A stretch of DNA of 64,000 nucleotides from Mesotoga sp. BH458_6_3_2_1 (GTDB lineage: Bacteria; Thermotogota; Thermotogae; Petrotogales; Kosmotogaceae). The notes under the pieces are model-generated. The model saw only the letters and a program-made list of their open reading frames with translations, was not told the origin of the DNA and did not search any database. Positions 1 to 64,000 of this stretch are shown here, piece by piece; positions within the stretch are counted from its first letter, which is position 1; the number at the start of each line of letters is the position of its first letter. Both the position numbers and the translations under genes were made by a program. The stretch spans positions 558,001 through 622,000 of the forward strand of contig NZ_JFHL01000002.1 in NCBI RefSeq assembly GCF_003664995.1, written 5' to 3'.

Positions 1-269
1 TAATTGCGTCATCGGATTTGAATCATTACGAGTCCCATGAGATTACCATGGAAAAAGATAGCGAACTTGTCGGTCTTCTGATAGAAAGGAAGTATAGAGA
101 GGCCTTCGATGTCTCGAGGGAAAGAAGAATAACTGCCTGTGGTTTAGGTCCTATAGTGGCAGTTAGGGAGTCCTTTGAGTCTATGGATGTGCTCAGCAAT
201 ACGACGAGCGGTGAGGTAATAGGAGACAGGTACAGGACGGTTGGTTACTTCGCAGCTCTGCTGCAATAA
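1..269 (+). CDS. amrB: AmmeMemoRadiSam system protein B (MEMO1 family), C-terminal part
   Basis: The 5' end lies outside the window; about 88 C-terminal residues remain, read in the frame that stops with TAA at 267-269. They begin with SSDLNHY, matching the conserved (S)SD(L/M)SHY segment of MEMO-family proteins. They continue with a CGLGP motif and end in TTSGEV-(I)GD and a VGYFAALLQ-type tail, as in bacterial and archaeal AmmeMemoRadiSam protein B. The family is structurally related to non-haem iron dioxygenases and usually occurs with an AMMECR1 protein and a radical SAM enzyme, neither of which is visible here. Its biochemical role is unsettled. The TTG at 18 is not a start but codes for the leucine inside the conserved motif. 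Confidence 0.75.
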   Translation, partial: IASSDLNHYESHEITMEKDSELVGLLIERKYREAFDVSRERRITACGLGPIVAVRESFESMDVLSNTTSGEVIGDRYRTVGYFAALLQ

Positions 270-327
270 CATCATCTGGAAAGGGAGCGCATAACTCGCT
301 TTGCCTTCGGTGTGTCACTAAAACCCA

Positions 328-336
328 TGCTATAAT
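328..336 (+). promoter_or_regulatory. Extended -10 promoter for the 359-862 gene
   Basis: TGCTATAAT at 328-336 is a perfect extended -10 element; no good -35 lies at the usual distance. Transcription would start near 343, downstream of the ATG at 341. This supports the GTG at 359 as the start codon. Confidence 0.6.
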
Positions 337-358
337 TTCGATGAACTGGAGGTGTTAT

Positions 359-862
359 GTGAAGACCTTAGTCGTGTTCCTGATGGTAGTAATCACGGGA
401 TCTCTTGGTTTTAGTTCGTTGATTATAGATGGTATGCACTATTCCGGCATAGCTTCGGCAAGTGGAGAGCTTGTTTACGATGGAATTAATGCGGCATATG
501 TCATTAGCCAAATTGGAAAGAACTCATTCGAACTTGGAGGAAACTTCTCCTTTCTATCTCCATCTTCTTCTGAAGAGTTCTACAAGAGTGGTAATTTCAA
601 CACGATATTGAAAGTATTTGCAGGGCAGGCATACGATTTGACCGAAAAATCGGCGGCGGGACTAAGAGTTGTTTCCAGAGTCGGCCTAGTGACGGCGAAC
701 TTTGACAAGTTTGGGATCTTCTTCTCGATTACCCCGGTTATCTACATTCGGGTAGGTTTTCTTTCCTTCGGAGTTTCGCTGGGAGTTGAACTTGAGCAGT
801 TCTTCGGAATGGAAACTCTTCCAGTTTTTCATGCGGGCGGTGAGATTACTTACCGTTTCTAG
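359..862 (+). CDS. Small exported protein, probably outer-membrane (toga) associated
   Basis: Not assigned to a named family. The GTG at 359 is preferred over the ATG at 341: GGAGGTG at 348-354 would lie inside the longer reading, and the promoter -10 at 331-336 puts the transcript start after 341. From that start the protein is about 167 residues, with a signal peptide (MKTLVVFLMVVITG) followed by a mature part rich in alternating hydrophobic/polar stretches, glycine and aromatic residues. It ends in a terminal aromatic residue (EITYRF), as is common in small beta-barrel proteins. Location in the outer envelope is inferred from these features only. It precedes the rseC-like gene by 11 bp and may share its transcript. 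Confidence 0.6.
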   Translation: MKTLVVFLMVVITGSLGFSSLIIDGMHYSGIASASGELVYDGINAAYVISQIGKNSFELGGNFSFLSPSSSEEFYKSGNFNTILKVFAGQAYDLTEKSAAGLRVVSRVGLVTANFDKFGIFFSITPVIYIRVGFLSFGVSLGVELEQFFGMETLPVFHAGGEITYRF

Positions 863-873
863 CGGAGGTGAAT

Positions 874-1308
874 ATGAGAGAGTTGGCTGTTGTGAAGGAG
901 CTTGAAGGAGATATTGTGCTCCTCGAAAAAGCTCGTACCGAGGCCTGTTCAACTTGTGGCTCGAAGAACAGTTGCAGTGTCTCGTTAAGTGAGAAGAAGG
1001 TTACTATAAAAGCGATGAAAAATGGAGTGGAGGTTCATTCGGGAGATACAGTTGAAATCGAGACTGGAAACCTGAGTGCAACCAGAGTATCAATGATTGT
1101 ATACGGGATTCCCCTTGCCGTTTTCCTTGTTACACTCATAGTGATGAATACGATTTTGAGATCCGAGGGACTTGCCCTCGGAGTTGCCTTTGCTTCCATA
1201 GTGGTGGTCTATACTCTAATTGCAGTCTATGACAGAAAGAACAGAGAGAAACTCATGCCGAAGATTATCAGGAAGGTGGAGCTGCCGGATGGATTCATTG
1301 TTCGATGA
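874..1308 (+). CDS. RseC/MucC-like membrane protein
   Basis: A 144-residue protein of the RseC family (SoxR-reducing system/positive regulator of sigma E in proteobacteria). The N-terminal half carries the cysteine cluster CSTCGSKNSC (C-x2-C-x6-C), typical of the family and possibly an iron-sulfur or redox site. Two hydrophobic membrane segments follow at roughly residues 70-90 and 97-115, then a basic cytoplasmic tail. ATG 874 is chosen because GGAGGTG at 864-870 precedes it; the GTG at 868 is part of that site. The end overlaps the mutS2 start by 20 bp. In anaerobes RseC-like proteins are often associated with Rnf-type electron transport; no such genes are nearby, so the role here is open. 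Confidence 0.75.
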   Translation: MRELAVVKELEGDIVLLEKARTEACSTCGSKNSCSVSLSEKKVTIKAMKNGVEVHSGDTVEIETGNLSATRVSMIVYGIPLAVFLVTLIVMNTILRSEGLALGVAFASIVVVYTLIAVYDRKNREKLMPKIIRKVELPDGFIVR

Positions 1309-3598
1309 AGATGCTCTTCGATTGCTGGAATTTGACACAGTCCTAGGCGATATTTCTCAGAAGGCAATTTCCAGTTACGGAAAAGAGAGAATAAAGACTC
1401 TTAAACCTCTGGCTGAGGATAGCTCTATTCTCTACAGAAGAGTTAGCGAGTTCAACATGATTGTGATGAGGGAAGGAGAGCCACCCTTTACGGTCTTTCA
1501 TGATCTCAACGATTATATAGGCAAGGTTAAGAGGGGATTCAGTCTCGGCGGGGAAGAGCTTTTCAGGAGCGCCATGACGATGGAAAATATTTGCCGTTTG
1601 AAGGAGTTCTTCGATCGTGTTTCTCAGGACTTTCCGGCAGTGACCGAGATAGTAGCGCTTCTTGGCTGCGAACGCGGATTTATAGGCGATGTCAGAAAGA
1701 AGATCTCAGAGGACGGGCAGATTAAGGACAATGCTTCTCCTGTATTGAAGGAGATTAGAAATGAACTCAAGAGTCTTGCCAGGAACCTCAGGGGAAGGCT
1801 TGACTCGATAATGAATAGGTATAAGGACAGTCTGACAGATAGTCTGATACTCAGCAGGGAAGGAAGATACGTTTTACCACTCTCGGCAGGCAAGAAGAAT
1901 GAGTATCAGGGTGTCATTCACGGTTCTTCGGGCAGCGGTGCGACAGTCTATTTTGAGCCTCAGGAGCTTATTGCTCTAAACGACTCGATGAGAATTCTTC
2001 AATCTAGAGAAGAAGAGGAAGTCAGAAGAATATTGAGAGAACTTACAACCCTTTTCTTTAGCACATTTGAAAGACTTGAGCCATCACTGGAGGCCCTCGG
2101 GATTCTGGATGCGCTTTACGCTGCCTGTAGATATGCAAAGAAGAGAAATGGTGTCTTCATTGGACCGTCACCTTCAAGCCGTTTTTATCTCAAAGATGCC
2201 AGGCACCCTCTTATCAATGATGAAAAGGTGGTCCCGATCACGTTCACAATGGAAGAAGGGATAAGAGGCGTATTCATTACAGGTCCCAATACAGGTGGAA
2301 AGACGGTTGCAATGAAGACGATAGGCCTAGCGGTGCTTCTCATGCTTTGCGGTCTTCCCATACTTGCGGACCAATCATCGGAGATCCCCTTCTTCAGAAG
2401 GCTGTTTGCGGACATTGGGGACGAGCAGTCAATCGAGCAGAGTCTAAGCACTTTCTCGTCTCACATATCCAGGATAATAAGAATAATCGGAAGCGTTGAA
2501 GGTGACTCTCTTGTATTGCTTGATGAATTGGGCGCAGGAACCGATCCTGTTGAGGGATCTGCGCTGTCGGTTGCGATAATAGAAAGGCTGCTGGAGAAGT
2601 CCAGACTGATTCTTACGACTCACTTGACTCCAATTAAGCTCTATGCTATGGAGCGCTCAGACGTAGAGAATGCAAGTGTCGAGTTTGACGTTGCGAGTCT
2701 CAGGCCAACTTACAGGCTGCTAATGGGTATTCCCGGCTCGTCAAATGCCATCGAAGTTTCGAAAAGGCTGGGACTGCCGCTGGAAATAATAGAGAGAGCC
2801 CGTTCATACATGGATAGTGAAGCCAGAGACCTGGAGGCCGTAATTGGCAAACTTCACAGAGAAAGATCGTCACTGGAAGAAGAAAGAAGGGGTCTTCTCA
2901 AGACGAGAAAGGGGCTTGAAGAGAAGGCTCAGGCGTTTGACGAAAAGCTTTCAATGATCAAAGAGAAACGATACCGCGAGGTCAGCAGAGAAATCGATGA
3001 ACTTGAGGAAAGACTGGGTTCCATTATCAAAGATATAGAAAGAGCGATAAGCCTGTCGAGGTCATCAAGTGAAAGAGACAAAGTTGCTGCAGTCAAGCGT
3101 CTGAACGAATTGAAGAGGGAAGTCGAACTCTTCGGAAGTGTTGCTCCCGATAAGGGAGATTCGGCAATTCCAGCTATTGGTGACTCGGTAAAGCTAATAG
3201 ACAGCGGTGCAGAAGGTACGGTTCGTGAATTTGATGGCACCAGGGTGATTATTGACTCGGGGAAAATCACATTGAAGGTTCCGTTATCGCGGGTCCAGGT
3301 TATTGGAAAAGTCGTTGCTGAATCCGGTATGTCATCTCTCGAATTAGAGAACCAGAGTACAAGTCAGGAAATAGATATTAGAGGAAGTATCACCGAGGAT
3401 GTTCCGATAATTATCGACGACTTCCTTCAAATGCTGAAGACAAATGGCAAGAAGCAGGGTTACATTATTCATGGAAAGGGTACTGGTAAGCTTGCTGAAG
3501 GGGTATGGAGCTACTTGAGGCGTACAAGAGGTGTTAAGAGCTTCAGAATAGGAACGCCTTCGGAAGGCGGAAGCGGCGTCACCGTTGTGGAGGTCTGA
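1289..3598 (+). CDS. mutS2: Endonuclease MutS2
   Basis: MutS2 binds branched DNA and, in bacteria, suppresses homologous recombination or rescues collided ribosomes; it is not part of mismatch repair. The 769-residue protein has the MutS core/clamp region, a Walker A motif GPNTGGKT at residues 332-339, the Walker B/signature DELGAGTDP from residue 412, a long charged coiled coil (about 520-620), and a C-terminal Smr nuclease domain with DIRG near 695 and HGKGTGKL near 728. ATG 1289 is chosen because a GGTGGAG site lies 8 bp upstream and homologues begin at this point; a longer reading from 1220 would run antisense-like through the rseC-like gene. It overlaps that gene by 20 bp and acpS follows after 7 bp, so these are translationally coupled. 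Confidence 0.95.
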   Translation: MDSLFDEDALRLLEFDTVLGDISQKAISSYGKERIKTLKPLAEDSSILYRRVSEFNMIVMREGEPPFTVFHDLNDYIGKVKRGFSLGGEELFRSAMTMENICRLKEFFDRVSQDFPAVTEIVALLGCERGFIGDVRKKISEDGQIKDNASPVLKEIRNELKSLARNLRGRLDSIMNRYKDSLTDSLILSREGRYVLPLSAGKKNEYQGVIHGSSGSGATVYFEPQELIALNDSMRILQSREEEEVRRILRELTTLFFSTFERLEPSLEALGILDALYAACRYAKKRNGVFIGPSPSSRFYLKDARHPLINDEKVVPITFTMEEGIRGVFITGPNTGGKTVAMKTIGLAVLLMLCGLPILADQSSEIPFFRRLFADIGDEQSIEQSLSTFSSHISRIIRIIGSVEGDSLVLLDELGAGTDPVEGSALSVAIIERLLEKSRLILTTHLTPIKLYAMERSDVENASVEFDVASLRPTYRLLMGIPGSSNAIEVSKRLGLPLEIIERARSYMDSEARDLEAVIGKLHRERSSLEEERRGLLKTRKGLEEKAQAFDEKLSMIKEKRYREVSREIDELEERLGSIIKDIERAISLSRSSSERDKVAAVKRLNELKREVELFGSVAPDKGDSAIPAIGDSVKLIDSGAEGTVREFDGTRVIIDSGKITLKVPLSRVQVIGKVVAESGMSSLELENQSTSQEIDIRGSITEDVPIIIDDFLQMLKTNGKKQGYIIHGKGTGKLAEGVWSYLRRTRGVKSFRIGTPSEGGSGVTVVEV

Positions 3599-3605
3599 GA
3601 GGATT

Positions 3606-7058
<3,453 letters not shown>

Positions 7059-7070
<12 letters not shown>

Positions 7071-7087
7071 CCACAAACGGTTATAAT
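7059..7087 (+). promoter_or_regulatory. Promoter for yicC-remA-gmk-rpoZ
   Basis: TTGAAA at 7059-7064 and TATAAT at 7082-7087 are separated by exactly 17 bp, a near-consensus housekeeping promoter. The -35 lies inside the last codons of the cysteine desulfurase gene. The expected transcript start is near 7094, just before the GAGGTGAT site at 7115-7122. Confidence 0.8.
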
Positions 7088-7127
7088 TGACTGTAATTAG
7101 ATTTAACCGCCTTTGAGGTGATAATAG

Positions 7128-8000
7128 TTGCTCAGAAGTATGACCGGATATGCGAGGGCCGAAAGGACGCTTCGTGGAGTAAATGCTTTTGTAGAGTTGA
7201 AAACGGTGAATTCGAAGTACTTGAACGTTGATGTCAATATCGGGGATGCTTTCTCTGAGCTTGAAATGAATGTCAACAGGTTATTAAAGGAAAATCTCAA
7301 GCGTGGAACTGTAAAGGCCAGGATTGATATTTCTCTGGTGGACAGTGATGACCTTCTTCAACCTGATTTTGGTATAGCCTCCTCAATCTACAATTCTCTC
7401 AGATCGATAAGAGATCGTTACGGACTTGCCGGAGAAGTCTCAGTAGATTCAATGGCCAGATTCAAGGAGATATTCAAGAGCAGACCATCTGAGGACCTTG
7501 GGGAGAAGATATGGAATGTAGTGGAAGGGCTGCTGATTGAAGCTGTGCATCGACTGAACATTGACAGGGAAAGGGAAGGACAGAACATGTCTCTCGCTTT
7601 GAACGAGTATCTCGATAGACTCGAGACCATTGCGGAAGAGCTCCAGATCAATTCTGAGGAAATGGTTCTGTACTATCGAGATTTCCTGAAGAAGAAACTA
7701 GAGCAGATTACCGACAGCCAGCTCGATGAAAATAGACTGGAACAGGAAGTAGCGCTTCTAGCGGAAAAGGCAGATATTTCGGAGGAAATAGTCAGACTGG
7801 TTTCGCACATCGAATCCTTTAGAGGTGTTATGCAATCTGACAGAGAGAGTGGTGTACAGCTTGATTTCATTTGTCAGGAGTTGCACCGCGAACTGTCAAC
7901 AATTGCATCGAAATCGAAAAAACTGGTGATTACTAACCTCTCTGTCGAGGGAAGAACGCTGGTAAATAAACTCAGGGAACAAGTTCAGAACATAGAGTAG
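7128..8000 (+). CDS. YicC/YloC family endoribonuclease
   Basis: A 290-residue member of the YicC family, which is linked to RNA decay and stationary-phase survival; some members have endoribonuclease activity. The hallmark N-terminus SMTGYARAE and the ELKTVNSKYLNVD segment are present. So is the conserved C-terminal DUF1732 part with DKxDIxEEIxRLxSHIxxF-type spacing and the closing GxxLDFxxQELxRE region. TTG 7128 is preferred over ATG 7140 because GAGGTGAT at 7115-7122 gives a 5-bp spacing to the TTG but 17 bp to the ATG. It is first in an operon with remA-like, gmk and rpoZ, a common arrangement in Gram-positives and Thermotogota. Confidence 0.92.
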   Translation: MLRSMTGYARAERTLRGVNAFVELKTVNSKYLNVDVNIGDAFSELEMNVNRLLKENLKRGTVKARIDISLVDSDDLLQPDFGIASSIYNSLRSIRDRYGLAGEVSVDSMARFKEIFKSRPSEDLGEKIWNVVEGLLIEAVHRLNIDREREGQNMSLALNEYLDRLETIAEELQINSEEMVLYYRDFLKKKLEQITDSQLDENRLEQEVALLAEKADISEEIVRLVSHIESFRGVMQSDRESGVQLDFICQELHRELSTIASKSKKLVITNLSVEGRTLVNKLREQVQNIE

Positions 8001-8012
8001 GAGGTGTTTCAT

Positions 8013-8312
8013 TTGTACGGACTCATTAACGTCGGGTTCGGAAATGTTATTATCGGTGATCGAGTTATTGCAATTGTTAATCCCGAATCCGCTCCGCTGA
8101 AAAGGTTGAAGGAAGTGGCCAAGGACGAAGGAAAGCTAATCGATGCCACTTATGGCAGAAAGACGAGAGCAATAGTTATCACTGACAGTAACCATATTAT
8201 CCTATCTGCAATTCAGCCTGAGACTATCGCCTCTAGATTCATGCAGACATTCAGCGACATTGAGAAGCTCCTGGAAGATATCAGGGTATCTGGACAGAAT
8301 TTTGAAGAATGA
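8013..8312 (+). CDS. RemA-like regulator (DUF370)
   Basis: A 99-residue DUF370/RemA-family protein. In Bacillus subtilis RemA is a ring-forming DNA-binding activator of biofilm matrix genes. The order just upstream of gmk and rpoZ is conserved in many bacteria whether or not they make biofilm. Family motifs [32 protein letters not shown] and [11 protein letters not shown] are all present. TTG 8013 is chosen: GGAGGTG ends six bases upstream, and the GTG at 8004 is within that site. The C-terminus overlaps gmk by 4 bp (ATGA). Confidence 0.88.
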
Positions 8313-8926
8313 AAGGTATAGTCTTTGTGATGAGTGGTCCTTCGGGGGCCGGAAAGACCTCGATACTCAAAGAAGTACTTAAGTGCAATAAGAATCTTGA
8401 TTTCTCCGTGTCCTATGCCACAAGAGAGAGACGTCCGGCTGAGATTGATGGTAAAGACTACATATTCGTTACCGAAGCTGAATTCGGCAAACTCTTGGAA
8501 GAGAATGAATTTCTTGAATGGGCAAAGGTTCATGGGAACTATTATGGAACATCGAAAAATCAAGTGAAAAAGAGCGTGGACTCCGGTACAGACATACTGC
8601 TAGACGTGGATATTCAGGGAGCGATGTCAGTAATGAAAGCATTGAAGGACGCAGTTTATATCTTTGTTGCTCCACCATCTTACGGAGAGCTGATTCGACG
8701 CCTCGAGTCCAGGGGAACGGAAAATATTGAATCGCTGAGAATGAGGTTGGAAGATGCGAAGTGGGAATTGGAACAGGTAAAGCACTTTCAGTATCTTGTT
8801 GTTAACGATAACTTAAACCACTCGGTAAGTCAATTTGAGGCGATCATTACCGCCGAAAGGCTGCGAGTTGATAGAATTGTGAATGAAAAGGGAGAAAGAT
8901 TCCTGTTTGAGGAGAATACTAGATGA
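8309..8926 (+). CDS. gmk: Guanylate kinase
   Basis: Phosphorylates GMP/dGMP to the diphosphate with ATP. The 205-residue protein begins with the P-loop [10 protein letters not shown] (residues 9-18). It has the GMP-binding segment [20 protein letters not shown], the lid region [13 protein letters not shown], and the DVDIQGA motif. Start and stop both overlap neighbours by 4 bp (remA-like before, rpoZ after), so translation is coupled through the cluster. Confidence 0.97.
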
Positions 8927-9156
8927 TTATCAATTATGATTTGCTTTTGAAGAGAATTAGACACAAGTATGCAATTCCGGTGGCTGCCGCCAAGAGAGCC
9001 GAAGATCTAGAGGATTTTGGACGTCCGAAACTGGATCCAGCGACAGTTAAGGCGGCCGGCGATAAGATCACGGTTGCTTTGAAGGAGTTGGAAGAGGGTT
9101 ACATCAGGATTAGAAATGAAGAGATGCTGATGATTCTGGTCCCGAAAGTGAAGTAA
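8923..9156 (+). CDS. rpoZ: DNA-directed RNA polymerase omega subunit
   Basis: A 77-residue small subunit that helps assemble and stabilise the beta' subunit. The conserved pattern is visible: an N-terminal helix with LLxRIxxKYAIPVAAAKRA, and the central ALKELEEGYIRI segment. Its position directly after gmk (4-bp ATGA overlap) is the standard context. No clear terminator follows; the next 50 bp lead into the tRNA promoter. Confidence 0.92.
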   Translation: MIINYDLLLKRIRHKYAIPVAAAKRAEDLEDFGRPKLDPATVKAAGDKITVALKELEEGYIRIRNEEMLMILVPKVK

Positions 9157-9206
9157 CGGTTTTTGCTTCCCTGAACTCAGATGAGGAAATTTCTTAATTT
9201 GCCTTG

Positions 9207-9235
9207 TTGACAGGGATAAGGTCATTAGATATAAT
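9207..9235 (+). promoter_or_regulatory. Perfect consensus promoter for tRNA-Thr/tRNA-Tyr and downstream genes
   Basis: TTGACA at 9207-9212, a 17-bp spacer and TATAAT at 9230-9235 match both hexamers exactly. The expected start is about 9242, ten bases before the tRNA-Thr 5' end. No terminator separates the two tRNAs from rpmG-secE-nusG, so the same promoter probably drives all of them. Confidence 0.9.
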
Positions 9236-9251
9236 AAGTATCGTGCGTCGG

Positions 9252-9327
9252 GCCAACGTAGCTCAATCGGAAGAGCGGCTGATTTGTAATCAGCAGGTTG
9301 GGGGTTCAAGTCCCTTCGTTGGCTCCA
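9252..9327 (+). tRNA. tRNA-Thr (anticodon UGU)
   Basis: A complete 76-nt cloverleaf. The acceptor arm GCCAACG (9252-9258) pairs with CGTTGGC (9317-9323), followed by a U discriminator and an encoded CCA (9325-9327). The anticodon stem GCTGA/TCAGC encloses the loop TTTGTAA, with anticodon TGT at 9285-9287. The T-loop GTTCAAG follows a GGGG-containing stem. It is transcribed from the consensus promoter at 9207-9235. Confidence 0.96.
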
Positions 9328-9342
9328 AGGTTAACTATCGGT

Positions 9343-9429
9343 GGTAAGGTGCCCGAGTGGTCAAAGGGGGCGGACTGTAAATCCGCTGGCGGAACGCCTT
9401 CGGTGGTTCAAACCCACCCCTTACCACCA
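9343..9429 (+). tRNA. tRNA-Tyr (anticodon GUA)
   Basis: A complete 87-nt class II tRNA. The acceptor arm GGTAAGG (9343-9349) pairs with CCTTACC (9419-9425), followed by discriminator A and encoded CCA (9427-9429). The anticodon stem GCGGA/TCCGC encloses CTGTAAA, with GTA at 9377-9379. A long variable arm follows, as in bacterial tRNA-Tyr, then the T-arm stem GGTGG/CCACC. It lies 15 bp after tRNA-Thr and 29 bp before rpmG, in one apparent transcript. Confidence 0.96.
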
Positions 9430-9458
9430 TTAATTTTGCTACTGTTGAGGTGCATGCA

Positions 9459-9626
9459 ATGGCAAAGAAAACAAAGGGAAATAAGGTTCTTGTAACTTTG
9501 AAGTGTTCGGAATGCGGTACGAGAAACTATTACAGATTCAAGAACCGCCAGAAGAAGTATAAGCTTGACTCGAGTAAGTACTGCCCGAAGTGCAGAAAGC
9601 ATACCGAGCACAAAGAATCCAAGTAA
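9459..9626 (+). CDS. rpmG: 50S ribosomal protein L33
   Basis: A short gene of 55 codons. The protein starts MAKKTKGNKVLVTLKCSECG and has the two CxxC pairs (CSEC and CPKC) of the zinc-binding form of L33, plus the typical basic body TRNYYRFKNRQKK. ATG 9459 is preceded by TTGAGGTG at 9445-9452; the ATG at 9454 is in another frame. It sits between tRNA-Tyr and secE, the same tRNA-rpmG-secE-nusG order found in many bacteria, and is probably processed out of the tRNA-containing transcript. Confidence 0.95.
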   Translation: MAKKTKGNKVLVTLKCSECGTRNYYRFKNRQKKYKLDSSKYCPKCRKHTEHKESK

Positions 9627-9661
9627 GGTTGAGTCGTCTCAACTGAGTCAGGAGGAATCCC

Positions 9662-9868
9662 ATGGCCAAGGCAAAGTTTTGGAAGTTTCTTTCCGAAGTA
9701 AAGAGTGAAGTTAAGAAGGTGACGTGGCCTAACAGGGAGCAGATGATCTCGTCTACTGGAGCAGTACTCGTCATTCTAATTGCAGCGGGAGCGTTTCTTG
9801 CGCTTCTCGATGTTATCTTTACGAATGCAATTGGGTCGCTTTTGAATTTCTTGACAGGCGCTGTTTAA
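9662..9868 (+). CDS. secE: Preprotein translocase subunit SecE
   Basis: Small membrane subunit of the SecYEG protein-export channel. The 68-residue protein has the conserved amphipathic stretch FLSEVKSEVKKVTWPNREQ, including the invariant KKVTWP, followed by a single transmembrane helix (about residues 32-55). A GGAGGAATCCC site precedes ATG 9662. Location between rpmG and nusG is the standard context. Confidence 0.95.
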   Translation: MAKAKFWKFLSEVKSEVKKVTWPNREQMISSTGAVLVILIAAGAFLALLDVIFTNAIGSLLNFLTGAV

Positions 9869-9893
9869 TGCTGTTATGCGTTGGTGATTAGTT

Positions 9894-10961
9894 GTGCGGA
9901 AAAGATGGTTCATAATTCAAACTTATTCAGGCCTGGAAAACTCTATCAAAGAGGCAATTCAGATCAAGATAGAGTCTTTCGGTTTTTCGCACATGTTTGG
10001 AAAGATTCTTGTTCCAGAGGAAACTAAGCTAGACAGAACTAACGTTGCCGCGGAAAAGTATATCGTTCCTGCCAACGCAAAGCTTCTAGTTAAGGACAAT
10101 CAAGACGTAGCCAAAGGAGATCCTGTAGCTGAAGAAGTAGAAATCAAGGTTAAGAATGATGGTACAGTCGCAGAAATCAAGAACTACAGAGTAATCTTCA
10201 TTGAGACTGCTGACAGACGCTATACCAAAACCTATTACATTCCCGAAAGTGCAAAGATTGAGACAGGCATTAAGACTGGAGCCAGGATTAGGCAGGGAAT
10301 GCCTCTTGCAAAGCAGGGGGAATATTTCTGTGAACTGGACGGAAAGATTGTCTATACACAGAAGATGAAGCGAATCGTTGTTGAAAAGGAAAACGGCGAT
10401 GAAGACGTATATCTGGTACATCCGGATAGTTATGATTCAAGGACTGCGAAGAAAGGGAATCTCGTAAAGCGCGGACAGCTGTTTGGTGAGACAAGAAAGA
10501 TTTTCTCTAAAACCGAAGGAAGAGTGGAAATCTCAGATCTTCCGGGAAGGAAAGAGATAAAGATTTTCAAGATCATCAGAACCAGGCTGTATCCCGGTTA
10601 TGTCTTCATCGAAATGATAATGAACGAAGAGACGTGGAATGTTGTCAAGAATACTCCGAATGTTGTCAACTTCGTTTCGGTAGGTGGTCAGCCTGTACAG
10701 CTCAAGGAGAAAGAGATAAAGGCCTTGTTGAGGTTGGTAGGAATTGAAGAGTATGAAGAACATTCAGGCGGTCCAGTCAAGATAGAAGTTGACTTTGAGA
10801 TCGGCGAGGTCGTAAGAATTAATACAGGTCCATTTGAAGACTTTATTGGAAAGGTGACAGGTCTAGATCCTGAAAGACAGGAATTGAAAGTCGTAGTTAG
10901 TATCTTTGGAAGAGAGACACCAGTTATCCTCAGTTTGTCTGAGGTTGAGAAAATAGTCTGA
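9894..10961 (+). CDS. nusG: Transcription termination/antitermination factor NusG (with large insertion)
   Basis: Binds RNA polymerase, modulates pausing and Rho-dependent termination, and couples transcription to translation. At 355 residues it is about twice the size of E. coli NusG. The NGN fold starts normally (KRWFIIQTYSGLENSIKEAI), is interrupted from about residue 45 to 220 by a lysine/glutamate-rich beta-type domain, and resumes at RTRLYPGYVFIEM. The C-terminal KOW domain (FEIGEVVRINTGPFEDFIGKV) is complete. Thermotogales NusG is known to carry such a domain II insertion, so this is a lineage marker rather than a fusion artefact. GTG 9894 is the start. Confidence 0.95.
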   Translation: MRKRWFIIQTYSGLENSIKEAIQIKIESFGFSHMFGKILVPEETKLDRTNVAAEKYIVPANAKLLVKDNQDVAKGDPVAEEVEIKVKNDGTVAEIKNYRVIFIETADRRYTKTYYIPESAKIETGIKTGARIRQGMPLAKQGEYFCELDGKIVYTQKMKRIVVEKENGDEDVYLVHPDSYDSRTAKKGNLVKRGQLFGETRKIFSKTEGRVEISDLPGRKEIKIFKIIRTRLYPGYVFIEMIMNEETWNVVKNTPNVVNFVSVGGQPVQLKEKEIKALLRLVGIEEYEEHSGGPVKIEVDFEIGEVVRINTGPFEDFIGKVTGLDPERQELKVVVSIFGRETPVILSLSEVEKIV

Positions 10962-11014
10962 TCTACGGAAAAGTGGGAGGGCTAAGCCCGTTAACCACAA
11001 GGAGGTAAGAAAAT

Positions 11015-11440
11015 ATGTCTAAGAAGGTCATTGCCCAAATCAAGCTACAGCTTGAAGCGGGAAAGGCAACGCCAGCGCCTCCAGTAGGACCGGCTCTCGG
11101 TCAGCACGGAGTGAATATCATGGGGTTCTGCAAGCAGTTCAATGCAGAGACTTCTGACAAAGCCGGTATGGTGTTGCCGGTAGTTATTTCGGTATATGCA
11201 GACAGATCCTTCAGCTTCATCCTCAAAACTCCGCCCGCCAGCTTCCTGTTGCTTAAAGCTGCCGGAATCCAGAAGGGCTCCGGAGTTCCTAATCGTGACA
11301 AGGTTGGCAAGGTTACCAGGGCACAACTAGAGGAAATCGCGAAAGTCAAAATGCCCGATCTCAATGCCAGAACAGTCGATGCCGCTGCGAAGATCATTGC
11401 TGGAACTGCTCGCAACATGGGCATCGAAATCGTAGGTTGA
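11015..11440 (+). CDS. rplK: 50S ribosomal protein L11
   Basis: A 141-residue L11, which binds the GTPase-associated region of 23S rRNA. The N-terminal domain has [20 protein letters not shown], with the conserved proline-rich [10 protein letters not shown]. The C-terminal rRNA-binding domain ends in [13 protein letters not shown] 11015 follows an AAGGAGGTAAG site. rplA starts 12 bp after the stop. Confidence 0.97.
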
Positions 11441-11452
11441 GGAGGGGTCTGA

Positions 11453-12151
11453 ATGCCAGTTAGATCAAAGAGATACATTCAAGCTAGGAAGTCCGTCGAC
11501 AGAGTCAGGGTCTACTCTGTAGAAGAGTCTATAGACCTGCTAAAGAGTTTTCCACCAACCAAGTTTGATGAGACGGTTGAGATGCACATAAAACTGGGCA
11601 TCGATCCTTCAAAGTCTGATCAGCAGGTTAGAGGAACAATTTCCCTTCCTCATGGAACTGGAAAGGATGTACGGGTTCTGGTGTTTGCCAAAGGAGAGCA
11701 GGCAGATGTTGCCAGACAGGCAGGAGCGGACTTTGTGGGCTCGGACGATCTTGTTCAGCAGATTCAAGGCGGCTGGACAGGTTTTGATGTCGCAATCGCT
11801 ACTCCTGATATGATGAGAGATATAGGTAGACTCGGTAAGGTTCTTGGGCCGCGCGGCCTGATGCCGTCTCCTAAGGCCGGAACTGTGACTACCGATGTCG
11901 AAGATGCAGTTAAGGGATTCAAAGCTGGAAGAATCGAAGTCAAGAACGATAAGACAGGGAATCTTCATCTGCCTGTCGGAAAGAAGTCGTTTGAAAGTGA
12001 GAATCTGCGTGAGAACTTCGTCTCGGCTCTCAATCAGATTACGAGAATGAAGCCATCTGGTTCAAAAGGTAGATTCGTTCAGAGAGTCTTCCTTACAACG
12101 ACGATGGGTGCTGGAATAAAGGTAGATTTCGTTAAAGAGACAGAGAAGTAG
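11453..12151 (+). CDS. rplA: 50S ribosomal protein L1
   Basis: A 232-residue L1, the L1-stalk protein and in many bacteria a translational repressor of its own mRNA. Conserved blocks include [26 protein letters not shown], the [20 protein letters not shown] loop and the C-terminal [21 protein letters not shown] 11453 follows GAGGAGGGG. It forms an operon with rplK and is followed by the L10 leader. Confidence 0.97.
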
Positions 12152-12164
12152 TCAAGTAAGAATA

Positions 12165-12272
12165 AGATATAGATTCGTTGCCAGAGACAGTAGGTAATTA
12201 AGAGCGTAAGCCGCCTACCGAGGTATGTAGAAGATCTAGCCTTCTGCGGCCTCGATTATGGGGCCGCTTTTC
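12165..12272 (+). ncRNA. Ribosomal protein L10 leader with terminator-like hairpin
   Basis: The 139-nt gap between rplA and rplJ carries the features of an L10(-L12) autoregulatory leader. GTAGG near 12190 can pair with CCTAC near 12214-12218 around a purine-rich internal loop and CGAGG, resembling the L10-binding kink-turn region. AGAAG (12229-12233) pairs with CTTCT (12241-12245). GCGGCC (12246-12251) pairs with GGCCGC (12262-12267) followed by TTTTCT. Known L10 leaders bind the L10-L12 complex to limit rplJ-rplL expression. The trailing U-run suggests attenuation in this organism. Assignment is from sequence pattern, not a covariance search. Confidence 0.7.
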
Positions 12273-12290
12273 TGAAAGGAGGTGCGAGAA

Positions 12291-12833
12291 GTGCTAACCA
12301 GAGAAAGAAAAGAAGAAATCGTTGAGAGTCTATCAGAGGCCTACAAGAAGTCTTCACTAATACTCTTCGCGGACTATAAGGGTATGAAGGTCGCTGGAAT
12401 AACTACTTTCAGAGACAGACTTTATGAAAAGTACGAAGACAGGGCCCAGTTCACGATAAAGAAGAACACGCTGGTCAGGCTTGCTCTAAACAATGCCGGT
12501 TTTGACGAAAGCGAATGGAAAGACTCAATTACCGGTACGACGGCAGTGCTGACTGTGGATGATGAGGATCCGATCTCAGCGCTGAAGATAATCACTGATT
12601 TCAACAAGAACAACAGGACATTGCCAGTTATAAAAGCCGGATTTCTTGAAGGGAAATACTTTACCGGGGACCAGTCCGCAGAACTTGCAAAACTGCCTTC
12701 GAGAGATCAATTGATTGCTATGGTTGTCGGCGGATTTGCTGCTCCGATAACCGGTCTTGTCTATACTCTGAACGGAGTGCTAACGAAGTTCCTGTATGCT
12801 CTAAATGCAATTAAGGATAAAAAAGCTGAATGA
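12291..12833 (+). CDS. rplJ: 50S ribosomal protein L10
   Basis: A 180-residue L10, the stalk base protein that anchors L7/L12 dimers and binds 23S rRNA. The N-terminus LTRERKEEIVESL, the SSLILFADYKGMKVAGI core and the C-terminal helix with FLYALNAIKDKK are typical. GTG 12291 is chosen because AAAGGAGGTG at 12275-12284 precedes it by 6-7 bp; the GTG at 12282 is within that site. It lies downstream of the L10 leader and upstream of rplL by 21 bp. Confidence 0.95.
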   Translation: MLTRERKEEIVESLSEAYKKSSLILFADYKGMKVAGITTFRDRLYEKYEDRAQFTIKKNTLVRLALNNAGFDESEWKDSITGTTAVLTVDDEDPISALKIITDFNKNNRTLPVIKAGFLEGKYFTGDQSAELAKLPSRDQLIAMVVGGFAAPITGLVYTLNGVLTKFLYALNAIKDKKAE

Positions 12834-12854
12834 TTCATGTGGAGGTGTGGTAAG

Positions 12855-13241
12855 ATGACTAAGGAAGAACTAATAGGTGCAATAAAAGAAATGACAGTAG
12901 CAGAGCTTTCTGAACTTGTGAAGGCCTTAGAAGAGGAATTCGGTGTCAGCGCGGCAGCTCCTATGGCTGTAGCAGCGGCGCCTGCAGCAGGCGGTGCAGC
13001 AGCCGAGGAAGAAGAAGAGCAGTCTGAATTCAAGGTTGTTTTGAAGTCTTTCGGAGCGAAGAAGATCGATGTCATTAAGGTCGTAAGAACTATAACCGGA
13101 CTCGGACTAAAGGAAGCCAAGGATCTAGTTGAAAAGGCTGGCACACCGGAGGGCGTCGTCAAAGAGACCCTTCCGAAAGCGGAGGCAGAAGAACTGAAGA
13201 AGCAGCTTGAAGAAGCTGGCGCCGAAGTCGAACTGAAGTAA
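12855..13241 (+). CDS. rplL: 50S ribosomal protein L7/L12
   Basis: A 128-residue stalk protein that recruits translation GTPases. It has an N-terminal dimerisation domain ([20 protein letters not shown]), an alanine-rich hinge (residues 36-56) and the C-terminal factor-binding domain ([20 protein letters not shown] and [15 protein letters not shown]). ATG 12855 has GGAGGTG at 12841-12847; a start at 12837 would lie upstream of that site. It is the last gene before a promoter and hairpin that separate it from rpoB. Confidence 0.97.
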
Positions 13242-13249
13242 TTGGGCAA

Positions 13250-13277
13250 TTGTCTGGTTACATATTTTCTGTATAAT
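13250..13277 (+). promoter_or_regulatory. Internal promoter for rpoBC
   Basis: TTGTCT (13250-13255), a 16-bp spacer and TATAAT (13272-13277). It begins 8 bp after the rplL stop and would start transcripts near 13284, at the base of the hairpin that follows. Confidence 0.6.
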
Positions 13278-13284
13278 AAAGACA

Positions 13285-13318
13285 CCCACATCAGGGAAAT
13301 CCTCTGATGTGGGTTTGG
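13285..13318 (+). promoter_or_regulatory. Leader hairpin upstream of rpoB (possible attenuator)
   Basis: CCCACATCAG (13285-13294) and CTGATGTGGG (13304-13313) form a perfect 10-bp stem with a 9-nt loop, followed by the short T-run TTTGG. It lies between rplL and rpoB, where E. coli has a partial terminator that lowers rpoBC transcription relative to ribosomal genes. The weak U-tract suggests partial termination or a pause rather than a strong stop. Function is inferred from form and place. Confidence 0.6.
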
Positions 13319-13346
13319 TGTGCTAAAACATACGAGAGGTGATCTG

Positions 13347-16300
13347 ATGAGAAAGGCCAATTTTGGCAAACGAGAGCGGTGGGTATTTGGAAGAGTGTAT
13401 GAACCTCTTGAAATCCCGAATCTCATTGAGATCCAGACTCGTTCCTTCGAGTGGTTCATAGATGAAGGTCTTCTGAGTGTTCTGAAGAAGTATTCCCCCA
13501 TCAAGTCGCAGATCCAGCGTTCGGATCTCAAGAAGGGCGAGAAAGGCTTCTCTCTGGATTTTGTATCGACCAGAATAGGCGAGGCGAAACACTCCATTCA
13601 GGAGTGCAAAGACAAAGGCCTCACGTATTCGGTTCCGCTTTATGTGACTGTAAGAATCACCGACCTTTATACCGGAGAGATCAAGGAGGAAGAGGCCTTT
13701 TTTGGATACTTGCCTTACATGACTGATAACGCCTCCTTCATAATCAACGGAGCGGAAAGAGTAATAGTCAATCAGCTCGTTAGATCTCCAGGTGTCTATT
13801 TTGTTGATGAACCTACGAAGGCGGTATCGGGTTCTCTTCCCATTTATGTTGCGCATTTTCTGCCTGTAAAAGGAGCCTGGTTCGAGATTCTCCTTAATCC
13901 AAACAAGCAGATAATGCAGGCTAGAATCGACAGAAGAAGAAAACTCAATTTCTTTGTCTTTCTTAAGGCTCTGGGCTACGAGAACGATCTCGATTTGCTC
14001 AGACTTTTCGAAAGTGGATACGATGGGTCAGACGAAGATGAATTGCTCGCAAATGTTGGAAGCATTATTCTTGAAGATATCAAGACTCCGGGCGGAGATC
14101 TTATAGCAGAAAAGGGAACGTTACTGACTGAAGATATTATCGCAAGAGTGATCGAGGCAGACGTGAAGACCATAAAGCTGCCGCTTCCCATTGCAATGAA
14201 GACTTTTATTGCCTTGCAGAAGACATATGGAGAAGGAATGACCGAAGATGATGCTTATATTGAACTTTTCAGAAAGCTCAGACCCGGTGAGATTCCTCGA
14301 ATAAATGCTGCGAAGAGCTACATAACCAATCTATACTTCAGTCCCGACCGTTTTGACTTTTCCGATGTCGGGAGATACAAGGTAAACAGCCGGCTTAAGA
14401 AGGTCTATCAAGACTATCTGAAGGAGTTTGAAGGAAGGAAAGTCTCAAAGGACACTGATTATGCGGAAGAGTCCAGTGTTCTTACGGTTCTTGATGTGGT
14501 CCTTGCGGCAAGACATCTAACAGAAATTGAAAGCCGTCCGGAACTTCTAGATACGAAGGATCACCTTGGAAACAAACGAGTAAGAACGGTAGGCGAACTC
14601 ATGGAAACTGAATTTGAGAAGGCATTCATCAAAATACATAAGCTCCTCGAAGAGAAACTAACCATCTATACTTCCTTTGACAAAATTGCAGTGCAGAGTC
14701 TAGTAAATGTAAGAACACTGATGACCACGCTGCATCAATTCTTTGCGACTAGTCAGCTTTCTCAGTTCATGGACCAGGTAAATCCGCTTGCAGAGTTAAC
14801 GAACAAAAGGAGACTGTCTGCCATTGGACCGGGTGGTTTGAAGAGAGAACACGCAAGATTCGAGGTTCGTGACGTTCACCATTCTCACTACGGTAGAATG
14901 TGTCCCATAGAGACCCCTGAAGGCGCCAATATTGGACTGATGACTTCAATGGCTACCTTTGCGAAGATAGACAAGTTCGGGTTTCTACTGACTCCTTACA
15001 GAAAGGTTCAGAAGGGAGTAGCTAGTGACGATATAGTATATCTTGCCGCAGATGAAGAAGAGCGTTACAACATAGCTCACTCTACTATCGCTATGGACGG
15101 AAACGGTCGTATTCTTGATGAAAACGTCGAAATCCGTTATGCAGGTGAGGTAAGGTATGTCAATAGGGAAGACGTTGACTACATGTCGGTTTCTCCCAAA
15201 CAGATAGTATCAATCTCGACCTCTTTGATACCATTTCTGGAAAACGACGATGCCAACAGAGCATTAATGGGATCAAACATGCAAAGACAGGCCGTACCCG
15301 TTATAAAATCCGAAGCTCCAATTGTTGGAACCGGTGTCGAAGGTGTTGCTGCCAGAGATTCAGGATATGTTGTGCTTGCAAAGCACAGGGGCAAGGTAAT
15401 CAGTGTTGACGGCCGAAGAATAATCGTGCAGAGGCTTGATGATAAAGGTAAGCCTGAACTTGATGAAAAAGGAAAGTCAGTCGAAGATGTTTATACTCTG
15501 TTCAAGTTCGTGAGGACAAACCAGGACACCGCGGTAAACCAGAGACCGATAGTATCAGTTGGTGAGGAAGTAGAAAAAGGAGCTCCGATCGCGGACGGTC
15601 CCTCAACGGAAATGGGAGAGCTTGCCCTTGGGAAGAACGTGCTGGTAGCTTTCATGCCCTGGGAAGGGTACAACTTCGAAGATGCAATATTAGTCAACCA
15701 GGAACTTCTAGAAGATGACACTTTCACGACTATCCACGTTGAGATGTATGAGACGATCGCTAGGGATACTCAGCTAGGTCCGGAAGAGATCACGGCCGAT
15801 ATTCCTAACGTGTCGAAGGAATCGCTCAAAAATCTTGACGAGAGCGGAATAGTCAGAGTAGGTGCTTATGTTACTTCACAAGACATTCTTGTTGGAAAGG
15901 TTACACCCAAAGGCGAATCCGAGACAACTCCTGAAGAGAAGATAATCAGGTCTGTTTTCGGAGATAGGGGAAGAGATGTGAAGGATTCATCGCTGAAGCT
16001 TCCTCATGGCGTTGAGGGAAGAGTAATCGATGTCAAGGTCTTCGAAAAGGAAGAAGTATCTGAGCTTGGATCTGGCATCAACAAGCTTGTCAAAGTATTC
16101 GTCGGAATCAGAAAGCCTTTGGATGTTGGTGACAAGCTTGCTGGAAGGCACGGTAACAAAGGCGTTGTTTCGAATATTATACCGAAGGAAGACATGCCTT
16201 TTCTTCCTGACGGTACTCCAATCCAACTTGTGCTTTCTCCTCTAGGCGTTCCGTCGAGAATGAACGTTGGGCAGGTACTTGAGACACATCTTGGATGGCT

Positions 16301-16871
16301 GGGAAAGCTTACAAATCGCTATTTTGCGACCCCCATCTTTGATGGAGCCACGGAAGAAGAAATCATGACAGAGCTTTATGAGGCCAGGAAAGAGTTTGGT
16401 CTCGAAGACGGAGATAGTCAAGAGCTGAAGACCGGCAAAGTGACCTTGAGAGATGGACGCACCGGTGGTCCTTTTGACTTCCCGATTGTTGTGGGAATAA
16501 TGTACATGCTTAAACTCGTTCATATAGCAAAGGATAAGATTCATGCAAGATCCACAGGTCCTTACTCGCTCATTCATCAGCAGCCTCTCGGCGGAAAGGC
16601 TCACTTTGGTGGCCAGAGATTTGGAGAGATGGAAGTTTGGGCGCTCGAAGCCTATGGAGCGGCGCACACTTTGAATGAGATGCTGACGATAAAATCTGAT
16701 GACATCAAAGGAAGGAACGATGTCTATAAGGCAATACTGAAGGGAATTAACATACCAGAACCAGGTATACCGGAGAGTTTCAAGGTTCTGATAAAAGAGC
16801 TTCAGGGACTCTCTCTCGACGTTAAGGTTTTTGATCAGAATAATGTCGAGCTGGATGTGGATAAATTATGA
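13347..16871 (+). CDS. rpoB: DNA-directed RNA polymerase beta subunit
   Basis: A 1174-residue catalytic subunit. Conserved blocks are present from the N-terminus ([19 protein letters not shown]) through the rifampicin-binding region ([25 protein letters not shown] and the [23 protein letters not shown] block), the GHGNKG-like RHGNKGVVS, and the C-terminal [26 protein letters not shown]. The rifampicin-pocket residues look like the sensitive form (Q, D, H, R and S at the usual sites). ATG 13347 follows GAGAGGTGAT at 13334-13343; the upstream TTG at 13320 would place the site inside the gene. Confidence 0.97.
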
Positions 16872-16911
16872 GAATCAATAGAAGGGAGCTACCCCTCAAG
16901 GAGGGAAGCAG

Positions 16912-19900
16912 ATGCCAGTAAGCACATACAAGAGAAAGGTCAGTAAGCTGGAAATCGATATTGCCTCACCGGACAGAATCAAGGGCTGGTCAAGCGGGGA
17001 AGTGAAGAAGCCCGAGACGATCAATTATCGTACGTTCAAACCGGAAAGAGACGGACTTTTCTGTGAGAAGATCTTCGGACCGACCAAAGATTACGAGTGT
17101 ACATGCGGCAAGTACAAGGGAAAGAAGTACGAGGGAACCGTATGTGAGCGCTGTGGTGTGCGTGTCGAATCTAAAGAAGCTCGCAGAAGAAGGATGGGTC
17201 ACATCGAACTGGCCGCTCCTGTCACACACGTTTGGTATTTGAAGAGCGCGCCAAGTGTTCTGTCATCACTACTCAACATTCCTGCGAAAGATCTCGAGAA
17301 CATAATCTACTACGGATCGAAGAGAGTCATTGAAAGACTGTATGTAGTTACCGATCCGAAGGAGACGGATTTCTTTCCAGGAATGACGATGTACCAGACT
17401 GAATATGAGATCTACACGAAGAAGCTCGGCTTCGAAGTGGAGCAGGGCTACAAGGTGAAGGCACCTCACGGACCGGTTACAACAGACATTGACGGTAAAG
17501 TCACTATCGAGAGAATCGATAGCAGTACCGAGAGAGAACTTAACTGGGTAATCGTCAAGGATGAGACTGGGATAGAGAAGAAGTACCCGGTTTTCGAAGG
17601 TGCCCTTATATATGTTCAGAACGAAGACGAGGTTCATAAGGGTGACACCCTTGCCGACAGATTCCTCTTCGAGGATGAAGTTCTTTCCGCTACAGAGTAT
17701 AAGATCTTTGACGAATACTATCCAGGAAAATTCGAAGTTGAGACAGATACCGAAAGCGACAGGCCGATAGTTATAATAACGGAAATTGATCCCGAAGTAT
17801 CCGAAGAGACGGGCAGGATTGTCGGAGAAGTCTTGATAGAAAATGAGTACGAGGCTTACAAAGAACTCTATCCTGGAAAGGTAACCTGTGATTACGGAGC
17901 GGCCGCAATTAAGAAGCTGCTGCATGGAATGGATCTGGAAGAACTACAGGTTGCCATTGAACTGGAACTGAAGTCTATTCCGAAGAGCAGTGCGAGGGCT
18001 CTTAAACTTCTTAGAAGGTTGAAGTACGTAAAGGACTTCATTGCCTCTGACAACAGGCCGGAATGGATGGTTATGGACGTAGTGCCGGTAATCCCTCCGG
18101 ACCTGCGGCCTATGATTCAAATAGAAGGTGGAAGATTTGCAACAACGGATCTGAACGACCTTTACAGGAGAGTAATAAACAGGAATAATCGGCTCGCGAA
18201 ACTCCTTCAGATCGGAGCTCCCGACATAATAATCAGAAATGAAAAGAGGATGCTTCAGGAGGCTGTTGACTCCCTCATATACAACGGGAGAGTTGGAAAG
18301 GCCGTATCAGACAAATCTGGCAGGCCCTTGAAGTCTCTTACAGACCTGGTAAAGGGCAAGAAGGGGAGATTCAGAAGAAATCTGCTTGGAAAGCGAGTAG
18401 ATTACTCAGGTAGAGCAGTTATCGTCGTTGGACCCGATCTGAAGATTCATGAATGCGGAATCCCTAAGAGAGTAGCTATGGAGCTATTCAAGCCGTTTGT
18501 TCTCTCTAGGCTTCTTCACGGAAGTGAATCGAGCAAGACAGCGAGAAAGCTCAAGAAAACGATAATAGAGAAGGAAATGCCCGAGGCCTGGGAAGTCCTC
18601 GAAGATGTGATCAAGGGACATCCGGTTCTCCTCAATAGAGCACCGACGCTTCACAGGATATCCATTCAGGCTTTCATACCCAGGTTGGTAGAAGGAAACG
18701 CGATTCAGCTTCATCCGCTTGTCTGTGCACCATTCAACGCAGACTTTGACGGTGACCAGATGGCTGTACACGTTCCCTTATCCGCAGCTGCCCAGGCAGA
18801 GGCAAAGTTCCTCATGCTCAGCAGATACAACGTGATTTCCCCTGCGAGCGGGAAGCCTATTTCGATGCCCGGTAAGGACATAATCGTTGGTGTTTACTAT
18901 CTTACGACCGTTGACCACGAGTATGAGAAGAAGGAAAAAGAAGTCATGGATTACTACTCGACCCTCCTCAAAGATGAGAAGATTTCCGATGTTGAAGCGA
19001 GGAGAATGGTCAGGGAAAAGGCTCTTGAATGGGTCGATTGGAAGTTCTCTTCTCCAGGAGAAGCGCTTCTTGCTTACGACATGGAATATATATCACTTCA
19101 CGATCCTATTCTTGTTCAGCTGGATTCCTCATCCGGCGAGCTCACACTGACAACGGTAGGAAGGATAATATTCAACACAATAGTCCCAGAAAAGCTCAAA
19201 GACCACATGAAGAAGTTCAACAAGAAAGCTATAAAAAAGTTGATCTACGACTGCTTCCATGAATACGGAATCGATAGGACGGCAGATCTTCTGGACGATA
19301 TGATGTCTCTTGGTTTCCACTATGCAACTGCTTCGGGCCTGACAATATCGATAAATGATATCGTTGTTTATCCGCAGAAGGACAAGGTTATCGATGCCGC
19401 TCAGGAAAGGGTAGACCAGATCGAGAACCTGTATAAGTCGGGATTCTTGACTGAAGATGGTAGAACACAGGAGATAATTAGAATCTGGTCCGATACGACT
19501 CAGGAGATAATGGAAAAGACGTACACGGAGTTCGAAAAGTATCCGTTCAATCCAATTTACATGATGGTCGATTCCGGAGCTAGAGGTAACATAGACCAGC
19601 TGAAGCAACTCGCTGGTATGCGAGGTTTGATGGCCGATCCATCGGGGAAGACGATCGAAGTACCGATAAAATCAAATTTCAGAGATGGACTAACGGAGCT
19701 TGAGTTCTTCACATCTACCCATGGTGCAAGAAAGGGTTCGGCCGATACGGCTCTTCGAACGTCGTTCGCCGGTTACCTCACCAGAAGGCTAGTCGATGTC
19801 TCCCAGACAATAACCGTAACTACACCAAACTGCGGCACTCATGAAGGTATCGAGGCCGTTGAACTGATGGCTGACGGTGTAACAATTGAGAAGCTCGAGG

Positions 19901-21606
19901 AGTTCCTTTTTGGGAGGGTTCTTGCGTCCGATGTTATCAACCCTCTGACAGGGAAGGTCTTGAAAAACGAGAAGACTGGAAAGGAATACTTCCGCGATAC
20001 GATGATTAGAGATGAAGACGCCGCATTCCTTTCAAACTACAGAGCCAGTGTTGAAGTTGCCCGCGAAGAGATTTTGAGTATTCCAAAGGTGACAAGACTC
20101 ATAAACTATACCGAACTGGACGAGAGTATCACTCTCAATGACAAGGAATACAAAGTAGGCACCCATATCGGGAGCGATCTTCTTCACCAGCTAAAGAATT
20201 CCGAAGTTGAGGAAGTGAAGGTGATTACCTTCCCATGCGTGGGTCAGATCTTTGCAGGCGATCCCGTAAAGAATGGCAGTAAAGAAATGCTTGTGAAGTA
20301 TCAGGAGAAGATAGACGAGCTTACGGCGAAGAAGCTGCAGAAAAACGAAATCGACAAAGTCTACGTTCGACCGACAATAAAGGTCAGATCTGTACTAACT
20401 TGCGAATCCGATAGCGGAGTCTGCGCAATGTGTTACGGAATGGATCTTTCAAATCACGAGATTGTCAACGTCGGAGAATCCGTTGGTGTAGTCGCCGCCC
20501 AATCGATCGGTGAACCAGGCACACAGCTGACGATGAGGACGTTCCACACTGGAGGTATAGCCACCGGACAGGACATAACCAGAGGTCTTCCAAGGGCAGA
20601 AGAACTGTTCGAGGCCCGAAAGAAACTCAAGGATCCTGAAGCGCTCTTTATTGAGAAAGGTGATAGTGGTTTCGTGAAGGATCTCGTTTCTGACGACAAG
20701 GGAAGAAGAAAGGTTTACATTGAAACTAAGACCGGAGGTATCAGTGAATACGATCTCTCCTCTAGCATCAAACCCAAGATCGAGATCGGTGACAAGGTCA
20801 CTGAAGGACAGGCAATAACAACGGGAACCGTAAGGCCAAGGAAACTGATGGAAAAGCTAGGTCTGGTTCAAACAGCACTTTATCTTCTCACCGAGATCAA
20901 ACGCGTCTATGCAGAACAGGGTGTTGAGATTCACGATAAGCACTTTGAGCTGATAATCAGACAGATGCTTTCTAAAGTTGAAGTCACGGATCCTGGAGAC
21001 ACCGACTTCTTGCCGGGAGACCTTCTTGACATTGTCGAAATCAGAAAAATAAACAAGACAATAGATGAAGCAAACAGCAGAGTTGGAGAGAACAGAGAGT
21101 ATGTAATCGATAAGAGATTGGCAAGGAGAGTCCTTGGCGAAGATGAAGATGGAAAGATACAGAAGATTGCGGCTGAGGGCGAACCAATAAGTGAAGAGCT
21201 TCTTGAGAAGATTCTCAAAGTCGGTATAAAGCAAATACTGATATATGACGTCGATGAGGACCATTATCAGAAGCTTGTTGATGACTTCAATCCCGATACG
21301 GTAATTCCCGAGAAGAAGATCCAGATAATGCCGAAGGATCCGATAAAGTTCAAGCGAAAGCTTCTCCGAATTACCAAGGCCTCTCTTGAGAGTGAAGGCT
21401 GGTTGTCGGCCGCTTCGTTCCAGCAGACGCCACAGATCCTTACCGAAGCATCTGTTGCAGGGAAGTCAGACTTCCTGCTCGGACTGAAAGAAAACGTAAT
21501 CGTAGGCCAGTTAATACCCGCAGGAACTGGTCTTGATATGTATGCCAATCTGCAAGTTGAAGAGGCTGCCATACCCTCACAGTTTAAGGAAGAGGAGCTA
21601 GCCTGA
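16912..21606 (+). CDS. rpoC: DNA-directed RNA polymerase beta' subunit
   Basis: A 1564-residue catalytic subunit. The N-terminal zinc ribbon uses C63, C65, C78 and C81. The magnesium-binding active-site motif NADFDGDQ is at 609-615, about 150 residues later than in E. coli. The extra sequence lies mainly around residues 140-310 and is an acidic, beta-rich insertion, as reported for Thermotogales. The second zinc site ([13 protein letters not shown]), the trigger-loop region and the C-terminal [18 protein letters not shown] motif are intact. It lies 40 bp after rpoB and ends at a strong terminator. Confidence 0.97.
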
Positions 21607-21631
21607 TCTAAGCGCGGAACTGTTAGCAATG

Positions 21632-21665
21632 GCGGAAAGCGTGCTGCGCTTTCCGCTTTTCTTTT
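21632..21665 (+). terminator. Rho-independent terminator after rpoC
   Basis: GCGGAAAGCG (21632-21641) pairs with CGCTTTCCGC (21647-21656) around a 5-nt loop, then TTTTCTTTT. A 10-bp GC-rich stem with a strong T-run ends the rpoBC transcript. Confidence 0.92.
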
Positions 21666-21714
21666 GGAATGGTAACATTATATGGGACAGATACTCTATC
21701 ATCTGGGGGCAAAG

Positions 21715-23226
21715 TTGTCGAAGCCGGTTTTGGAAATAACGGATCTTAAGAAGACGTACAGTATAAGCGGAACGAGAGCCCTTGACGGAGCGACTCTCGC
21801 TTTTTACTCAGGAGAGATCGCCTCTCTTCTTGGAGAAAATGGAGCGGGCAAGACTACGCTTATGAAAGCCATTGTTGGAATTGAAAAGCCGGACAGTGGT
21901 TCAATGCTATTACAAGGTGAGAAGTACATCCCTTTGGGCCCCTATTCCGCGTTGGAGAAGGGTATAGGAATGGTCCCTCAGAGCCTGAAAGTGATTTCTC
22001 AGCTAACCGTATTTGAGAATTTGTTGCTGGGGTTCAGAAGTAATTGGCCAGGAAGGACAATTAAGCACTTCAAAGAAAAAATCGAAGAGGTTATGCAGCG
22101 TTATCGCCTTCAGCTCCCCTTAGATATGAAGGTTGAACTGCTATCAACGGGACAGCGGCAAAAGCTGGAAGTGCTGAGAATACTCCAGAATTCTCCGGGG
22201 ATAATCATTTTCGATGAACCTACAACTCTTATCTCTGAAACCGATAAAGGTGAGCTTTTCGAGACTTTCAGAAGGTTTAAGGCCGAAGGAAAGACAGTTT
22301 TGTTTATCACTCACAAGCTGTACGAAGCCTACTCTGTTTCAGATCGAATATACGTTATTCGGTCGGGAGTAATCATTGGCCGCTACAAAAGAGATGAGAC
22401 TTCGGTAGAGGAGCTTCACGATCTAGTTTCTGGAGAAGAGACTCGTCCAGATAGGGTTCAACTGTCGTCTGCCGGAGAAGTAGTTTTACGAGTCGAGGAA
22501 CTGGGTATCGAAGGTTCTGTAGAGGGGGAAGAAGCTGTAAAGGAAACATCCTTCGAAGTGAGAAGAGGCGAGCTTCTCGCGATTTCGGGTGTACCCGGAA
22601 ATGGTCAGGAAGAGCTCCTGGAGGGAATATTCGGGATGAGAAAGATTCTTTCGGGAAGGGTTCTTCTCGATGGAAAGGATGTTACCAACGTTCCTCCCCG
22701 CAATCTCAGAAAGCTGGGGTTGGCAGCTTTACCTTCGGACAGAGACGGCGCGGCAAGCTGTAAAAACGCAACAATAAAGGATAATCTCGTCATCCACAAA
22801 GTCGCTGACGGCGGATGGATTGTTGATGATAGGGGGCTAGACGCCTTTGCCAGAAGTCTTCTAAGCGATTATGGCGTTTTGTATGGCAGTATCTTCGATC
22901 CTGCCTCCTCTCTATCTGGAGGTAATCTCCAGAAGCTGCTGCTTTCAAGAGAGATCAGTTCTGAACCCAGGGCCCTCCTGCTGGGAGAACCCTCTAGAGG
23001 TCTGGATGTTAAGCATCTTCACATACTGCGCACAGTTTTGGCAAGGATAAAAGAAGAGATGGCGGTTGTCGTTTTTACGGCAGATCTTGAAGAAGCCCTG
23101 AAAGTTGGTGACAGGATCATAGTCATGTCTGAAGGAAGGATCGTCTTTAATGCCGTCAATAGACCAGGATTGAGTAAACATATGATCGGTAAACTCATAC
23201 TGAAGGCAACGGGAGAGAGGCAGTGA
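21715..23226 (+). CDS. Nucleoside/simple-sugar ABC transporter, double ATP-binding protein
   Basis: An ATPase of the NupA/YufO/RbsA-like class with two fused nucleotide-binding domains. The first has Walker A GENGAGKTT, a variant signature LSTGQ and Walker B IIIFDEPT. The second has a degenerate Walker A (GVPGNGQEE, lacking the GKT/S lysine), signature LSGGNLQK and Walker B LLLGEPSRGLD. One degenerate site is normal for this class. TTG 21715 (MSKPVLEITDLKKTY) is preferred because homologues start there and GGGGG lies just upstream; ATG 21682 would add 11 residues. It overlaps the first permease by 4 bp. The permease types point to nucleosides or related compounds. Confidence 0.85.
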   Translation: MSKPVLEITDLKKTYSISGTRALDGATLAFYSGEIASLLGENGAGKTTLMKAIVGIEKPDSGSMLLQGEKYIPLGPYSALEKGIGMVPQSLKVISQLTVFENLLLGFRSNWPGRTIKHFKEKIEEVMQRYRLQLPLDMKVELLSTGQRQKLEVLRILQNSPGIIIFDEPTTLISETDKGELFETFRRFKAEGKTVLFITHKLYEAYSVSDRIYVIRSGVIIGRYKRDETSVEELHDLVSGEETRPDRVQLSSAGEVVLRVEELGIEGSVEGEEAVKETSFEVRRGELLAISGVPGNGQEELLEGIFGMRKILSGRVLLDGKDVTNVPPRNLRKLGLAALPSDRDGAASCKNATIKDNLVIHKVADGGWIVDDRGLDAFARSLLSDYGVLYGSIFDPASSLSGGNLQKLLLSREISSEPRALLLGEPSRGLDVKHLHILRTVLARIKEEMAVVVFTADLEEALKVGDRIIVMSEGRIVFNAVNRPGLSKHMIGKLILKATGERQ

Positions 23227-24257
23227 CTAGACGATCTGCGATGAATGGAAGATCATTTCTTGTCATGGCGCTTGCTTTGGCTGCCGGTCTCGTATTAGTG
23301 TTTCTTATGAGTGAAGAGCCCTTTAATGCAACTAGAGCGTTCTTTCTATCCCCCTTTTCGAATCGCTTCTATTTCGGCAATCTTCTTGCCTACTCAATCC
23401 CGCTAATGCTTACTGGACTGGCTGCATCTATAGCCTTCACCTCCTCATGCTTCAATCTCGGAATGGAAGGGCAGGTATATCTTGGAGCTCTAGGCGGAAC
23501 GGCAGCAGGTATTCTTCTTGCCGGAAAAGTATCTGGGGCTTTAGGAATCTTCACGATGATTATTGTCAGCTTTCTTTTCGGCGCGACAGCTGCAGGTATC
23601 TCTGCGTTGCTAAAGACCCGGTTAGGTGTGAATGAGCTGATCTCTTCGCTCTTACTGAGTAATGGACTGGTGATTATAGTTGATTACTTCATTGAGGGTC
23701 CTCTCAATGATCGTCCTTCCGGCCTTGCAGCTACGGTTACTCTGCCCGATGAGTTCAGATTCGGAGGATTGATGTCGCCTTCGTATCTCCATTCAGGAAT
23801 CATCTTTTCCATCACTGCAGCTGTAATTCTCTGGTTTTTCTTATTCAGAACGAGAGAGGGATTCAAAATGAGAATCACTGGAAAAAATCGGAGGTTCGCC
23901 TATTATTCTGGTGTCGATACAAAGAAAGTTATTTTCTGGTCGCTCTTCCTCAGTGGAGGACTCGCATCTACTGCAGGAATCATTGATGTCATAGGTATCC
24001 ACGGCAGAGTGATGAGGGGTTTTTCGAGTGGGTATGGCTGGAATGGAATTGCGATTGCCCTTATTGCAAGAAATCATCCGCTGATGGTGGTTCCTGCTGC
24101 TCTGTTCTTCGCATATCTGGAAAGCGGAGCGCAAATCGCTTCTCTTGAGGCGAATGTTACGCCTGAAGTTGCCAAGATCGTTCAGGCCGTTATCTTTTTT
24201 CTGGTGACGGCGGAAGCTCTAATCCCTAGAGCTTTCTGGAGAAAAAGGTATGTTTGA
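23223..24257 (+). CDS. ABC transporter permease (nucleoside-type, first subunit)
   Basis: A 344-residue integral membrane protein with about eight hydrophobic segments, of the BPD_transp_2 family (RbsC/NupB-like). The motif FNLGMEGQVYLGALGG matches the conserved N(I/L)GxEGQ segment of nucleoside-type permeases. The later conserved FSSGYGWNGIAIALIARNHP is also present. GTG 23223 overlaps the ATPase stop, and the end overlaps the second permease by 8 bp. With the ATPase and second permease it would form an importer. No BmpA-like binding protein gene is adjacent. Confidence 0.88.
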   Translation: MTRRSAMNGRSFLVMALALAAGLVLVFLMSEEPFNATRAFFLSPFSNRFYFGNLLAYSIPLMLTGLAASIAFTSSCFNLGMEGQVYLGALGGTAAGILLAGKVSGALGIFTMIIVSFLFGATAAGISALLKTRLGVNELISSLLLSNGLVIIVDYFIEGPLNDRPSGLAATVTLPDEFRFGGLMSPSYLHSGIIFSITAAVILWFFLFRTREGFKMRITGKNRRFAYYSGVDTKKVIFWSLFLSGGLASTAGIIDVIGIHGRVMRGFSSGYGWNGIAIALIARNHPLMVVPAALFFAYLESGAQIASLEANVTPEVAKIVQAVIFFLVTAEALIPRAFWRKRYV

Positions 24258-25137
24258 AGCGATAATTCGAGATACAGTGAAGAACTCCACGCCGATTATT
24301 CTTGCGGCCACTGGTGGCCTGCTTACAGAAGTTTCTGGCTGGCTGAACATCGGCTTAGAAGGTAGTATTCTTTCCGGTGCTTTCTTTGCTGTTGTTGTCT
24401 CATCGGCAACGAGGAGCATACTTCTGGGTACTTTGGCTTCCGTTCTTGTATCGGTGATTCTTTCAACGATTGTCTTTTTAACCGTAAAATTTCTGAAGGC
24501 AAATCTTTACGTTGTTGGGATAGCTGTGAATCTCCTATCGATGGGCCTAACCGTTGCGTTGACAGATTTATGGTTCAAGAGCAAAGGTACCGTAGTCTTC
24601 AGCAATTCACCAAGGCCAGGGGTTATTTCAATCGATTCTCTCAATAATACATCACTTGGTTGGCTGAATGGACTTGGCCTATTTGATCTAGTTGCCATCG
24701 TTACTCCATTCCTCTTTGCTTACATCTTCAAGAAGACGGTTTTCGGTGTGAAGCTAAGAGCTTGTGGGTATGATGATGAAAGTGCTTTCTACAGCGGCGT
24801 GAAGGTCAATCAGATTAGATTCGTGGCTTACATTGGGAGCGGGGTCTTTGCGGGACTTGCTGGCTCTGCGCTGTCTCTACCGCTTGGAGCTTTCGTTTCG
24901 AATATGTCTGGTGGAAGAGGTTGGCTGGCACTTGTGGCAGTCATCATGGGAAGGAAGAAGCCGACGCTAGTATTTTTATCGGCAATTATGCTGGGCTTTG
25001 TCACCGAGCTATCTATCTTTCTACAGGTTGCTACGGAAGTCTCTCCGAAGTTGTTACTTTCGCTACCTTACTTCGTTTCTTTCGCAATTCTTGCACTTTC
25101 TCACAGTGGAAACAGCAAGAAAAGGCTTCTGGATTAG
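24250..25137 (+). CDS. ABC transporter permease (nucleoside-type, second subunit)
   Basis: A 295-residue membrane protein of the same BPD_transp_2 class (NupC/YufQ-like). It has the motif GWLNIGLEGSILSGAFFA near the N-terminus and SGGRGWLALVAVIMGRKKP in the second half, both parallel to the partner permease. About eight membrane segments are seen. It is the last gene of the importer operon; the downstream carboxypeptidase has its own promoter within 20 bp of the stop. Confidence 0.88.
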   Translation: MFEAIIRDTVKNSTPIILAATGGLLTEVSGWLNIGLEGSILSGAFFAVVVSSATRSILLGTLASVLVSVILSTIVFLTVKFLKANLYVVGIAVNLLSMGLTVALTDLWFKSKGTVVFSNSPRPGVISIDSLNNTSLGWLNGLGLFDLVAIVTPFLFAYIFKKTVFGVKLRACGYDDESAFYSGVKVNQIRFVAYIGSGVFAGLAGSALSLPLGAFVSNMSGGRGWLALVAVIMGRKKPTLVFLSAIMLGFVTELSIFLQVATEVSPKLLLSLPYFVSFAILALSHSGNSKKRLLD

Positions 25138-25150
25138 GAAAGCAAATGCG

Positions 25151-25159
25151 TGATATAAT
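25151..25159 (+). promoter_or_regulatory. Extended -10 promoter for the M32 carboxypeptidase
   Basis: TGATATAAT at 25151-25159 is a perfect extended -10 element. The transcript would start near 25166, directly before the TTGGAGGTG ribosome binding site, so the leader is very short. No clear -35 is seen. Confidence 0.6.
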
Positions 25160-25181
25160 TCATCGAATTGGAGGTGTGACT

Positions 25182-26684
25182 TTGAAACTTATAGATCAGC
25201 TTAAGTCTAAATACTCCGAGATCTCTTATCTTCATAGCGCTGCAGCCCTCATGGCATGGGACATGAGAACATGCATTCCCTTGAAGGGGGCAGAGATGAG
25301 GGCGGAGGCTCTTGGATATATTTCGACTCTCGCATTCAGAAAGTCGGTTTCTGAAGAAGTAGGAGCTTTGCTTGGCCAGCTCAATGAGAACAAAGTCCAG
25401 GAGGAACTGACTGAAGACGAGAAGGCAATGGTTAGGGTGGCATCGAAGTCCTATAAGAGAGCAAGGGCAATTCCCCCTGAGCTTCATCAGAAGTACTCAG
25501 TCCTAACATCGAATAGTGAAAAAGTGTGGGAAAAAGCTCGGAAAGAAAATGATTTCAACAGTTTGGAGCCATATCTGGAGGAAATCGTCGAACTGTCCAG
25601 GGAAATGGCCCGATTGTACGGATTTGAGGATAATCCGTACGATGCCCTTCTCGAAGGCTTTGAAGAAGGTATGACAGCCAGAAAACTGCGGAAAATTATT
25701 GAGCCGTTGAAATCGGATCTCATACCTTTTATAAAGAAGATTGTGGAGGAGGGCGAATTAGCCGATGCCTCTCTTCTTGAGGGGAGATTCAACAGAAGAG
25801 CTCAGGAGAAACTGAGTAGAAAGGTTCTCAAACTAATAGGTTACGACTTCGATGCCGGCAGGCTTGACGAAACGGTCCATCCCTTCACAATAGGTATAGG
25901 GGTAAACGATGTCAGGGTAACGACTAAATACACATCATGCGAATTCACCCCTTCTCTTTTTGGATCGATCCATGAGGGGGGTCATGCGATCTATGAGCAG
26001 GGGTTGCCTATTTCACTCAAAGAGACACCTCTTTACGGTGCGTGCTCTCTAGGTATTCACGAATCTCAATCGAGAATGATGGAGAACATGGTCGGTAGAA
26101 GCAGGGAATTTCTGTCGTTCTTCTATCCACAGATACAGAAGGCTTATCCATCGAATTTCAAGAACGTTCCACTGGATGAATTTTATAGATCAGTAAATAA
26201 CGTAAAGCCGTCTCTAATTAGAATAGAGGCCGATGAAGTAACATACAACCTTCATATCATGATTAGGTTTGAGCTTGAAGAAGCTCTTATCAAAGGAGAC
26301 CTTCGAGTTTCGGATCTCCCGAAGGCTTGGAATGCAAAGATGAAAGAGTATCTCGGAATTGTGCCTGATACTGACAGCGACGGAGTGCTCCAGGATATCC
26401 ACTGGCCATCCGGAATGATCGGGTATTTCCCATCGTATATGTTGGGAAACCTATATGCTGCACAGATGTATTCGAAAGCAAGGCAGGAGATTCCAGGCCT
26501 TGACAAGAGGATAGAAATGGGAGATGTCTTGTCTCTTGTCGACTGGTTAAGAAAGAACATTCATAGCATGGGAAGGCGGTACGAGCCCGAGAAACTTCTG
26601 AAAGCAGCCACCGGAAAAGAGCTGGATCCCTCATATTTCCTGAAATATGTCAAGGAGAAGTACTCTAACATATACCAGATATAG
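25182..26684 (+). CDS. Carboxypeptidase M32 (Taq family)
   Basis: A zinc metallo-carboxypeptidase of about 500 residues that removes C-terminal amino acids with broad specificity, excluding proline. The zinc motif HEGGH is at residues 264-268. The downstream HESQSR (H293, E294) supplies the third ligand and the family signature, and the C-terminal GYFPSYMLGNLYAAQ block is typical. TTG 25182 is preferred: GGAGGTG at 25170-25176 precedes it, and the promoter -10 at 25154-25159 excludes the much longer upstream reading, which runs through the permease gene. It converges with the minus-strand gene ending at 26688. Confidence 0.93.
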   Translation: MKLIDQLKSKYSEISYLHSAAALMAWDMRTCIPLKGAEMRAEALGYISTLAFRKSVSEEVGALLGQLNENKVQEELTEDEKAMVRVASKSYKRARAIPPELHQKYSVLTSNSEKVWEKARKENDFNSLEPYLEEIVELSREMARLYGFEDNPYDALLEGFEEGMTARKLRKIIEPLKSDLIPFIKKIVEEGELADASLLEGRFNRRAQEKLSRKVLKLIGYDFDAGRLDETVHPFTIGIGVNDVRVTTKYTSCEFTPSLFGSIHEGGHAIYEQGLPISLKETPLYGACSLGIHESQSRMMENMVGRSREFLSFFYPQIQKAYPSNFKNVPLDEFYRSVNNVKPSLIRIEADEVTYNLHIMIRFELEEALIKGDLRVSDLPKAWNAKMKEYLGIVPDTDSDGVLQDIHWPSGMIGYFPSYMLGNLYAAQMYSKARQEIPGLDKRIEMGDVLSLVDWLRKNIHSMGRRYEPEKLLKAATGKELDPSYFLKYVKEKYSNIYQI

Positions 26685-26687
26685 TCG

Positions 26688-27143
26688 TCATCCAGTTTGA
26701 TCTTCCAGAAGAATGGCCTCGATTTTGGAGAGTCTGTCTTGAGAGAGTTTCAGACTCTCCTTTCTATTTGCCAGGAAGTTTACGATTTCTAATGGCTTTT
26801 CAAGACCCATGTCCTTCCATATGAAGGAAATTACCTCGGGGTCGATAAGATCGTGAAAAGCAAGCAAATAGACAGCAGATGGCATCATGTTCTTCAATTC
26901 CGAAGTCTTCTTCATTTCGCCACTCTCCAAAAACTCGAGGGCCTTCTCTTTTACAGCCTTCCCTATGCCCTTGATCGATGAAATGCCAGCAACATCGTCA
27001 CTTGTAAGCCGACCCGAAGGTAAATTAGATCTGATGACTCTTGCTGCAAATTCATAGGTTCTTGCCTTGAATGGATTGTCCCTGATGACCTTGAGAAGCC
27101 TTGAGAGCAAGTCAAACTGCATTGCCAGTTCCTCTTTTCTCAC
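26688..27143 (-). CDS. Helix-hairpin-helix protein (PolX N-terminal-like)
   Basis: A 151-residue protein whose first 90 residues resemble the N-terminal 8-kDa domain of family X DNA polymerases (LLSRLLKVIRDNPFKARTYEFAARVI, then a helix-hairpin-helix ISSIKGIGKAVKEKA). The polymerase and PHP parts are absent. The remainder is helical and unassigned. DNA binding is likely from the HhH motif, but no function is known. GTG 27143 is preferred over GTG 27152 because AGAGGTGAT ends just upstream of it. It is probably transcribed alone, with 165 bp before the NifX-like gene end. Confidence 0.7.
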   Translation of the reverse strand: MRKEELAMQFDLLSRLLKVIRDNPFKARTYEFAARVIRSNLPSGRLTSDDVAGISSIKGIGKAVKEKALEFLESGEMKKTSELKNMMPSAVYLLAFHDLIDPEVISFIWKDMGLEKPLEIVNFLANRKESLKLSQDRLSKIEAILLEDQTG

Positions 27144-27317
27144 CGGTATCACCTCTCAGTGTATTTTACACCGTTGAGAGGCGGCAAAGAAATCAAATAC
27201 TATGAATTCTCTCTCGCTCCAAGAGAAATGCGTCTATCTGTCCAAAACAATCCGGCCAGACCAAAAACCTCTGCGAGTGAACTAGAGATCGGGATATCAG
27301 AGGATAGTCCTGCAGAT

Positions 27318-27638
27318 TTATTTCTTCCTTCTGCTGAGGACAGCTTCAATGTTCTCCTTGGCTGTGCCGACAAAGGCTTCATAAAAGGCCATGCCCGCAG
27401 CTTCTATCGCTTGAACGGCGTTGCCCCCAAGATGGAAAGCTATTATTGTGTCTATCCCTTGCTTTGTGAGCATGTTTACTGCCATGGGTCCGGCACCGTG
27501 CGCCACGCTGTTGTCTGGTTCTATATATTGTTCACTTCCCGTATCCGGGTCATAGATCAGAAAGAACTTCGCTCTGGCAAATCTATCGTCTGGAATACTG
27601 TTTATAGTCTTTTCTTTAACTGGGATAGCTATTTTCAT
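27318..27638 (-). CDS. NifX/NifB-like dinitrogenase cofactor-family protein (MTH1175-like)
   Basis: A 106-residue protein of the dinitrogenase iron-molybdenum cofactor family. It has MKIAIPVKE at the N-terminus, VAHGAGPMAVNMLTKQGIDTIIA in the middle and an AFVGTAKENIEAV tail. There are no nitrogenase genes here. In strict anaerobes these small proteins commonly occur with MinD-type ferredoxin ATPases; the Desulfovibrio orange protein (ORP) system is one such case and its NifX-like protein binds a Mo-Cu cluster. It overlaps the preceding ATPase gene by 1 bp (TAATG) and is last in the operon. Confidence 0.85.
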   Translation of the reverse strand: MKIAIPVKEKTINSIPDDRFARAKFFLIYDPDTGSEQYIEPDNSVAHGAGPMAVNMLTKQGIDTIIAFHLGGNAVQAIEAAGMAFYEAFVGTAKENIEAVLSRRKK

Positions 27639-28519
27639 TATTCTTCTACACCTCCGGAAATTCTCCGTTTCAGCCTCAGGGCAATTCGCCTTATTGCTTG
27701 CGCCGCCTTTGAGTCTTCCATTGCAACAACCGGTTTTCCCATAATGGTCGCTTTCTCCACCTGCTCGTCAAAGGGAATTTTGCCCAGGAGCTCTATTCCG
27801 TTAGCTCCACACCAGGACTCTATGAAAGCGCTTTTTGAAGTATTCAAATCCCACTTGTTTATAACTATTCCGAAATCTCTCTTGAAATGTCTTATAGTCT
27901 CCACTATTCTTGCAAGATCGTGGTTTCCCGATACAGTCGGTTCGGCAACTGCAAGCACGTAAGTTGCCCCGGTAATTGATGAAGTTGCGGGGCACCCAAT
28001 TCCCGGAGCACCATCGATCACGATTAGTTCCTTTCTTTCCCTCTCTGCGACATTAATTGCCAGTTTTCTGACTTCGGCCACCAACCCTCCAGAAGTCTCT
28101 TCTCCTGGAGTCAATAAGGCGTGAACAAGAGGGATTTCATTCGACTGAGATAAGAAGTAATCTCCGGACTTATTGTCTTTGAGCGAAATTGCGTTCGCCG
28201 GACAGACTGCCACACACATGCCGCATCCCTCGCATGCGTAAGGATCGATTGAGTAAGGACCTCCCCTGATAATCGCATCGAATCTGCAGAATTTCTCGCA
28301 GAGTCCGCATGATATGCATTGATCAGAGATTTCTGCCTTTTTACCACCATAATATTCGAATTTCTCGATCAGCTTATTCTCGAGAATTAGGTGAAGGTTT
28401 GGTGCGTCCACATCGCAATCGGCCATCACTATTGAGTCAAAGAGAGAGGAAAGCGATCCGGCAAGTGTTGTCTTTCCCGTTCCGCCCTTTCCGCTTACAA
28501 TGGCAAGTTGAAACATCAT
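27638..28519 (-). CDS. MinD-superfamily P-loop ATPase with inserted 2[4Fe-4S] ferredoxin domain (second copy)
   Basis: A 293-residue Mrp/MinD-type ATPase with deviant Walker A GKGGTGKTT near the N-terminus and the DAPNLHL segment. An inserted ferredoxin module has two cysteine clusters, CISCGLCEKFC and CEGCGMCVAVCP, for two [4Fe-4S] clusters. The Walker B-like VIDGAPGIGCP follows. Family members are thought to assemble or transfer Fe-S clusters or to couple ATP hydrolysis to redox change. The start overlaps the first copy (ATGATG at 28514-28519; either ATG is possible). The two copies are clearly paralogous but diverged, which suggests a heterodimer. Confidence 0.88.
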   Translation of the reverse strand: MMFQLAIVSGKGGTGKTTLAGSLSSLFDSIVMADCDVDAPNLHLILENKLIEKFEYYGGKKAEISDQCISCGLCEKFCRFDAIIRGGPYSIDPYACEGCGMCVAVCPANAISLKDNKSGDYFLSQSNEIPLVHALLTPGEETSGGLVAEVRKLAINVAERERKELIVIDGAPGIGCPATSSITGATYVLAVAEPTVSGNHDLARIVETIRHFKRDFGIVINKWDLNTSKSAFIESWCGANGIELLGKIPFDEQVEKATIMGKPVVAMEDSKAAQAIRRIALRLKRRISGGVEE

Positions 28520-29367
28520 GACACCCCCGATGAAGAGAAGATCTTCTCAGCCAGTTCCTTGAACCGTATCTTCCATGATGGCGAAGTTTCAGTGAAGAGC
28601 TTGCCTTCAGAATAGGCTTCGGCTATGCTGCGATCAAAGGGTATTCTTTCGAGGACAACAATGGTTTCTTCACTGGCATATTCATCTATCATTGTGTAGG
28701 AACCCGTATCTCTGTTGACTACTACACCGAAAGGAATCTCCATCTCTCTCACAATTTTAACTGCAAGTTTCAAATCATGAAGACCAAATGGAGTGGGTTC
28801 GGTTACCAGTATCGCGAAATCTACCTTTCTTAGTGTCTCTACCACAGAACAGGACGTTCCCGGGGGAGAATCGATAATGACTACCTTGTTTCGATCAATA
28901 TTCCCTTTAAGTTTTCTGATAACCCTTACAGGGGACGGTTCTCCAATTTCCAGTATCCCCATTCCAAAATCAATCTTGTCGTTTATTCTGCCTGTTTTAA
29001 CTTCTCCAATGACTTTTGGTCTCTCGGTGATTGCCTTCTCGGGACAGACAAAAGTGCACAAACCGCAGCCATGACACAAGGATTCGAAGACCATTACACC
29101 AGTATCGAAAACGGAAAGCGCTCCAAACTGGCAGGCTTCGGCGCATTTGCCACAACGAGTGCACTTCTCCTTATCTATTGCTGGAAGCATCAGCTCAATT
29201 TCCTCTTCATGCTCAATCTCTGGGTCAAAAAACAGATGTACATCAGGTTCTTCAGCGTCTGCGTCCAGAAGTTGAACATCAAAATCGTCAGATATGGCGC
29301 TAGCGAGGTTTGTGGCAAGGGTGGTCTTTCCTGTGCCTCCCTTGCCACTTAGTACGGCAATAACCAA
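28516..29367 (-). CDS. MinD-superfamily P-loop ATPase with inserted 2[4Fe-4S] ferredoxin domain (first copy)
   Basis: A 283-residue paralogue of the following gene. It starts with the deviant Walker A SGKGGTGKTTLATNLA, followed by LLDADAEEPDVHLFF. The ferredoxin insert has CTRCGKCAEAC and CHGCGLCTFVCP. The IIDSPPGTSCSVVETL block corresponds to Walker B/switch II. It follows the small Gly/Arg-rich gene by 3 bp and overlaps the second ATPase by 4 bp, so the five genes from 29911 down to 27318 form one tightly packed operon. Confidence 0.88.
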   Translation of the reverse strand: MVIAVLSGKGGTGKTTLATNLASAISDDFDVQLLDADAEEPDVHLFFDPEIEHEEEIELMLPAIDKEKCTRCGKCAEACQFGALSVFDTGVMVFESLCHGCGLCTFVCPEKAITERPKVIGEVKTGRINDKIDFGMGILEIGEPSPVRVIRKLKGNIDRNKVVIIDSPPGTSCSVVETLRKVDFAILVTEPTPFGLHDLKLAVKIVREMEIPFGVVVNRDTGSYTMIDEYASEETIVVLERIPFDRSIAEAYSEGKLFTETSPSWKIRFKELAEKIFSSSGVS

Positions 29368-29370
29368 GGC

Positions 29371-29595
29371 CTACCACCATCTCCTGAAACGAAAGCCCAT
29401 GCCTCTTCCGACGCCAAATCCTCCCCCAAATCCCATCCTTCTTCCGAGGAACAGTCTTCTCCTCGGAAATAATCGGTAGGAGTAGTTCCTTGCCGGCGTT
29501 TGTCTCGATACTTGATCATCGGGAGCACAGTTGCCCATGCCCCAGCCAGTCATTGGTCCAGAACCGTTGGGTCCAGTTCCATCTCTCCACGGCAT
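29371..29595 (-). CDS. DUF5320-like small Gly/Arg-rich protein (second copy)
   Basis: A 74-residue protein starting MPWRDGTGPNGSGPMTGWGM, the typical opening of DUF5320 proteins found beside MinD-ferredoxin ATPases in anaerobes. It has one cysteine (GNCAP). The C-terminus is dominated by glycine, arginine and phenylalanine (FGGGFGVGRGMGFRFRRWW). ATG 29595 follows GAGGAGTGAG; a longer reading from 29655 would overlap the preceding gene by 56 bp. Function is unknown. The disordered, basic sequence suggests a partner or metal-site protein of the redox complex, which is inference from context. Confidence 0.7.
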   Translation of the reverse strand: MPWRDGTGPNGSGPMTGWGMGNCAPDDQVSRQTPARNYSYRLFPRRRLFLGRRMGFGGGFGVGRGMGFRFRRWW

Positions 29596-29599
29596 ATTC

Positions 29600-29911
29600 T
29601 CACTCCTCTTCTTCGGTACTGTTTTTGTTTTCAAGCGTTTCCAGTCTCTTTTCAATTTCCTTGATCTCTTCGCCGATCATTTCGAGCTCTCTCTTAAGCA
29701 TTGCTCGATACTCCTTTAGTTCCTGACTTTCCATTTCGGGGGAAATTTCCTGATCGTAGGCGTATGGCCCATAATAACCGAAACCTCTTCCTGGCCCATA
29801 TCCCCTACCATATCCCATTCCTCTTCCGGATCCTGCTCCATATCCGGGGCCGTAGCCGTAGAATCTGCAGGAACCGTCTCTAAACCTCAAAGGACCAGAT
29901 CCAAATGGCAT
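29600..29911 (-). CDS. DUF5320-like small Gly/Tyr/Arg-rich protein (first copy)
   Basis: A 103-residue protein starting MPFGSGPLRFRDGSCRFYGYG. A glycine/tyrosine/arginine low-complexity half (residues 15-50) is followed by a strongly acidic coiled-coil tail (ELKEYRAMLKRELEMIGEEI and on). ATG 29911 is set by the perfect GGAGGTGAC site (29915-29923); a longer reading from 30052 would run through the promoter. It is the first gene of the redox operon and shares its N-terminal pattern with the next gene, but the coiled coil is unique to this copy and may mediate assembly. Confidence 0.72.
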   Translation of the reverse strand: MPFGSGPLRFRDGSCRFYGYGPGYGAGSGRGMGYGRGYGPGRGFGYYGPYAYDQEISPEMESQELKEYRAMLKRELEMIGEEIKEIEKRLETLENKNSTEEEE

Positions 29912-29923
29912 ATAGTCACCTCC

Positions 29924-29946
29924 TATATATGCACTAATCATATATA
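29924..29946 (-). promoter_or_regulatory. Palindromic operator candidate in the leader of the MinD-ferredoxin operon
   Basis: TATATATG (29924-29931) and CATATATA (29939-29946) form a perfect 8-bp inverted repeat separated by 7 bp. It fills the space from the promoter -10 to the ribosome binding site, covering the expected transcript start, so a bound dimer would block transcription. The regulator is unknown; none is encoded next to it except a divergent methyltransferase. Confidence 0.55.
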
Positions 29947-29974
29947 TTATACTGACTGAGATTGTCAATGTCAA
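29946..29974 (-). promoter_or_regulatory. Consensus promoter of the MinD-ferredoxin operon
   Basis: On the minus strand TTGACA (29969-29974), a 17-bp spacer and TATAAT (29946-29951) match the consensus exactly. A second overlapping TTGACA lies at 29963-29968 at a spacing too short to work. Expected start is near 29939, inside the palindrome. Confidence 0.85.
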
Positions 29975-30034
29975 GACAGATCTGATTTCACCGAATTCTG
30001 GGAATTTCTGATAGTATCTAAATGAGGAGGATAG

Positions 30035-30631
30035 ATGGGAAACAAAGCGCATGTTTTGCTGTTTTCACTAATAGCTCCGTTTTATAACGTTGCTTTCAAG
30101 TCGCAGCTGAAGAATTATCGAAGCCTTTTGAAAGAACATCGTTCTCTAATTGGCGACGATATCGAGAGTGTTCTCGATATCGGTTGCGGAACCGGTGCTC
30201 TTGCCAAAGCATTCGATGAACTGGGATACCGAGTGACTGCTGTAGATGCTTCGACTTCCATGGTAGCGATAGCGAGGCATAATCTTAAAGAAAGCAGAGT
30301 CAAAGTTGTTCAAGGCGACTTTTTTGAGAAGCTTCCCTTTGAAGACAATAGTTTTGATCTTCTCGTCGCGTCTTATGTCGTACACGGTCATAAGGTTGAG
30401 GGCAGGGAGAAGTTTTATAGAGAGAGTCGTAGAATATGCAGGAAAGAGATTCTGATTCACGATTTCTTTCCGAATAGAAATCCCGTAGTCTATGTTGTCG
30501 AGTTCTTCGAGAGAAGCGATTACAGAAGCTTCGTACCGAAAGCCTTAGAAGAGCTCAAAGAGAATTTTCCCGTTGTAAGAGACGTTAGGCTTTCATCCAC
30601 TACGGGGTGGTATCTATGTCGGTGCGACTAG
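30035..30631 (+). CDS. Class I SAM-dependent methyltransferase
   Basis: A 198-residue Rossmann-fold methyltransferase. Motif I is VLDIGCGTGALAKAF, the acidic end of strand 2 is VTAVDASTSM, and VVQGDFFEKLPFEDNSFDLLVAS covers motifs II-III. The substrate is not evident; the fold resembles small-molecule or lipid/quinone methylases, and the sequence does not decide. ATG 30035 follows GAGGAGG. It is divergent from the MinD-ferredoxin operon, and the 123-bp gap holds that operon's promoter and operator, so shared control is possible. Confidence 0.82.
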   Translation: MGNKAHVLLFSLIAPFYNVAFKSQLKNYRSLLKEHRSLIGDDIESVLDIGCGTGALAKAFDELGYRVTAVDASTSMVAIARHNLKESRVKVVQGDFFEKLPFEDNSFDLLVASYVVHGHKVEGREKFYRESRRICRKEILIHDFFPNRNPVVYVVEFFERSDYRSFVPKALEELKENFPVVRDVRLSSTTGWYLCRCD

Positions 30632-30732
30632 ACTTTAGAGTTAGTTGAGTCTTCGGGACTGAAAATTTAGCAGGCGTTCAAGGAAGGGCTGGTGTTTCGG
30701 TATTTGAACAATAGCATTCTGGGGGTCTACAG

Positions 30733-31665
30733 GTGAAGAGAGTTATTCCTTACATATTTATTGCACCTGCAGGTGCAATAATTGGTTTCTTTCTGTTATA
30801 TCCATTGATATACTCATTTGCCATCAGCTTTTTTGAGTGGGATCTTTCTCCGACAATGACTTTCGTGGGTTTGGGGAACTACGCACAGATTCTATCATCG
30901 AGCGAATTCTGGGACTCAATGTTATACACCGCTTATTACATTCTCGGTGTTCTCCCTTTTTCACTACTTATCGGTTTTCTTTTTGCCAATCTTCTGAACG
31001 ATTCGACAATGAAGGGAATAGGGTTCTTCAGAATGATCTATTTCCTTCCGGTAGTAACATCGCCTATTGCTGCTGGTATGGGCTTCAGCTTTCTTTTCAG
31101 TACTGAATTAGGGTATATTAATCACATAATCGGGTCTTTCGGAGGGGAGTATGTGAACTGGTTGACCAACCCAGATGGGATCTTTCAAATCCTTTTCAAC
31201 TGGACTGGAATTCAGCTTCCGAGGATCTTGCAGGGTCCTAGCGTGGCGCTGTTCGTGATAATATTGATGGGTATCTGGCAGAATATTGGATACGCAATGG
31301 TCGTCTATCTTGCAGGCCTTCAGAATATCCCGGCGACTTACTATGAAGCTGCGGCCCTGAGTGGGGCAAACAAGTTTCAGATGTTGAGAAAGATCACTGT
31401 ACCGCTTCTTTCGCCCACCACTTTCTTTCTACTGATAATGTTCAGCATAAGCTCCTTTCAGGTCTTTGGTCCAATAATGGTCATGACTCCCGACGGAGGG
31501 CCGCTCAACACAACCTCGGTCGTTGTCTTTAGGCTCTATCGAGAGGCTTTCTCATATTACAGGTTTGGTTATGCAGCAGCAATGGCCTTTGTTTTATTCT
31601 TATTCGTGGTATCTCTTACTGCCTTTCAGGTGAAAACTATCGAGAGGACTGTACATTATGACTAA
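30733..31665 (+). CDS. CUT1-family sugar ABC transporter permease (MalF/UgpA-like)
   Basis: A 310-residue protein with six membrane segments and the EAA-loop typical of binding-protein-dependent permeases (YYEAAALSGANKFQMLRKITVPLLSP). The signal-anchor-like N-terminus (RVIPYIFIAPAGAIIGFFLL) is typical of CUT1 MalF/UgpA-type proteins. GTG 30733 follows GGGGGTC. The 100-bp gap before it holds no clear promoter that I can define. The end overlaps the second permease by 8 bp. It is the first of three importer genes; no ATPase gene is nearby, so it probably shares an MsmX-type ATPase, which is inference. Confidence 0.9.
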   Translation: MKRVIPYIFIAPAGAIIGFFLLYPLIYSFAISFFEWDLSPTMTFVGLGNYAQILSSSEFWDSMLYTAYYILGVLPFSLLIGFLFANLLNDSTMKGIGFFRMIYFLPVVTSPIAAGMGFSFLFSTELGYINHIIGSFGGEYVNWLTNPDGIFQILFNWTGIQLPRILQGPSVALFVIILMGIWQNIGYAMVVYLAGLQNIPATYYEAAALSGANKFQMLRKITVPLLSPTTFFLLIMFSISSFQVFGPIMVMTPDGGPLNTTSVVVFRLYREAFSYYRFGYAAAMAFVLFLFVVSLTAFQVKTIERTVHYD

Positions 31666-32479
31666 AAGGATCGGGAGAGTTTTCAAGTACGCGATACTTA
31701 TAGCCGGTGCAGTTGTAATGATCTTCCCGTTCTTCTGGTCTTTCATGACATCTTTCAAGGATTTGAGAGAGATTCTCAGAGATCCCTTTTCTCTTATTCC
31801 CAGGGAGTTTACTCTGAAGAATTATGTCAATGTATTCACGAAGGTTCCATTTGCCAGATACCTTTTGAATAGCACAATTGTAGCGCTGGCTACTACTTTT
31901 TTGCAGCTTGTGACGGCTTCTCTGGCAGCCTTCGCATTTGCCAGGATGAGATTCAGGGGCAGAGAAGTGATATTCTATATCTTTCTTGTGACTATGATGA
32001 TTCCCCAGCAAGTTGTAATGATTCCTCAGTATCTGGTAGTAATGAGGCTCAACATGGACAATTCATATTTTGGGTTGATTATGCCTCACGCGGCTACCGC
32101 AATTTCGATCTTCTTTCTCAGGCAGTTCTTCTTGACTATCCCGAGAGATCTTGAGGATGCTGCCACGATTGATGGTTGCGGCCCCCTCAGGACTCTGTTC
32201 AATGTATTTCTTCCCTTGACTAAGCCAGCTATAGCTACCATAGCCGTTTTCTCTTTTATGTGGTCGTGGAATAACTACTTCTGGCCTTTGCTTATCATAA
32301 GTGAACCGGAAATGAGAACCGTCCAGTTGGGGTTGGCGATGTTCAAGTCAGAGGGAGGAATCCAGTGGGGAGAGTTTATGGCTGCGACAGTAGTAGCCAC
32401 CTTACCGATTATGATTGCTTATTTCATTGCCCAGAAACAGTTTGTCAAAGGGATAACCCTTACGGGACTAAAAGGATAG
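31658..32479 (+). CDS. CUT1-family sugar ABC transporter permease (MalG/UgpE-like)
   Basis: A 273-residue partner permease with six membrane segments. The EAA-loop is [28 protein letters not shown], and the C-terminal [12 protein letters not shown] tail is characteristic of MalG/UgpE proteins. It starts within the end of the first permease and is followed after 16 bp by the binding protein, behind GAGAAGGAGG. Confidence 0.9.
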
Positions 32480-32495
32480 AGAGAAGGAGGAAAAA

Positions 32496-33740
32496 ATGAA
32501 AAGAATGACTACGGTGCTTTTGCTGTTAATACTAGCAGTTGCTGGCCTCGGGTCCGTAACTCTCACATTCTGGCATTCGATGTCGGATTATCAGAAGCCG
32601 ATCATCGACAAGCTTGTTGCGGATTTCAACAAGGCTCACAAAGACATCACGGTAAGGGCAATGTTTCAGGGATCCTACGATGATACTGTTACAAAGCTAA
32701 AGACGGCTCTTCTCACCGGGAAGGGACCGGATGTTGCTCAGGTCAACATAGAGCATATTCAGATCTTTTCCAAAGATGGTTCTTTACAGAATCTTACTGA
32801 TCTGATCGGCGGCGACTCTTCTTTGAGTCCAGAGGACTTTGTCGATAGTTTCTGGCAGACGATAATTCGTGACGGCAACCCTTACGCTCTTCCATTTAAC
32901 ATAAGTGCACTGATGCTGTATTACAACAAAGATCACTTCAAGGCGGCCGGACTAGATCCTGAAAGACCACCTCGGAACTGGGAGGAGTTGGAGGAATATG
33001 CGCGAAAGCTGACAGTCAGAAAGCCTGGTGATTCAAGGCCTTCACAGTATGGTCTCTTGTGGGGTGTTGACGCAATGTTCTACCAGTTTGAACCACTGGT
33101 CTGGCAGAATTGCGGAGAGATCTTCAATGAGCAAATGACCGAGTGTATTATCAATTCTTCTGAGGGAATTGAGGCTCTGGAAACGTGGCGGAGATGGTTT
33201 AGTGAAGGCCTTTCTCCTGCTGATCTAACTATTGATGAAGGAATACAGTCCTTCACAATGGGGAGAATCTCGATGGGCCCCATGACGAGTGGAGGAATTC
33301 GTTACGCTCTCGAGAACATACCCTGGAGTCTAGGGGTGGCTCCTCTACCTGAAGGCAGACAGAAGGCCACAACGCTTGGAGGAGGATCTCTTGCCATCAT
33401 GGCCGGACTCTCAGAAGAGAAGCTTCAGGCAGCCTGGACCTTCATCAAATGGATGGTTTCAGAGAAGAACACATTGTTCTGGTACGAGGGAACGGGATAC
33501 ATGCCGGTTCTGAAGTCTGCAATGAGTTCTCTTGAGATACAGCTGATCTGGCAGCGCTTCCCGCAGTTAAAGGCTCCTATAGACTCGATAGAATTTGCCA
33601 GAGCCAGACCGGTTCACACAAATATCATTGAGATCAGGAACATTCTTTACAACGCTGTTGAGCAGGTAAGAAAAGGGGTTTCAGAGCCAAAACCGGCTTT
33701 CGATGATGCAGTGACGAAAGTCGACGAGTTGCTCGAGTGA
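32496..33740 (+). CDS. Sugar ABC transporter substrate-binding protein (UgpB-like)
   Basis: A 414-residue exported protein: signal peptide of about 20 residues (MKRMTTVLLLLILAVAGLGS), then a family 1 binding-protein fold (TLTFWHSMSDYQKPIIDKLVADF, GKGPDVAQVNIEHI, LPFNISALMLYYNKDHFKAAGL). No lipobox cysteine follows the signal, so it is probably soluble in the periplasm. The fold resembles glycerol-3-phosphate/maltooligosaccharide binders, but the ligand cannot be assigned. The gene order permease-permease-binding protein is reversed compared with the usual one. The Omp85-like gene follows by 9 bp. Confidence 0.9.
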   Translation: MKRMTTVLLLLILAVAGLGSVTLTFWHSMSDYQKPIIDKLVADFNKAHKDITVRAMFQGSYDDTVTKLKTALLTGKGPDVAQVNIEHIQIFSKDGSLQNLTDLIGGDSSLSPEDFVDSFWQTIIRDGNPYALPFNISALMLYYNKDHFKAAGLDPERPPRNWEELEEYARKLTVRKPGDSRPSQYGLLWGVDAMFYQFEPLVWQNCGEIFNEQMTECIINSSEGIEALETWRRWFSEGLSPADLTIDEGIQSFTMGRISMGPMTSGGIRYALENIPWSLGVAPLPEGRQKATTLGGGSLAIMAGLSEEKLQAAWTFIKWMVSEKNTLFWYEGTGYMPVLKSAMSSLEIQLIWQRFPQLKAPIDSIEFARARPVHTNIIEIRNILYNAVEQVRKGVSEPKPAFDDAVTKVDELLE

Positions 33741-33749
33741 GGTGATTAG

Positions 33750-34937
33750 ATGAAGCGAATACTTCTGTCGGTAATGTTCATTTTCTTTTCTTTGACGGTT
33801 TTTGCTAACAAAATCGTTGAAATCGAAGTAACGGGTATTGAAAAGACACTTCCGCAAGTGGTGATAAATATTTCCGGGCTCAAGATCGGTGAAGAGCTAA
33901 GTATCGAGAGAGTTTACAGGGCGAAGAGAAATCTGGAAGAGTGCGGTCTCTTTACAGATGTATATCTTCAGCTTGGGGATGTCGGTGGTGATTACAAGCT
34001 GGTGATTTCTGTTCAAGAAAGTTCTTCTTTCTACCCGTATTTTGGCGAGTATCTAACATTGGGAGTGGGAGATCGAAACCTTCTGGGTTCTGGGGTGAAC
34101 GTTTATGGGGGAATCCGCTTTCTGAGGTTCACCGATAAGAAATTACTTGGCTTTCTTCCCCAACCCGAGTTTTTCTGGGGTGGATTGAGATTTGGCGCGA
34201 GCACCTTTAGCGCCTTTGGAACAGAAATAAATCCCTTCATTGAGGTGACTCTCTTTAAAGAGGTTCCGTGGCAAGACGATATTATGCTTTCTCTGAATTC
34301 TGTAGAGCTGGGTGGAACCCATCCCTTTGGAGAGTATGTTGCCGGAATTTCCTATACGTACGAAAATGCGTCGTTTGAGGCCACGCCTGCAAATGACTAC
34401 TCGGTTTCGATACTCACTGGAGCCTTTTCGTTTGGAGATGAGGATAACTACCAGGAGAGTCGAGGGAACTTATACGGAAAGACGTCTCTCTCCTACGGAT
34501 TTGGTGACGGAATAAATTATCTGCAACAGAAGGCGTCTGTTAATTATTGGTACAGGATCATTGGAAGAATTTACATTGAGAGTGAGACAAGAGGAGGCGT
34601 GACTTATTTCGGAGATGCGCCGGTGACCAGGCGTTTCTACCTGGGAGGAAGTACCGATCTCAAGGGCTGGAACCCCTATGCATTTAATCCCAGATTCTAT
34701 GCGCTGGAGATACTTCAGGCAGGAGTCCCTCTCACTGAGAGCTTCGCTGTTGCTCCTTCCGATGATATGAGCACCTTCATTCCCAAGCTTTACTTGATGG
34801 CGGCTGCCGGTGACAACGCCACTCTCGGTCTGTCGATAGGAATAGGTTTCGAGTGGAGAACACCTCTGGGAGTTGGAGTGGAGCCTCAGGTGTTTTTCGG
34901 GGGAAACGGGTTCAAGTTCTACTTCGAACTCAGGTGA
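33750..34937 (+). CDS. Short Omp85/BamA-like outer-membrane protein with one POTRA domain
   Basis: A 395-residue exported protein with signal peptide MKRILLSVMFIFFSLTVFAN. One POTRA domain follows (about residues 20-90: KIVEIEVTGIEKT through YRAKRNLEECGLFTDVYLQ), then a beta-barrel of about 300 residues. The Omp85 signature usually read as (V/I)RG(F/Y) is here FYLGGSTDLKGW, with Lys in place of the conserved Arg. Full BamA has five POTRA domains, so this is more like a small TamA/Omp85 variant. It lies 9 bp after the sugar-binding protein in the same operon, so it may serve the same uptake system by placing or forming an outer-membrane pore; that is inference. Confidence 0.78.
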   Translation: MKRILLSVMFIFFSLTVFANKIVEIEVTGIEKTLPQVVINISGLKIGEELSIERVYRAKRNLEECGLFTDVYLQLGDVGGDYKLVISVQESSSFYPYFGEYLTLGVGDRNLLGSGVNVYGGIRFLRFTDKKLLGFLPQPEFFWGGLRFGASTFSAFGTEINPFIEVTLFKEVPWQDDIMLSLNSVELGGTHPFGEYVAGISYTYENASFEATPANDYSVSILTGAFSFGDEDNYQESRGNLYGKTSLSYGFGDGINYLQQKASVNYWYRIIGRIYIESETRGGVTYFGDAPVTRRFYLGGSTDLKGWNPYAFNPRFYALEILQAGVPLTESFAVAPSDDMSTFIPKLYLMAAAGDNATLGLSIGIGFEWRTPLGVGVEPQVFFGGNGFKFYFELR

Positions 34938-34995
34938 CTTCTTGGGTAGCTTGACAAGAAGATCAATCGTTCTTCTTTGCTGGCACAAAACGAGA

Positions 34996-35024
34996 GAACC
35001 GGCCGCGAAACGGCCGGTTCTTTT
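34996..35024. terminator. Terminator between the Omp85-like gene and nrdG (probably bidirectional)
   Basis: GAACCGGCCG (34996-35005) pairs with CGGCCGGTTC (35011-35020) around CGAAA, followed by TTTT on the plus strand. On the minus strand the stem is followed by CTCTCGTTTTG. It sits between convergent genes and can serve both. Confidence 0.88.
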
Positions 35025-35041
35025 GCCACCTTAGAGTCTTT

Positions 35042-35704
35042 CTACTTTCTAACGGAAACGTTCTGCACATATCCAGAGATCAAGTCGGCGAATTGTCCTA
35101 ACACTGAATCCGAATAAGGTGGCGATTCGCAAAACCCGGCTACCGGTCTATACTGCTGAACTGAAACCAACGACGCTCCGCTGCACATTCTCGCAAGCTC
35201 TTCGAAATCCTTTTCAGGAACGTAAGGTGGAAACATTGTGATCCTTATCTCATGAGTGGAGAAAGTTTTTACCAACTCAATGCTTTTCTGAATTTGCTTC
35301 AGATTTACAGTAGAGAACTGCTCATAGTCCAAAGACTTGAGATCGACAGCGACATAGTCGATGATGTCTAGGAACTCCCTGAGAATATCTGAATTCCATC
35401 CATTGGTGTCGAGTTTAACCAGTACAGCCGGAAATTGGGCTTTCAGACTTTCAACAAAAGGGATCAGATCGTCTGCCCTTAGTGTCGGCTCTCCCCCGGT
35501 AATAACAACCGCATCTATGAGAGCTGCCCTTTTGTCAAGGTATTCGAAGACCTCCGATTCACCGACTTTCTCCTCAACCATTTCTTTTAGTTCGGGATTG
35601 TGGCAATAAGAACAGTCGAAATTACAGCTTGAGGTAAACAGTGTCAGGGCTACTTTGCCCGGATAGTCCACTAGACTGACCCTCTCCATTCCTGCGAAAT
35701 TCAT
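35042..35704 (-). CDS. nrdG: Anaerobic ribonucleotide reductase activating protein (radical SAM)
   Basis: A 220-residue radical SAM enzyme that makes the glycyl radical on NrdD. The [4Fe-4S]/SAM motif is CNFDCSYCHNPEL (CxxxCxxC). The N-terminal GMERVSLVDYPGKVALTLFTSSC block is typical of the longer NrdG form. ITGGEPTL is the SAM-binding GGE motif. ATG 35704 follows GGGAGAGAG. Its first 83 bp lie inside the annotated end of nrdD in another frame (see nrdD). Confidence 0.93.
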   Translation of the reverse strand: MNFAGMERVSLVDYPGKVALTLFTSSCNFDCSYCHNPELKEMVEEKVGESEVFEYLDKRAALIDAVVITGGEPTLRADDLIPFVESLKAQFPAVLVKLDTNGWNSDILREFLDIIDYVAVDLKSLDYEQFSTVNLKQIQKSIELVKTFSTHEIRITMFPPYVPEKDFEELARMCSGASLVSVQQYRPVAGFCESPPYSDSVLGQFADLISGYVQNVSVRK

Positions 35705-37775
35705 CTACTTTCTCTCTCCCAACTCTGTAAGTCTCTCTCGTTTTGAATTCTTCCTGTTTTCCAGTGTTCCAGTTCTGTACTGGTCTGTAGTAGCCTGTAA
35801 TCCTTGAATACACCTCGGTTGGCTTTCCGCATTCGGGACAAGTGAACTGCTCTCCTCTTATATATCCGTGGTTCTGACAGACCGAGTAGGTGGGTGAAAT
35901 CGTGAAGTAAGGAATCCTGTAATTCTCGGCGATCTTTCTCACGAGCTGCCTGGTCGTTTTCCAGTCAGATATTCTCTCTCCAAGGAAGGAGTGGAATACT
36001 GTGCCTCCGGTATATTTCTGCTGTAGTTCCTCCTGAAGGTCTAGAGCACTGAAAATGTCCTTCGTGTAGTCCACAGGCAGATGTGAAGAGTTTGTGTAAT
36101 AAGGGTTCTCTTTTCCCGCAGTAAGTATTTGAGGGAATTTTCTTCTGTCCATCTTGGCGAGTCTGTAAGCCGTTGATTCGGCCGGTGTCGCCTCTAGGTT
36201 ATAGAGATGGTCGGTTGTCTCCTGATAACCGATTATCTTGTTTCTCATGAAGTTCAGCACTCTCAATGCAAACTGGTAGCCCTCTTCTTCGGCTATGGTC
36301 TTTTTTATCCAGCGGGCATTCATACTTGCTTCATTCATTCCTATCAAGCCAATAGTAGAAAAATGGTTGTCGAAGTTCTTCAGATATCTCTTTGTGTATG
36401 GATATAGGCCTTCACTATTCAGTTTCTCTACTACCGATCTCTTGATTTCAAGACTTCGGCTCGACAGATCCATCATTTTCGAAAGCCTTTCGAAAAACTC
36501 TTCTTCACTCTTGCTGAGGTATGCAATTCTAGGAAGGTTTATTGTAACGACGCCTATGGAACCCGTGAACTCATCTGAACCGAAGAGTCCCCCACCTCTC
36601 CTTTTCAATTCGCGTTTGTCAAGTTGCAACCTGCAACACATACTCCTCACATCGTCAGGATCTAGGTCGGAGTTTATGAAGTTCTGGAAGTAGGGAGTGC
36701 CATATTTGCTTGTTATCTCAAAGAGAAGCTCTGCATCCTGATTCTCCCAGTCAAAATCCTTGGTGATATTGTAGGTCGGTATTGGATACTGGAAGCCTCG
36801 ACCATTTGCATCTCCCTCGTCGAGAATCTCAAGGAAGGCGCGGTTTATCATCTTCATTTCTTCCTGACATTCCCCATAAGTGAAGTCCATCGCTTCCCCT
36901 CCAACTATTGCCGGCTCATTCTTCAATTTTGCCGGGACAACCCAGTCGAGGGTAATATTAGTGAATGGGGCCTGTGTACCCCATCTAGAAGGCGTATTTA
37001 CTCCGAAGACAAAAGATTGAATGTTCTGTTTGACTTCTTTGAGCGAAAGGTTGTCGATCTTCACGAAGGGCGCGAGATAGGTATCGAATGAAGAAAAAGC
37101 CTGAGCACCTGCCCATTCATTCTGGAGTATTCCAAGGAAGTTCACCATCTGATTCACAAGTGTAGAAAGGTGTTTTGCCGGCGATGACGACACCTTTCCC
37201 GTCACTCCTCCGAGACCTTCCTCAATAAGCTGTTTGAGGCTCCAGCCTGCACAGTATCCCGAAAGCATTGAGAGATCATGAATATGGATGTCACCCTCTC
37301 GGTGGGCGTTGCCTATCTGTGGGTCGTAGACCTCCCTTAGCCAGTAATTGGCGGTTACCGTACCGCTGTTGTGAAGAATCAGCCCTCCGATTGAGTATGT
37401 GACTGTAGAGTTCTCATGTACCCGCCAGTCAAGCATGTCGAGATAGCTGTTAACTGTCTTTGAGAAGTCGAGCATGGAGGAATCAAGTTCTCTGAGTTTC
37501 TCCCTGTGTCTTCTATAGAGTATATATGCCTTGGCAGCATCGGCAAATGCAAGGTTTTCAAGCGTTCTTTCTACAGAGTCCTGAATATCCTCTATGTCTA
37601 CGAGATTGTCAGCCGTTTTTGGCTGAAAATCCGCCACGACTCTCAGTGCGACCCTCTCAAGTATGTCTTCGTTATAGTGGGTTTCGGTTGCCTCAAATGC
37701 TTTTTTCATGGCGTTGATTATCTTCTCCAGTTCGAATTCGACTATGGCTCCGTTTCTTTTCCTAACATTCAACAT
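35622..37775 (-). CDS. nrdD: Anaerobic (class III) ribonucleoside-triphosphate reductase
   Basis: Reduces ribonucleotides to deoxyribonucleotides using a glycyl radical. The 717-residue protein has an N-terminal ATP-cone (LNVRKRNGAIVEFELEKIINAM), the catalytic ten-stranded barrel, a C-terminal zinc site (CQNHG and CPECG) and the glycyl radical motif SRITGYYRP with Gly661. ATG 37775 follows GGAGGTAA. In the family the radical glycine is usually about 25-30 residues from the C-terminus; here 56 residues follow. The last ~27 codons overlap nrdG in a different frame, and a TAG in the adjacent frame lies just before the nrdG ATG. The operon starts at a promoter with NrdR-like boxes. Confidence 0.93.
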   Translation of the reverse strand: MLNVRKRNGAIVEFELEKIINAMKKAFEATETHYNEDILERVALRVVADFQPKTADNLVDIEDIQDSVERTLENLAFADAAKAYILYRRHREKLRELDSSMLDFSKTVNSYLDMLDWRVHENSTVTYSIGGLILHNSGTVTANYWLREVYDPQIGNAHREGDIHIHDLSMLSGYCAGWSLKQLIEEGLGGVTGKVSSSPAKHLSTLVNQMVNFLGILQNEWAGAQAFSSFDTYLAPFVKIDNLSLKEVKQNIQSFVFGVNTPSRWGTQAPFTNITLDWVVPAKLKNEPAIVGGEAMDFTYGECQEEMKMINRAFLEILDEGDANGRGFQYPIPTYNITKDFDWENQDAELLFEITSKYGTPYFQNFINSDLDPDDVRSMCCRLQLDKRELKRRGGGLFGSDEFTGSIGVVTINLPRIAYLSKSEEEFFERLSKMMDLSSRSLEIKRSVVEKLNSEGLYPYTKRYLKNFDNHFSTIGLIGMNEASMNARWIKKTIAEEEGYQFALRVLNFMRNKIIGYQETTDHLYNLEATPAESTAYRLAKMDRRKFPQILTAGKENPYYTNSSHLPVDYTKDIFSALDLQEELQQKYTGGTVFHSFLGERISDWKTTRQLVRKIAENYRIPYFTISPTYSVCQNHGYIRGEQFTCPECGKPTEVYSRITGYYRPVQNWNTGKQEEFKTRETYRVGREKVDEFRRNGEGQSSGLSGQSSPDTVYLKL

Positions 37776-37798
37776 CTCATTACCTCCATGAATAGCCT

Positions 37799-37808
37799 CA
37801 ATAAATAG
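37799..37808 (-). promoter_or_regulatory. NrdR-box-like site 2
   Basis: CAATAAATAG differs from the NrdR-box core CwATATaTwG at one position. It starts exactly 31 bp from the first box, the tandem three-helical-turn spacing known for NrdR operators. It lies downstream of the -10, in the leader of nrdD. Confidence 0.6.
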
Positions 37809-37820
37809 TGGACAATGATG

Positions 37821-37849
37821 ATTGTAGCACAATATATTGATAATTCCAA
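37821..37849 (-). promoter_or_regulatory. nrdDG promoter
   Basis: On the minus strand TTGGAA (37844-37849), a 17-bp spacer and TACAAT (37821-37826). The first NrdR-like box fills the spacer. The start would be near 37814, about 40 bp before the nrdD ATG. Confidence 0.7.
37830..37839 (-). promoter_or_regulatory. NrdR-box-like site 1
   Basis: CAATATATTG is a perfect palindrome and matches the published NrdR-box core (CwATATaTwG) at all positions. It sits between the -35 and -10 of the nrdDG promoter, where binding would block polymerase. No nrdR gene is in this window. Confidence 0.7.
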
Positions 37850-37988
37850 AGAAAACTGCTGTTTCATAACCCGATCAGAAAGACTTCTCCCAACAGTACA
37901 GAAGAGGAGGAAAGCAACCTCCAGAATCCTTTTCGGAAGTACTTACAAGAGAGCGAAAAACGTAGCACTTACTTGAATATCATAAAGT

Positions 37989-38537
37989 TTACCTTCGAGA
38001 GCTTCTTATAAATCTTGTTACATTATTTGTACCGATTCTATTTAACATTGCTACGAATGCTTCGGCCGTTGCCAATGCGTCCCCAAGAGCTCTATGGCGA
38101 GATTCTGGGACTATCCCCAATCTTGCAAGCAGTATGTCAAGATTGTTTCTACCATATCTGAACACAGCTTTCGACATTTCTACGGTATCTATATATGAGT
38201 TCTGAAGCCTGCCCAGTCCGGACTGTTGGGCGTAATAGTCGAGAAAGGAGAGATCGAACGGAGCGTTGTGAATTACGAGAGTTGCGTCTCCAACGAAGGA
38301 AAAAAAGTCTTTGAGAACATCTTTTACCTCAGGCTTCCCCTTAACAGTCAAATTGCTGATTCCCGTCAGGGCAGTTATTGTGATTGGAATAATACATGCT
38401 GGATCTATAAGTGAATCGTAGTAATCGTTCCTGCAGACTTTCCAGTCGCGTACACGCACTCCCGCGACCTCGATCAGTCTCGCCCCGCGTTGAGGGCTCA
38501 TTCCCGTTGTCTCCGTGTCAAGAACGACAAATTCCAA
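37989..38537 (-). CDS. DEDDh 3'-5' exonuclease (DnaQ/PolC exonuclease-like)
   Basis: A 182-residue stand-alone exonuclease. ExoI motif VLDTETTGM (catalytic D, E), ExoII VIHNAPFDLSFLDYYA (catalytic D) and ExoIII HRALGDALATAEAF (H and D of DEDDh) are complete. It may proofread or trim nucleic acid; no polymerase alpha part is attached. TTG 38537 is chosen because GGGAGGGG lies just upstream; ATG 38558 is a second option. A paralogue is at 55128-55685. The C-terminal NVTRFIRSSRR is basic. The 213-bp gap downstream, to nrdD, holds the nrdDG promoter plus a weak GGAGG/CCTCC hairpin near 37904-37930. Confidence 0.85.
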   Translation of the reverse strand: MEFVVLDTETTGMSPQRGARLIEVAGVRVRDWKVCRNDYYDSLIDPACIIPITITALTGISNLTVKGKPEVKDVLKDFFSFVGDATLVIHNAPFDLSFLDYYAQQSGLGRLQNSYIDTVEMSKAVFRYGRNNLDILLARLGIVPESRHRALGDALATAEAFVAMLNRIGTNNVTRFIRSSRR

Positions 38538-38687
38538 AAGACTCCCCTCCCATTTCATTCTACAATGAAAGAAGTTTCTTCGGAAAGAGTCAGAGATTAT
38601 GTTTGTGAAGAATTGGGCAAATCTGTTAAGCCGCTTTTCCAATCTAAAGCCATTGCATAGAGTATAATTTTTATGAGGTGAACCACG

Positions 38688-39005
38688 ATGGATGACAAGG
38701 TAAATCATTCCGAAGAGGAAATAAGGGAACGCTATAGAAAGGCTCTTGAATCAGCAGTTCAAAAAGCTCCGATCAGATCTGGAGAGAGATTGTATCTTAC
38801 AGATCTCTGGGCTGTCACCTCAATTCCTGAAGAGGTCATTGTAGAGACTCTTGCTTCTTCCGAGTTGAAGCTGCCCGAAGGGGTATCCTGCATAGTCGAC
38901 GATAGAAGGAAGAAGAAGAGGATCATTTATGGAAAACGGGAATCTAATGAAAAAAGTGGCGGTCCTAAGCAGCCCAGAATACGCAAGGTGCAGGGAGAAG
39001 ATTAG
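38688..39005 (+). CDS. Uncharacterised 105-residue protein
   Basis: Not recognised. It starts MDDKVNHSEEEIRERYRKAL with a helical, highly charged N-terminus, has a central SGERLYLTDLWAVTSIPEEVIVETL segment that could form a small winged-helix-like fold, and a basic C-terminus (DDRRKKKRIIYGKRE). No membrane segment or signal is seen. ATG 38688 follows GAGGTGA, and TATAAT at 38663-38668 is a likely -10. The last 77 bp overlap the DUF362 gene in another frame, so the two are translationally coupled. The overlap and codon use make it a likely real gene. Confidence 0.6.
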   Translation: MDDKVNHSEEEIRERYRKALESAVQKAPIRSGERLYLTDLWAVTSIPEEVIVETLASSELKLPEGVSCIVDDRRKKKRIIYGKRESNEKSGGPKQPRIRKVQGED

Positions 39006-40002
39006 CGAAGGGCTGGACCTGATCGAGTTCAACGAAACTCTGCAGGGAAAGAAAGTTCTTCTGAAAGTGAATCTTCTATCGGCAAGGCTACCGGATAGTT
39101 GTGTCACCACTAATCCAGCCTTTGTTCGGGCTGTCGCAGAGGTCTTTCTCGGTAAGGGAGCGACAGTCAGCATAGGAGACTCTCCCGCGAGCGTTCGCGT
39201 TGAGATTGCAGCTTATGCCGCAGGAATTACCGAAGTCTGTGAAGATCTCGGAGTTCCTCTTGTCGATTTTGATGATCCCGTTCCTGTAGTCCTGGAGGAG
39301 GGTACGTACAGGAGCTTTGAGATTGCCAGACCGGTTCTTGAAACAGACCTTCTGGTGAATCTTCCGAAGCTCAAGACACATTCACTCACTCAGGTCACAT
39401 TTGGGGTCAAGAATCTTTTTGGCTGTGTTCCCGGGGTGAAGAAGCAGGGTTGGCATTTCAGAGTGAGAAACATGAAGGAGTTCTCGGCCATGCTTCTTGA
39501 TTTGGCCGGCTATCTGAGACCGTCCTTGACGATAATCGACGGCGTAGAAGGCATGGATGGCAACGGTCCGTCGAACGGACGGATCATAAAACCGGGAATA
39601 ATTGGTATTTCGAGAGATGTTTTCGCACTTGACGATGCCATCGCAGAACTCTTTGGAGTAGCACATTCAAAGGTTCCGATTCTTCGTTTGGCAAGAGAAA
39701 AAGGACTAGTAGGCGATTACGAGGTTGTTGGGGATGAAGTCGAGCCGAAAAACCTTGCTCTCCCCGAGACGAATTTAATCGGGGTTTACGGTGCGGCCCT
39801 TTTGAGGAGATTAGTGACAAAGTTTCCAAAAGTAGATAAGAAGAAGTGTGTGAGCTGCCGCGTTTGCGAGAGGGCCTGTCCGGTTGGAGCAATAGATATA
39901 AGCAGGTTCGCTATCGATTACGGTAAGTGCATAGCATGCTACGTGTGTCATGAACTTTGTCCGGAAAATGCTATCGTCTTCAGAAGACGCATTCATATAT
40001 AG
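38929..40002 (+). CDS. DUF362 protein with C-terminal 2[4Fe-4S] ferredoxin domain
   Basis: A 357-residue protein. The DUF362 domain covers about residues 8-290 (KVLLKVNLLSARLPDSCVTTNP, LVNLPKLKTHSLTQVTFGVKNLFG, IIDGVEGMDGNGPSNGR). Two [4Fe-4S] motifs close the protein (CVSCRVCERACP and CIACYVCHELCP). Such proteins are widespread in anaerobes with no defined reaction; electron transfer is likely from the ferredoxin part. ATG 38929 follows AGAGGAT; ATG 38947 is an alternative. It overlaps the preceding small gene and lies 10 bp before glpK. Confidence 0.88.
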   Translation: MENGNLMKKVAVLSSPEYARCREKISEGLDLIEFNETLQGKKVLLKVNLLSARLPDSCVTTNPAFVRAVAEVFLGKGATVSIGDSPASVRVEIAAYAAGITEVCEDLGVPLVDFDDPVPVVLEEGTYRSFEIARPVLETDLLVNLPKLKTHSLTQVTFGVKNLFGCVPGVKKQGWHFRVRNMKEFSAMLLDLAGYLRPSLTIIDGVEGMDGNGPSNGRIIKPGIIGISRDVFALDDAIAELFGVAHSKVPILRLAREKGLVGDYEVVGDEVEPKNLALPETNLIGVYGAALLRRLVTKFPKVDKKKCVSCRVCERACPVGAIDISRFAIDYGKCIACYVCHELCPENAIVFRRRIHI

Positions 40003-40012
40003 GAGGGGTTAG

Positions 40013-41479
40013 ATGAGCTATATTCTCGCTATCGATCAGGGAACGAGCAGCAGCAAAGCCGTTCTTTTTGATGAAGAACTTTATCAAGTTGCCGTTGCTC
40101 AGGAGGAGTTTACGCAGATCTATCCCAAACCCGGATGGGTTGAGCACGATCCTAGAGATATCATCTTAAGCACTATGGGTTCAATTGAGAAAGTCGTCTC
40201 GGAAGCCAGAATCTCATTCAGGGAGATTGCGGCAATAGGTATCACAAACCAAAGAGAAACGGTCGTTGCCTGGGATTCGGTGACTGATCAGCCGCTCTAC
40301 AACGCAATAGTGTGGCAGGATAGAAGAACTGCGTACAGATGTAGGGAGATCGAAGAATCTCATGGAGAATTGATAAGGCGCAGAACCGGCCTAAAGCCGG
40401 ATCCTTACTTCTCAGCGACGAAGATGGAATGGCTGCTGGAGAATGTACCGGAAGTTCAAGAAGCTGCAAGAAAAGGGAGATTGAGATTCGGTACGATTGA
40501 CTCCTGGTTAATCTGGAATCTGACTAGAGAGAACCTCCATGTGTGTGATTTCTCGAACGCGTCGAGAACGATGTTGTTCAACATCGAGAGACTTGAATGG
40601 GATCGTGACCTCCTCAATCTCTTTGGAGTGGAGAAGGAGTTTCTCCCCAAAGTGGTGGAATCATGTAAGCTTCTCGGTCCTTCGATCTACGGCCCAAAAA
40701 TCGGGGGAATAGCCGGAGATCAACAGGCCTCGCTGTTCGGTCAGACGGCCTTTCAAACCGGTGACGCGAAATGCACTTATGGGACGGGTTCATTTATACT
40801 GATGAACATTGGAAACGAACCAAAGATTTCCGATCATGGCTTGCTTACGACAATAGGCTGGAAGTCAAGTGAAGAGACAGTCTACGCTGTGGAAGGTTCG
40901 ATTTTTGCCACCGGAGCTTTGATAGGCTGGTTGAAAGATGGACTGGGAATAATAAACAGTCCTTCCGATACTGAGCCGCTTGCCAGAGAAGTCAATGACA
41001 ATGGAGGGGTCTTTTTCTCCGGCGCTCTGACAGGTCTGGGAGCTCCTTACTGGAACTCCTCGGCGAGAGGCATGATGATCGGTCTAACAAGGGGAACGAG
41101 TAAAGCACATATCGTGAGAGCCGTTCTCGAGTACATCGCTTTCAGAACAAGAGAGATTCTTGAGCTGATGGAAAAGGAAACGGGAATCAAGCTAAACAAG
41201 CTGCTTGTTGACGGAGGAGTTACCCGAAACAACTTCCTGATGGAGATGCAGGCAAATATCCTGAATATCCCGGTTGACAGATCTCTTATAAAGGAAACGA
41301 CGGCGCTTGGTGCTGCAATGCTTGCAGGAATATCTACTGACCTCTGGGATCAGGAGAGCTTGAAGAACAAGAGGATAAGCGAAGTTGTCTTTGAACCGTC
41401 GGGAAATAGAATGGAGGAAGAGTTCAAGAGGTGGAAAGAGGCGTTGAAGAGATCTATGAACTGGGCAAACTTGAGCTGA
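40013..41479 (+). CDS. glpK: Glycerol kinase
   Basis: A FGGY-family kinase of 488 residues that makes sn-glycerol 3-phosphate from glycerol and ATP. The start ILAIDQGTSSSKAVLFD has the phosphate-binding loop. ITNQRETVVAWD, AIVWQDRRT, and the signature GGLKxDGGVT-like LLVDGGVTRNNFLMEMQANIL are present. YGTGSFILMNIG is the ATP-binding motif. It follows the DUF362 gene behind GGAGGGG and overlaps tsaE by 49 bp at its end. No glycerol facilitator or glycerol-3-phosphate dehydrogenase is adjacent. Confidence 0.92.
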   Translation: MSYILAIDQGTSSSKAVLFDEELYQVAVAQEEFTQIYPKPGWVEHDPRDIILSTMGSIEKVVSEARISFREIAAIGITNQRETVVAWDSVTDQPLYNAIVWQDRRTAYRCREIEESHGELIRRRTGLKPDPYFSATKMEWLLENVPEVQEAARKGRLRFGTIDSWLIWNLTRENLHVCDFSNASRTMLFNIERLEWDRDLLNLFGVEKEFLPKVVESCKLLGPSIYGPKIGGIAGDQQASLFGQTAFQTGDAKCTYGTGSFILMNIGNEPKISDHGLLTTIGWKSSEETVYAVEGSIFATGALIGWLKDGLGIINSPSDTEPLAREVNDNGGVFFSGALTGLGAPYWNSSARGMMIGLTRGTSKAHIVRAVLEYIAFRTREILELMEKETGIKLNKLLVDGGVTRNNFLMEMQANILNIPVDRSLIKETTALGAAMLAGISTDLWDQESLKNKRISEVVFEPSGNRMEEEFKRWKEALKRSMNWANLS

Positions 41480-41985
41480 AGGATTTCGAGGCCCTTGCGC
41501 AAGAACTTGGAGAGGCGCTTGAAGGAGGAGAGACGGTCCTCCTATTCGGTGATCTGGGCAGCGGCAAGACAACGTTTGTAAAAGCGCTAGCCAGTGGGCT
41601 GGGCATCGATCAGAATGATGTGAGAAGTCCGACTTTCAACATTGTCAACTTCTATCCCGGCCGATTATCGACCGGCACAAGCGAAGATGCCGGAGCGTCG
41701 AGAGTGCATCCCGCTCTTGTTCACGTTGATTTATACAGGATTACCGGTGAAGAAGAGGTTCTGGATCTCGCTCTCCACGATCTCATGAATTGCGATACGG
41801 TTCTAGCGATAGAGTGGCCGGAGCTTTACCTTAAGTTTGTTTGTGAGCCATATCTCATCGTTGAACTGGAGCATTTCGACGAGATGAAACGAACAGTGAA
41901 ATTGAAGCCATTCGGGTGCAGAATGAAGAACATTCTGGACCGTCTGACTATTAGAATAGATCGAGATAAGAATGAAGGAAGGTGA
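41431..41985 (+). CDS. tsaE: tRNA threonylcarbamoyladenosine biosynthesis ATPase TsaE
   Basis: The ATPase that, with TsaB and TsaD, makes t6A37 in tRNAs reading ANN codons. Walker A is GDLGSGKTTFVKALA, the switch region RSPTFNIVNFYPG and the LVHVDLYRI block follow, and AIEWPEL is the C-terminal family motif. At 184 residues it is longer than usual (about 150). About 20 extra residues (GRLSTGTSEDAGASRVHPA) separate NFYP from LVHVDLYR, and the C-terminus is extended. GTG 41431 is the most likely start, inside the end of glpK; no strong ribosome binding site is seen, so the start is uncertain. Confidence 0.88.
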   Translation: MERGVEEIYELGKLELKDFEALAQELGEALEGGETVLLFGDLGSGKTTFVKALASGLGIDQNDVRSPTFNIVNFYPGRLSTGTSEDAGASRVHPALVHVDLYRITGEEEVLDLALHDLMNCDTVLAIEWPELYLKFVCEPYLIVELEHFDEMKRTVKLKPFGCRMKNILDRLTIRIDRDKNEGR

Positions 41986-41989
41986 ATAG

Positions 41990-44365
41990 ATGGCTCAGAA
42001 GTTTGAGTTGCTGGAAAAAGCAGCAGTAGGAAGCGAACGGAAGATAGAGATACCCGATAAACTGCCGGTTATACCGACGAGAACAAACATGTTAGTATAT
42101 CCTTCCGCGGTGATGCCGTTGTATGTCGGACGCGAGAAGTCGCTGGCGGCACTGGAAGAGTCAATTGGCAAATTCAATCAGATGGTATTTCTCGTTTCTC
42201 AAAGGGACATTACTAAAGAGGAGCCCGAGATCGAAGATTTATTCGAGATAGGGACGATAGCGAGAATAGTCCAGCTGATGAAAATGCCCGATGGGAACTA
42301 CAAGATTCTTGTTGAAGGTTTGACAAGAGCGAGGCTCTCTTCAGTCGAGGAAGGAGAAAACACGTTTATTGTCGTTGCAGAGAAGCTCAAGTCCAAGGGC
42401 AGGAAGAGCAAGATGCTTCAGGCGCTGGTTAGAAGGGTGAAGGAACTTGCGCTGAGGTATGTATCGATGAGCAGACGTTTCCCCGATGAAGCGATAATGG
42501 CGCTGGAAGACACTTCCGATGCAGATAAGTTTGCAGATTTCGTTTCTTCAATGGTGCCATTTTCTTTAGAGGAGAAACAGCATCTTCTCGAGGAAATAGA
42601 AGCGAAGGATCGTCTCAATACGCTTATGGAGTTACTTACAAGAGAAATAGAGATTCTGTCTTTGGAGGAAGAACTCGACAAGAGGGTTAAAGAGAAGATT
42701 GAGCAGGGGCAGAAGGAGTATTATCTGAGAGAGAAGATGAGAGCGATCCAGGAGGAGCTCGAGGGCGAAGAAGACGAGGAAATCAAAGAGCTTAAAGAGA
42801 TGGCGGAGTCCGGCGAGCTTCCGCAGGAGGTTAAGGAGAAGGCAGAGCAGGAGATTTCGAGACTGGAGAAAATGTCTCCATACTCTCCGGAAGCGACGGT
42901 CGTGAGAACCTATCTCGATTGGCTGTTGAACCTTCCCTGGCAGGAAGAGACGGATGATGAGATAGTGATTAAAGACGTTAGGAAGACTCTCGATAACAAT
43001 CACTACGGGCTTGACGATGTGAAGGAGAGGATACTTGAATTCCTGGCGGCCAGGAGGTTCTCGAAGAACCTTCGCGCTCCGATTCTCTGCCTCGTTGGGC
43101 CTCCAGGTGTTGGGAAGACTTCACTTGGTCGGTCTGTTTCAGAAGCTATGGGAAGGAAGTTCGGCAGAATCTCGTTGGGCGGCATGAGAGACGAAGCAGA
43201 AATAAGGGGTCACAGACGTACTTATGTGGGAGCGCTTCCGGGCAGAATAATGCAGATGATCAGAAAGCTGAAGACCAGGAATCCGGTAATTGTGCTGGAC
43301 GAAGTCGACAAAATGGGAATCAGTTTTCAAGGAGATCCCGCTTCTGCTCTTCTAGAGGTTCTTGATCCCGAGCAGAACAACAGTTTTACCGATCATTTTC
43401 TGGAAGTGCCTTTTGACCTTTCCAGAGTCCTGTTCATTACTACGGCAAACGTTCTTTATTCGATCCCTGCAGCTTTGAAAGACAGGATGGAGATTATCGA
43501 GATTCCAGGGTATACGGAGTCTGAGAAGTATCACATAGCCAGGGACCATATACTGCCGAAGCTTCTTGATGAATACAACATGAAGGATAGCAAGCTGAAA
43601 ATAACACCGGCCGCCACCAGGGACGTAATTAGAGACTACACAAGAGAAGCCGGAGTTAGGGAACTCGATAGGAATCTGGCCAAGATCATCAGAAAGGCCA
43701 CTCTAAAAATGGCCGAGGGTGGCGATTCAATCTCTGTCGGTGTCAATGAACTGGGAGAGTATCTTGGAGCACCTCTATTCAAAGAGAGTGATTTCAGGAA
43801 GCATCCAGAGGTTGGTGTGGTGACTGGCCTGGCCTGGACATCTGTTGGTGGAGAAATCATGTACATCGAAGTCCTGCCCGTCTCCGGGAAAGGAAAGACT
43901 ATCATAACAGGTCAGCTGGGAGATGTTATGAAGGAATCGGCACAGATCGCGGCGTCGCTCGCCAGAAAGCTTTGTGGAGACGAGAAGTTTACCGAGGTCT
44001 TCGAGAAGAAGGATTTCCATATCCACGTTCCCGAAGGAGCCGTTCCCAAGGATGGACCCAGTGCCGGGATTACTCTAACGACGGCGATTGTCTCGGCCGT
44101 CACCGGAAGAAAAGTGAGAAACGACATTGCAATGACTGGGGAGATAACCCTAAGAGGGAAGGTACTGCCCATCGGTGGTTTGAAAGAAAAGCTGATGGCA
44201 GCTTACCGTGCCAGAATGAAGAAGGTTCTGATTCCTCTTGCAAACAAGAGAGATCTCGATAAAGTTCCCGAGGAGATAAAGTCGAAACTGGAATTCGTCT
44301 TTGTCGAGGAGATAAATGAAGTACTTGAGGAGGCTCTGATTCCCGGTGACGGTAAAGAGTGCTGA
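41990..44365 (+). CDS. lon: ATP-dependent protease La
   Basis: A 791-residue cytosolic AAA+ serine protease for damaged and regulatory proteins. An N-terminal substrate-binding LON domain ([22 protein letters not shown]) and a coiled-coil stretch rich in Glu/Lys (about 215-290) come first. Walker A is GPPGVGKTS from residue 370. The protease domain has the catalytic dyad S691 (in DGPSAG) and K734 (in GGLKEKL), 43 residues apart as in E. coli Lon. ATG 41990 follows GAAGGAAGGTG. engB begins inside its last codons. Confidence 0.97.
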
Positions 44366-44918
44366 ATTAGTAAAGACTGTCTTCGCGAAAGGCGAGTATC
44401 CGTCGCCAATAAAAAGGGAAATCGCTTTCGCGGGTAGGTCGAATGTTGGGAAGTCTTCACTGCTGAATTCGCTGTTTGGAAGGAGGCTTGCAAAGACAAG
44501 CTCAACTCCGGGCAAGACGAGGTCGATCAATTTCTATGTGGTTAACGGAGAGATCTTTTTCGTTGACCTGCCTGGTTACGGCTACGCAAAAGCTTCAATG
44601 TCAGAAAGAGAGAAGTGGCAGAGGCTTATAACAGACTATTTCGAATCGAGGGAAGGGCTTTCTCTGGTGGTTCTGCTTGTTGACATAAGACATCCGCTGC
44701 AGCCGGCCGACAAACAGATGCTTGACTGGGTTACGTACTACGCCATTCCATATGTTCTGGTTCTGACAAAGGCAGACAAACTTTCAAAGAGCCGTCAACA
44801 GCAATCAAAGAAATCAATAAGCGAAGAAGTCTCCGTATGGGGGAGACCACCGGTCTTTTCCGTATCCGCAGAGAATCGCCAAGGTATAGAGGAGCTGCTC
44901 AAGACTCTTTTGCAGTAA
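44346..44918 (+). CDS. engB: Ribosome biogenesis GTPase EngB/YsxC
   Basis: A 190-residue GTPase for late assembly of the large ribosomal subunit. G1 is GRSNVGKSSLLNSL, G2 threonine lies in SSTPGKTRSINFY, G3 is DLPGYGYAK, and G4 is TKADKL. The conserved REKWQRLITDYF follows G3. The start is GTG 44346, with GAGGAGG 12 bp upstream inside lon; the 20-bp overlap suggests coupling. The lon-engB pair is conserved in many bacteria. A terminator follows 20 bp after the stop. Confidence 0.94.
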   Translation: MTVKSAELVKTVFAKGEYPSPIKREIAFAGRSNVGKSSLLNSLFGRRLAKTSSTPGKTRSINFYVVNGEIFFVDLPGYGYAKASMSEREKWQRLITDYFESREGLSLVVLLVDIRHPLQPADKQMLDWVTYYAIPYVLVLTKADKLSKSRQQQSKKSISEEVSVWGRPPVFSVSAENRQGIEELLKTLLQ

Positions 44919-44937
44919 CAGAGTTCTGCTTATGTTT

Positions 44938-44982
44938 GAAGGACCAATGCTATTCATTGTATTGGTCCTTCTTCAGTTTTTC
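44938..44982 (+). terminator. Rho-independent terminator after engB
   Basis: GAAGGACCAAT (44938-44948) pairs with ATTGGTCCTTC (44961-44971) around a 12-nt loop, followed by TTCAGTTTTT. This ends the run from the DUF362 gene to engB. Confidence 0.82.
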
Positions 44983-45291
44983 GGGCATACAGAGTGTTTC
45001 ATTGATTAGGGAGCCAGACTCCCATTCGTAGTGATCCTTGCATTGGAGTTTTGGCACTTACGCAAAGGCAGATTCTCTGTTTCTAACGCGGAAGCAGAAA
45101 ATCCCCAATTGCTCCCAAACCACTGCAATCCGAGGCCGCAGCTTCGCCCTTTGCTACTTATCGAACCGGTATCCACACTTCAACTAAGGCGAAATTCCGT
45201 TGAAGGATGTCGCAGATCGATAAGCCAATGCCGGATGGCGAATTGAGAATCTCATACCTGACGATGTTCTCGTCAGAGTATATCGCGAGCC
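44983..45291. other. Intergenic stretch with a possible coding remnant
   Basis: About 310 bp between the engB terminator and the end of the GH1 gene contain no convincing gene. On the minus strand, 45158-45295 reads as some 45 codons with native-looking codon use (GLAIYSDENIVRYEILN and on to VEVWIPVR) in another frame from the glycosidase and without its own start signal. This may be the tail of a decayed gene. No promoter, RNA gene or repeat was seen. Confidence 0.3.
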
Positions 45292-46533
45292 CTAAGTGAG
45301 GCTCTTGCTTATGAAATCCCTGAATTTCGCTACGCTTCCTCGCGGTTTCAATTCCAGAGTCTTTTGAACGGTCTCGTAGAGGCCGAATTTCATCGAGTAG
45401 CCTTCCTTCCATTCGAAATTATCCATCAATGACCAATACATATACCCGAAAACACGCGCGCCCTTTTCCATTGCATTCCTTACCCCTGTAAGAGCCTTCT
45501 CTATGTACTCCCACCTTCTGGTGTCTGAAGCATCGGCGATTCCGTTTTCCGTTATGATTATCGGTAATTGATAACGCTTATACGCTTTCAGGATAACGTC
45601 TTCAATCCCCTGGGGGAAGAACTCGTATCCCATCTCTGTTTTTTCGAACTCATTTCCCACAGCGATTTCGGGAAGTGGTTCCGAATACTTGACAAAAATC
45701 CGGGTATAGTAGTTGATTCCGATAAAATCAAGCTTCGATGAAATCTCCGGTGCTGCCTCTCCATTTCCTAAGGGTTTGACCAGTTTTCCCTTTAGCAAGC
45801 TATCCAAGTAACTGTAGTTGTAGACCCTTTCCAGGTAGTTCGAGACTAATCTGTCGCCGGGATGAAGCTTTCTCAGGGGGAAGAAGGGCATCATGTTTAT
45901 TGCCGCGCCGACCATTGACGTAGGGAAGAACTCTTTTATTGCATCATAAGCCTCGCCATGAGCGAACAGCAGGTTGGAAAGAACCTTCATCGCCCTGCTC
46001 ATGTCTTTGATTTCGGGAGGCCATTCTCCCATGAGGTAGGACATAACCGCATAAACGTTCGGTTCGTTCACGCTAACCCAATAGTGAATGAATCGTCCCA
46101 TATATTGGACTATCTTTGAGACGAAACGCCGGAAATATCGAAGGTTCTCCCGGTTCTCCCAGCCTCCCATATCTGAAAACCATTGAGGGAGCACGAAGTG
46201 ATTGAGAGTCAATATAGGCTGTATTCCATTTTCTATGAGAGCTTTACAGAAATTTCCGTATCTTTCGAGGGCGCTCTCTTCGAATCTGTTGGCCTTCGGC
46301 TCGATTCTTGCCCATTCAACCGAGAATCTGTATGCCTTTACGCCGAGAGACTTAACGGCCTCAATGTCTCGATCCAGATTCTCCCAGCTACCGCAGGCGA
46401 TATCGGAAGTATCACCGTTCTTGACCTTTCCCTGGTGTTCCCAGGTGTACCAGTCGGAGAAGACATTGTTGCCTTCTATCTGATGACCGGCCGTTGCAAC
46501 GCCCCAAATAAAACCGTCTGGAAATGAAAGCAT
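45292..46533 (-). CDS. Beta-glucosidase (glycoside hydrolase family 1)
   Basis: A 413-residue GH1 enzyme hydrolysing beta-linked disaccharides or aryl/6-phospho-glycosides. It starts MLSFPDGFIWGVATAGHQIEG. The acid/base glutamate is E157 in VSVNEPN and the nucleophile is E329 in IITENG. Members with FPDGFIWG and an unusual HFVLPQWF (rather than HWDLPQ) occur in Thermotogota and may differ in specificity; phospho-binding residues were not resolved. ATG 46533 follows GGGAGGG; a reading from 46575 would overlap the -10. It is cytoplasmic, since no signal peptide is seen, and divergent from the sugar kinase gene. Confidence 0.92.
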   Translation of the reverse strand: MLSFPDGFIWGVATAGHQIEGNNVFSDWYTWEHQGKVKNGDTSDIACGSWENLDRDIEAVKSLGVKAYRFSVEWARIEPKANRFEESALERYGNFCKALIENGIQPILTLNHFVLPQWFSDMGGWENRENLRYFRRFVSKIVQYMGRFIHYWVSVNEPNVYAVMSYLMGEWPPEIKDMSRAMKVLSNLLFAHGEAYDAIKEFFPTSMVGAAINMMPFFPLRKLHPGDRLVSNYLERVYNYSYLDSLLKGKLVKPLGNGEAAPEISSKLDFIGINYYTRIFVKYSEPLPEIAVGNEFEKTEMGYEFFPQGIEDVILKAYKRYQLPIIITENGIADASDTRRWEYIEKALTGVRNAMEKGARVFGYMYWSLMDNFEWKEGYSMKFGLYETVQKTLELKPRGSVAKFRDFISKSLT

Positions 46534-46574
46534 ATTCGAACCCTCCCGAGTTTGTTTTTTGTTCGCTCTTCCCA

Positions 46575-46603
46575 ATTATAATCATGAAAGGAAGTAAAGC
46601 CAA
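46575..46603 (-). promoter_or_regulatory. Promoter of the GH1 gene (divergent region with pfkB-type gene)
   Basis: On the minus strand TTGGCT (46598-46603), a 17-bp spacer and TATAAT (46575-46580). The symmetric ATTATAAT also gives a plus-strand TATAAT at 46577-46582, with a weak TTGTTT at 46552-46557 (19-bp spacer), which could serve the sugar kinase gene. Confidence 0.7.
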
Positions 46604-46630
46604 AATGAGCGAAAAGTTGAGGTAGAAGAG

Positions 46631-47485
46631 ATGGAAATTTCTGTGGTAGGCAACGTAAATGTTGATCTCAGCGCTTTCATAAGTGAAAGCGGCAACAGTG
46701 AAGAAAATAGAATCAGAGAGATGATGTTTTCGATCGGTGGAAGTGCAGCAAATACGGCGATTATGCTTAACAGACTGAGAAAGAACGTCTATCTACAGGG
46801 GGCGGTTGGGAAAGATCAATTCGGAGAGATGGCAATTGAAGCTCTAAAGAGAGAAGGTGTCAACACAGAGCATCTCTCCAGGCTTGAAGGAAAGACGGGC
46901 TTCTGTTTTTCCGCCGTCTCTGCCGATGGACAGAGGCATCTCTTCACATACAGAGGTGTGAACGAATCGGACTATTCGATCGATGAATCATCAGACTTCT
47001 ACCACTTCGGGGGAATAAGGCCCGATCAGATTGAAAGACTGTTCAAGAATCTCCGAAAGCCAAGATTCTCTTACAATCCCGGAGGAATCGTGACTTTCGA
47101 GAGAGGCCCACAGGTGGCCGAAATCGCCGCGCGGAGCGAAATCCTCTTTGTGAATGAGAGCGAATGGCGCCATCTCGAGAGGTTGATGACTGTAAAACCG
47201 TTGATTGTTGTAACGCTGGGGGCAGAAGGGGCCAGAATTGAAAACGGTCCACTCGTCGATGCTTTTGAAGTGAAGGTACTCGATACGACGGGAGCGGGAG
47301 ACGCCTTCAACGCAGGCTTCTTGCACGGCTATCTCGCAGATAGAAAAGTGAGCAATTGCCTGCAAATAGGAAATCTGCTCGCAGCTCTCGTGGTATCGAG
47401 ACCGGGAGCAAGTCCGGTCTTCTTATACAATGACGTACAACGTATAGCTAGTATATACAAGGTACAATTGCCCTCAGTACAATAG
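46631..47485 (+). CDS. PfkB-family carbohydrate kinase
   Basis: A 284-residue ribokinase-type kinase. The N-terminal MEISVVGNVNVDLSAFI, the first signature GGSAANTAIMLNRL and the second signature DTTGAGDAFNAGF (catalytic D224) are present. The sugar substrate is undetermined; ribokinase- and fructokinase-like enzymes share this pattern. It is divergent from the GH1 gene and may phosphorylate the released sugar. The last 20 codons (from about 47423) switch to GTA/CAA/ATA/TAC codons unlike the rest of the gene and carry the first TACAA cluster. Confidence 0.88.
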   Translation: MEISVVGNVNVDLSAFISESGNSEENRIREMMFSIGGSAANTAIMLNRLRKNVYLQGAVGKDQFGEMAIEALKREGVNTEHLSRLEGKTGFCFSAVSADGQRHLFTYRGVNESDYSIDESSDFYHFGGIRPDQIERLFKNLRKPRFSYNPGGIVTFERGPQVAEIAARSEILFVNESEWRHLERLMTVKPLIVVTLGAEGARIENGPLVDAFEVKVLDTTGAGDAFNAGFLHGYLADRKVSNCLQIGNLLAALVVSRPGASPVFLYNDVQRIASIYKVQLPSVQ

Positions 47486-47592
47486 TACGCTCGTGCGCAG
47501 TAAAGAGCGATTACGTATATATACGGGCCATTATACAAGTGACAGTCACCATACTATGACTAAAGTGATATACTAGGCTATACAAATTACAA
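47426..47592 (+). repeat. TACAA pentamer cluster A
   Basis: Eight copies of TACAA on the plus strand in 167 bp, starting at 47426, 47436, 47456, 47463, 47478, 47534, 47581 and 47588. It covers the 3' tail of the sugar kinase gene and the following noncoding 100 bp. Several copies extend to GTACAA or ATACAA. The stretch is A/T-rich compared with its surroundings, with no stable hairpin. Confidence 0.55.
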
Positions 47593-47657
47593 ATAGTAAA
47601 ATGAATTACTTGCGAAGGAGTCTGCTTATATGATAGTATATTTGCAGAGGTGATATC

Positions 47658-48599
47658 ATGCCAGCACAGATTGCATCCGTTGATGTTGTTAGAATACTGG
47701 GAAAGCTCAGTGACGACGGTGGCCAACAGTCGAGCAGAAACAGGTTTATAAAGGAGTACCTCTCGAAGTACAAATCCCCGGAGTCAATAATTAATGACAT
47801 CGAAGGGCTTCTCGACGCATATCCCACTTTTGAAGGCGATTCGGAGAGTCTTGCGAGGGCCTTTGCCGATCTAGTCAACAGACTTGCAGAGATTTCAGGC
47901 TTCTCGGTTGATTACGTGAAGTACTCTGGAAGAGAAAAGATCACGGGAATCTGGAAGGTTGGAAACGACGTTCAGATTAGAGTCGCGGCGATTATCTGCA
48001 CAAGTTTCGAGGAGGCCAAGGGTGTCGCGAGAAACGCCCTGCTGATTCTGCCTGAGGCAATTGATCTCGGGAGGCCTTTTGTCACTGTTGAGCGCCTTGG
48101 AATGCTATTCTCAATGATTGAACAGATAGAGCTTCCGGTAAGTTCGATAGCCTCGATCCTCGTTACAGAAGATAATTACGACAAGAGGATATCTTCTTTC
48201 ATGGAGCTCATGTTTCTTGCCTTCAAGAAGGAACTCGCTCGAAAACCTCAGATGTCTCTTCAAAAGGAATGGACCAAAGAGGAACTGCAGGAGTTCATTA
48301 TGGAGCGGCTGAAGCTTCCCACCATAGGAATGCTTTTTTCCTTGCTCGATTCTCCCTTGGCAGGAGAAGATCTTGTTGAGAATATTAACGAATTCCTTAA
48401 GGAAAATGATAGCGAACTCGTGAAAGGACCGATGGCACTTGGGGCAATTATGGGTGCTCTCTCAAAACACTACTCTGGGATCAAAGAAGAGCTTGTATTG
48501 AGAGAGGGAAAGAGGTACAGACTGGCAGAAAAATACAGACCTTTGATCTCGGAAATCAAAATGGGCTTTGAAAGCGCCCGACAGGCAGTAACTCGATAA
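47658..48599 (+). CDS. Uncharacterised 313-residue protein
   Basis: Not recognised. The sequence is soluble and mostly helical, with no signal peptide, membrane segment or obvious catalytic motif. A middle part (FEEAKGVARNALLILPEAIDLGRPF and on) could be an alpha/beta domain; the C-terminal half is charged and helical, with PTIGMLFSLLDSPLAGEDL. ATG 47658 follows GAGGTGAT; TTGCGA (47610-47615) and TAGTAT (47634-47639) with an 18-bp spacer form a weak promoter. Codon use in the body resembles neighbouring housekeeping genes, unlike the TACAA-rich flank before it. It lies 213 bp upstream of the recombinase gene. Confidence 0.7.
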   Translation: MPAQIASVDVVRILGKLSDDGGQQSSRNRFIKEYLSKYKSPESIINDIEGLLDAYPTFEGDSESLARAFADLVNRLAEISGFSVDYVKYSGREKITGIWKVGNDVQIRVAAIICTSFEEAKGVARNALLILPEAIDLGRPFVTVERLGMLFSMIEQIELPVSSIASILVTEDNYDKRISSFMELMFLAFKKELARKPQMSLQKEWTKEELQEFIMERLKLPTIGMLFSLLDSPLAGEDLVENINEFLKENDSELVKGPMALGAIMGALSKHYSGIKEELVLREGKRYRLAEKYRPLISEIKMGFESARQAVTR

Positions 48600-48743
48600 A
48601 CGGCTCATAGCGGTCGTTTCTTGCCGTGAGAATGTAATTAGTTATCCCATGTAGAAAAAATGCAATACAGGGCAATTTACGAAGTCTGTTTTCGAAACCC
48701 TTATTAAATGGGGTTTACAGAACTCGTGTTCAAAAGTAGACTG

Positions 48744-48752
48744 TGTTATAAT
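48744..48752 (+). promoter_or_regulatory. Extended -10 promoter of the Xer-type recombinase gene
   Basis: TGTTATAAT at 48744-48752 is an extended -10 element with no good -35. Transcripts would start near 48759, at the first base of the large inverted repeat. Confidence 0.6.
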
Positions 48753-48757
48753 ACGAG

Positions 48758-48789
48758 ATATGAGTCATAATGACTATTATGACTCATAT
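48758..48789. repeat. Perfect 14-bp inverted repeat with dif-like layout
   Basis: ATATGAGTCATAAT (48758-48771) and ATTATGACTCATAT (48776-48789) are perfect reverse complements around GACT. Read as a Xer site, the inner 28 bp are a left arm ATGAGTCATAA (48760-48770), a centre TGACTA (48771-48776) and a right arm TTATGACTCAT (48777-48787). The core CATAATG..TATTATG is identical to that of E. coli dif. It lies 24 bp upstream of the recombinase ATG. It could be a recombination site, an autoregulatory operator or an mRNA hairpin. Confidence 0.65.
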
Positions 48790-48812
48790 TTACAATAATC
48801 TGGGGGTTGATT

Positions 48813-49712
48813 ATGAATTTCAACGAATCCGTTGAGAGGTTCAAGGAGAACATGGAATTTGTCAGGAATATGTCTTCCAACACTATTGGAGCATATCTTT
48901 CCGATCTCCGTCATTTCGAATGCTTCCTCACTGATCACGACATCGACTACACTACAGTGAAGAGAAGAGACATCGAGCTCTTCGTGAAAGAGTATTCGCA
49001 GGGGAAGTATTCCAAAAAGAGGCCTTCGGCAACAACCGTAGCGAGAAATCTTTCAACAATCAGATCTTTTTACACGTTCCTGTACATTAGCGGAATGGTG
49101 GGCAAGGTCCCAACCGAACTCATAAAGAATCCCAAGACCCGGCGCAGAATTCCAGACTATATAAGTCACGATGAGGTCATGGAGATTCTCTCCTCATTCA
49201 AGGAAACGAATCTCGGTAAGAGGAACAGGGCCATTGTTGCAGTGATGTATTTCTGCGGATTGAGGGTCAGTGAAGTTTGTAAGCTCAGACTCGGCGATCT
49301 GCGTCTGGGAAGCTCTCCCGCTGTCAGGGTTATGAGCGGAAAGGGAAACAGAGATAGAGAAGTCCCCATGAACAACCATGTTCTTGCTATCCTGAAGGAT
49401 TATCTCTCCATAAGAAAGGACTTTCCCATTGATGAGTACGAAGATCACGTCTTCGTTGGAACTCGTGGAGAGCCGATGGCAAGAAACGTAATTCCCAAAG
49501 TACTAAATACACAAGTACAATTAGTATATCCGGATAAACGGATTCATCCGCATTTATTCCGGCATAGTTTTGCGACACAACTTTTACAAAAGGGAGCAAG
49601 TATAAAGACTGTACAAGAATTATTGGGACATGCAAATTTGGCTACTACAAGTATCTACTTGCATATAACTGATAGAGAGAAACGAGCAGCTGTACAATTG
49701 TTATCAGATTGA
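48813..49712 (+). CDS. Tyrosine recombinase, Xer type
   Basis: A 299-residue site-specific recombinase with an N-terminal SAM-like core-binding domain (about 1-95) and a catalytic domain. Catalytic residues are R151 (CGLRVSEV), K177 (MSGKGNRDREV), H247 and R250 (HPHLFRHSFATQLL), H273 (LLGHANLATTSIY) and the nucleophile Y282, so the enzyme looks active. Its size and C-terminus fit XerC/XerD/XerA rather than phage integrases. ATG 48813 follows GGGGG. From about 49500 (the last 70 codons) leucine is mostly TTA/TTG and CAA, ACA and GTA dominate, in contrast to CTC/CTG-type codons before. The dif-like repeat lies in its leader. Confidence 0.88.
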   Translation: MNFNESVERFKENMEFVRNMSSNTIGAYLSDLRHFECFLTDHDIDYTTVKRRDIELFVKEYSQGKYSKKRPSATTVARNLSTIRSFYTFLYISGMVGKVPTELIKNPKTRRRIPDYISHDEVMEILSSFKETNLGKRNRAIVAVMYFCGLRVSEVCKLRLGDLRLGSSPAVRVMSGKGNRDREVPMNNHVLAILKDYLSIRKDFPIDEYEDHVFVGTRGEPMARNVIPKVLNTQVQLVYPDKRIHPHLFRHSFATQLLQKGASIKTVQELLGHANLATTSIYLHITDREKRAAVQLLSD

Positions 49713-49719
49713 TGTACAA
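49516..49719 (+). repeat. TACAA pentamer cluster B
   Basis: Six copies of TACAA on the plus strand in 204 bp, starting at 49516, 49585, 49612, 49646, 49693 and 49715. Five lie in the last 70 codons of the recombinase gene and one just after its stop. Four extend to GTACAA. The pattern matches cluster A on the other side of the 47.6-49.5 kb segment, in the same orientation. Confidence 0.55.
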
Positions 49720-49741
49720 GTATAAATTGCGGAGATTTTGA

Positions 49742-50494
49742 ATGATTGATATACACAATCACACAACTTTTTCAGACGGAAGGAATACTGTGGAGCAGGT
49801 AATACAGTCAGCAGTAGAAGCAGGGCTTCAGGTCATAGGTCTTTCAGATCATTTCGATCCTTATGTCTGTCAGGAAGTCTGCCTCCAGCCGGAAGAGATC
49901 AACGGTTATCTGAAGGAAATAAGAAGTTTCGATGGAGAACTTCCCATAAAAGTCCTTGCCGGTCTGGAACTCGGGCTGCAGTCTGAAGGGATTCTCTGGC
50001 CCGGAGAGGAGATGGATTACTACATCTACTCTGTTCACACTGTCCCTGGCAGGCCGGATCTGAAGAGTCTGGAAGATCCGTGGGAGATCTACCTTAAAGA
50101 AGCGATTCTCGCAGTCGATCTCATAGATAGGCCCGGTTTTTTTGGACACCTGGATTTTCTGAGGAGGCACATACCATTTGGTAGACCGCCGAAACCCGGA
50201 CCGCTGATAGATCGTCTTCTCATGAAGTTGGTTTCGAATCATGTTGGGCTAGAAGTGAACACTTCGGGCTGGATGTATGGACTTGGAGATCCGTCACCTC
50301 AGTCGTGGGTAATCGAGAGGTATCTCGAACTGGGCGGCAATCTACTGACAATAGGATCTGACTCTCACAGAGCGTTGCAGGTCGGGAAATACAGCGTTCA
50401 GGCCGTTTCATTGCTCAGGGGAATTGGAGTGAAAGAGGTCTTCTATTGCGAGAACGGCAGTTACGTACCATTCAGAATTCTGGAGGAAGAATGA
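49742..50494 (+). CDS. PHP-domain metal-dependent phosphoesterase (first paralogue)
   Basis: A 250-residue stand-alone PHP protein, related to histidinol phosphatase HisK and YcdX. Metal ligands are visible in DIHNHTTFSDG (HxH), GLSDHFD, the ELGLQSE glutamate, SVHTVPG, GHLDFLRR and the C-terminal GSDSHR. The substrate is unknown; histidinol phosphate is one possibility, but no his genes are near. ATG 49742 starts after weak GCGGAG. It overlaps the DUF2461 gene by 4 bp. A close paralogue (about 40-50% identical by eye) is at 53977-54729 on the other strand. Confidence 0.85.
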   Translation: MIDIHNHTTFSDGRNTVEQVIQSAVEAGLQVIGLSDHFDPYVCQEVCLQPEEINGYLKEIRSFDGELPIKVLAGLELGLQSEGILWPGEEMDYYIYSVHTVPGRPDLKSLEDPWEIYLKEAILAVDLIDRPGFFGHLDFLRRHIPFGRPPKPGPLIDRLLMKLVSNHVGLEVNTSGWMYGLGDPSPQSWVIERYLELGGNLLTIGSDSHRALQVGKYSVQAVSLLRGIGVKEVFYCENGSYVPFRILEEE

Positions 50495-51195
50495 CTGAAG
50501 AAGAGTTTTCAGGGTTTACCAGCGAGACGCTTTCATTCTTGATTGATCTGGGAATGAATAACAACCGCGCATGGATGGAAAGGAACAGGGATCGGTATCG
50601 CCGGGTATTGCTTGAACCATTCAGGAACCTCGTAAAAAGCTTCGGTCCTTTTATGGAGGATCTCGATCCATTTATCGAGATCAGCCCTCAAGTTGGGAAA
50701 ACTATAAGCAGAATCAGCAGGGACGCGAGGCGGAACAAGGGAAAGCCTCCATACAGAACCAATATGTGGTTTACCTTCAGGGTTCCAGTTCAGGACTGGA
50801 AGGACTCTCCTGGCTTCTTCTTTGAACTCTTTCCCGACTGGTACAGATACGGAATGGGTTTCTACCTACCTTCGCGCGAGACGATGGCCAAGCTTCATGA
50901 AGAGATCTCGAAGAATCCCGACAGATTCATCGACAAAACCAGAATCCTTAGAGAGAGCGACTTTTCAGTGTTCGGAGATAAGTATAAGAGAAAAAGAAAG
51001 AGAGACGATGTTCCCGAAGAGTTGCTCGAGTGGTTCCAGTATAGAGATTTCTATATAGCTGCCAATCGCCAGGCCGATGAAGTCCTGCTTTCTTCGGCAC
51101 TTGCGGAGCATCTGAAGATCGCGTTCTCCTCGCTTTCAGAGTTATATGAATACTTCTGGGAGCTGAAGATGAGAAAAAGCGAAGACTTGCCTTAG
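50491..51195 (+). CDS. DUF2461 family protein
   Basis: A 234-residue DUF2461 protein. Conserved parts are FLIDLGMNNNRAWMERNRDRYRR near the start, ISRISRDARRNKGKPPYRTNMWFTF in the middle and the FFELFPDWYRYGMGFYLPSRE block. The function of the family is unknown; it is soluble, and often listed as a conserved hypothetical in bacteria and fungi. ATG 50491 follows GGAGGAAG and overlaps the PHP stop (ATGA). It converges with wecB, leaving 10 bp with no terminator visible. Confidence 0.85.
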   Translation: MTEEEFSGFTSETLSFLIDLGMNNNRAWMERNRDRYRRVLLEPFRNLVKSFGPFMEDLDPFIEISPQVGKTISRISRDARRNKGKPPYRTNMWFTFRVPVQDWKDSPGFFFELFPDWYRYGMGFYLPSRETMAKLHEEISKNPDRFIDKTRILRESDFSVFGDKYKRKRKRDDVPEELLEWFQYRDFYIAANRQADEVLLSSALAEHLKIAFSSLSELYEYFWELKMRKSEDLP

Positions 51196-51205
51196 ACAAT
51201 CGGAT

Positions 51206-52318
51206 CTAGAGATTATCACATAGATGCTTGACGATTCTCTGTGAGGCCTTACCGTCCCCGAAGGGATTTGTCGCCCTCGCCATCCGGGAGTATTCCTCCA
51301 AGTCGCTCAGAAGTCTGGCTGTCTCGCTGAACACTGCTTTTCTGTCGGTTCCTACGAGTTTTGCAGTCCCTGCCTGGATTGCTTCGGGCCTTTCAGTAGT
51401 GCGCCTGAGAACAAGGGTAGGCTTTCCAAGAGCGGGGGCCTCTTCTTGTATTCCGCCAGAATCGGTAAGTATCAGCCTTGATTTCTCCATAAGCGATACG
51501 AATGGCAGATAGTCGAGCGGGTCGGTCAAAACGATCCGGTCGTGTTTCTCCAGCTCTGGAAATACAATCTCTCTAACGACGGGGTTGAGATGAACGGGAA
51601 AGACGACCTTCAAATTCGGGAATTCGGCAAGGATGTCCTTAATGGCTTTCATAACCTCTCGCATCGGCTCGCCCCAATTCTCCCTTCTGTGCATCGTTAC
51701 GAGAATGTACTCATCTCCCTCTACGCCTATGGTCTCCCGGTAGCCGGAAGTCAATTTGGACTTGTTATTAGTCACCCACAGCAATGCGTCGATCACAGTG
51801 TTGCCTGTCACGACCAATCGGTCTTCTCGAATGCCCTCCCTCATCAAATTCCTCTTTGCAGTTTCCGTCGGAGGATAGTGATAGGTAGAGATCACTCCGT
51901 TCAGCCTTCGGTTTATTTCTTCGGGGAAGGGATCATAAACGTTTTCGGTTCTGAGTCCGGCCTCTACGTGACCGACCGGAACTTTGTGGTAGAAAGAAAC
52001 CAGTGCGCCTGCGAATGTAGATGTTGTGTCGCCCTGAACAAGAGTCGTATGGAAATCATTCTCCGAATAGATCTCATCAAGCTTGTCGATCAACCTGGAA
52101 GTAAGGTTCGCCAGAGACTGTCTCTGACGCATGATGTTCAGATCGAAATCCGGTTCAATACCGAAGAGAGAAAGAATCTGATCAAGCATCTCTCTGTGCT
52201 GCGCAGTAGCAATAACGACAGGCTTTAGAGGTGAATTCTTGAGGGCGAGGTAGACCGGAGCCATCTTCACAGCTTCGGGTCTGGTCCCGAAAATTAAAGC
52301 TACCTTTTTCATCTTCAT
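51206..52318 (-). CDS. wecB: UDP-N-acetylglucosamine 2-epimerase (non-hydrolysing)
   Basis: Interconverts UDP-GlcNAc and UDP-ManNAc for surface polysaccharide or wall polymer synthesis. The 370-residue protein has LIFGTRPEAVKMAPVYLAL, VQGDTTSTFAGAL, VGHVEAGLRT (with FPEEINRR following) and the C-terminal TDSGGIQEEAPALGKPTLVLR loop. All are signatures of the non-hydrolysing form. ATG 52318 is used; ATG 52312 is an alternative. It is divergent from murJ, and both belong to envelope biogenesis. Confidence 0.95.
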   Translation of the reverse strand: MKMKKVALIFGTRPEAVKMAPVYLALKNSPLKPVVIATAQHREMLDQILSLFGIEPDFDLNIMRQRQSLANLTSRLIDKLDEIYSENDFHTTLVQGDTTSTFAGALVSFYHKVPVGHVEAGLRTENVYDPFPEEINRRLNGVISTYHYPPTETAKRNLMREGIREDRLVVTGNTVIDALLWVTNNKSKLTSGYRETIGVEGDEYILVTMHRRENWGEPMREVMKAIKDILAEFPNLKVVFPVHLNPVVREIVFPELEKHDRIVLTDPLDYLPFVSLMEKSRLILTDSGGIQEEAPALGKPTLVLRRTTERPEAIQAGTAKLVGTDRKAVFSETARLLSDLEEYSRMARATNPFGDGKASQRIVKHLCDNL

Positions 52319-52465
52319 CAGCCTTCAGGCCTTCCTCCCTTAAAACATTCGTAAGAGCCATTTCAGTATATCATAGTTCTCTCTTCTACTTATTTGAAGA
52401 GATCTCGACAAAGATCGCCTTTCTATCGCATCCTCCGTGTATTATAATCTTTTGTGGAGGTCTCT

Positions 52466-53980
52466 ATGACGGCAAGCACAGCAAGAAGCACGGCTCTCTT
52501 TGCAATAGCAACCATGTTATCAAGGATAACGGGTCTCGCCAGAGACTCTCTGTTTGCAAACTACTTCGGTACGTCGGCTCAGTATGATGCCTATCTTGTT
52601 GCAATCATGATTCCCTTCTTTCTAAGGAAGATCTTTGCCGACGGTGCCATGACGATGGCTTTCGTTCCTCTTTTCAACGAAAAGCTGAAGAACTCCGGTA
52701 AGAGGGCTTTCATATTTGCCTCAACTGTTATGGTCTTCGTTTTGATCGTCTCCGGATCGATTTCGGCCGGTGGGATGGTTTTCTCCGAAGGGGTTGCCTC
52801 AATCTTCGCCGGCGGCTTCGATCAGGCTTCTCTTGAGCTGACATCAAGACTTATCAGAATCTCCTTTCCCTTCATTGTCCTTGTTTCTCTGTGGGCAGTT
52901 TACTGCGGAGTCCTGAACAGTCTCGATGCGTTTTTCATCGCGGCGATAACTCCCATGTTCATCAACCTCTCTACGATTGCTGGAATTCTGCTTTCAGCAA
53001 GGTTTTCTCCTCCGATCGTTGGCCCCACTATCGGCTTTCTGGCTGGAGGAGCGTTACAGCTCCTTGTTGTAGTTCTGGCGGCGCGATCAAAAGGCTTCGT
53101 CTTCAAGCCGGGATATAACAAGAGCGATGTAAAGGAATTCCTTATTCTCTTCCTGTTCTCGGCTATATCTCCGGCAATAAACGAGATCAATTCTTTTGTG
53201 GATATTCGAGTCTCAACCGAATTGGGAAGAGGAGCAGTTTCCAGCCTCGGGTACGCTCAGCGGCTCTATCAGCTTCCGCTTGGTGTCTTTGCCATTGCTG
53301 TGGCAACTGTGGCACTTCCTAAACTCTCTAAGCTGACTTCCGCAGATTCGAAGGATAGGTTCAGGAAATCTCTGTGGGATTCTCTGACGGTGCTCGCCTT
53401 CCTGATAATTCCTTCTACTCTTGGACTGCTTGTTCTGGGTGAAGGCATAGTGCGTCTTCTCTTTGAAAGGGGTTCATTCACCCCAGGCGATACTGCACTG
53501 ACTACATCGCTTCTTTACGGTTATACTGTGGGACTGCCTTTCTATGGATCCTATGGTGTTCTCTCGAGAGCATATTATGCCAGAAAGAGTCCGAAGACTC
53601 CCACAATAATCTCGGCGATTATGGTAAGCGTGAACGTTGTTCTTGACATCGTGCTGGGCTTCACAATAGGACCTCTGGGCGTGGCTCTGGCTACCAGCGC
53701 TGCCGGGATAGCGGGGACCGTAATAGTCTCTGCTGCACTTCTAAAATGGACGGGATACGAAAAAGAGAACCTTATTGAAATAGTGAAGGTGATTCTTGCA
53801 TCTTTAGTGATGTCAGCTCTGATGCTCCTGGGCAGAGTCTTCTTCGGAACCGGATATATTTCGACTCTGATCACACTCGTATCGGGAATAGGGGTGTACT
53901 TTCTACTCGCCAGAGCCCTCGGCCTGGGAAACCTGTTCAAGCTAAAGGATTTGCTTGGCAAGAACAAGAGAGGTCTTTAG
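52466..53980 (+). CDS. murJ: Lipid II flippase MurJ
   Basis: A 504-residue integral membrane protein with about 14 hydrophobic helices, of the MOP/MviN family. It flips lipid II across the cytoplasmic membrane. The N-terminus has the family sequence MLSRITGLARDSLFANYFGTS, and RKIFADGAMTMAFVPLF and the VLSRAYYARKSPKTP segment are typical. ATG 52466 follows GGAGGTCTCT; TATAAT at 52443-52448 is a probable -10. It overlaps the convergent PHP gene by 4 bp. Confidence 0.93.
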   Translation: MTASTARSTALFAIATMLSRITGLARDSLFANYFGTSAQYDAYLVAIMIPFFLRKIFADGAMTMAFVPLFNEKLKNSGKRAFIFASTVMVFVLIVSGSISAGGMVFSEGVASIFAGGFDQASLELTSRLIRISFPFIVLVSLWAVYCGVLNSLDAFFIAAITPMFINLSTIAGILLSARFSPPIVGPTIGFLAGGALQLLVVVLAARSKGFVFKPGYNKSDVKEFLILFLFSAISPAINEINSFVDIRVSTELGRGAVSSLGYAQRLYQLPLGVFAIAVATVALPKLSKLTSADSKDRFRKSLWDSLTVLAFLIIPSTLGLLVLGEGIVRLLFERGSFTPGDTALTTSLLYGYTVGLPFYGSYGVLSRAYYARKSPKTPTIISAIMVSVNVVLDIVLGFTIGPLGVALATSAAGIAGTVIVSAALLKWTGYEKENLIEIVKVILASLVMSALMLLGRVFFGTGYISTLITLVSGIGVYFLLARALGLGNLFKLKDLLGKNKRGL

Positions 53981-54729
53981 CAGTTGTCAATTCGAAATGG
54001 CGTATAATTCATCTTTTCACAGTAGAAGATCTCTTTGATTCCGATTTCTCTCAGCAGTAAGACGGCATCTCCTATGTAACTGCCGACGTCTTCTCTTCGA
54101 TGAGAATCTGAACCGATCGTGATCAGTCTGCCTCCAAGTGAGAGGTATCTCTCGATTATCCATTTCTGAGGACTCGGCTCTCTATATGGATGGCGCCAGC
54201 CGGAAGTGTTAATCTCAATCCCGATGCCGTTCCTTATAAGCCTATTCAATAACTCGTTCAGGAGAGTCTCGTTGTCTAGAGGTCTGTGTTCAGGAATGTA
54301 TCTTCGAAGGAAATCGATGTGGCCGAAGAAGCCGGGTCCTTTAATCTCGGAAATCGCCTCAATTGACTCTTCTAGATACAGTGTCCAAACATTTCCGATA
54401 TCTAGATCTCTTGTTCCCGGTATTCCGTGCACAGAGTATATGAAATAGTCGAAATCTCCTTCTGGAGGTATCCTGGCACACGACTGCAGACCTACTTCAA
54501 GTCCTGAGAGAATCTTCACACTCGAGTTCTCCTTCAGCCGGGAGAGATTCTTCAAATAGCCTTCGAGATCTCTAAGTCGATAACTGTATGGAAAGGAGGT
54601 GTCTAGATCATCGTGATCCGAGATCCCCACCACCTTCAGACCTTTGATGCAAGCTTCCTCAACAATCTCCTCCATAGGTGTACGACTGTCGGGTGAAAAA
54701 GAGCTGTGATTGTGAAGATCTACGGGCAC
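53977..54729 (-). CDS. PHP-domain metal-dependent phosphoesterase (second paralogue)
   Basis: A 250-residue paralogue of the gene at 49742-50494, colinear over its whole length. Ligands are in DLHNHSSFSPDS, GISDHDD, GLEVGLQS, SVHGIPG, GHIDFLRRYIP, EINTSGWRHP and GSDSHR. GTG 54729 starts 3 bp after the stop of the PHA-like gene. The two copies lie 4 kb apart on opposite strands with wecB and murJ between, which suggests an inverted duplication. Substrate unknown. Confidence 0.85.
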   Translation of the reverse strand: MPVDLHNHSSFSPDSRTPMEEIVEEACIKGLKVVGISDHDDLDTSFPYSYRLRDLEGYLKNLSRLKENSSVKILSGLEVGLQSCARIPPEGDFDYFIYSVHGIPGTRDLDIGNVWTLYLEESIEAISEIKGPGFFGHIDFLRRYIPEHRPLDNETLLNELLNRLIRNGIGIEINTSGWRHPYREPSPQKWIIERYLSLGGRLITIGSDSHRREDVGSYIGDAVLLLREIGIKEIFYCEKMNYTPFRIDNC

Positions 54730-54732
54730 CCC

Positions 54733-55041
54733 TCAATCACCTTCTTCAAGGATCTTCGTAAGCTCTGCCTTCAGTGTAGTCTCGATCTTCCCCCTGAAGG
54801 CCGTCAATGTGAACGGGAGCGTTCCGACGATTGATACACTATTGTCGGAGACCTTCAAGCAACCGTCTGTCTTCATGCCGGCCGCTTTCAGCTGGAATCT
54901 CAGGGAGTCGTCTTCCCAGAGAGAGTCGAGGGTGAACTTCCCTTTGAACTCCTTTTGTAGTTCTTCGATTTTTTCCACCAGCCTACTTTTGGCGCGATCG
55001 CTTCCGAGGCCGTGGCTGACAATCACCGTAAGCTCTTTCAA
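54733..55041 (-). CDS. PHA-granule-associated-like small protein (PHA_gran_rgn family)
   Basis: A 102-residue protein resembling the 'polyhydroxyalkanoic acid system' family: VSHGLGSDRAKSRLVEKIEEL, a short WEDDSLRFQLKAAGMKTDGCLKVSDNSVSI beta part and a helix FRGKIETTLKAELTKILEE. No PHA synthase is seen in the window, and the family occurs widely in bacteria without PHA, so the role is open. TTG 55041 follows GAGGTGAT; longer readings lack a site. It forms a two-gene unit with the PHP gene. Confidence 0.72.
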   Translation of the reverse strand: MKELTVIVSHGLGSDRAKSRLVEKIEELQKEFKGKFTLDSLWEDDSLRFQLKAAGMKTDGCLKVSDNSVSIVGTLPFTLTAFRGKIETTLKAELTKILEEGD

Positions 55042-55127
55042 ATCTATCACCTCACTCAATTGTATAGTAAAGAAGTAGTCAGGAGTGCAAGGCCTTCTCA
55101 TGGTAGAATTTTTACGGAGGGTTTGAA

Positions 55128-55685
55128 ATGAAAAAGATCTACTTAGTCATTGACACAGAGACCACGGGATCGAGTCCACTTGGAGGAGACAGAATACTCG
55201 AAATAGCGGCGATTCCAATATATGGGAATAAGATCTTGCAAAATTTGTCGTTCCAATCTCTTGTGAACCCGCTAGTCCTGATTCCGGCGCAGATTACCGG
55301 GATACATGGACTGAAGAATGAAGATGTCTCTGAAGAACCGACGATGGCCGAGGTTTTTCCGAGATTTCGTGACTACGTTGGTGGAGCGACTATCGTGGGT
55401 CATAATATCGTAAACGACATGACCTTCTTCGATATCGCTTCAAAGGAAACCGGAGTGCTTCCGCTGACCAACAACTATATTGATACTATTAGCATAGCAC
55501 ACGAGGTTTTTTCAGAGGGACCGTACAGCCTGAAGAGTATAGCCGGCAGGCTGAAGATTAGAGATGTACCCACTCACAGGGCGATGGACGATGCCAGAGT
55601 GACTGCAAAGGTTTTCCTGGCACTCGCGAGACGGCTTGGAGGTATTTCCGAGATGATCAAATACGAGAAGAAGTGGAGGGGTTAG
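55128..55685 (+). CDS. DEDDh 3'-5' exonuclease (DnaQ-like, second copy)
   Basis: A 185-residue stand-alone exonuclease. ExoI is VIDTETTGSS, ExoII is VGHNIVNDMTFFDI, ExoIII is HRAMDDARVTAKVF. Together they supply D, E, D, H and D. It is a paralogue of the exonuclease at 37989-38537. It is followed after 2 bp by the PhoH gene. Whether it proofreads for a polymerase or trims RNA cannot be told. Confidence 0.87.
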   Translation: MKKIYLVIDTETTGSSPLGGDRILEIAAIPIYGNKILQNLSFQSLVNPLVLIPAQITGIHGLKNEDVSEEPTMAEVFPRFRDYVGGATIVGHNIVNDMTFFDIASKETGVLPLTNNYIDTISIAHEVFSEGPYSLKSIAGRLKIRDVPTHRAMDDARVTAKVFLALARRLGGISEMIKYEKKWRG

Positions 55686-55687
55686 GT

Positions 55688-56974
55688 TTGATAAAGAACT
55701 TTATACTCGATACCAACGTTCTTGTTCATGATCCTTATTGTTTCGAAAATTTCGAAGACAACAACATAATTATCCCTTTTCCCGTTCTTGAGGAAATAGA
55801 CAAACTGAAAAAGAACTCCGGATCCGTTGGCCAGAATGCCAGAAAAGTAAATAGATTTCTTGATTCGCTTAGATCGAAAGGCAGGCTGACAGAAGGCGTA
55901 AGATTGGAGTCTGGAGGTACGCTTCGAATTGCGGTATTTGATGAATTCAAGAGCAAGCTTCCTCCGTTTGCCGCAAACAATTACAAAGACAATGCAATCC
56001 TGCTGTACATGATGGAGCTCAGTCACATGGACAAACTGCCCGTCATTCTGGTCAGCAAAGACATAAACATGCGTGTGAAGGCCGATATTATGGGTCTTAA
56101 GGCCGATGATTACCTTCACGACAAAGTGGAAATCGACGATAAGCTGTCGGGAATAAACATCGTAGACAATCCCTCCCTCAGGGATAAGTTCATCGACCGG
56201 GACGAACTATCGGCAGACGAACTTCCCGAACCTGTCGGAGCAAATGAATTCGTGGACTTTGGCAGAGAGATCTTTGGAAGGGTTTCTCCCGACGGCGAGA
56301 GAGTTGTCCCGCTTGAAATTACTATGGAAACAAGTAGTTGGGGGATAATGCCCCGGAACAACGAACAGATGATGGCAATGGAGCTGTTGCTTGACGACGA
56401 CGTGAGGGTAGTCTTCATTCCCGGTATGGCTGGAACTGGCAAGACGCTGATCTCTCTTGCCTGCGGATTGAGAAAGGTTGTTGACGAGAAAAAGTATGAA
56501 AGGCTTATGGTTGCCAGGCCGATCATCCCTATGGGACAGGATATTGGTTATCTTCCCGGCTCCATGGAAGAGAAGATTGATCCCTGGATGACCCCAATTT
56601 ACGACAACCTCTATATGCTGTTCAACAACCGCCATACGGATCTGGAAGTATTCCTGAAGAAGGGTGAGCAACTTCAGGTGGAAGTTCTCAGCTACATAAG
56701 GGGAAGGTCCATACCGAACCAGTATTTCATAATCGACGAGGCTCAGAACCTCTCACCCCATGAGATCAAGACGATAATTACCAGAGTGGGGGAAAACACT
56801 AAGATAGTCATTATAGGAGACCCCTATCAGATTGACAATTCCTACCTCGATGCATACAGCAACGGACTTACATATGCTGCTTCGAGGTTGACAGACAAAT
56901 CACTGGCGGGCCATATAACCCTGACTAAGGGTGAGCGTTCAGAACTTGCCAGCCTAGCGGCCGAACTGCTGTGA
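55688..56974 (+). CDS. PIN-PhoH family ATPase/RNase
   Basis: A 428-residue protein. An N-terminal PIN domain has acidic residues in FILDTNVLVHDP, VLEEIDKLK, NYKDNAILLYMM and VSKDINMRVKA. The C-terminal PhoH P-loop domain has Walker A GMAGTGKT, RPIIPMGQDIGYLPG and Walker B FIIDEAQNLSPHE. PIN-PhoH fusions act as RNA unwinding/cleaving enzymes in studied bacteria. TTG 55688 is preferred because GGAGGGG lies just upstream; an earlier TTG/GTG would overlap the exonuclease. It is 9 bp from the DUF4911 gene. Confidence 0.9.
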   Translation: MIKNFILDTNVLVHDPYCFENFEDNNIIIPFPVLEEIDKLKKNSGSVGQNARKVNRFLDSLRSKGRLTEGVRLESGGTLRIAVFDEFKSKLPPFAANNYKDNAILLYMMELSHMDKLPVILVSKDINMRVKADIMGLKADDYLHDKVEIDDKLSGINIVDNPSLRDKFIDRDELSADELPEPVGANEFVDFGREIFGRVSPDGERVVPLEITMETSSWGIMPRNNEQMMAMELLLDDDVRVVFIPGMAGTGKTLISLACGLRKVVDEKKYERLMVARPIIPMGQDIGYLPGSMEEKIDPWMTPIYDNLYMLFNNRHTDLEVFLKKGEQLQVEVLSYIRGRSIPNQYFIIDEAQNLSPHEIKTIITRVGENTKIVIIGDPYQIDNSYLDAYSNGLTYAASRLTDKSLAGHITLTKGERSELASLAAELL

Positions 56975-56983
56975 GGTCCTAAT

Positions 56984-57226
56984 ATGAATAAAACAGTGGA
57001 GTACGATCTCTTTGTCAGAATAAGGCCCGAAGATATTCATGTGCTCTGCTACATTGCCGAAGCCGAAGACAATCTAATGAACATCAGGCATGTCACAGAT
57101 GAGGGCCTTCTCAAAATTATCGTTCCCGCAGATCTTCTTGATGAAGTGAAGAGCTTTCTGAAGAGCATTAGAAACCGTATCGATCTGGAAGTGGTGGAGA
57201 TTCGTGCGAATCCTGGACATACTTGA
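56984..57226 (+). CDS. DUF4911-like small protein
   Basis: An 80-residue protein (VEYDLFVRIRPEDIHVLCYIAE, then DNLMNIRHVTDEGLLKIIVPADLLDEVKSFL) resembling DUF4911, a short alpha/beta family often found next to PhoH or YqeG genes. Function unknown. The last 23 bp overlap the YqeG-fusion gene in another frame, so these two are translationally coupled. Confidence 0.7.
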   Translation: MNKTVEYDLFVRIRPEDIHVLCYIAEAEDNLMNIRHVTDEGLLKIIVPADLLDEVKSFLKSIRNRIDLEVVEIRANPGHT

Positions 57227-58256
57227 TAGCGCAGTACCAAACGACAAGGCGGAAAATGTCAGAGAAGTGGACTATGAAAGACTCCAGAAGCTCGGGTACA
57301 ATACAATTCTCTTTGATTACGACAATACCATTGCAGTTTGGAGAGAGCCTTTCGATATGCGGAACAAACCCGTAATCGATAACCTAATCTCTTCAGGTAT
57401 GAAGGTCGGCGTTGTAACCAACGGGCCCCAATCGAGAGTTAAGAATCTCAAGGATCTCTTTGGGGAAGAGCTGAAGGTATACCACTCGATGAGAAAGCCG
57501 GGCACGAAGGAACTGAGGAAGGTTCTTAGCGACATGAAATCGAGACCCGAAAAGACGGTCATAATTGGAGATCTCTTTTTCACAGACATTATTGCCGGAA
57601 ATAGAATGGGTATGTATTCGATCCTTGTGGCGCCGCTGGTCGATATAAGCCAGAAGTGGTACAAGAGGTTGTTGGGGAAGATCACCATTGCCGCATATCT
57701 TGTATTCTTCTTCACAATTGGCTGGGTCTTCAGATTGGGAAGGCTGGCCACCCCACATCTCTTTGCCAATAGTGTAATGGATATAGATTTCGATTCTCTG
57801 AAGGAGTCCGGTCACAGACTCGTCATATTCGATTTCGACAACACTCTAGAGAGCTGGGGGGCAAGTACCGTCTCAAAAGAGAAGCGGTTGCTCCTGAACA
57901 GAGTTGAACGACTTGGTCTGAACATACTTCTGATTTCTAACGGGAAGGCCGACAGGCTCGGCAAAATAGACGAGGAACTCGATACAATTAAGGTTATTAG
58001 CCGGGCAAGGAAACCGTTGACATTCAAATCGAAACGAGTTTTGAAGGACTATGGAGTACCTCCGTACAAGACAGTAGTTGTCGGCGACCAGCTCTTTACG
58101 GATATTATCATGGGAAACCTTCTCGGAGCATACACGGTTAAAGTCGAACCGATCTCTGAAAAGGAGTTCTTCTGGACGAAGCTGGTCAGGAGAGTAGAGC
58201 GGATTCTCTTAAGCAAAATGAGGAAGCATCCCGAAGTGGAGGCGCTTGACAAATGA
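57204..58256 (+). CDS. Tandem YqeG-type HAD phosphatase with a membrane segment between the copies
   Basis: A 350-residue protein made of two HAD IIIA (YqeG-like) domains. Domain 1 (about 20-155) has motif I LFDYDNTIAVW, VVTNGPQS, KPGTKEL and GDLFFTDIIAGN. Domain 2 (about 205-330) has IFDFDNTLESWG, ISNGKADR, ARKPLTF and GDQLFTDIIMGN. Both have the catalytic DxDxT and the late acidic motif, so both may be active. A hydrophobic stretch IAAYLVFFFTIGWVF lies between them and may anchor the protein. Normal YqeG is about 170 residues with one domain. GTG 57204 lies inside the DUF4911 gene. YqeH follows, as in Bacillus (yqeG-yqeH). Confidence 0.85.
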   Translation: MRILDILDSAVPNDKAENVREVDYERLQKLGYNTILFDYDNTIAVWREPFDMRNKPVIDNLISSGMKVGVVTNGPQSRVKNLKDLFGEELKVYHSMRKPGTKELRKVLSDMKSRPEKTVIIGDLFFTDIIAGNRMGMYSILVAPLVDISQKWYKRLLGKITIAAYLVFFFTIGWVFRLGRLATPHLFANSVMDIDFDSLKESGHRLVIFDFDNTLESWGASTVSKEKRLLLNRVERLGLNILLISNGKADRLGKIDEELDTIKVISRARKPLTFKSKRVLKDYGVPPYKTVVVGDQLFTDIIMGNLLGAYTVKVEPISEKEFFWTKLVRRVERILLSKMRKHPEVEALDK

Positions 58257-59353
58257 AATGTAATGGGTGCGGTGTTGAGCTGCAGCATGAGGACCCGGCC
58301 GGTTTGGGATACATATCCGAGTCGGTTATGGAATCAAGGTTCAATTCAGGAAAGGAGATCCTGTGTCGAAGATGTTTCCTTATGAAGCATTATAGTTCGC
58401 TGCCAGAGGGTAATATGGTTGCTCATTCGCTTGAGAATATGAAGGAGTATCTCCGTCTCGCTCACGATGTAATCTATGTAATTGATATCTCAGACTTTGA
58501 CGGGACCTTCAGGAGGGACATCACGGACCTCCTGAAAGATCATTCCGTTCACTACATTCTGAACAAAATCGATCTGCTTCCCAGAGAGGTTAAAGTGGAT
58601 GAAATGAGAGACTGGGCCTCGGGCATTCTCAAGGCGCCGGTGAGCAGAGTTAGGCCTGTCTCGGTTTTGGGACAATACGGACTGAACTCGCTTTTCGCCT
58701 ATCTAAAATCCAGTGCGTGTGAGTACGTTTCGGTAGGAGTTACCAACGTTGGGAAGTCCTCACTCCTTAATGGTTTGATGCGTTCCGAAAAGATAACAGT
58801 CAGTCGTTTTCCCGGAACAACGGTAGAGGTGACATCGAGGACACTGTACAACTCTTCGGTTACCATTTACGATACTCCGGGAATATTCACGGAAGACAGA
58901 TTGACCGATCTTCTGAGCGTTGAAGATCAGAGTAGATTTCTTCCCCGCAAGAAGCTGGTCAGATCGACCTTTCAATTCCACGAAGCCCGAACCGTTTTTC
59001 TGAGTGGGTTTGTGCGAATAGATGCGAAGAATGAGACCGATCCAGTGGGGATATTACATACCTTTGTTCCGGAGAGTGTTTCAGTCCATGAGACTAACTC
59101 GAATACCGGGGTCGAGGAATGGGATAGATGGTTTGGAGGAATTTTGAAACCTCCTTTTTCTAGTTCCGCAAGGAGTGAGTATAAGTGGAAGAGTGAGAAA
59201 TTCAGACTGAGAACCGGTCAGGAGCTTCACATTTGCGGCCTTGGCTGGATAAACGTCGCTAAAGGTCCGATAACACTTGTTCTTACTACTCCGGAAAGCG
59301 TAACCCTGAAAGTGAGAAAGGGACTAGTCGGTCCGAAAAAATTCAAGAAGTGA
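58253..59353 (+). CDS. yqeH: Ribosome biogenesis GTPase YqeH (circularly permuted)
   Basis: A 366-residue GTPase with permuted motif order: an N-terminal zinc finger (CNGCGVELQ and CRRCF), G4 NKIDLLP, then G1 GVTNVGKSSLLNGL, G2 FPGTTVE and G3 DTPGI. It acts in small-subunit (30S) assembly. The C-terminal domain is the family's RNA-binding region. ATG 58253 overlaps the YqeG-fusion stop by 4 bp. PduL follows after 21 bp. Confidence 0.93.
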   Translation: MKCNGCGVELQHEDPAGLGYISESVMESRFNSGKEILCRRCFLMKHYSSLPEGNMVAHSLENMKEYLRLAHDVIYVIDISDFDGTFRRDITDLLKDHSVHYILNKIDLLPREVKVDEMRDWASGILKAPVSRVRPVSVLGQYGLNSLFAYLKSSACEYVSVGVTNVGKSSLLNGLMRSEKITVSRFPGTTVEVTSRTLYNSSVTIYDTPGIFTEDRLTDLLSVEDQSRFLPRKKLVRSTFQFHEARTVFLSGFVRIDAKNETDPVGILHTFVPESVSVHETNSNTGVEEWDRWFGGILKPPFSSSARSEYKWKSEKFRLRTGQELHICGLGWINVAKGPITLVLTTPESVTLKVRKGLVGPKKFKK

Positions 59354-59374
59354 AGATAACTGGAGGTGTATTTT

Positions 59375-59968
59375 GTGAAGCTTAAGCAACCGGCAATCAA
59401 GGCAGGCGTTTCAAACCGCCATCTTCATTTGAGTGCGGAAGATATCGAAAGACTCTTCGGCAAGGGTCATAAACTAACTCCTATAAAAGATCTCGGTCAA
59501 CCCGGGCAGTACGCCTGTGATGAAAAAGTGATTCTTGTCGGTCCAAAGGGAGCAATCACGGGAGTAAGGGTACTGGGTCCCGCGAGAAAGGCCACTCAGA
59601 TAGAGGTATCGAGAACCGACGCTTTTTCCCTGGGAATAAAGCCGCCCATAAAGGATTCCGGTGACCACACGGATACTCCCGGCCTGACGATTGTCGGTCC
59701 TAAAGGAACTGTCGTTCTTGATTCCGGAGTGATGCTCGCCAAGAGGCATATTCACATGACACCCGAGGACGCCAGGGTATATGGAGTAGAGGACAAGGAG
59801 ATAGTAATGGTTTACGCCGAGGGTGCCGGAACGCGAAGAGTGATCTTCGACGACGTTCTTGTTAGAGTGCACTCGAGTTACGCTCTGGAATTCCATGTCG
59901 ATGTGGATGAAGCAAATGCTGTAATACTGAACAACAACGATCCAGTATTCATTATTGAGGAGTTATAG
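59375..59968 (+). CDS. pduL: Phosphate propanoyltransferase (PduL)
   Basis: Interconverts acyl-CoA and acyl-phosphate; in this class it often replaces Pta in acetate formation. The 197-residue protein has two zinc-binding histidine motifs, AGVSNRHLHLSAED and LAKRHIHMTPEDA, plus VHSSYALEFHVDVDEAN at the C-terminus. No microcompartment targeting peptide or shell genes are present, so it is the housekeeping type. GTG 59375 follows GGAGGTG by 7 bp; GTG 59366 is within that site. It overlaps the DUF72 gene by 3 bp. Confidence 0.92.
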   Translation: MKLKQPAIKAGVSNRHLHLSAEDIERLFGKGHKLTPIKDLGQPGQYACDEKVILVGPKGAITGVRVLGPARKATQIEVSRTDAFSLGIKPPIKDSGDHTDTPGLTIVGPKGTVVLDSGVMLAKRHIHMTPEDARVYGVEDKEIVMVYAEGAGTRRVIFDDVLVRVHSSYALEFHVDVDEANAVILNNNDPVFIIEEL

Positions 59969-60762
59969 TGGTCTATCTTGGGACGAGCGGCTACTCATTT
60001 CCCGACTGGGTGGGAACGGCTTACCCTTCAGGGATCAGCTCTTCCCAGATGCTTAGATACTACCATTCAGTATGGAGATTCAACTCTGTTGAACTGAATT
60101 TCACATATTATCGGATGCCATCTATCAAGACAATCACTGGCATCCTAAGGAAGATACCCGGAGAGATGACATTTGCAGTCAAAGCACCGGGACAGGCGAC
60201 GCATGATCTATGGAAGGGCGATTCCGGAGAGTTGAGAAAAGTATCCGGTGAATTCTACCAGGCTCTTCAACCCATGCGGGAGGAGGGTAGGCTGGGGCCG
60301 GTACTCTTCCAGTTCCCGTGGTCGTTCAAATTCAATGAGAGAAACAGGGAGTATATTGAAGAGATCGCCGGATCTTTCGACCCTGATAGTAATCTCCTGG
60401 CCTTCGAATTCAGACACGATAGCTGGGCAAATGAAGCGGCCTTCGAAGCGGTCGAGGAGGCGGGCGGAATACCTGTAACCGTTGACGAACCGATTATCGG
60501 CGGCTTGTTTCCTTATATACCCAGGGCAGGTCTTAGGGGTGCTTACTTCCGCTTTCACGGAAGAAATCCCGACTGGTTCAACAGCAACGGAAGTGAACGA
60601 TACAATTACGATTACTCGGAAGATGACTTGAGAAGTTTTGCCATCGATGTGCTAGAATTTCATAAACGCGATCTACCTGTCTTTGTTTTCTTTAATAATT
60701 GCTACATGGGAAGAGCAGTACACAACGCTCTTCTTCTGAAAGACCTGTTAGGAGGTGCCTGA
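59968..60762 (+). CDS. DUF72 family protein
   Basis: A 264-residue TIM-barrel-like DUF72 protein. YLGTSGYSFPDWVGTAYPSG opens the family, FNSVELNFTYYRMPS follows, and the late FRFHGRNPDWF and VFFNNCYMGRAVHNA motifs are conserved. Function is unknown; some members occur with nucleic acid-related genes. GTG 59968 overlaps the pduL stop (TAGTG). It precedes a small unknown gene. Confidence 0.88.
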   Translation: MVYLGTSGYSFPDWVGTAYPSGISSSQMLRYYHSVWRFNSVELNFTYYRMPSIKTITGILRKIPGEMTFAVKAPGQATHDLWKGDSGELRKVSGEFYQALQPMREEGRLGPVLFQFPWSFKFNERNREYIEEIAGSFDPDSNLLAFEFRHDSWANEAAFEAVEEAGGIPVTVDEPIIGGLFPYIPRAGLRGAYFRFHGRNPDWFNSNGSERYNYDYSEDDLRSFAIDVLEFHKRDLPVFVFFNNCYMGRAVHNALLLKDLLGGA

Positions 60763-60769
60763 ATTAACA

Positions 60770-61099
60770 ATGACTTTTCCTGATTACATAAATGTGGTTC
60801 TGAGGATGATAGCCGAGGGAAACGAGAGTCATGAGATTTACGAGCAGCTGCAGAAGCTTGGATTGAGAGAAGTAGAGATTACTGAAGTATACAACGCGGT
60901 GATCGGAATGATCACATCGGGTTCGGAATCGACGGAGATTATTCTCGATGGCGATTACAACCCAAGAAAGAGAGTCTTTCTAGAAGAAGAACTCAAGGCG
61001 ATCATGACCGTTCCCGGTCTTTACAAATCGCTTCTATGGGGCGACATCACTCCTGGGGATTTCGAAAGGACTCTATCCGATTTCTCAGCCAATAACTAG
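60770..61099 (+). CDS. Uncharacterised 109-residue protein
   Basis: Not recognised. Soluble and helical (FPDYINVVLRMIAEGNESHEI, a regular helix-turn pattern), then FLEEELKAIMTVPGLYKSLLWG and a short tail. A UBA- or Smg-like helical bundle is possible but not supported by a clear motif. ATG 60770 is used although GGAGGTG at 60751-60757 lies 12 bp away; the GTG at 60755 is within that site and would overlap the DUF72 stop. It ends 7 bp before the bidirectional terminator. Confidence 0.6.
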   Translation: MTFPDYINVVLRMIAEGNESHEIYEQLQKLGLREVEITEVYNAVIGMITSGSESTEIILDGDYNPRKRVFLEEELKAIMTVPGLYKSLLWGDITPGDFERTLSDFSANN

Positions 61100-61105
61100 A
61101 AAAAA

Positions 61106-61130
61106 CCCGCCTGAAAGGCGGGCTTTTCTT
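61106..61130. terminator. Bidirectional terminator between the 60770 gene and glgP
   Basis: CCCGCCT (61106-61112) and AGGCGGG (61116-61122) enclose GAA. On the plus strand CTTTTCTT follows. On the minus strand the stem is followed by TTTTTT (the AAAAAA at 61100-61105). It serves both convergent units. Confidence 0.9.
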
Positions 61131-63696
61131 ATACGATCCATTTTGCAACGGGTATGAAGTATCTGTCAGGCAGTTTTTGAGGGTTCGGGATCACTCTGAT
61201 TGTGTACGCCAGATTACCCTCTTCGGCTACGACGAATTTCCCGCCGTATACGTATTCGCCGTGGACGTCCTCTTTAATCAGCTTCATTGGATAGAGACTG
61301 AAGCTGTCCATCTCACCTTCGTCATTCATCTTCGCCACGAAAATCTCAGCTTGAACCTCAGATGGGTCTAGAGTTCCGAGGTAGATGTTTGCCGAGAGTG
61401 CGATCTCCTGCCCGACCTTAATCGATTTTGCAGAAGACTCGGCCTGCACATTGGGCTTTATTCTTATAGCATTCCAGCTGGCACTGAACTTGTCTTTCCA
61501 GACTGCAACGCTCTTCGCAAGTTTGTAACCGTCTCTCTCGGCCTCTACAGACAGGTCGGCGGCGGGGAAATAGAGGTCGGTGGCATACTCTGCAATCATC
61601 CTGTGAGTATTGAATCTGCTGCCGATTTCCTTGATGGAGCTCTTCATCTTCTTCGCCCAGTCCCTAGCTACGCCTTCCTCATCTCTCGAGTAGTAAAGAG
61701 GGATTATCTCCTTCTCAAGCGTGCTGTAGATCGACACAGAGTCTATCCTGTCCTGAAGTTCGTGGTCTCTGTAGTCTCTGTTATCGCCGATAGCCCAGCC
61801 GTTTTCTCCGTTGAAACCTTCCACCCACCAGCCATCGAGGACGCTGAAGTTAAGAACTCCATTCATTCCGGCTTTTTCACCGCTCGTTCCGCTCGCTTCG
61901 TGGGGTCTTCTAGGTGTATTTAGCCAGATATCCACACCGCTTACCAAGTGTCGAGCGATATTCATGTCGTAATTTTCGACTATTATCACCCGGCTTTTGA
62001 ATTCCGGTGTTCTGGAGATCTCATACAATTTCCTTATCAGTTCTTTTCCAGGATCGTCTGCCGGATGGGCCTTACCTGCGAAAACAAATTGAACCGGTCT
62101 TTCGGAGTTCGCGATTATCGACTTCAGTCTGTTAATGTCTTTGAAGATCAGCGTTGCGCGCTTGTATGTGGCAAATCTCCTTGCAAATCCAATAGTGAGA
62201 ACATCTTCAGGCAGGGCTTCCTCGACCTCCAGAAGGTCTTCTATGGTCTCGCCCAGTCTCATCCTCTGTCTCTTTAACCTTCCCTGCAGAAAGCCTCTTG
62301 CTCTGGATTTCAGTGACATGTGTAGCTCCCAGATCTCGCTCTCCGGTATCTTGTCGACCCCTTCCCAGATCTCCGGGTCATAGACTCTCTCATGCCAGCC
62401 TTCGGGAAGGTACTTGTCCAGCAACTCGACCAGGTTCGGGTTCAGCCAAGTCCAGATGTGCACTCCGTTTGTCACATGAGTTATCGGAACCTCTACCGCG
62501 GGCAGATCCGGGTAGATGTGATTCCAAAGATTCCTGCTGACTCTTCCATGAAGCTGGCTGACTCCATTAGCAAGAGCAGAAAGCCTGAGCGCAAGGACCG
62601 TCATGCTGAAGTGCTGCCCGCCGCCCTGGAGTTTTTCGATGCCGAGGTTCAAGAATTCATCCCTATCGGCGTGCATCTTACTCCAGAAATCGCGGAAGTA
62701 CTTGTCAATCATATCAAGGGTAAACGTATCATTACCGGCAGGCACCGGCGTATGTGTTGTGAAGACGTTGCCGGATTTTACAATCATCGATGCGGTCGAA
62801 AACTCTATCGAATTCTTCTGGACCAGTTCTCTAATTCTCTCGAGGGACAAGAAAGCCGCATGGCCTTCATTCATATGCCATGCATTTGGCGAGTAACCCA
62901 GCATTCTAAGGGCCCTCACTCCGCCGATGCCGAGAAGAATCTCCTGCTGTATCCTGGTTTCACGATCGCCTCCATAGAGCGTACCGGTAATCTTTCGGTC
63001 TTCGGGTTCATTTTGAGGAATGTCCGTGTCCAATAGATAAAGAGATGTCCTGCCGATTTCGGCCTTCCAGATCTTCGCCCATACCTTTCTCCCCGGAAAG
63101 TCTATGTTAACGAAAACCTCATCTCCGGCCTTATCTAGTGCAGGAACTACGGGAAAATCCTCAAACTCGTAGGAGTGATAAATGTTTTGCTGCCAACCAG
63201 ACTCGTCGATTCTCTGTTCGAAGTATCCGTTCCTGTATAGAAGTCCTACAGCAACGAAATTAAGTCCCATGTCGCTGGCCGTTTTCAGGTGGTCTCCGGC
63301 CAGAATGCCGAGGCCTCCAGAATAAATTGGAAATGATTCGTGAAATCCATACTCCGCGCAGAAATAAGCAATGCACTGCTCCTTTCTGTCCGGGTGTTCC
63401 CTCTCCATCCACGTGTCTTTTCCACCCATGTATTTATCGAACTCTTTTACGGTGTTCTCATACATCTTGATAAACTCTTTGTCTTCTGCCAGCTCATACA
63501 ATCTAGTCTGGCGTACCCTGCGGAGAAGCCTTACGGGGCTTCGCTTTTCCTGATACCACATCTCTGGGTCTATGTATTTGAACATCTGTTGAGCATGGTA
63601 ATTCCAGCTCCACCATAGGTTCTTTGACAGTTCTTCGAGTCTGCTCAGCTTCTCTGGCAATCTCGGTACCGCCATGACTCTTTCGAGGAAGTACAT
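61129..63696 (-). CDS. glgP: Alpha-glucan (glycogen/maltodextrin) phosphorylase, GT35
   Basis: An 855-residue PLP-dependent phosphorylase releasing glucose 1-phosphate from alpha-1,4-glucans. The N-terminal DUF3417-type region (LSRLEELSKNLWWSWNYHAQQMF) marks the archaeal/thermophile class. IYSGGLGILAGDHLKTASDMG, the NEGHAAFLSLERI block and the PLP-lysine motif EASGTSGEKAGMNG are conserved. A C-terminal beta domain of about 120 residues follows. ATG 63696 follows GGAGGTT. It probably works with the GH1/kinase genes in sugar use. A -10 lies at 63730-63735. Confidence 0.93.
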   Translation of the reverse strand: MYFLERVMAVPRLPEKLSRLEELSKNLWWSWNYHAQQMFKYIDPEMWYQEKRSPVRLLRRVRQTRLYELAEDKEFIKMYENTVKEFDKYMGGKDTWMEREHPDRKEQCIAYFCAEYGFHESFPIYSGGLGILAGDHLKTASDMGLNFVAVGLLYRNGYFEQRIDESGWQQNIYHSYEFEDFPVVPALDKAGDEVFVNIDFPGRKVWAKIWKAEIGRTSLYLLDTDIPQNEPEDRKITGTLYGGDRETRIQQEILLGIGGVRALRMLGYSPNAWHMNEGHAAFLSLERIRELVQKNSIEFSTASMIVKSGNVFTTHTPVPAGNDTFTLDMIDKYFRDFWSKMHADRDEFLNLGIEKLQGGGQHFSMTVLALRLSALANGVSQLHGRVSRNLWNHIYPDLPAVEVPITHVTNGVHIWTWLNPNLVELLDKYLPEGWHERVYDPEIWEGVDKIPESEIWELHMSLKSRARGFLQGRLKRQRMRLGETIEDLLEVEEALPEDVLTIGFARRFATYKRATLIFKDINRLKSIIANSERPVQFVFAGKAHPADDPGKELIRKLYEISRTPEFKSRVIIVENYDMNIARHLVSGVDIWLNTPRRPHEASGTSGEKAGMNGVLNFSVLDGWWVEGFNGENGWAIGDNRDYRDHELQDRIDSVSIYSTLEKEIIPLYYSRDEEGVARDWAKKMKSSIKEIGSRFNTHRMIAEYATDLYFPAADLSVEAERDGYKLAKSVAVWKDKFSASWNAIRIKPNVQAESSAKSIKVGQEIALSANIYLGTLDPSEVQAEIFVAKMNDEGEMDSFSLYPMKLIKEDVHGEYVYGGKFVVAEEGNLAYTIRVIPNPQKLPDRYFIPVAKWIV

Positions 63697-63729
63697 CAGA
63701 ATAACCTCCTATTTTGGCATCTATGTACA

Positions 63730-63735
63730 ATTATA
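63730..63735 (-). promoter_or_regulatory. -10 element of glgP
   Basis: TATAAT on the minus strand at 63730-63735, 34 bp before the ATG. No consensus -35 is visible at the normal distance. Confidence 0.5.
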
Positions 63736-63805
63736 CCTTTTCATACGCTACTGTGCTTTCTTATGATGCTCTCACTCGTCTTTGCTAGCTCTTTCGCCGT
63801 CTAAC

Positions 63806-63828
63806 AAAAAAAGGGAGCTCAGCTCCCT
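63806..63828 (-). terminator. Terminator of the minus-strand gene that enters from the right edge
   Basis: On the minus strand AGGGAGC and GCTCCCT pair around a 3-nt loop and are followed by a run of seven T (the AAAAAAA at 63806-63812 on the plus strand). It lies 29 bp after the stop at 63857. Confidence 0.88.
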
Positions 63829-63856
63829 CTATTCTATTTCACGATACTTTCGATTT

Positions 63857-64000
63857 TTATGGTCTTTTACGGATACCTCTTTTCTTGTCGAGTCTTCTCT
63901 TAAAGGCGGAGATCTTTTCGCCGCTATCCCTCATGAACTTGGCCAGTTTCTTTTCGAAGTCTTGACTTGACGGTCCTTCATCAGAGCCTTTGCTCTTCAA
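63857..64000 (-). CDS. C-terminus of an unidentified protein (5' end outside the window)
   Basis: On the minus strand the last 47 codons of a gene end in TAA at 63857-63859. The residues (FEKKLAKFMRDSGEKISAFK, then RRLDKKRGIRKRP) form a basic amphipathic helix with a lysine/arginine-rich end, as seen in flexible tails of cytosolic or nucleic-acid-binding proteins. It ends in front of the terminator at 63806-63828, which supports a real gene. Product unknown. Confidence 0.65.
   Translation of the reverse strand: MKSKGSDEGPSSQDFEKKLAKFMRDSGEKISAFKRRLDKKRGIRKRP

Follow-up and report, generated by a model that had tools for sequence, protein, structure and literature searches.

The window, i.e., the whole stretch of 64,000 nucleotides of Mesotoga sp. 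BH458_6_3_2_1 that was analysed, encodes a Xer-type tyrosine recombinase (xer) with a long palindrome in its leader. The features of this locus are listed below by window coordinates, strand, and description.

48744..48752, + strand: extended -10 element TGT-TATAAT (TG at 48744-48745, TATAAT at 48747-48752), assigned by sequence consensus
48758..48789, no strand: perfect inverted repeat ATATGAGTCATAAT-gact-ATTATGACTCATAT, with 14-bp arms that are 100% complementary and a 4-nt gap
48760..48770, + strand: left arm ATGAGTCATAA, proposed recombinase-binding half of the putative dif, kept in Mesotoga-type genomes
48771..48776, + strand: 6-bp central region TGACTA of the putative dif, which differs among lineages while the arms stay
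48777..48787, + strand: right arm TTATGACTCAT, proposed recombinase-binding half of the putative dif, assigned by leader comparison
48801..48808, + strand: probable ribosome-binding sequence TGGGGGTT, 5' of the ATG, assigned from sequence
48813..49712, + strand: xer, Xer-type tyrosine recombinase of 299 aa, complete open reading frame with its ATG at 48813
49742..50494, + strand: gene for a PHP-domain protein, 30 bp 3' of xer and probably co-transcribed with it, a neighbour outside the proposed mechanism

A first-pass annotation of this DNA had noted a perfect 14-bp inverted repeat between an extended -10 and the ATG of the recombinase gene, and had fitted its inner 28 bp to the 11-6-11 layout of dif. 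Both observations were confirmed: the 28-bp site ATGAGTCATAA-TGACTA-TTATGACTCAT occupies positions 48760-48787 within the repeat at 48758-48789, 7 bp 3' of the extended -10 and 25 nt 5' of the xer start codon. Whether its middle is counted as a 4-nt gap, as in the repeat, or as a 6-bp centre, as in the dif layout, is a matter of framing, and the underlying sequence is the same. The core CATAATG-nn-TATTATG had been described as identical to the core of E. coli dif, which holds; over the full site, 16 of 28 positions are identical to E. coli dif. With up to three mismatches allowed, the only match to the 28-mer in the window, and in the whole genome, is the leader site itself. Inverted repeats with arms of at least 10 bp number 17 in the window versus fewer than one (0.67 per window) in dinucleotide shuffles, an excess that probably consists in part of terminators, and arms of at least 14 bp are expected about 0.003 times per window by extrapolation from these shuffles. 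The leader repeat is not a chance product, because it is conserved in the 19 leaders described below. A terminator was rejected on basis of the missing T-run and the position after the promoter, and a CRISPR or attC-like repeat on basis of the single copy. Elsewhere in the window, another palindrome, at position 30758, has ungapped arms of 12 bp or more.

Profile searches assigned a SAM-like N-terminal domain and a Phage_integrase domain to the xer product, which is the sole PF00589 protein detected in the 99.98%-complete genome; a XerC plus XerD pair was not detected in this genome. The protein obtained equal scores with the XerC and XerD models, each under the cut-off, and reached neither the XerA cut-off (199.1 bits vs 220) nor that of XerS (111.9 bits vs 267). 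Its nearest solved structure is E. coli XerD, with XerH far behind, and the residues R151, K177, H247, R250, H273, and Y282, representing an RKHRHY-type catalytic set, are invariant among 15 aligned orthologues. Searches detected no FtsK_gamma domain in five genomes and no FtsK/SpoIIIE motor above the cut-off in the five genomes examined for the motor, with controls such as E. coli being positive in both cases; this absence suggests that the Xer/dif system would be independent of FtsK. As a separate observation, the last ~75 codons of xer (window 49485-49709) have a third-position GC content of 0.11-0.26, compared with about 0.55 in the preceding part of the gene. The change is abrupt, close to codon 225, and was seen in each of the seven close orthologues that were compared; it may reflect an ancient recombination event within the gene or selection on base composition.

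Orthologues of xer were taken from 60 relatives and oriented, and their leaders were read for 11-6-11 sites with an arm complementarity of at least 9/11 at no more than 120 bp from the start. The first-pass annotation had proposed such a survey of related Thermotogota and had regarded absence of the repeat beside orthologues as evidence against its idea; the site was found in all 19 readable orthologous leaders from two lineages, with 16 in the family of the window and 3 in a second order, at 9-11 complementary positions out of 11. Only one of 80 control leaders, belonging to general XerC/XerD genes from other phyla that were collected by a scan of genome contigs, gets to 9/11, which is the weakest level among the 19. 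The leaders of the distant Thermotogota orthologues L018-L024 and L028-L031 are without the site, and several of these genes appear to adjoin an upstream gene directly. Between genera the arms diverge in step (ATGAGTCATAA, TGGAGACATAA, TGGACGTATAA, ATGCATGATAA), their inner ATAA/TTAT is largely retained across the 19 leaders, and the centres seen are TGACTA, TGTTGA, TGTATA, TATACA, TAGACA, GAAAAC, GGTATC, GGTACA, and TGTCTC. The combination of paired arm changes, retained inner bases, and a free centre is as predicted for a recombinase site.

Within the family, an xer orthologue was found in 16 of the 17 genomes searched, and a pattern search located the site at xer in 15 of these 17 genomes; genome G013 was missed by this search, yet a diverged site sits in its xer leader (L016). 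Neither the gene nor the site was found in G007, a genus member assembled in 640 contigs with 7% contamination, which is probably an assembly gap. The family search gave one additional pattern match in each of G008 and G009, and at up to three mismatches each genome of the genus contains a single site, with a copy on a mobile element in G008 as the sole extra. A better-conserved dif elsewhere had also been anticipated as a possible objection; apart from the element copy, a second dif-like site was not encountered in the genus at this level of mismatch. Scans of IMG/VR returned four matches of one arm type, approximately the chance range for 18 fixed bases, and none of the other arm type; these matches were set aside.

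The promoter of xer was assigned by consensus alone. A -10 hexamer lies 5' of the site in all 19 leaders and carries a TGn extension in 17 of them, while most are without a good -35 element. In the 16 family members the -10 and the site are separated by 4-7 bp, and in the other order by 1-5 bp; the distance from the site to the start codon ranges from 24 to 52 nt in the family and from 12 to 31 nt in the other order. Because the former is steady and the latter varies in the family, the site is tied to the promoter rather than to the start codon. The site overlaps or abuts the consensus-defined promoter, and with the usual 6-8 nt from a -10 to the start point, the first transcribed base would fall on the edge of the left arm or slightly within it. 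A pair of recombinase molecules on the 28 bp would overlap the footprint of the polymerase, and repression by occlusion would be the simplest consequence of this geometry. The link between recombination and xer expression that the first-pass annotation had suggested is therefore plausible from the layout, and since exchange between dif sites on sister chromosomes restores the same sequence, such coupling must work via occupancy of the site and not via rearrangement.

In the sister genome G008, another site with this type of arms was found within two 3126-bp units arranged in tandem at L156:7443-13707 (G008:C1 about 847,443-853,707), inside a gene of an antiporter operon. Both units contain genes for a helix-turn-helix protein and a RepA-like AAA protein but lack an integrase gene. 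The site between the units reads ATGAGTCATAA-TTGTTA-TTATGAATCAT, with arms that are identical to those of the genus leader site at 11/11 and 10/11 positions. The left junction of the insertion consists of the chromosomal left arm and the right arm of the element, and the right junction is the reverse. When the flanks are joined, an open reading frame runs across them, and G003, G000, and G001 have the target without the insertion. Element and target have the 6-bp centre and adjoining right-arm bases in common, which places the exchange at the position expected for cleavage by a Xer enzyme. The insertion provides natural, if indirect, evidence that such sites recombine, presumably by the action of a Xer enzyme, and the 3.1-kb unit is probably a Xer-exploiting mobile element in Thermotogota. 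No other copies of its replication protein were found in the 60 relatives, and the only homologues detected are distant plasmid proteins. G008 also contains two identical genes for a 197-aa tyrosine recombinase (L159:4263-4856 and 17597-18190; G008:C1 about 1.159 and 1.173 Mb), ~13 kb apart and near a transposase-like gene and genes resembling restriction or nuclease functions, and these enzymes could in principle have catalysed the insertion of the element.

The first-pass annotation had also suggested that GC skew might switch at the site. In these genomes the raw skew of the sampled stretches mainly reflects gene direction, and it was replaced by a model that uses 4-fold degenerate sites of the two strands to tell the effect of replication from that of transcription. 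The terminus was estimated at 0.28 Mb in G008, with the site at 0.271 Mb (3/100 permutations as good, a modest result that makes the coincidence tentative, as sampling was denser near xer in G008 and G012), at 2.24 Mb in G012, with the site at 2.076 Mb (~164 kb apart, 7% of the genome; 0/100 permutations as good), and at 0.98 Mb in G001, with the site at 0.818 Mb (45/100 permutations as good, not significant); the model had no usable fit in G011. Terminus and site thus coincide in G008 at this modest level, the site is offset in G012, and significance was not reached in G001. The xer/site locus is in the terminus half of the chromosome in G008 and G012, and the positional evidence is supportive but uneven. 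Along the shorter arc, the G012 site lies ~156 degrees from the estimated origin; archaeal dif sites have been placed at 122-144 degrees (review, PMC5357621). The strand skew of G012 places the origin near 0.77 Mb (0.76-0.78 Mb), opposite the terminus estimate of 2.24 Mb given above, and its dnaA gene is located at the start of the sequence (G012:C1 1-1000), apparently nearer to the terminus than to the origin.

The dif-type identity of the leader site for a single Xer is well supported by comparative sequence data, because the site is conserved, nearly single-copy, and matched by a natural insertion. It is likely, in our judgement, that the repeat represents a single-Xer, FtsK-independent chromosomal dif that doubles as an operator at the xer promoter. 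In the proposed mechanism, one Xer protein, encoded by the gene just downstream, would occupy both 11-bp arms, and strand exchange across the 6-bp centre would resolve chromosome dimers without FtsK. With the site starting 7 bp past the extended -10, xer would be transcribed from the edge of the left arm or just inside it, and Xer bound to the site would prevent formation of the open complex and repress xer, which would keep the recombinase scarce while the sites are occupied. We infer all three elements of this mechanism, i.e., Xer as the exchanging enzyme, dimer resolution at this site, and repression on binding. An extension to the two Thermotogota lineages in which dif would be a feedback element of the xer promoter, in which free Xer on dif silences xer, and in which passage of the replication fork or synapsis of the dif sites of a dimer opens the promoter, is more speculative, and we would lean against it.

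The same geometry would be expected if the repeat served as an operator only, at which Xer represses its own gene while dimers are resolved at an undetected dif elsewhere. The fixed distance between the -10 and the site is as predicted by this explanation, and the ~164 kb between the site and the skew switch in G012 would fit it as well; however, an operator has no need of a full 11-6-11 layout with an asymmetric and freely varying 6-bp centre, the genus is without a second dif-like site at up to three mismatches apart from the element, 0.8 Mb sampled from G012 yielded just two weak matches to the general layout, and a mobile element has undergone exchange at a site whose arms are the same, which together make an operator-only role unlikely. 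The weight of this last argument would be lost if the insertion in G008 had been made by the 197-aa recombinases, of which two gene copies are present, as it would then be silent on Xer and the leader site. Such an origin is improbable, given that the arms of the element are identical to the genus leader site at 11/11 and 10/11 positions and that the exchange respects the same 6-bp centre.

An RNA function, in which the 5' end of the xer mRNA would form a stable hairpin that stabilises the transcript or tunes its translation, is very unlikely. The transcript would open with a 16-bp stem, and the 96-nt leader folds at -31.3 kcal/mol (z = -5.2 versus shuffles), but a strong fold is automatic for any transcribed DNA palindrome, and most differences between the arms (A.C, A.G, T.C, A.A, C.A, T.T) break pairs, with two G.U pairs only. 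Moreover, the distance to the start codon varies among the leaders, no Rfam family scored above its gathering threshold, and this explanation accounts neither for the dif layout nor for the site of the element. Finally, recombinase and site could be remnants of a decayed mobile element, as its integrase and att site, rather than a housekeeping dif system, as promoters of prophage integrases often overlap att sites (PMC2951348). We consider this highly improbable in view of the orthologue in all but one of the 17 family genomes searched, with a leader site in each readable case, the ordinary flanking genes, the XerC/XerD family profile, and the finding that xer encodes the sole tyrosine recombinase found in the genome of the window.

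As a chromosomal dif with an operator function, the system has elements in common with several known recombination modules. The 28-bp layout and the enzyme family are those of XerC-XerD/dif/FtsK, and the core CATAATGnnTATTATG matches that of E. coli dif, whereas the system described here has one recombinase, near-symmetric arms, a site in the xer leader, and no FtsK. By analogy, its mode of action would be most like that of archaeal XerA/dif, in which one Xer acts without FtsK on one 28-bp 11-6-11 site in the terminus region (PMC2958812), located close to xerA in some archaea (PMC2958812, PMC5357621). A single Xer, the canonical layout, and the lack of a detected FtsK are common to both, but the host is a bacterium here, the protein scores 199.1 bits, under the XerA cut-off of 220, and the site has a fixed distance to the -10, which was not found described for XerA. 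Single-Xer genes with an adjoining dif are also known from XerS/difSL of streptococci and lactococci and XerH/difH of epsilon-proteobacteria (PMC5357621, PMC2731167), where they form a near-terminus module; these enzymes of ~355 aa constitute a separate group with atypical sites and depend on FtsK, in contrast to the XerC/D-like enzyme of 299 aa, the canonical 11-6-11 site, and the absence of a detected FtsK here. The promoter of KplE1 intS overlaps its att site, and autorepression by the integrase has been measured (PMC2951348), which is the same arrangement of a tyrosine recombinase promoter overlapping its own recombination site; the intS/attL site is part of the att region of a prophage and comes with arm-type sites and a directionality factor, whereas the leader site would be a housekeeping site that is vertically kept. 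The G008 element resembles IMEX, mobile elements that make use of Xer, in being integrase-free, tandem, and provided with a dif mimic, and differs from them in its location at a secondary site in an antiporter gene, not at the host dif.

Thermotogota are not mentioned in the main text of a survey of predicted dif sites from 2011 (PMC3025954). Nothing on Thermotogae and chromosome dimer resolution was found in the open-access literature, and no description of a dif inside a xer promoter was found in the same literature, which excludes the original XerS/difSL paper. Within that scope, the statement in the first-pass annotation that no such case had been described holds for the placement in the leader, and it does not extend to adjoining dif sites or to integrase promoters that overlap att sites, both of which are known.

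In bacteria, the timing of chromosome dimer resolution is normally set by septal FtsK, and the presence of a Xer and a textbook dif without a detectable FtsK in these bacteria raises the question how the reaction is timed. The constant spacing between dif and the promoter of the only recombinase suggests control by supply of the enzyme. If the feedback extension were true, the supply of recombinase would follow the state of the terminus, replacing the FtsK-based timing that these bacteria lack. The leader site would also provide a dif identification for a group for which none was found in the open-access literature, as part of a compact module of one gene and one site.
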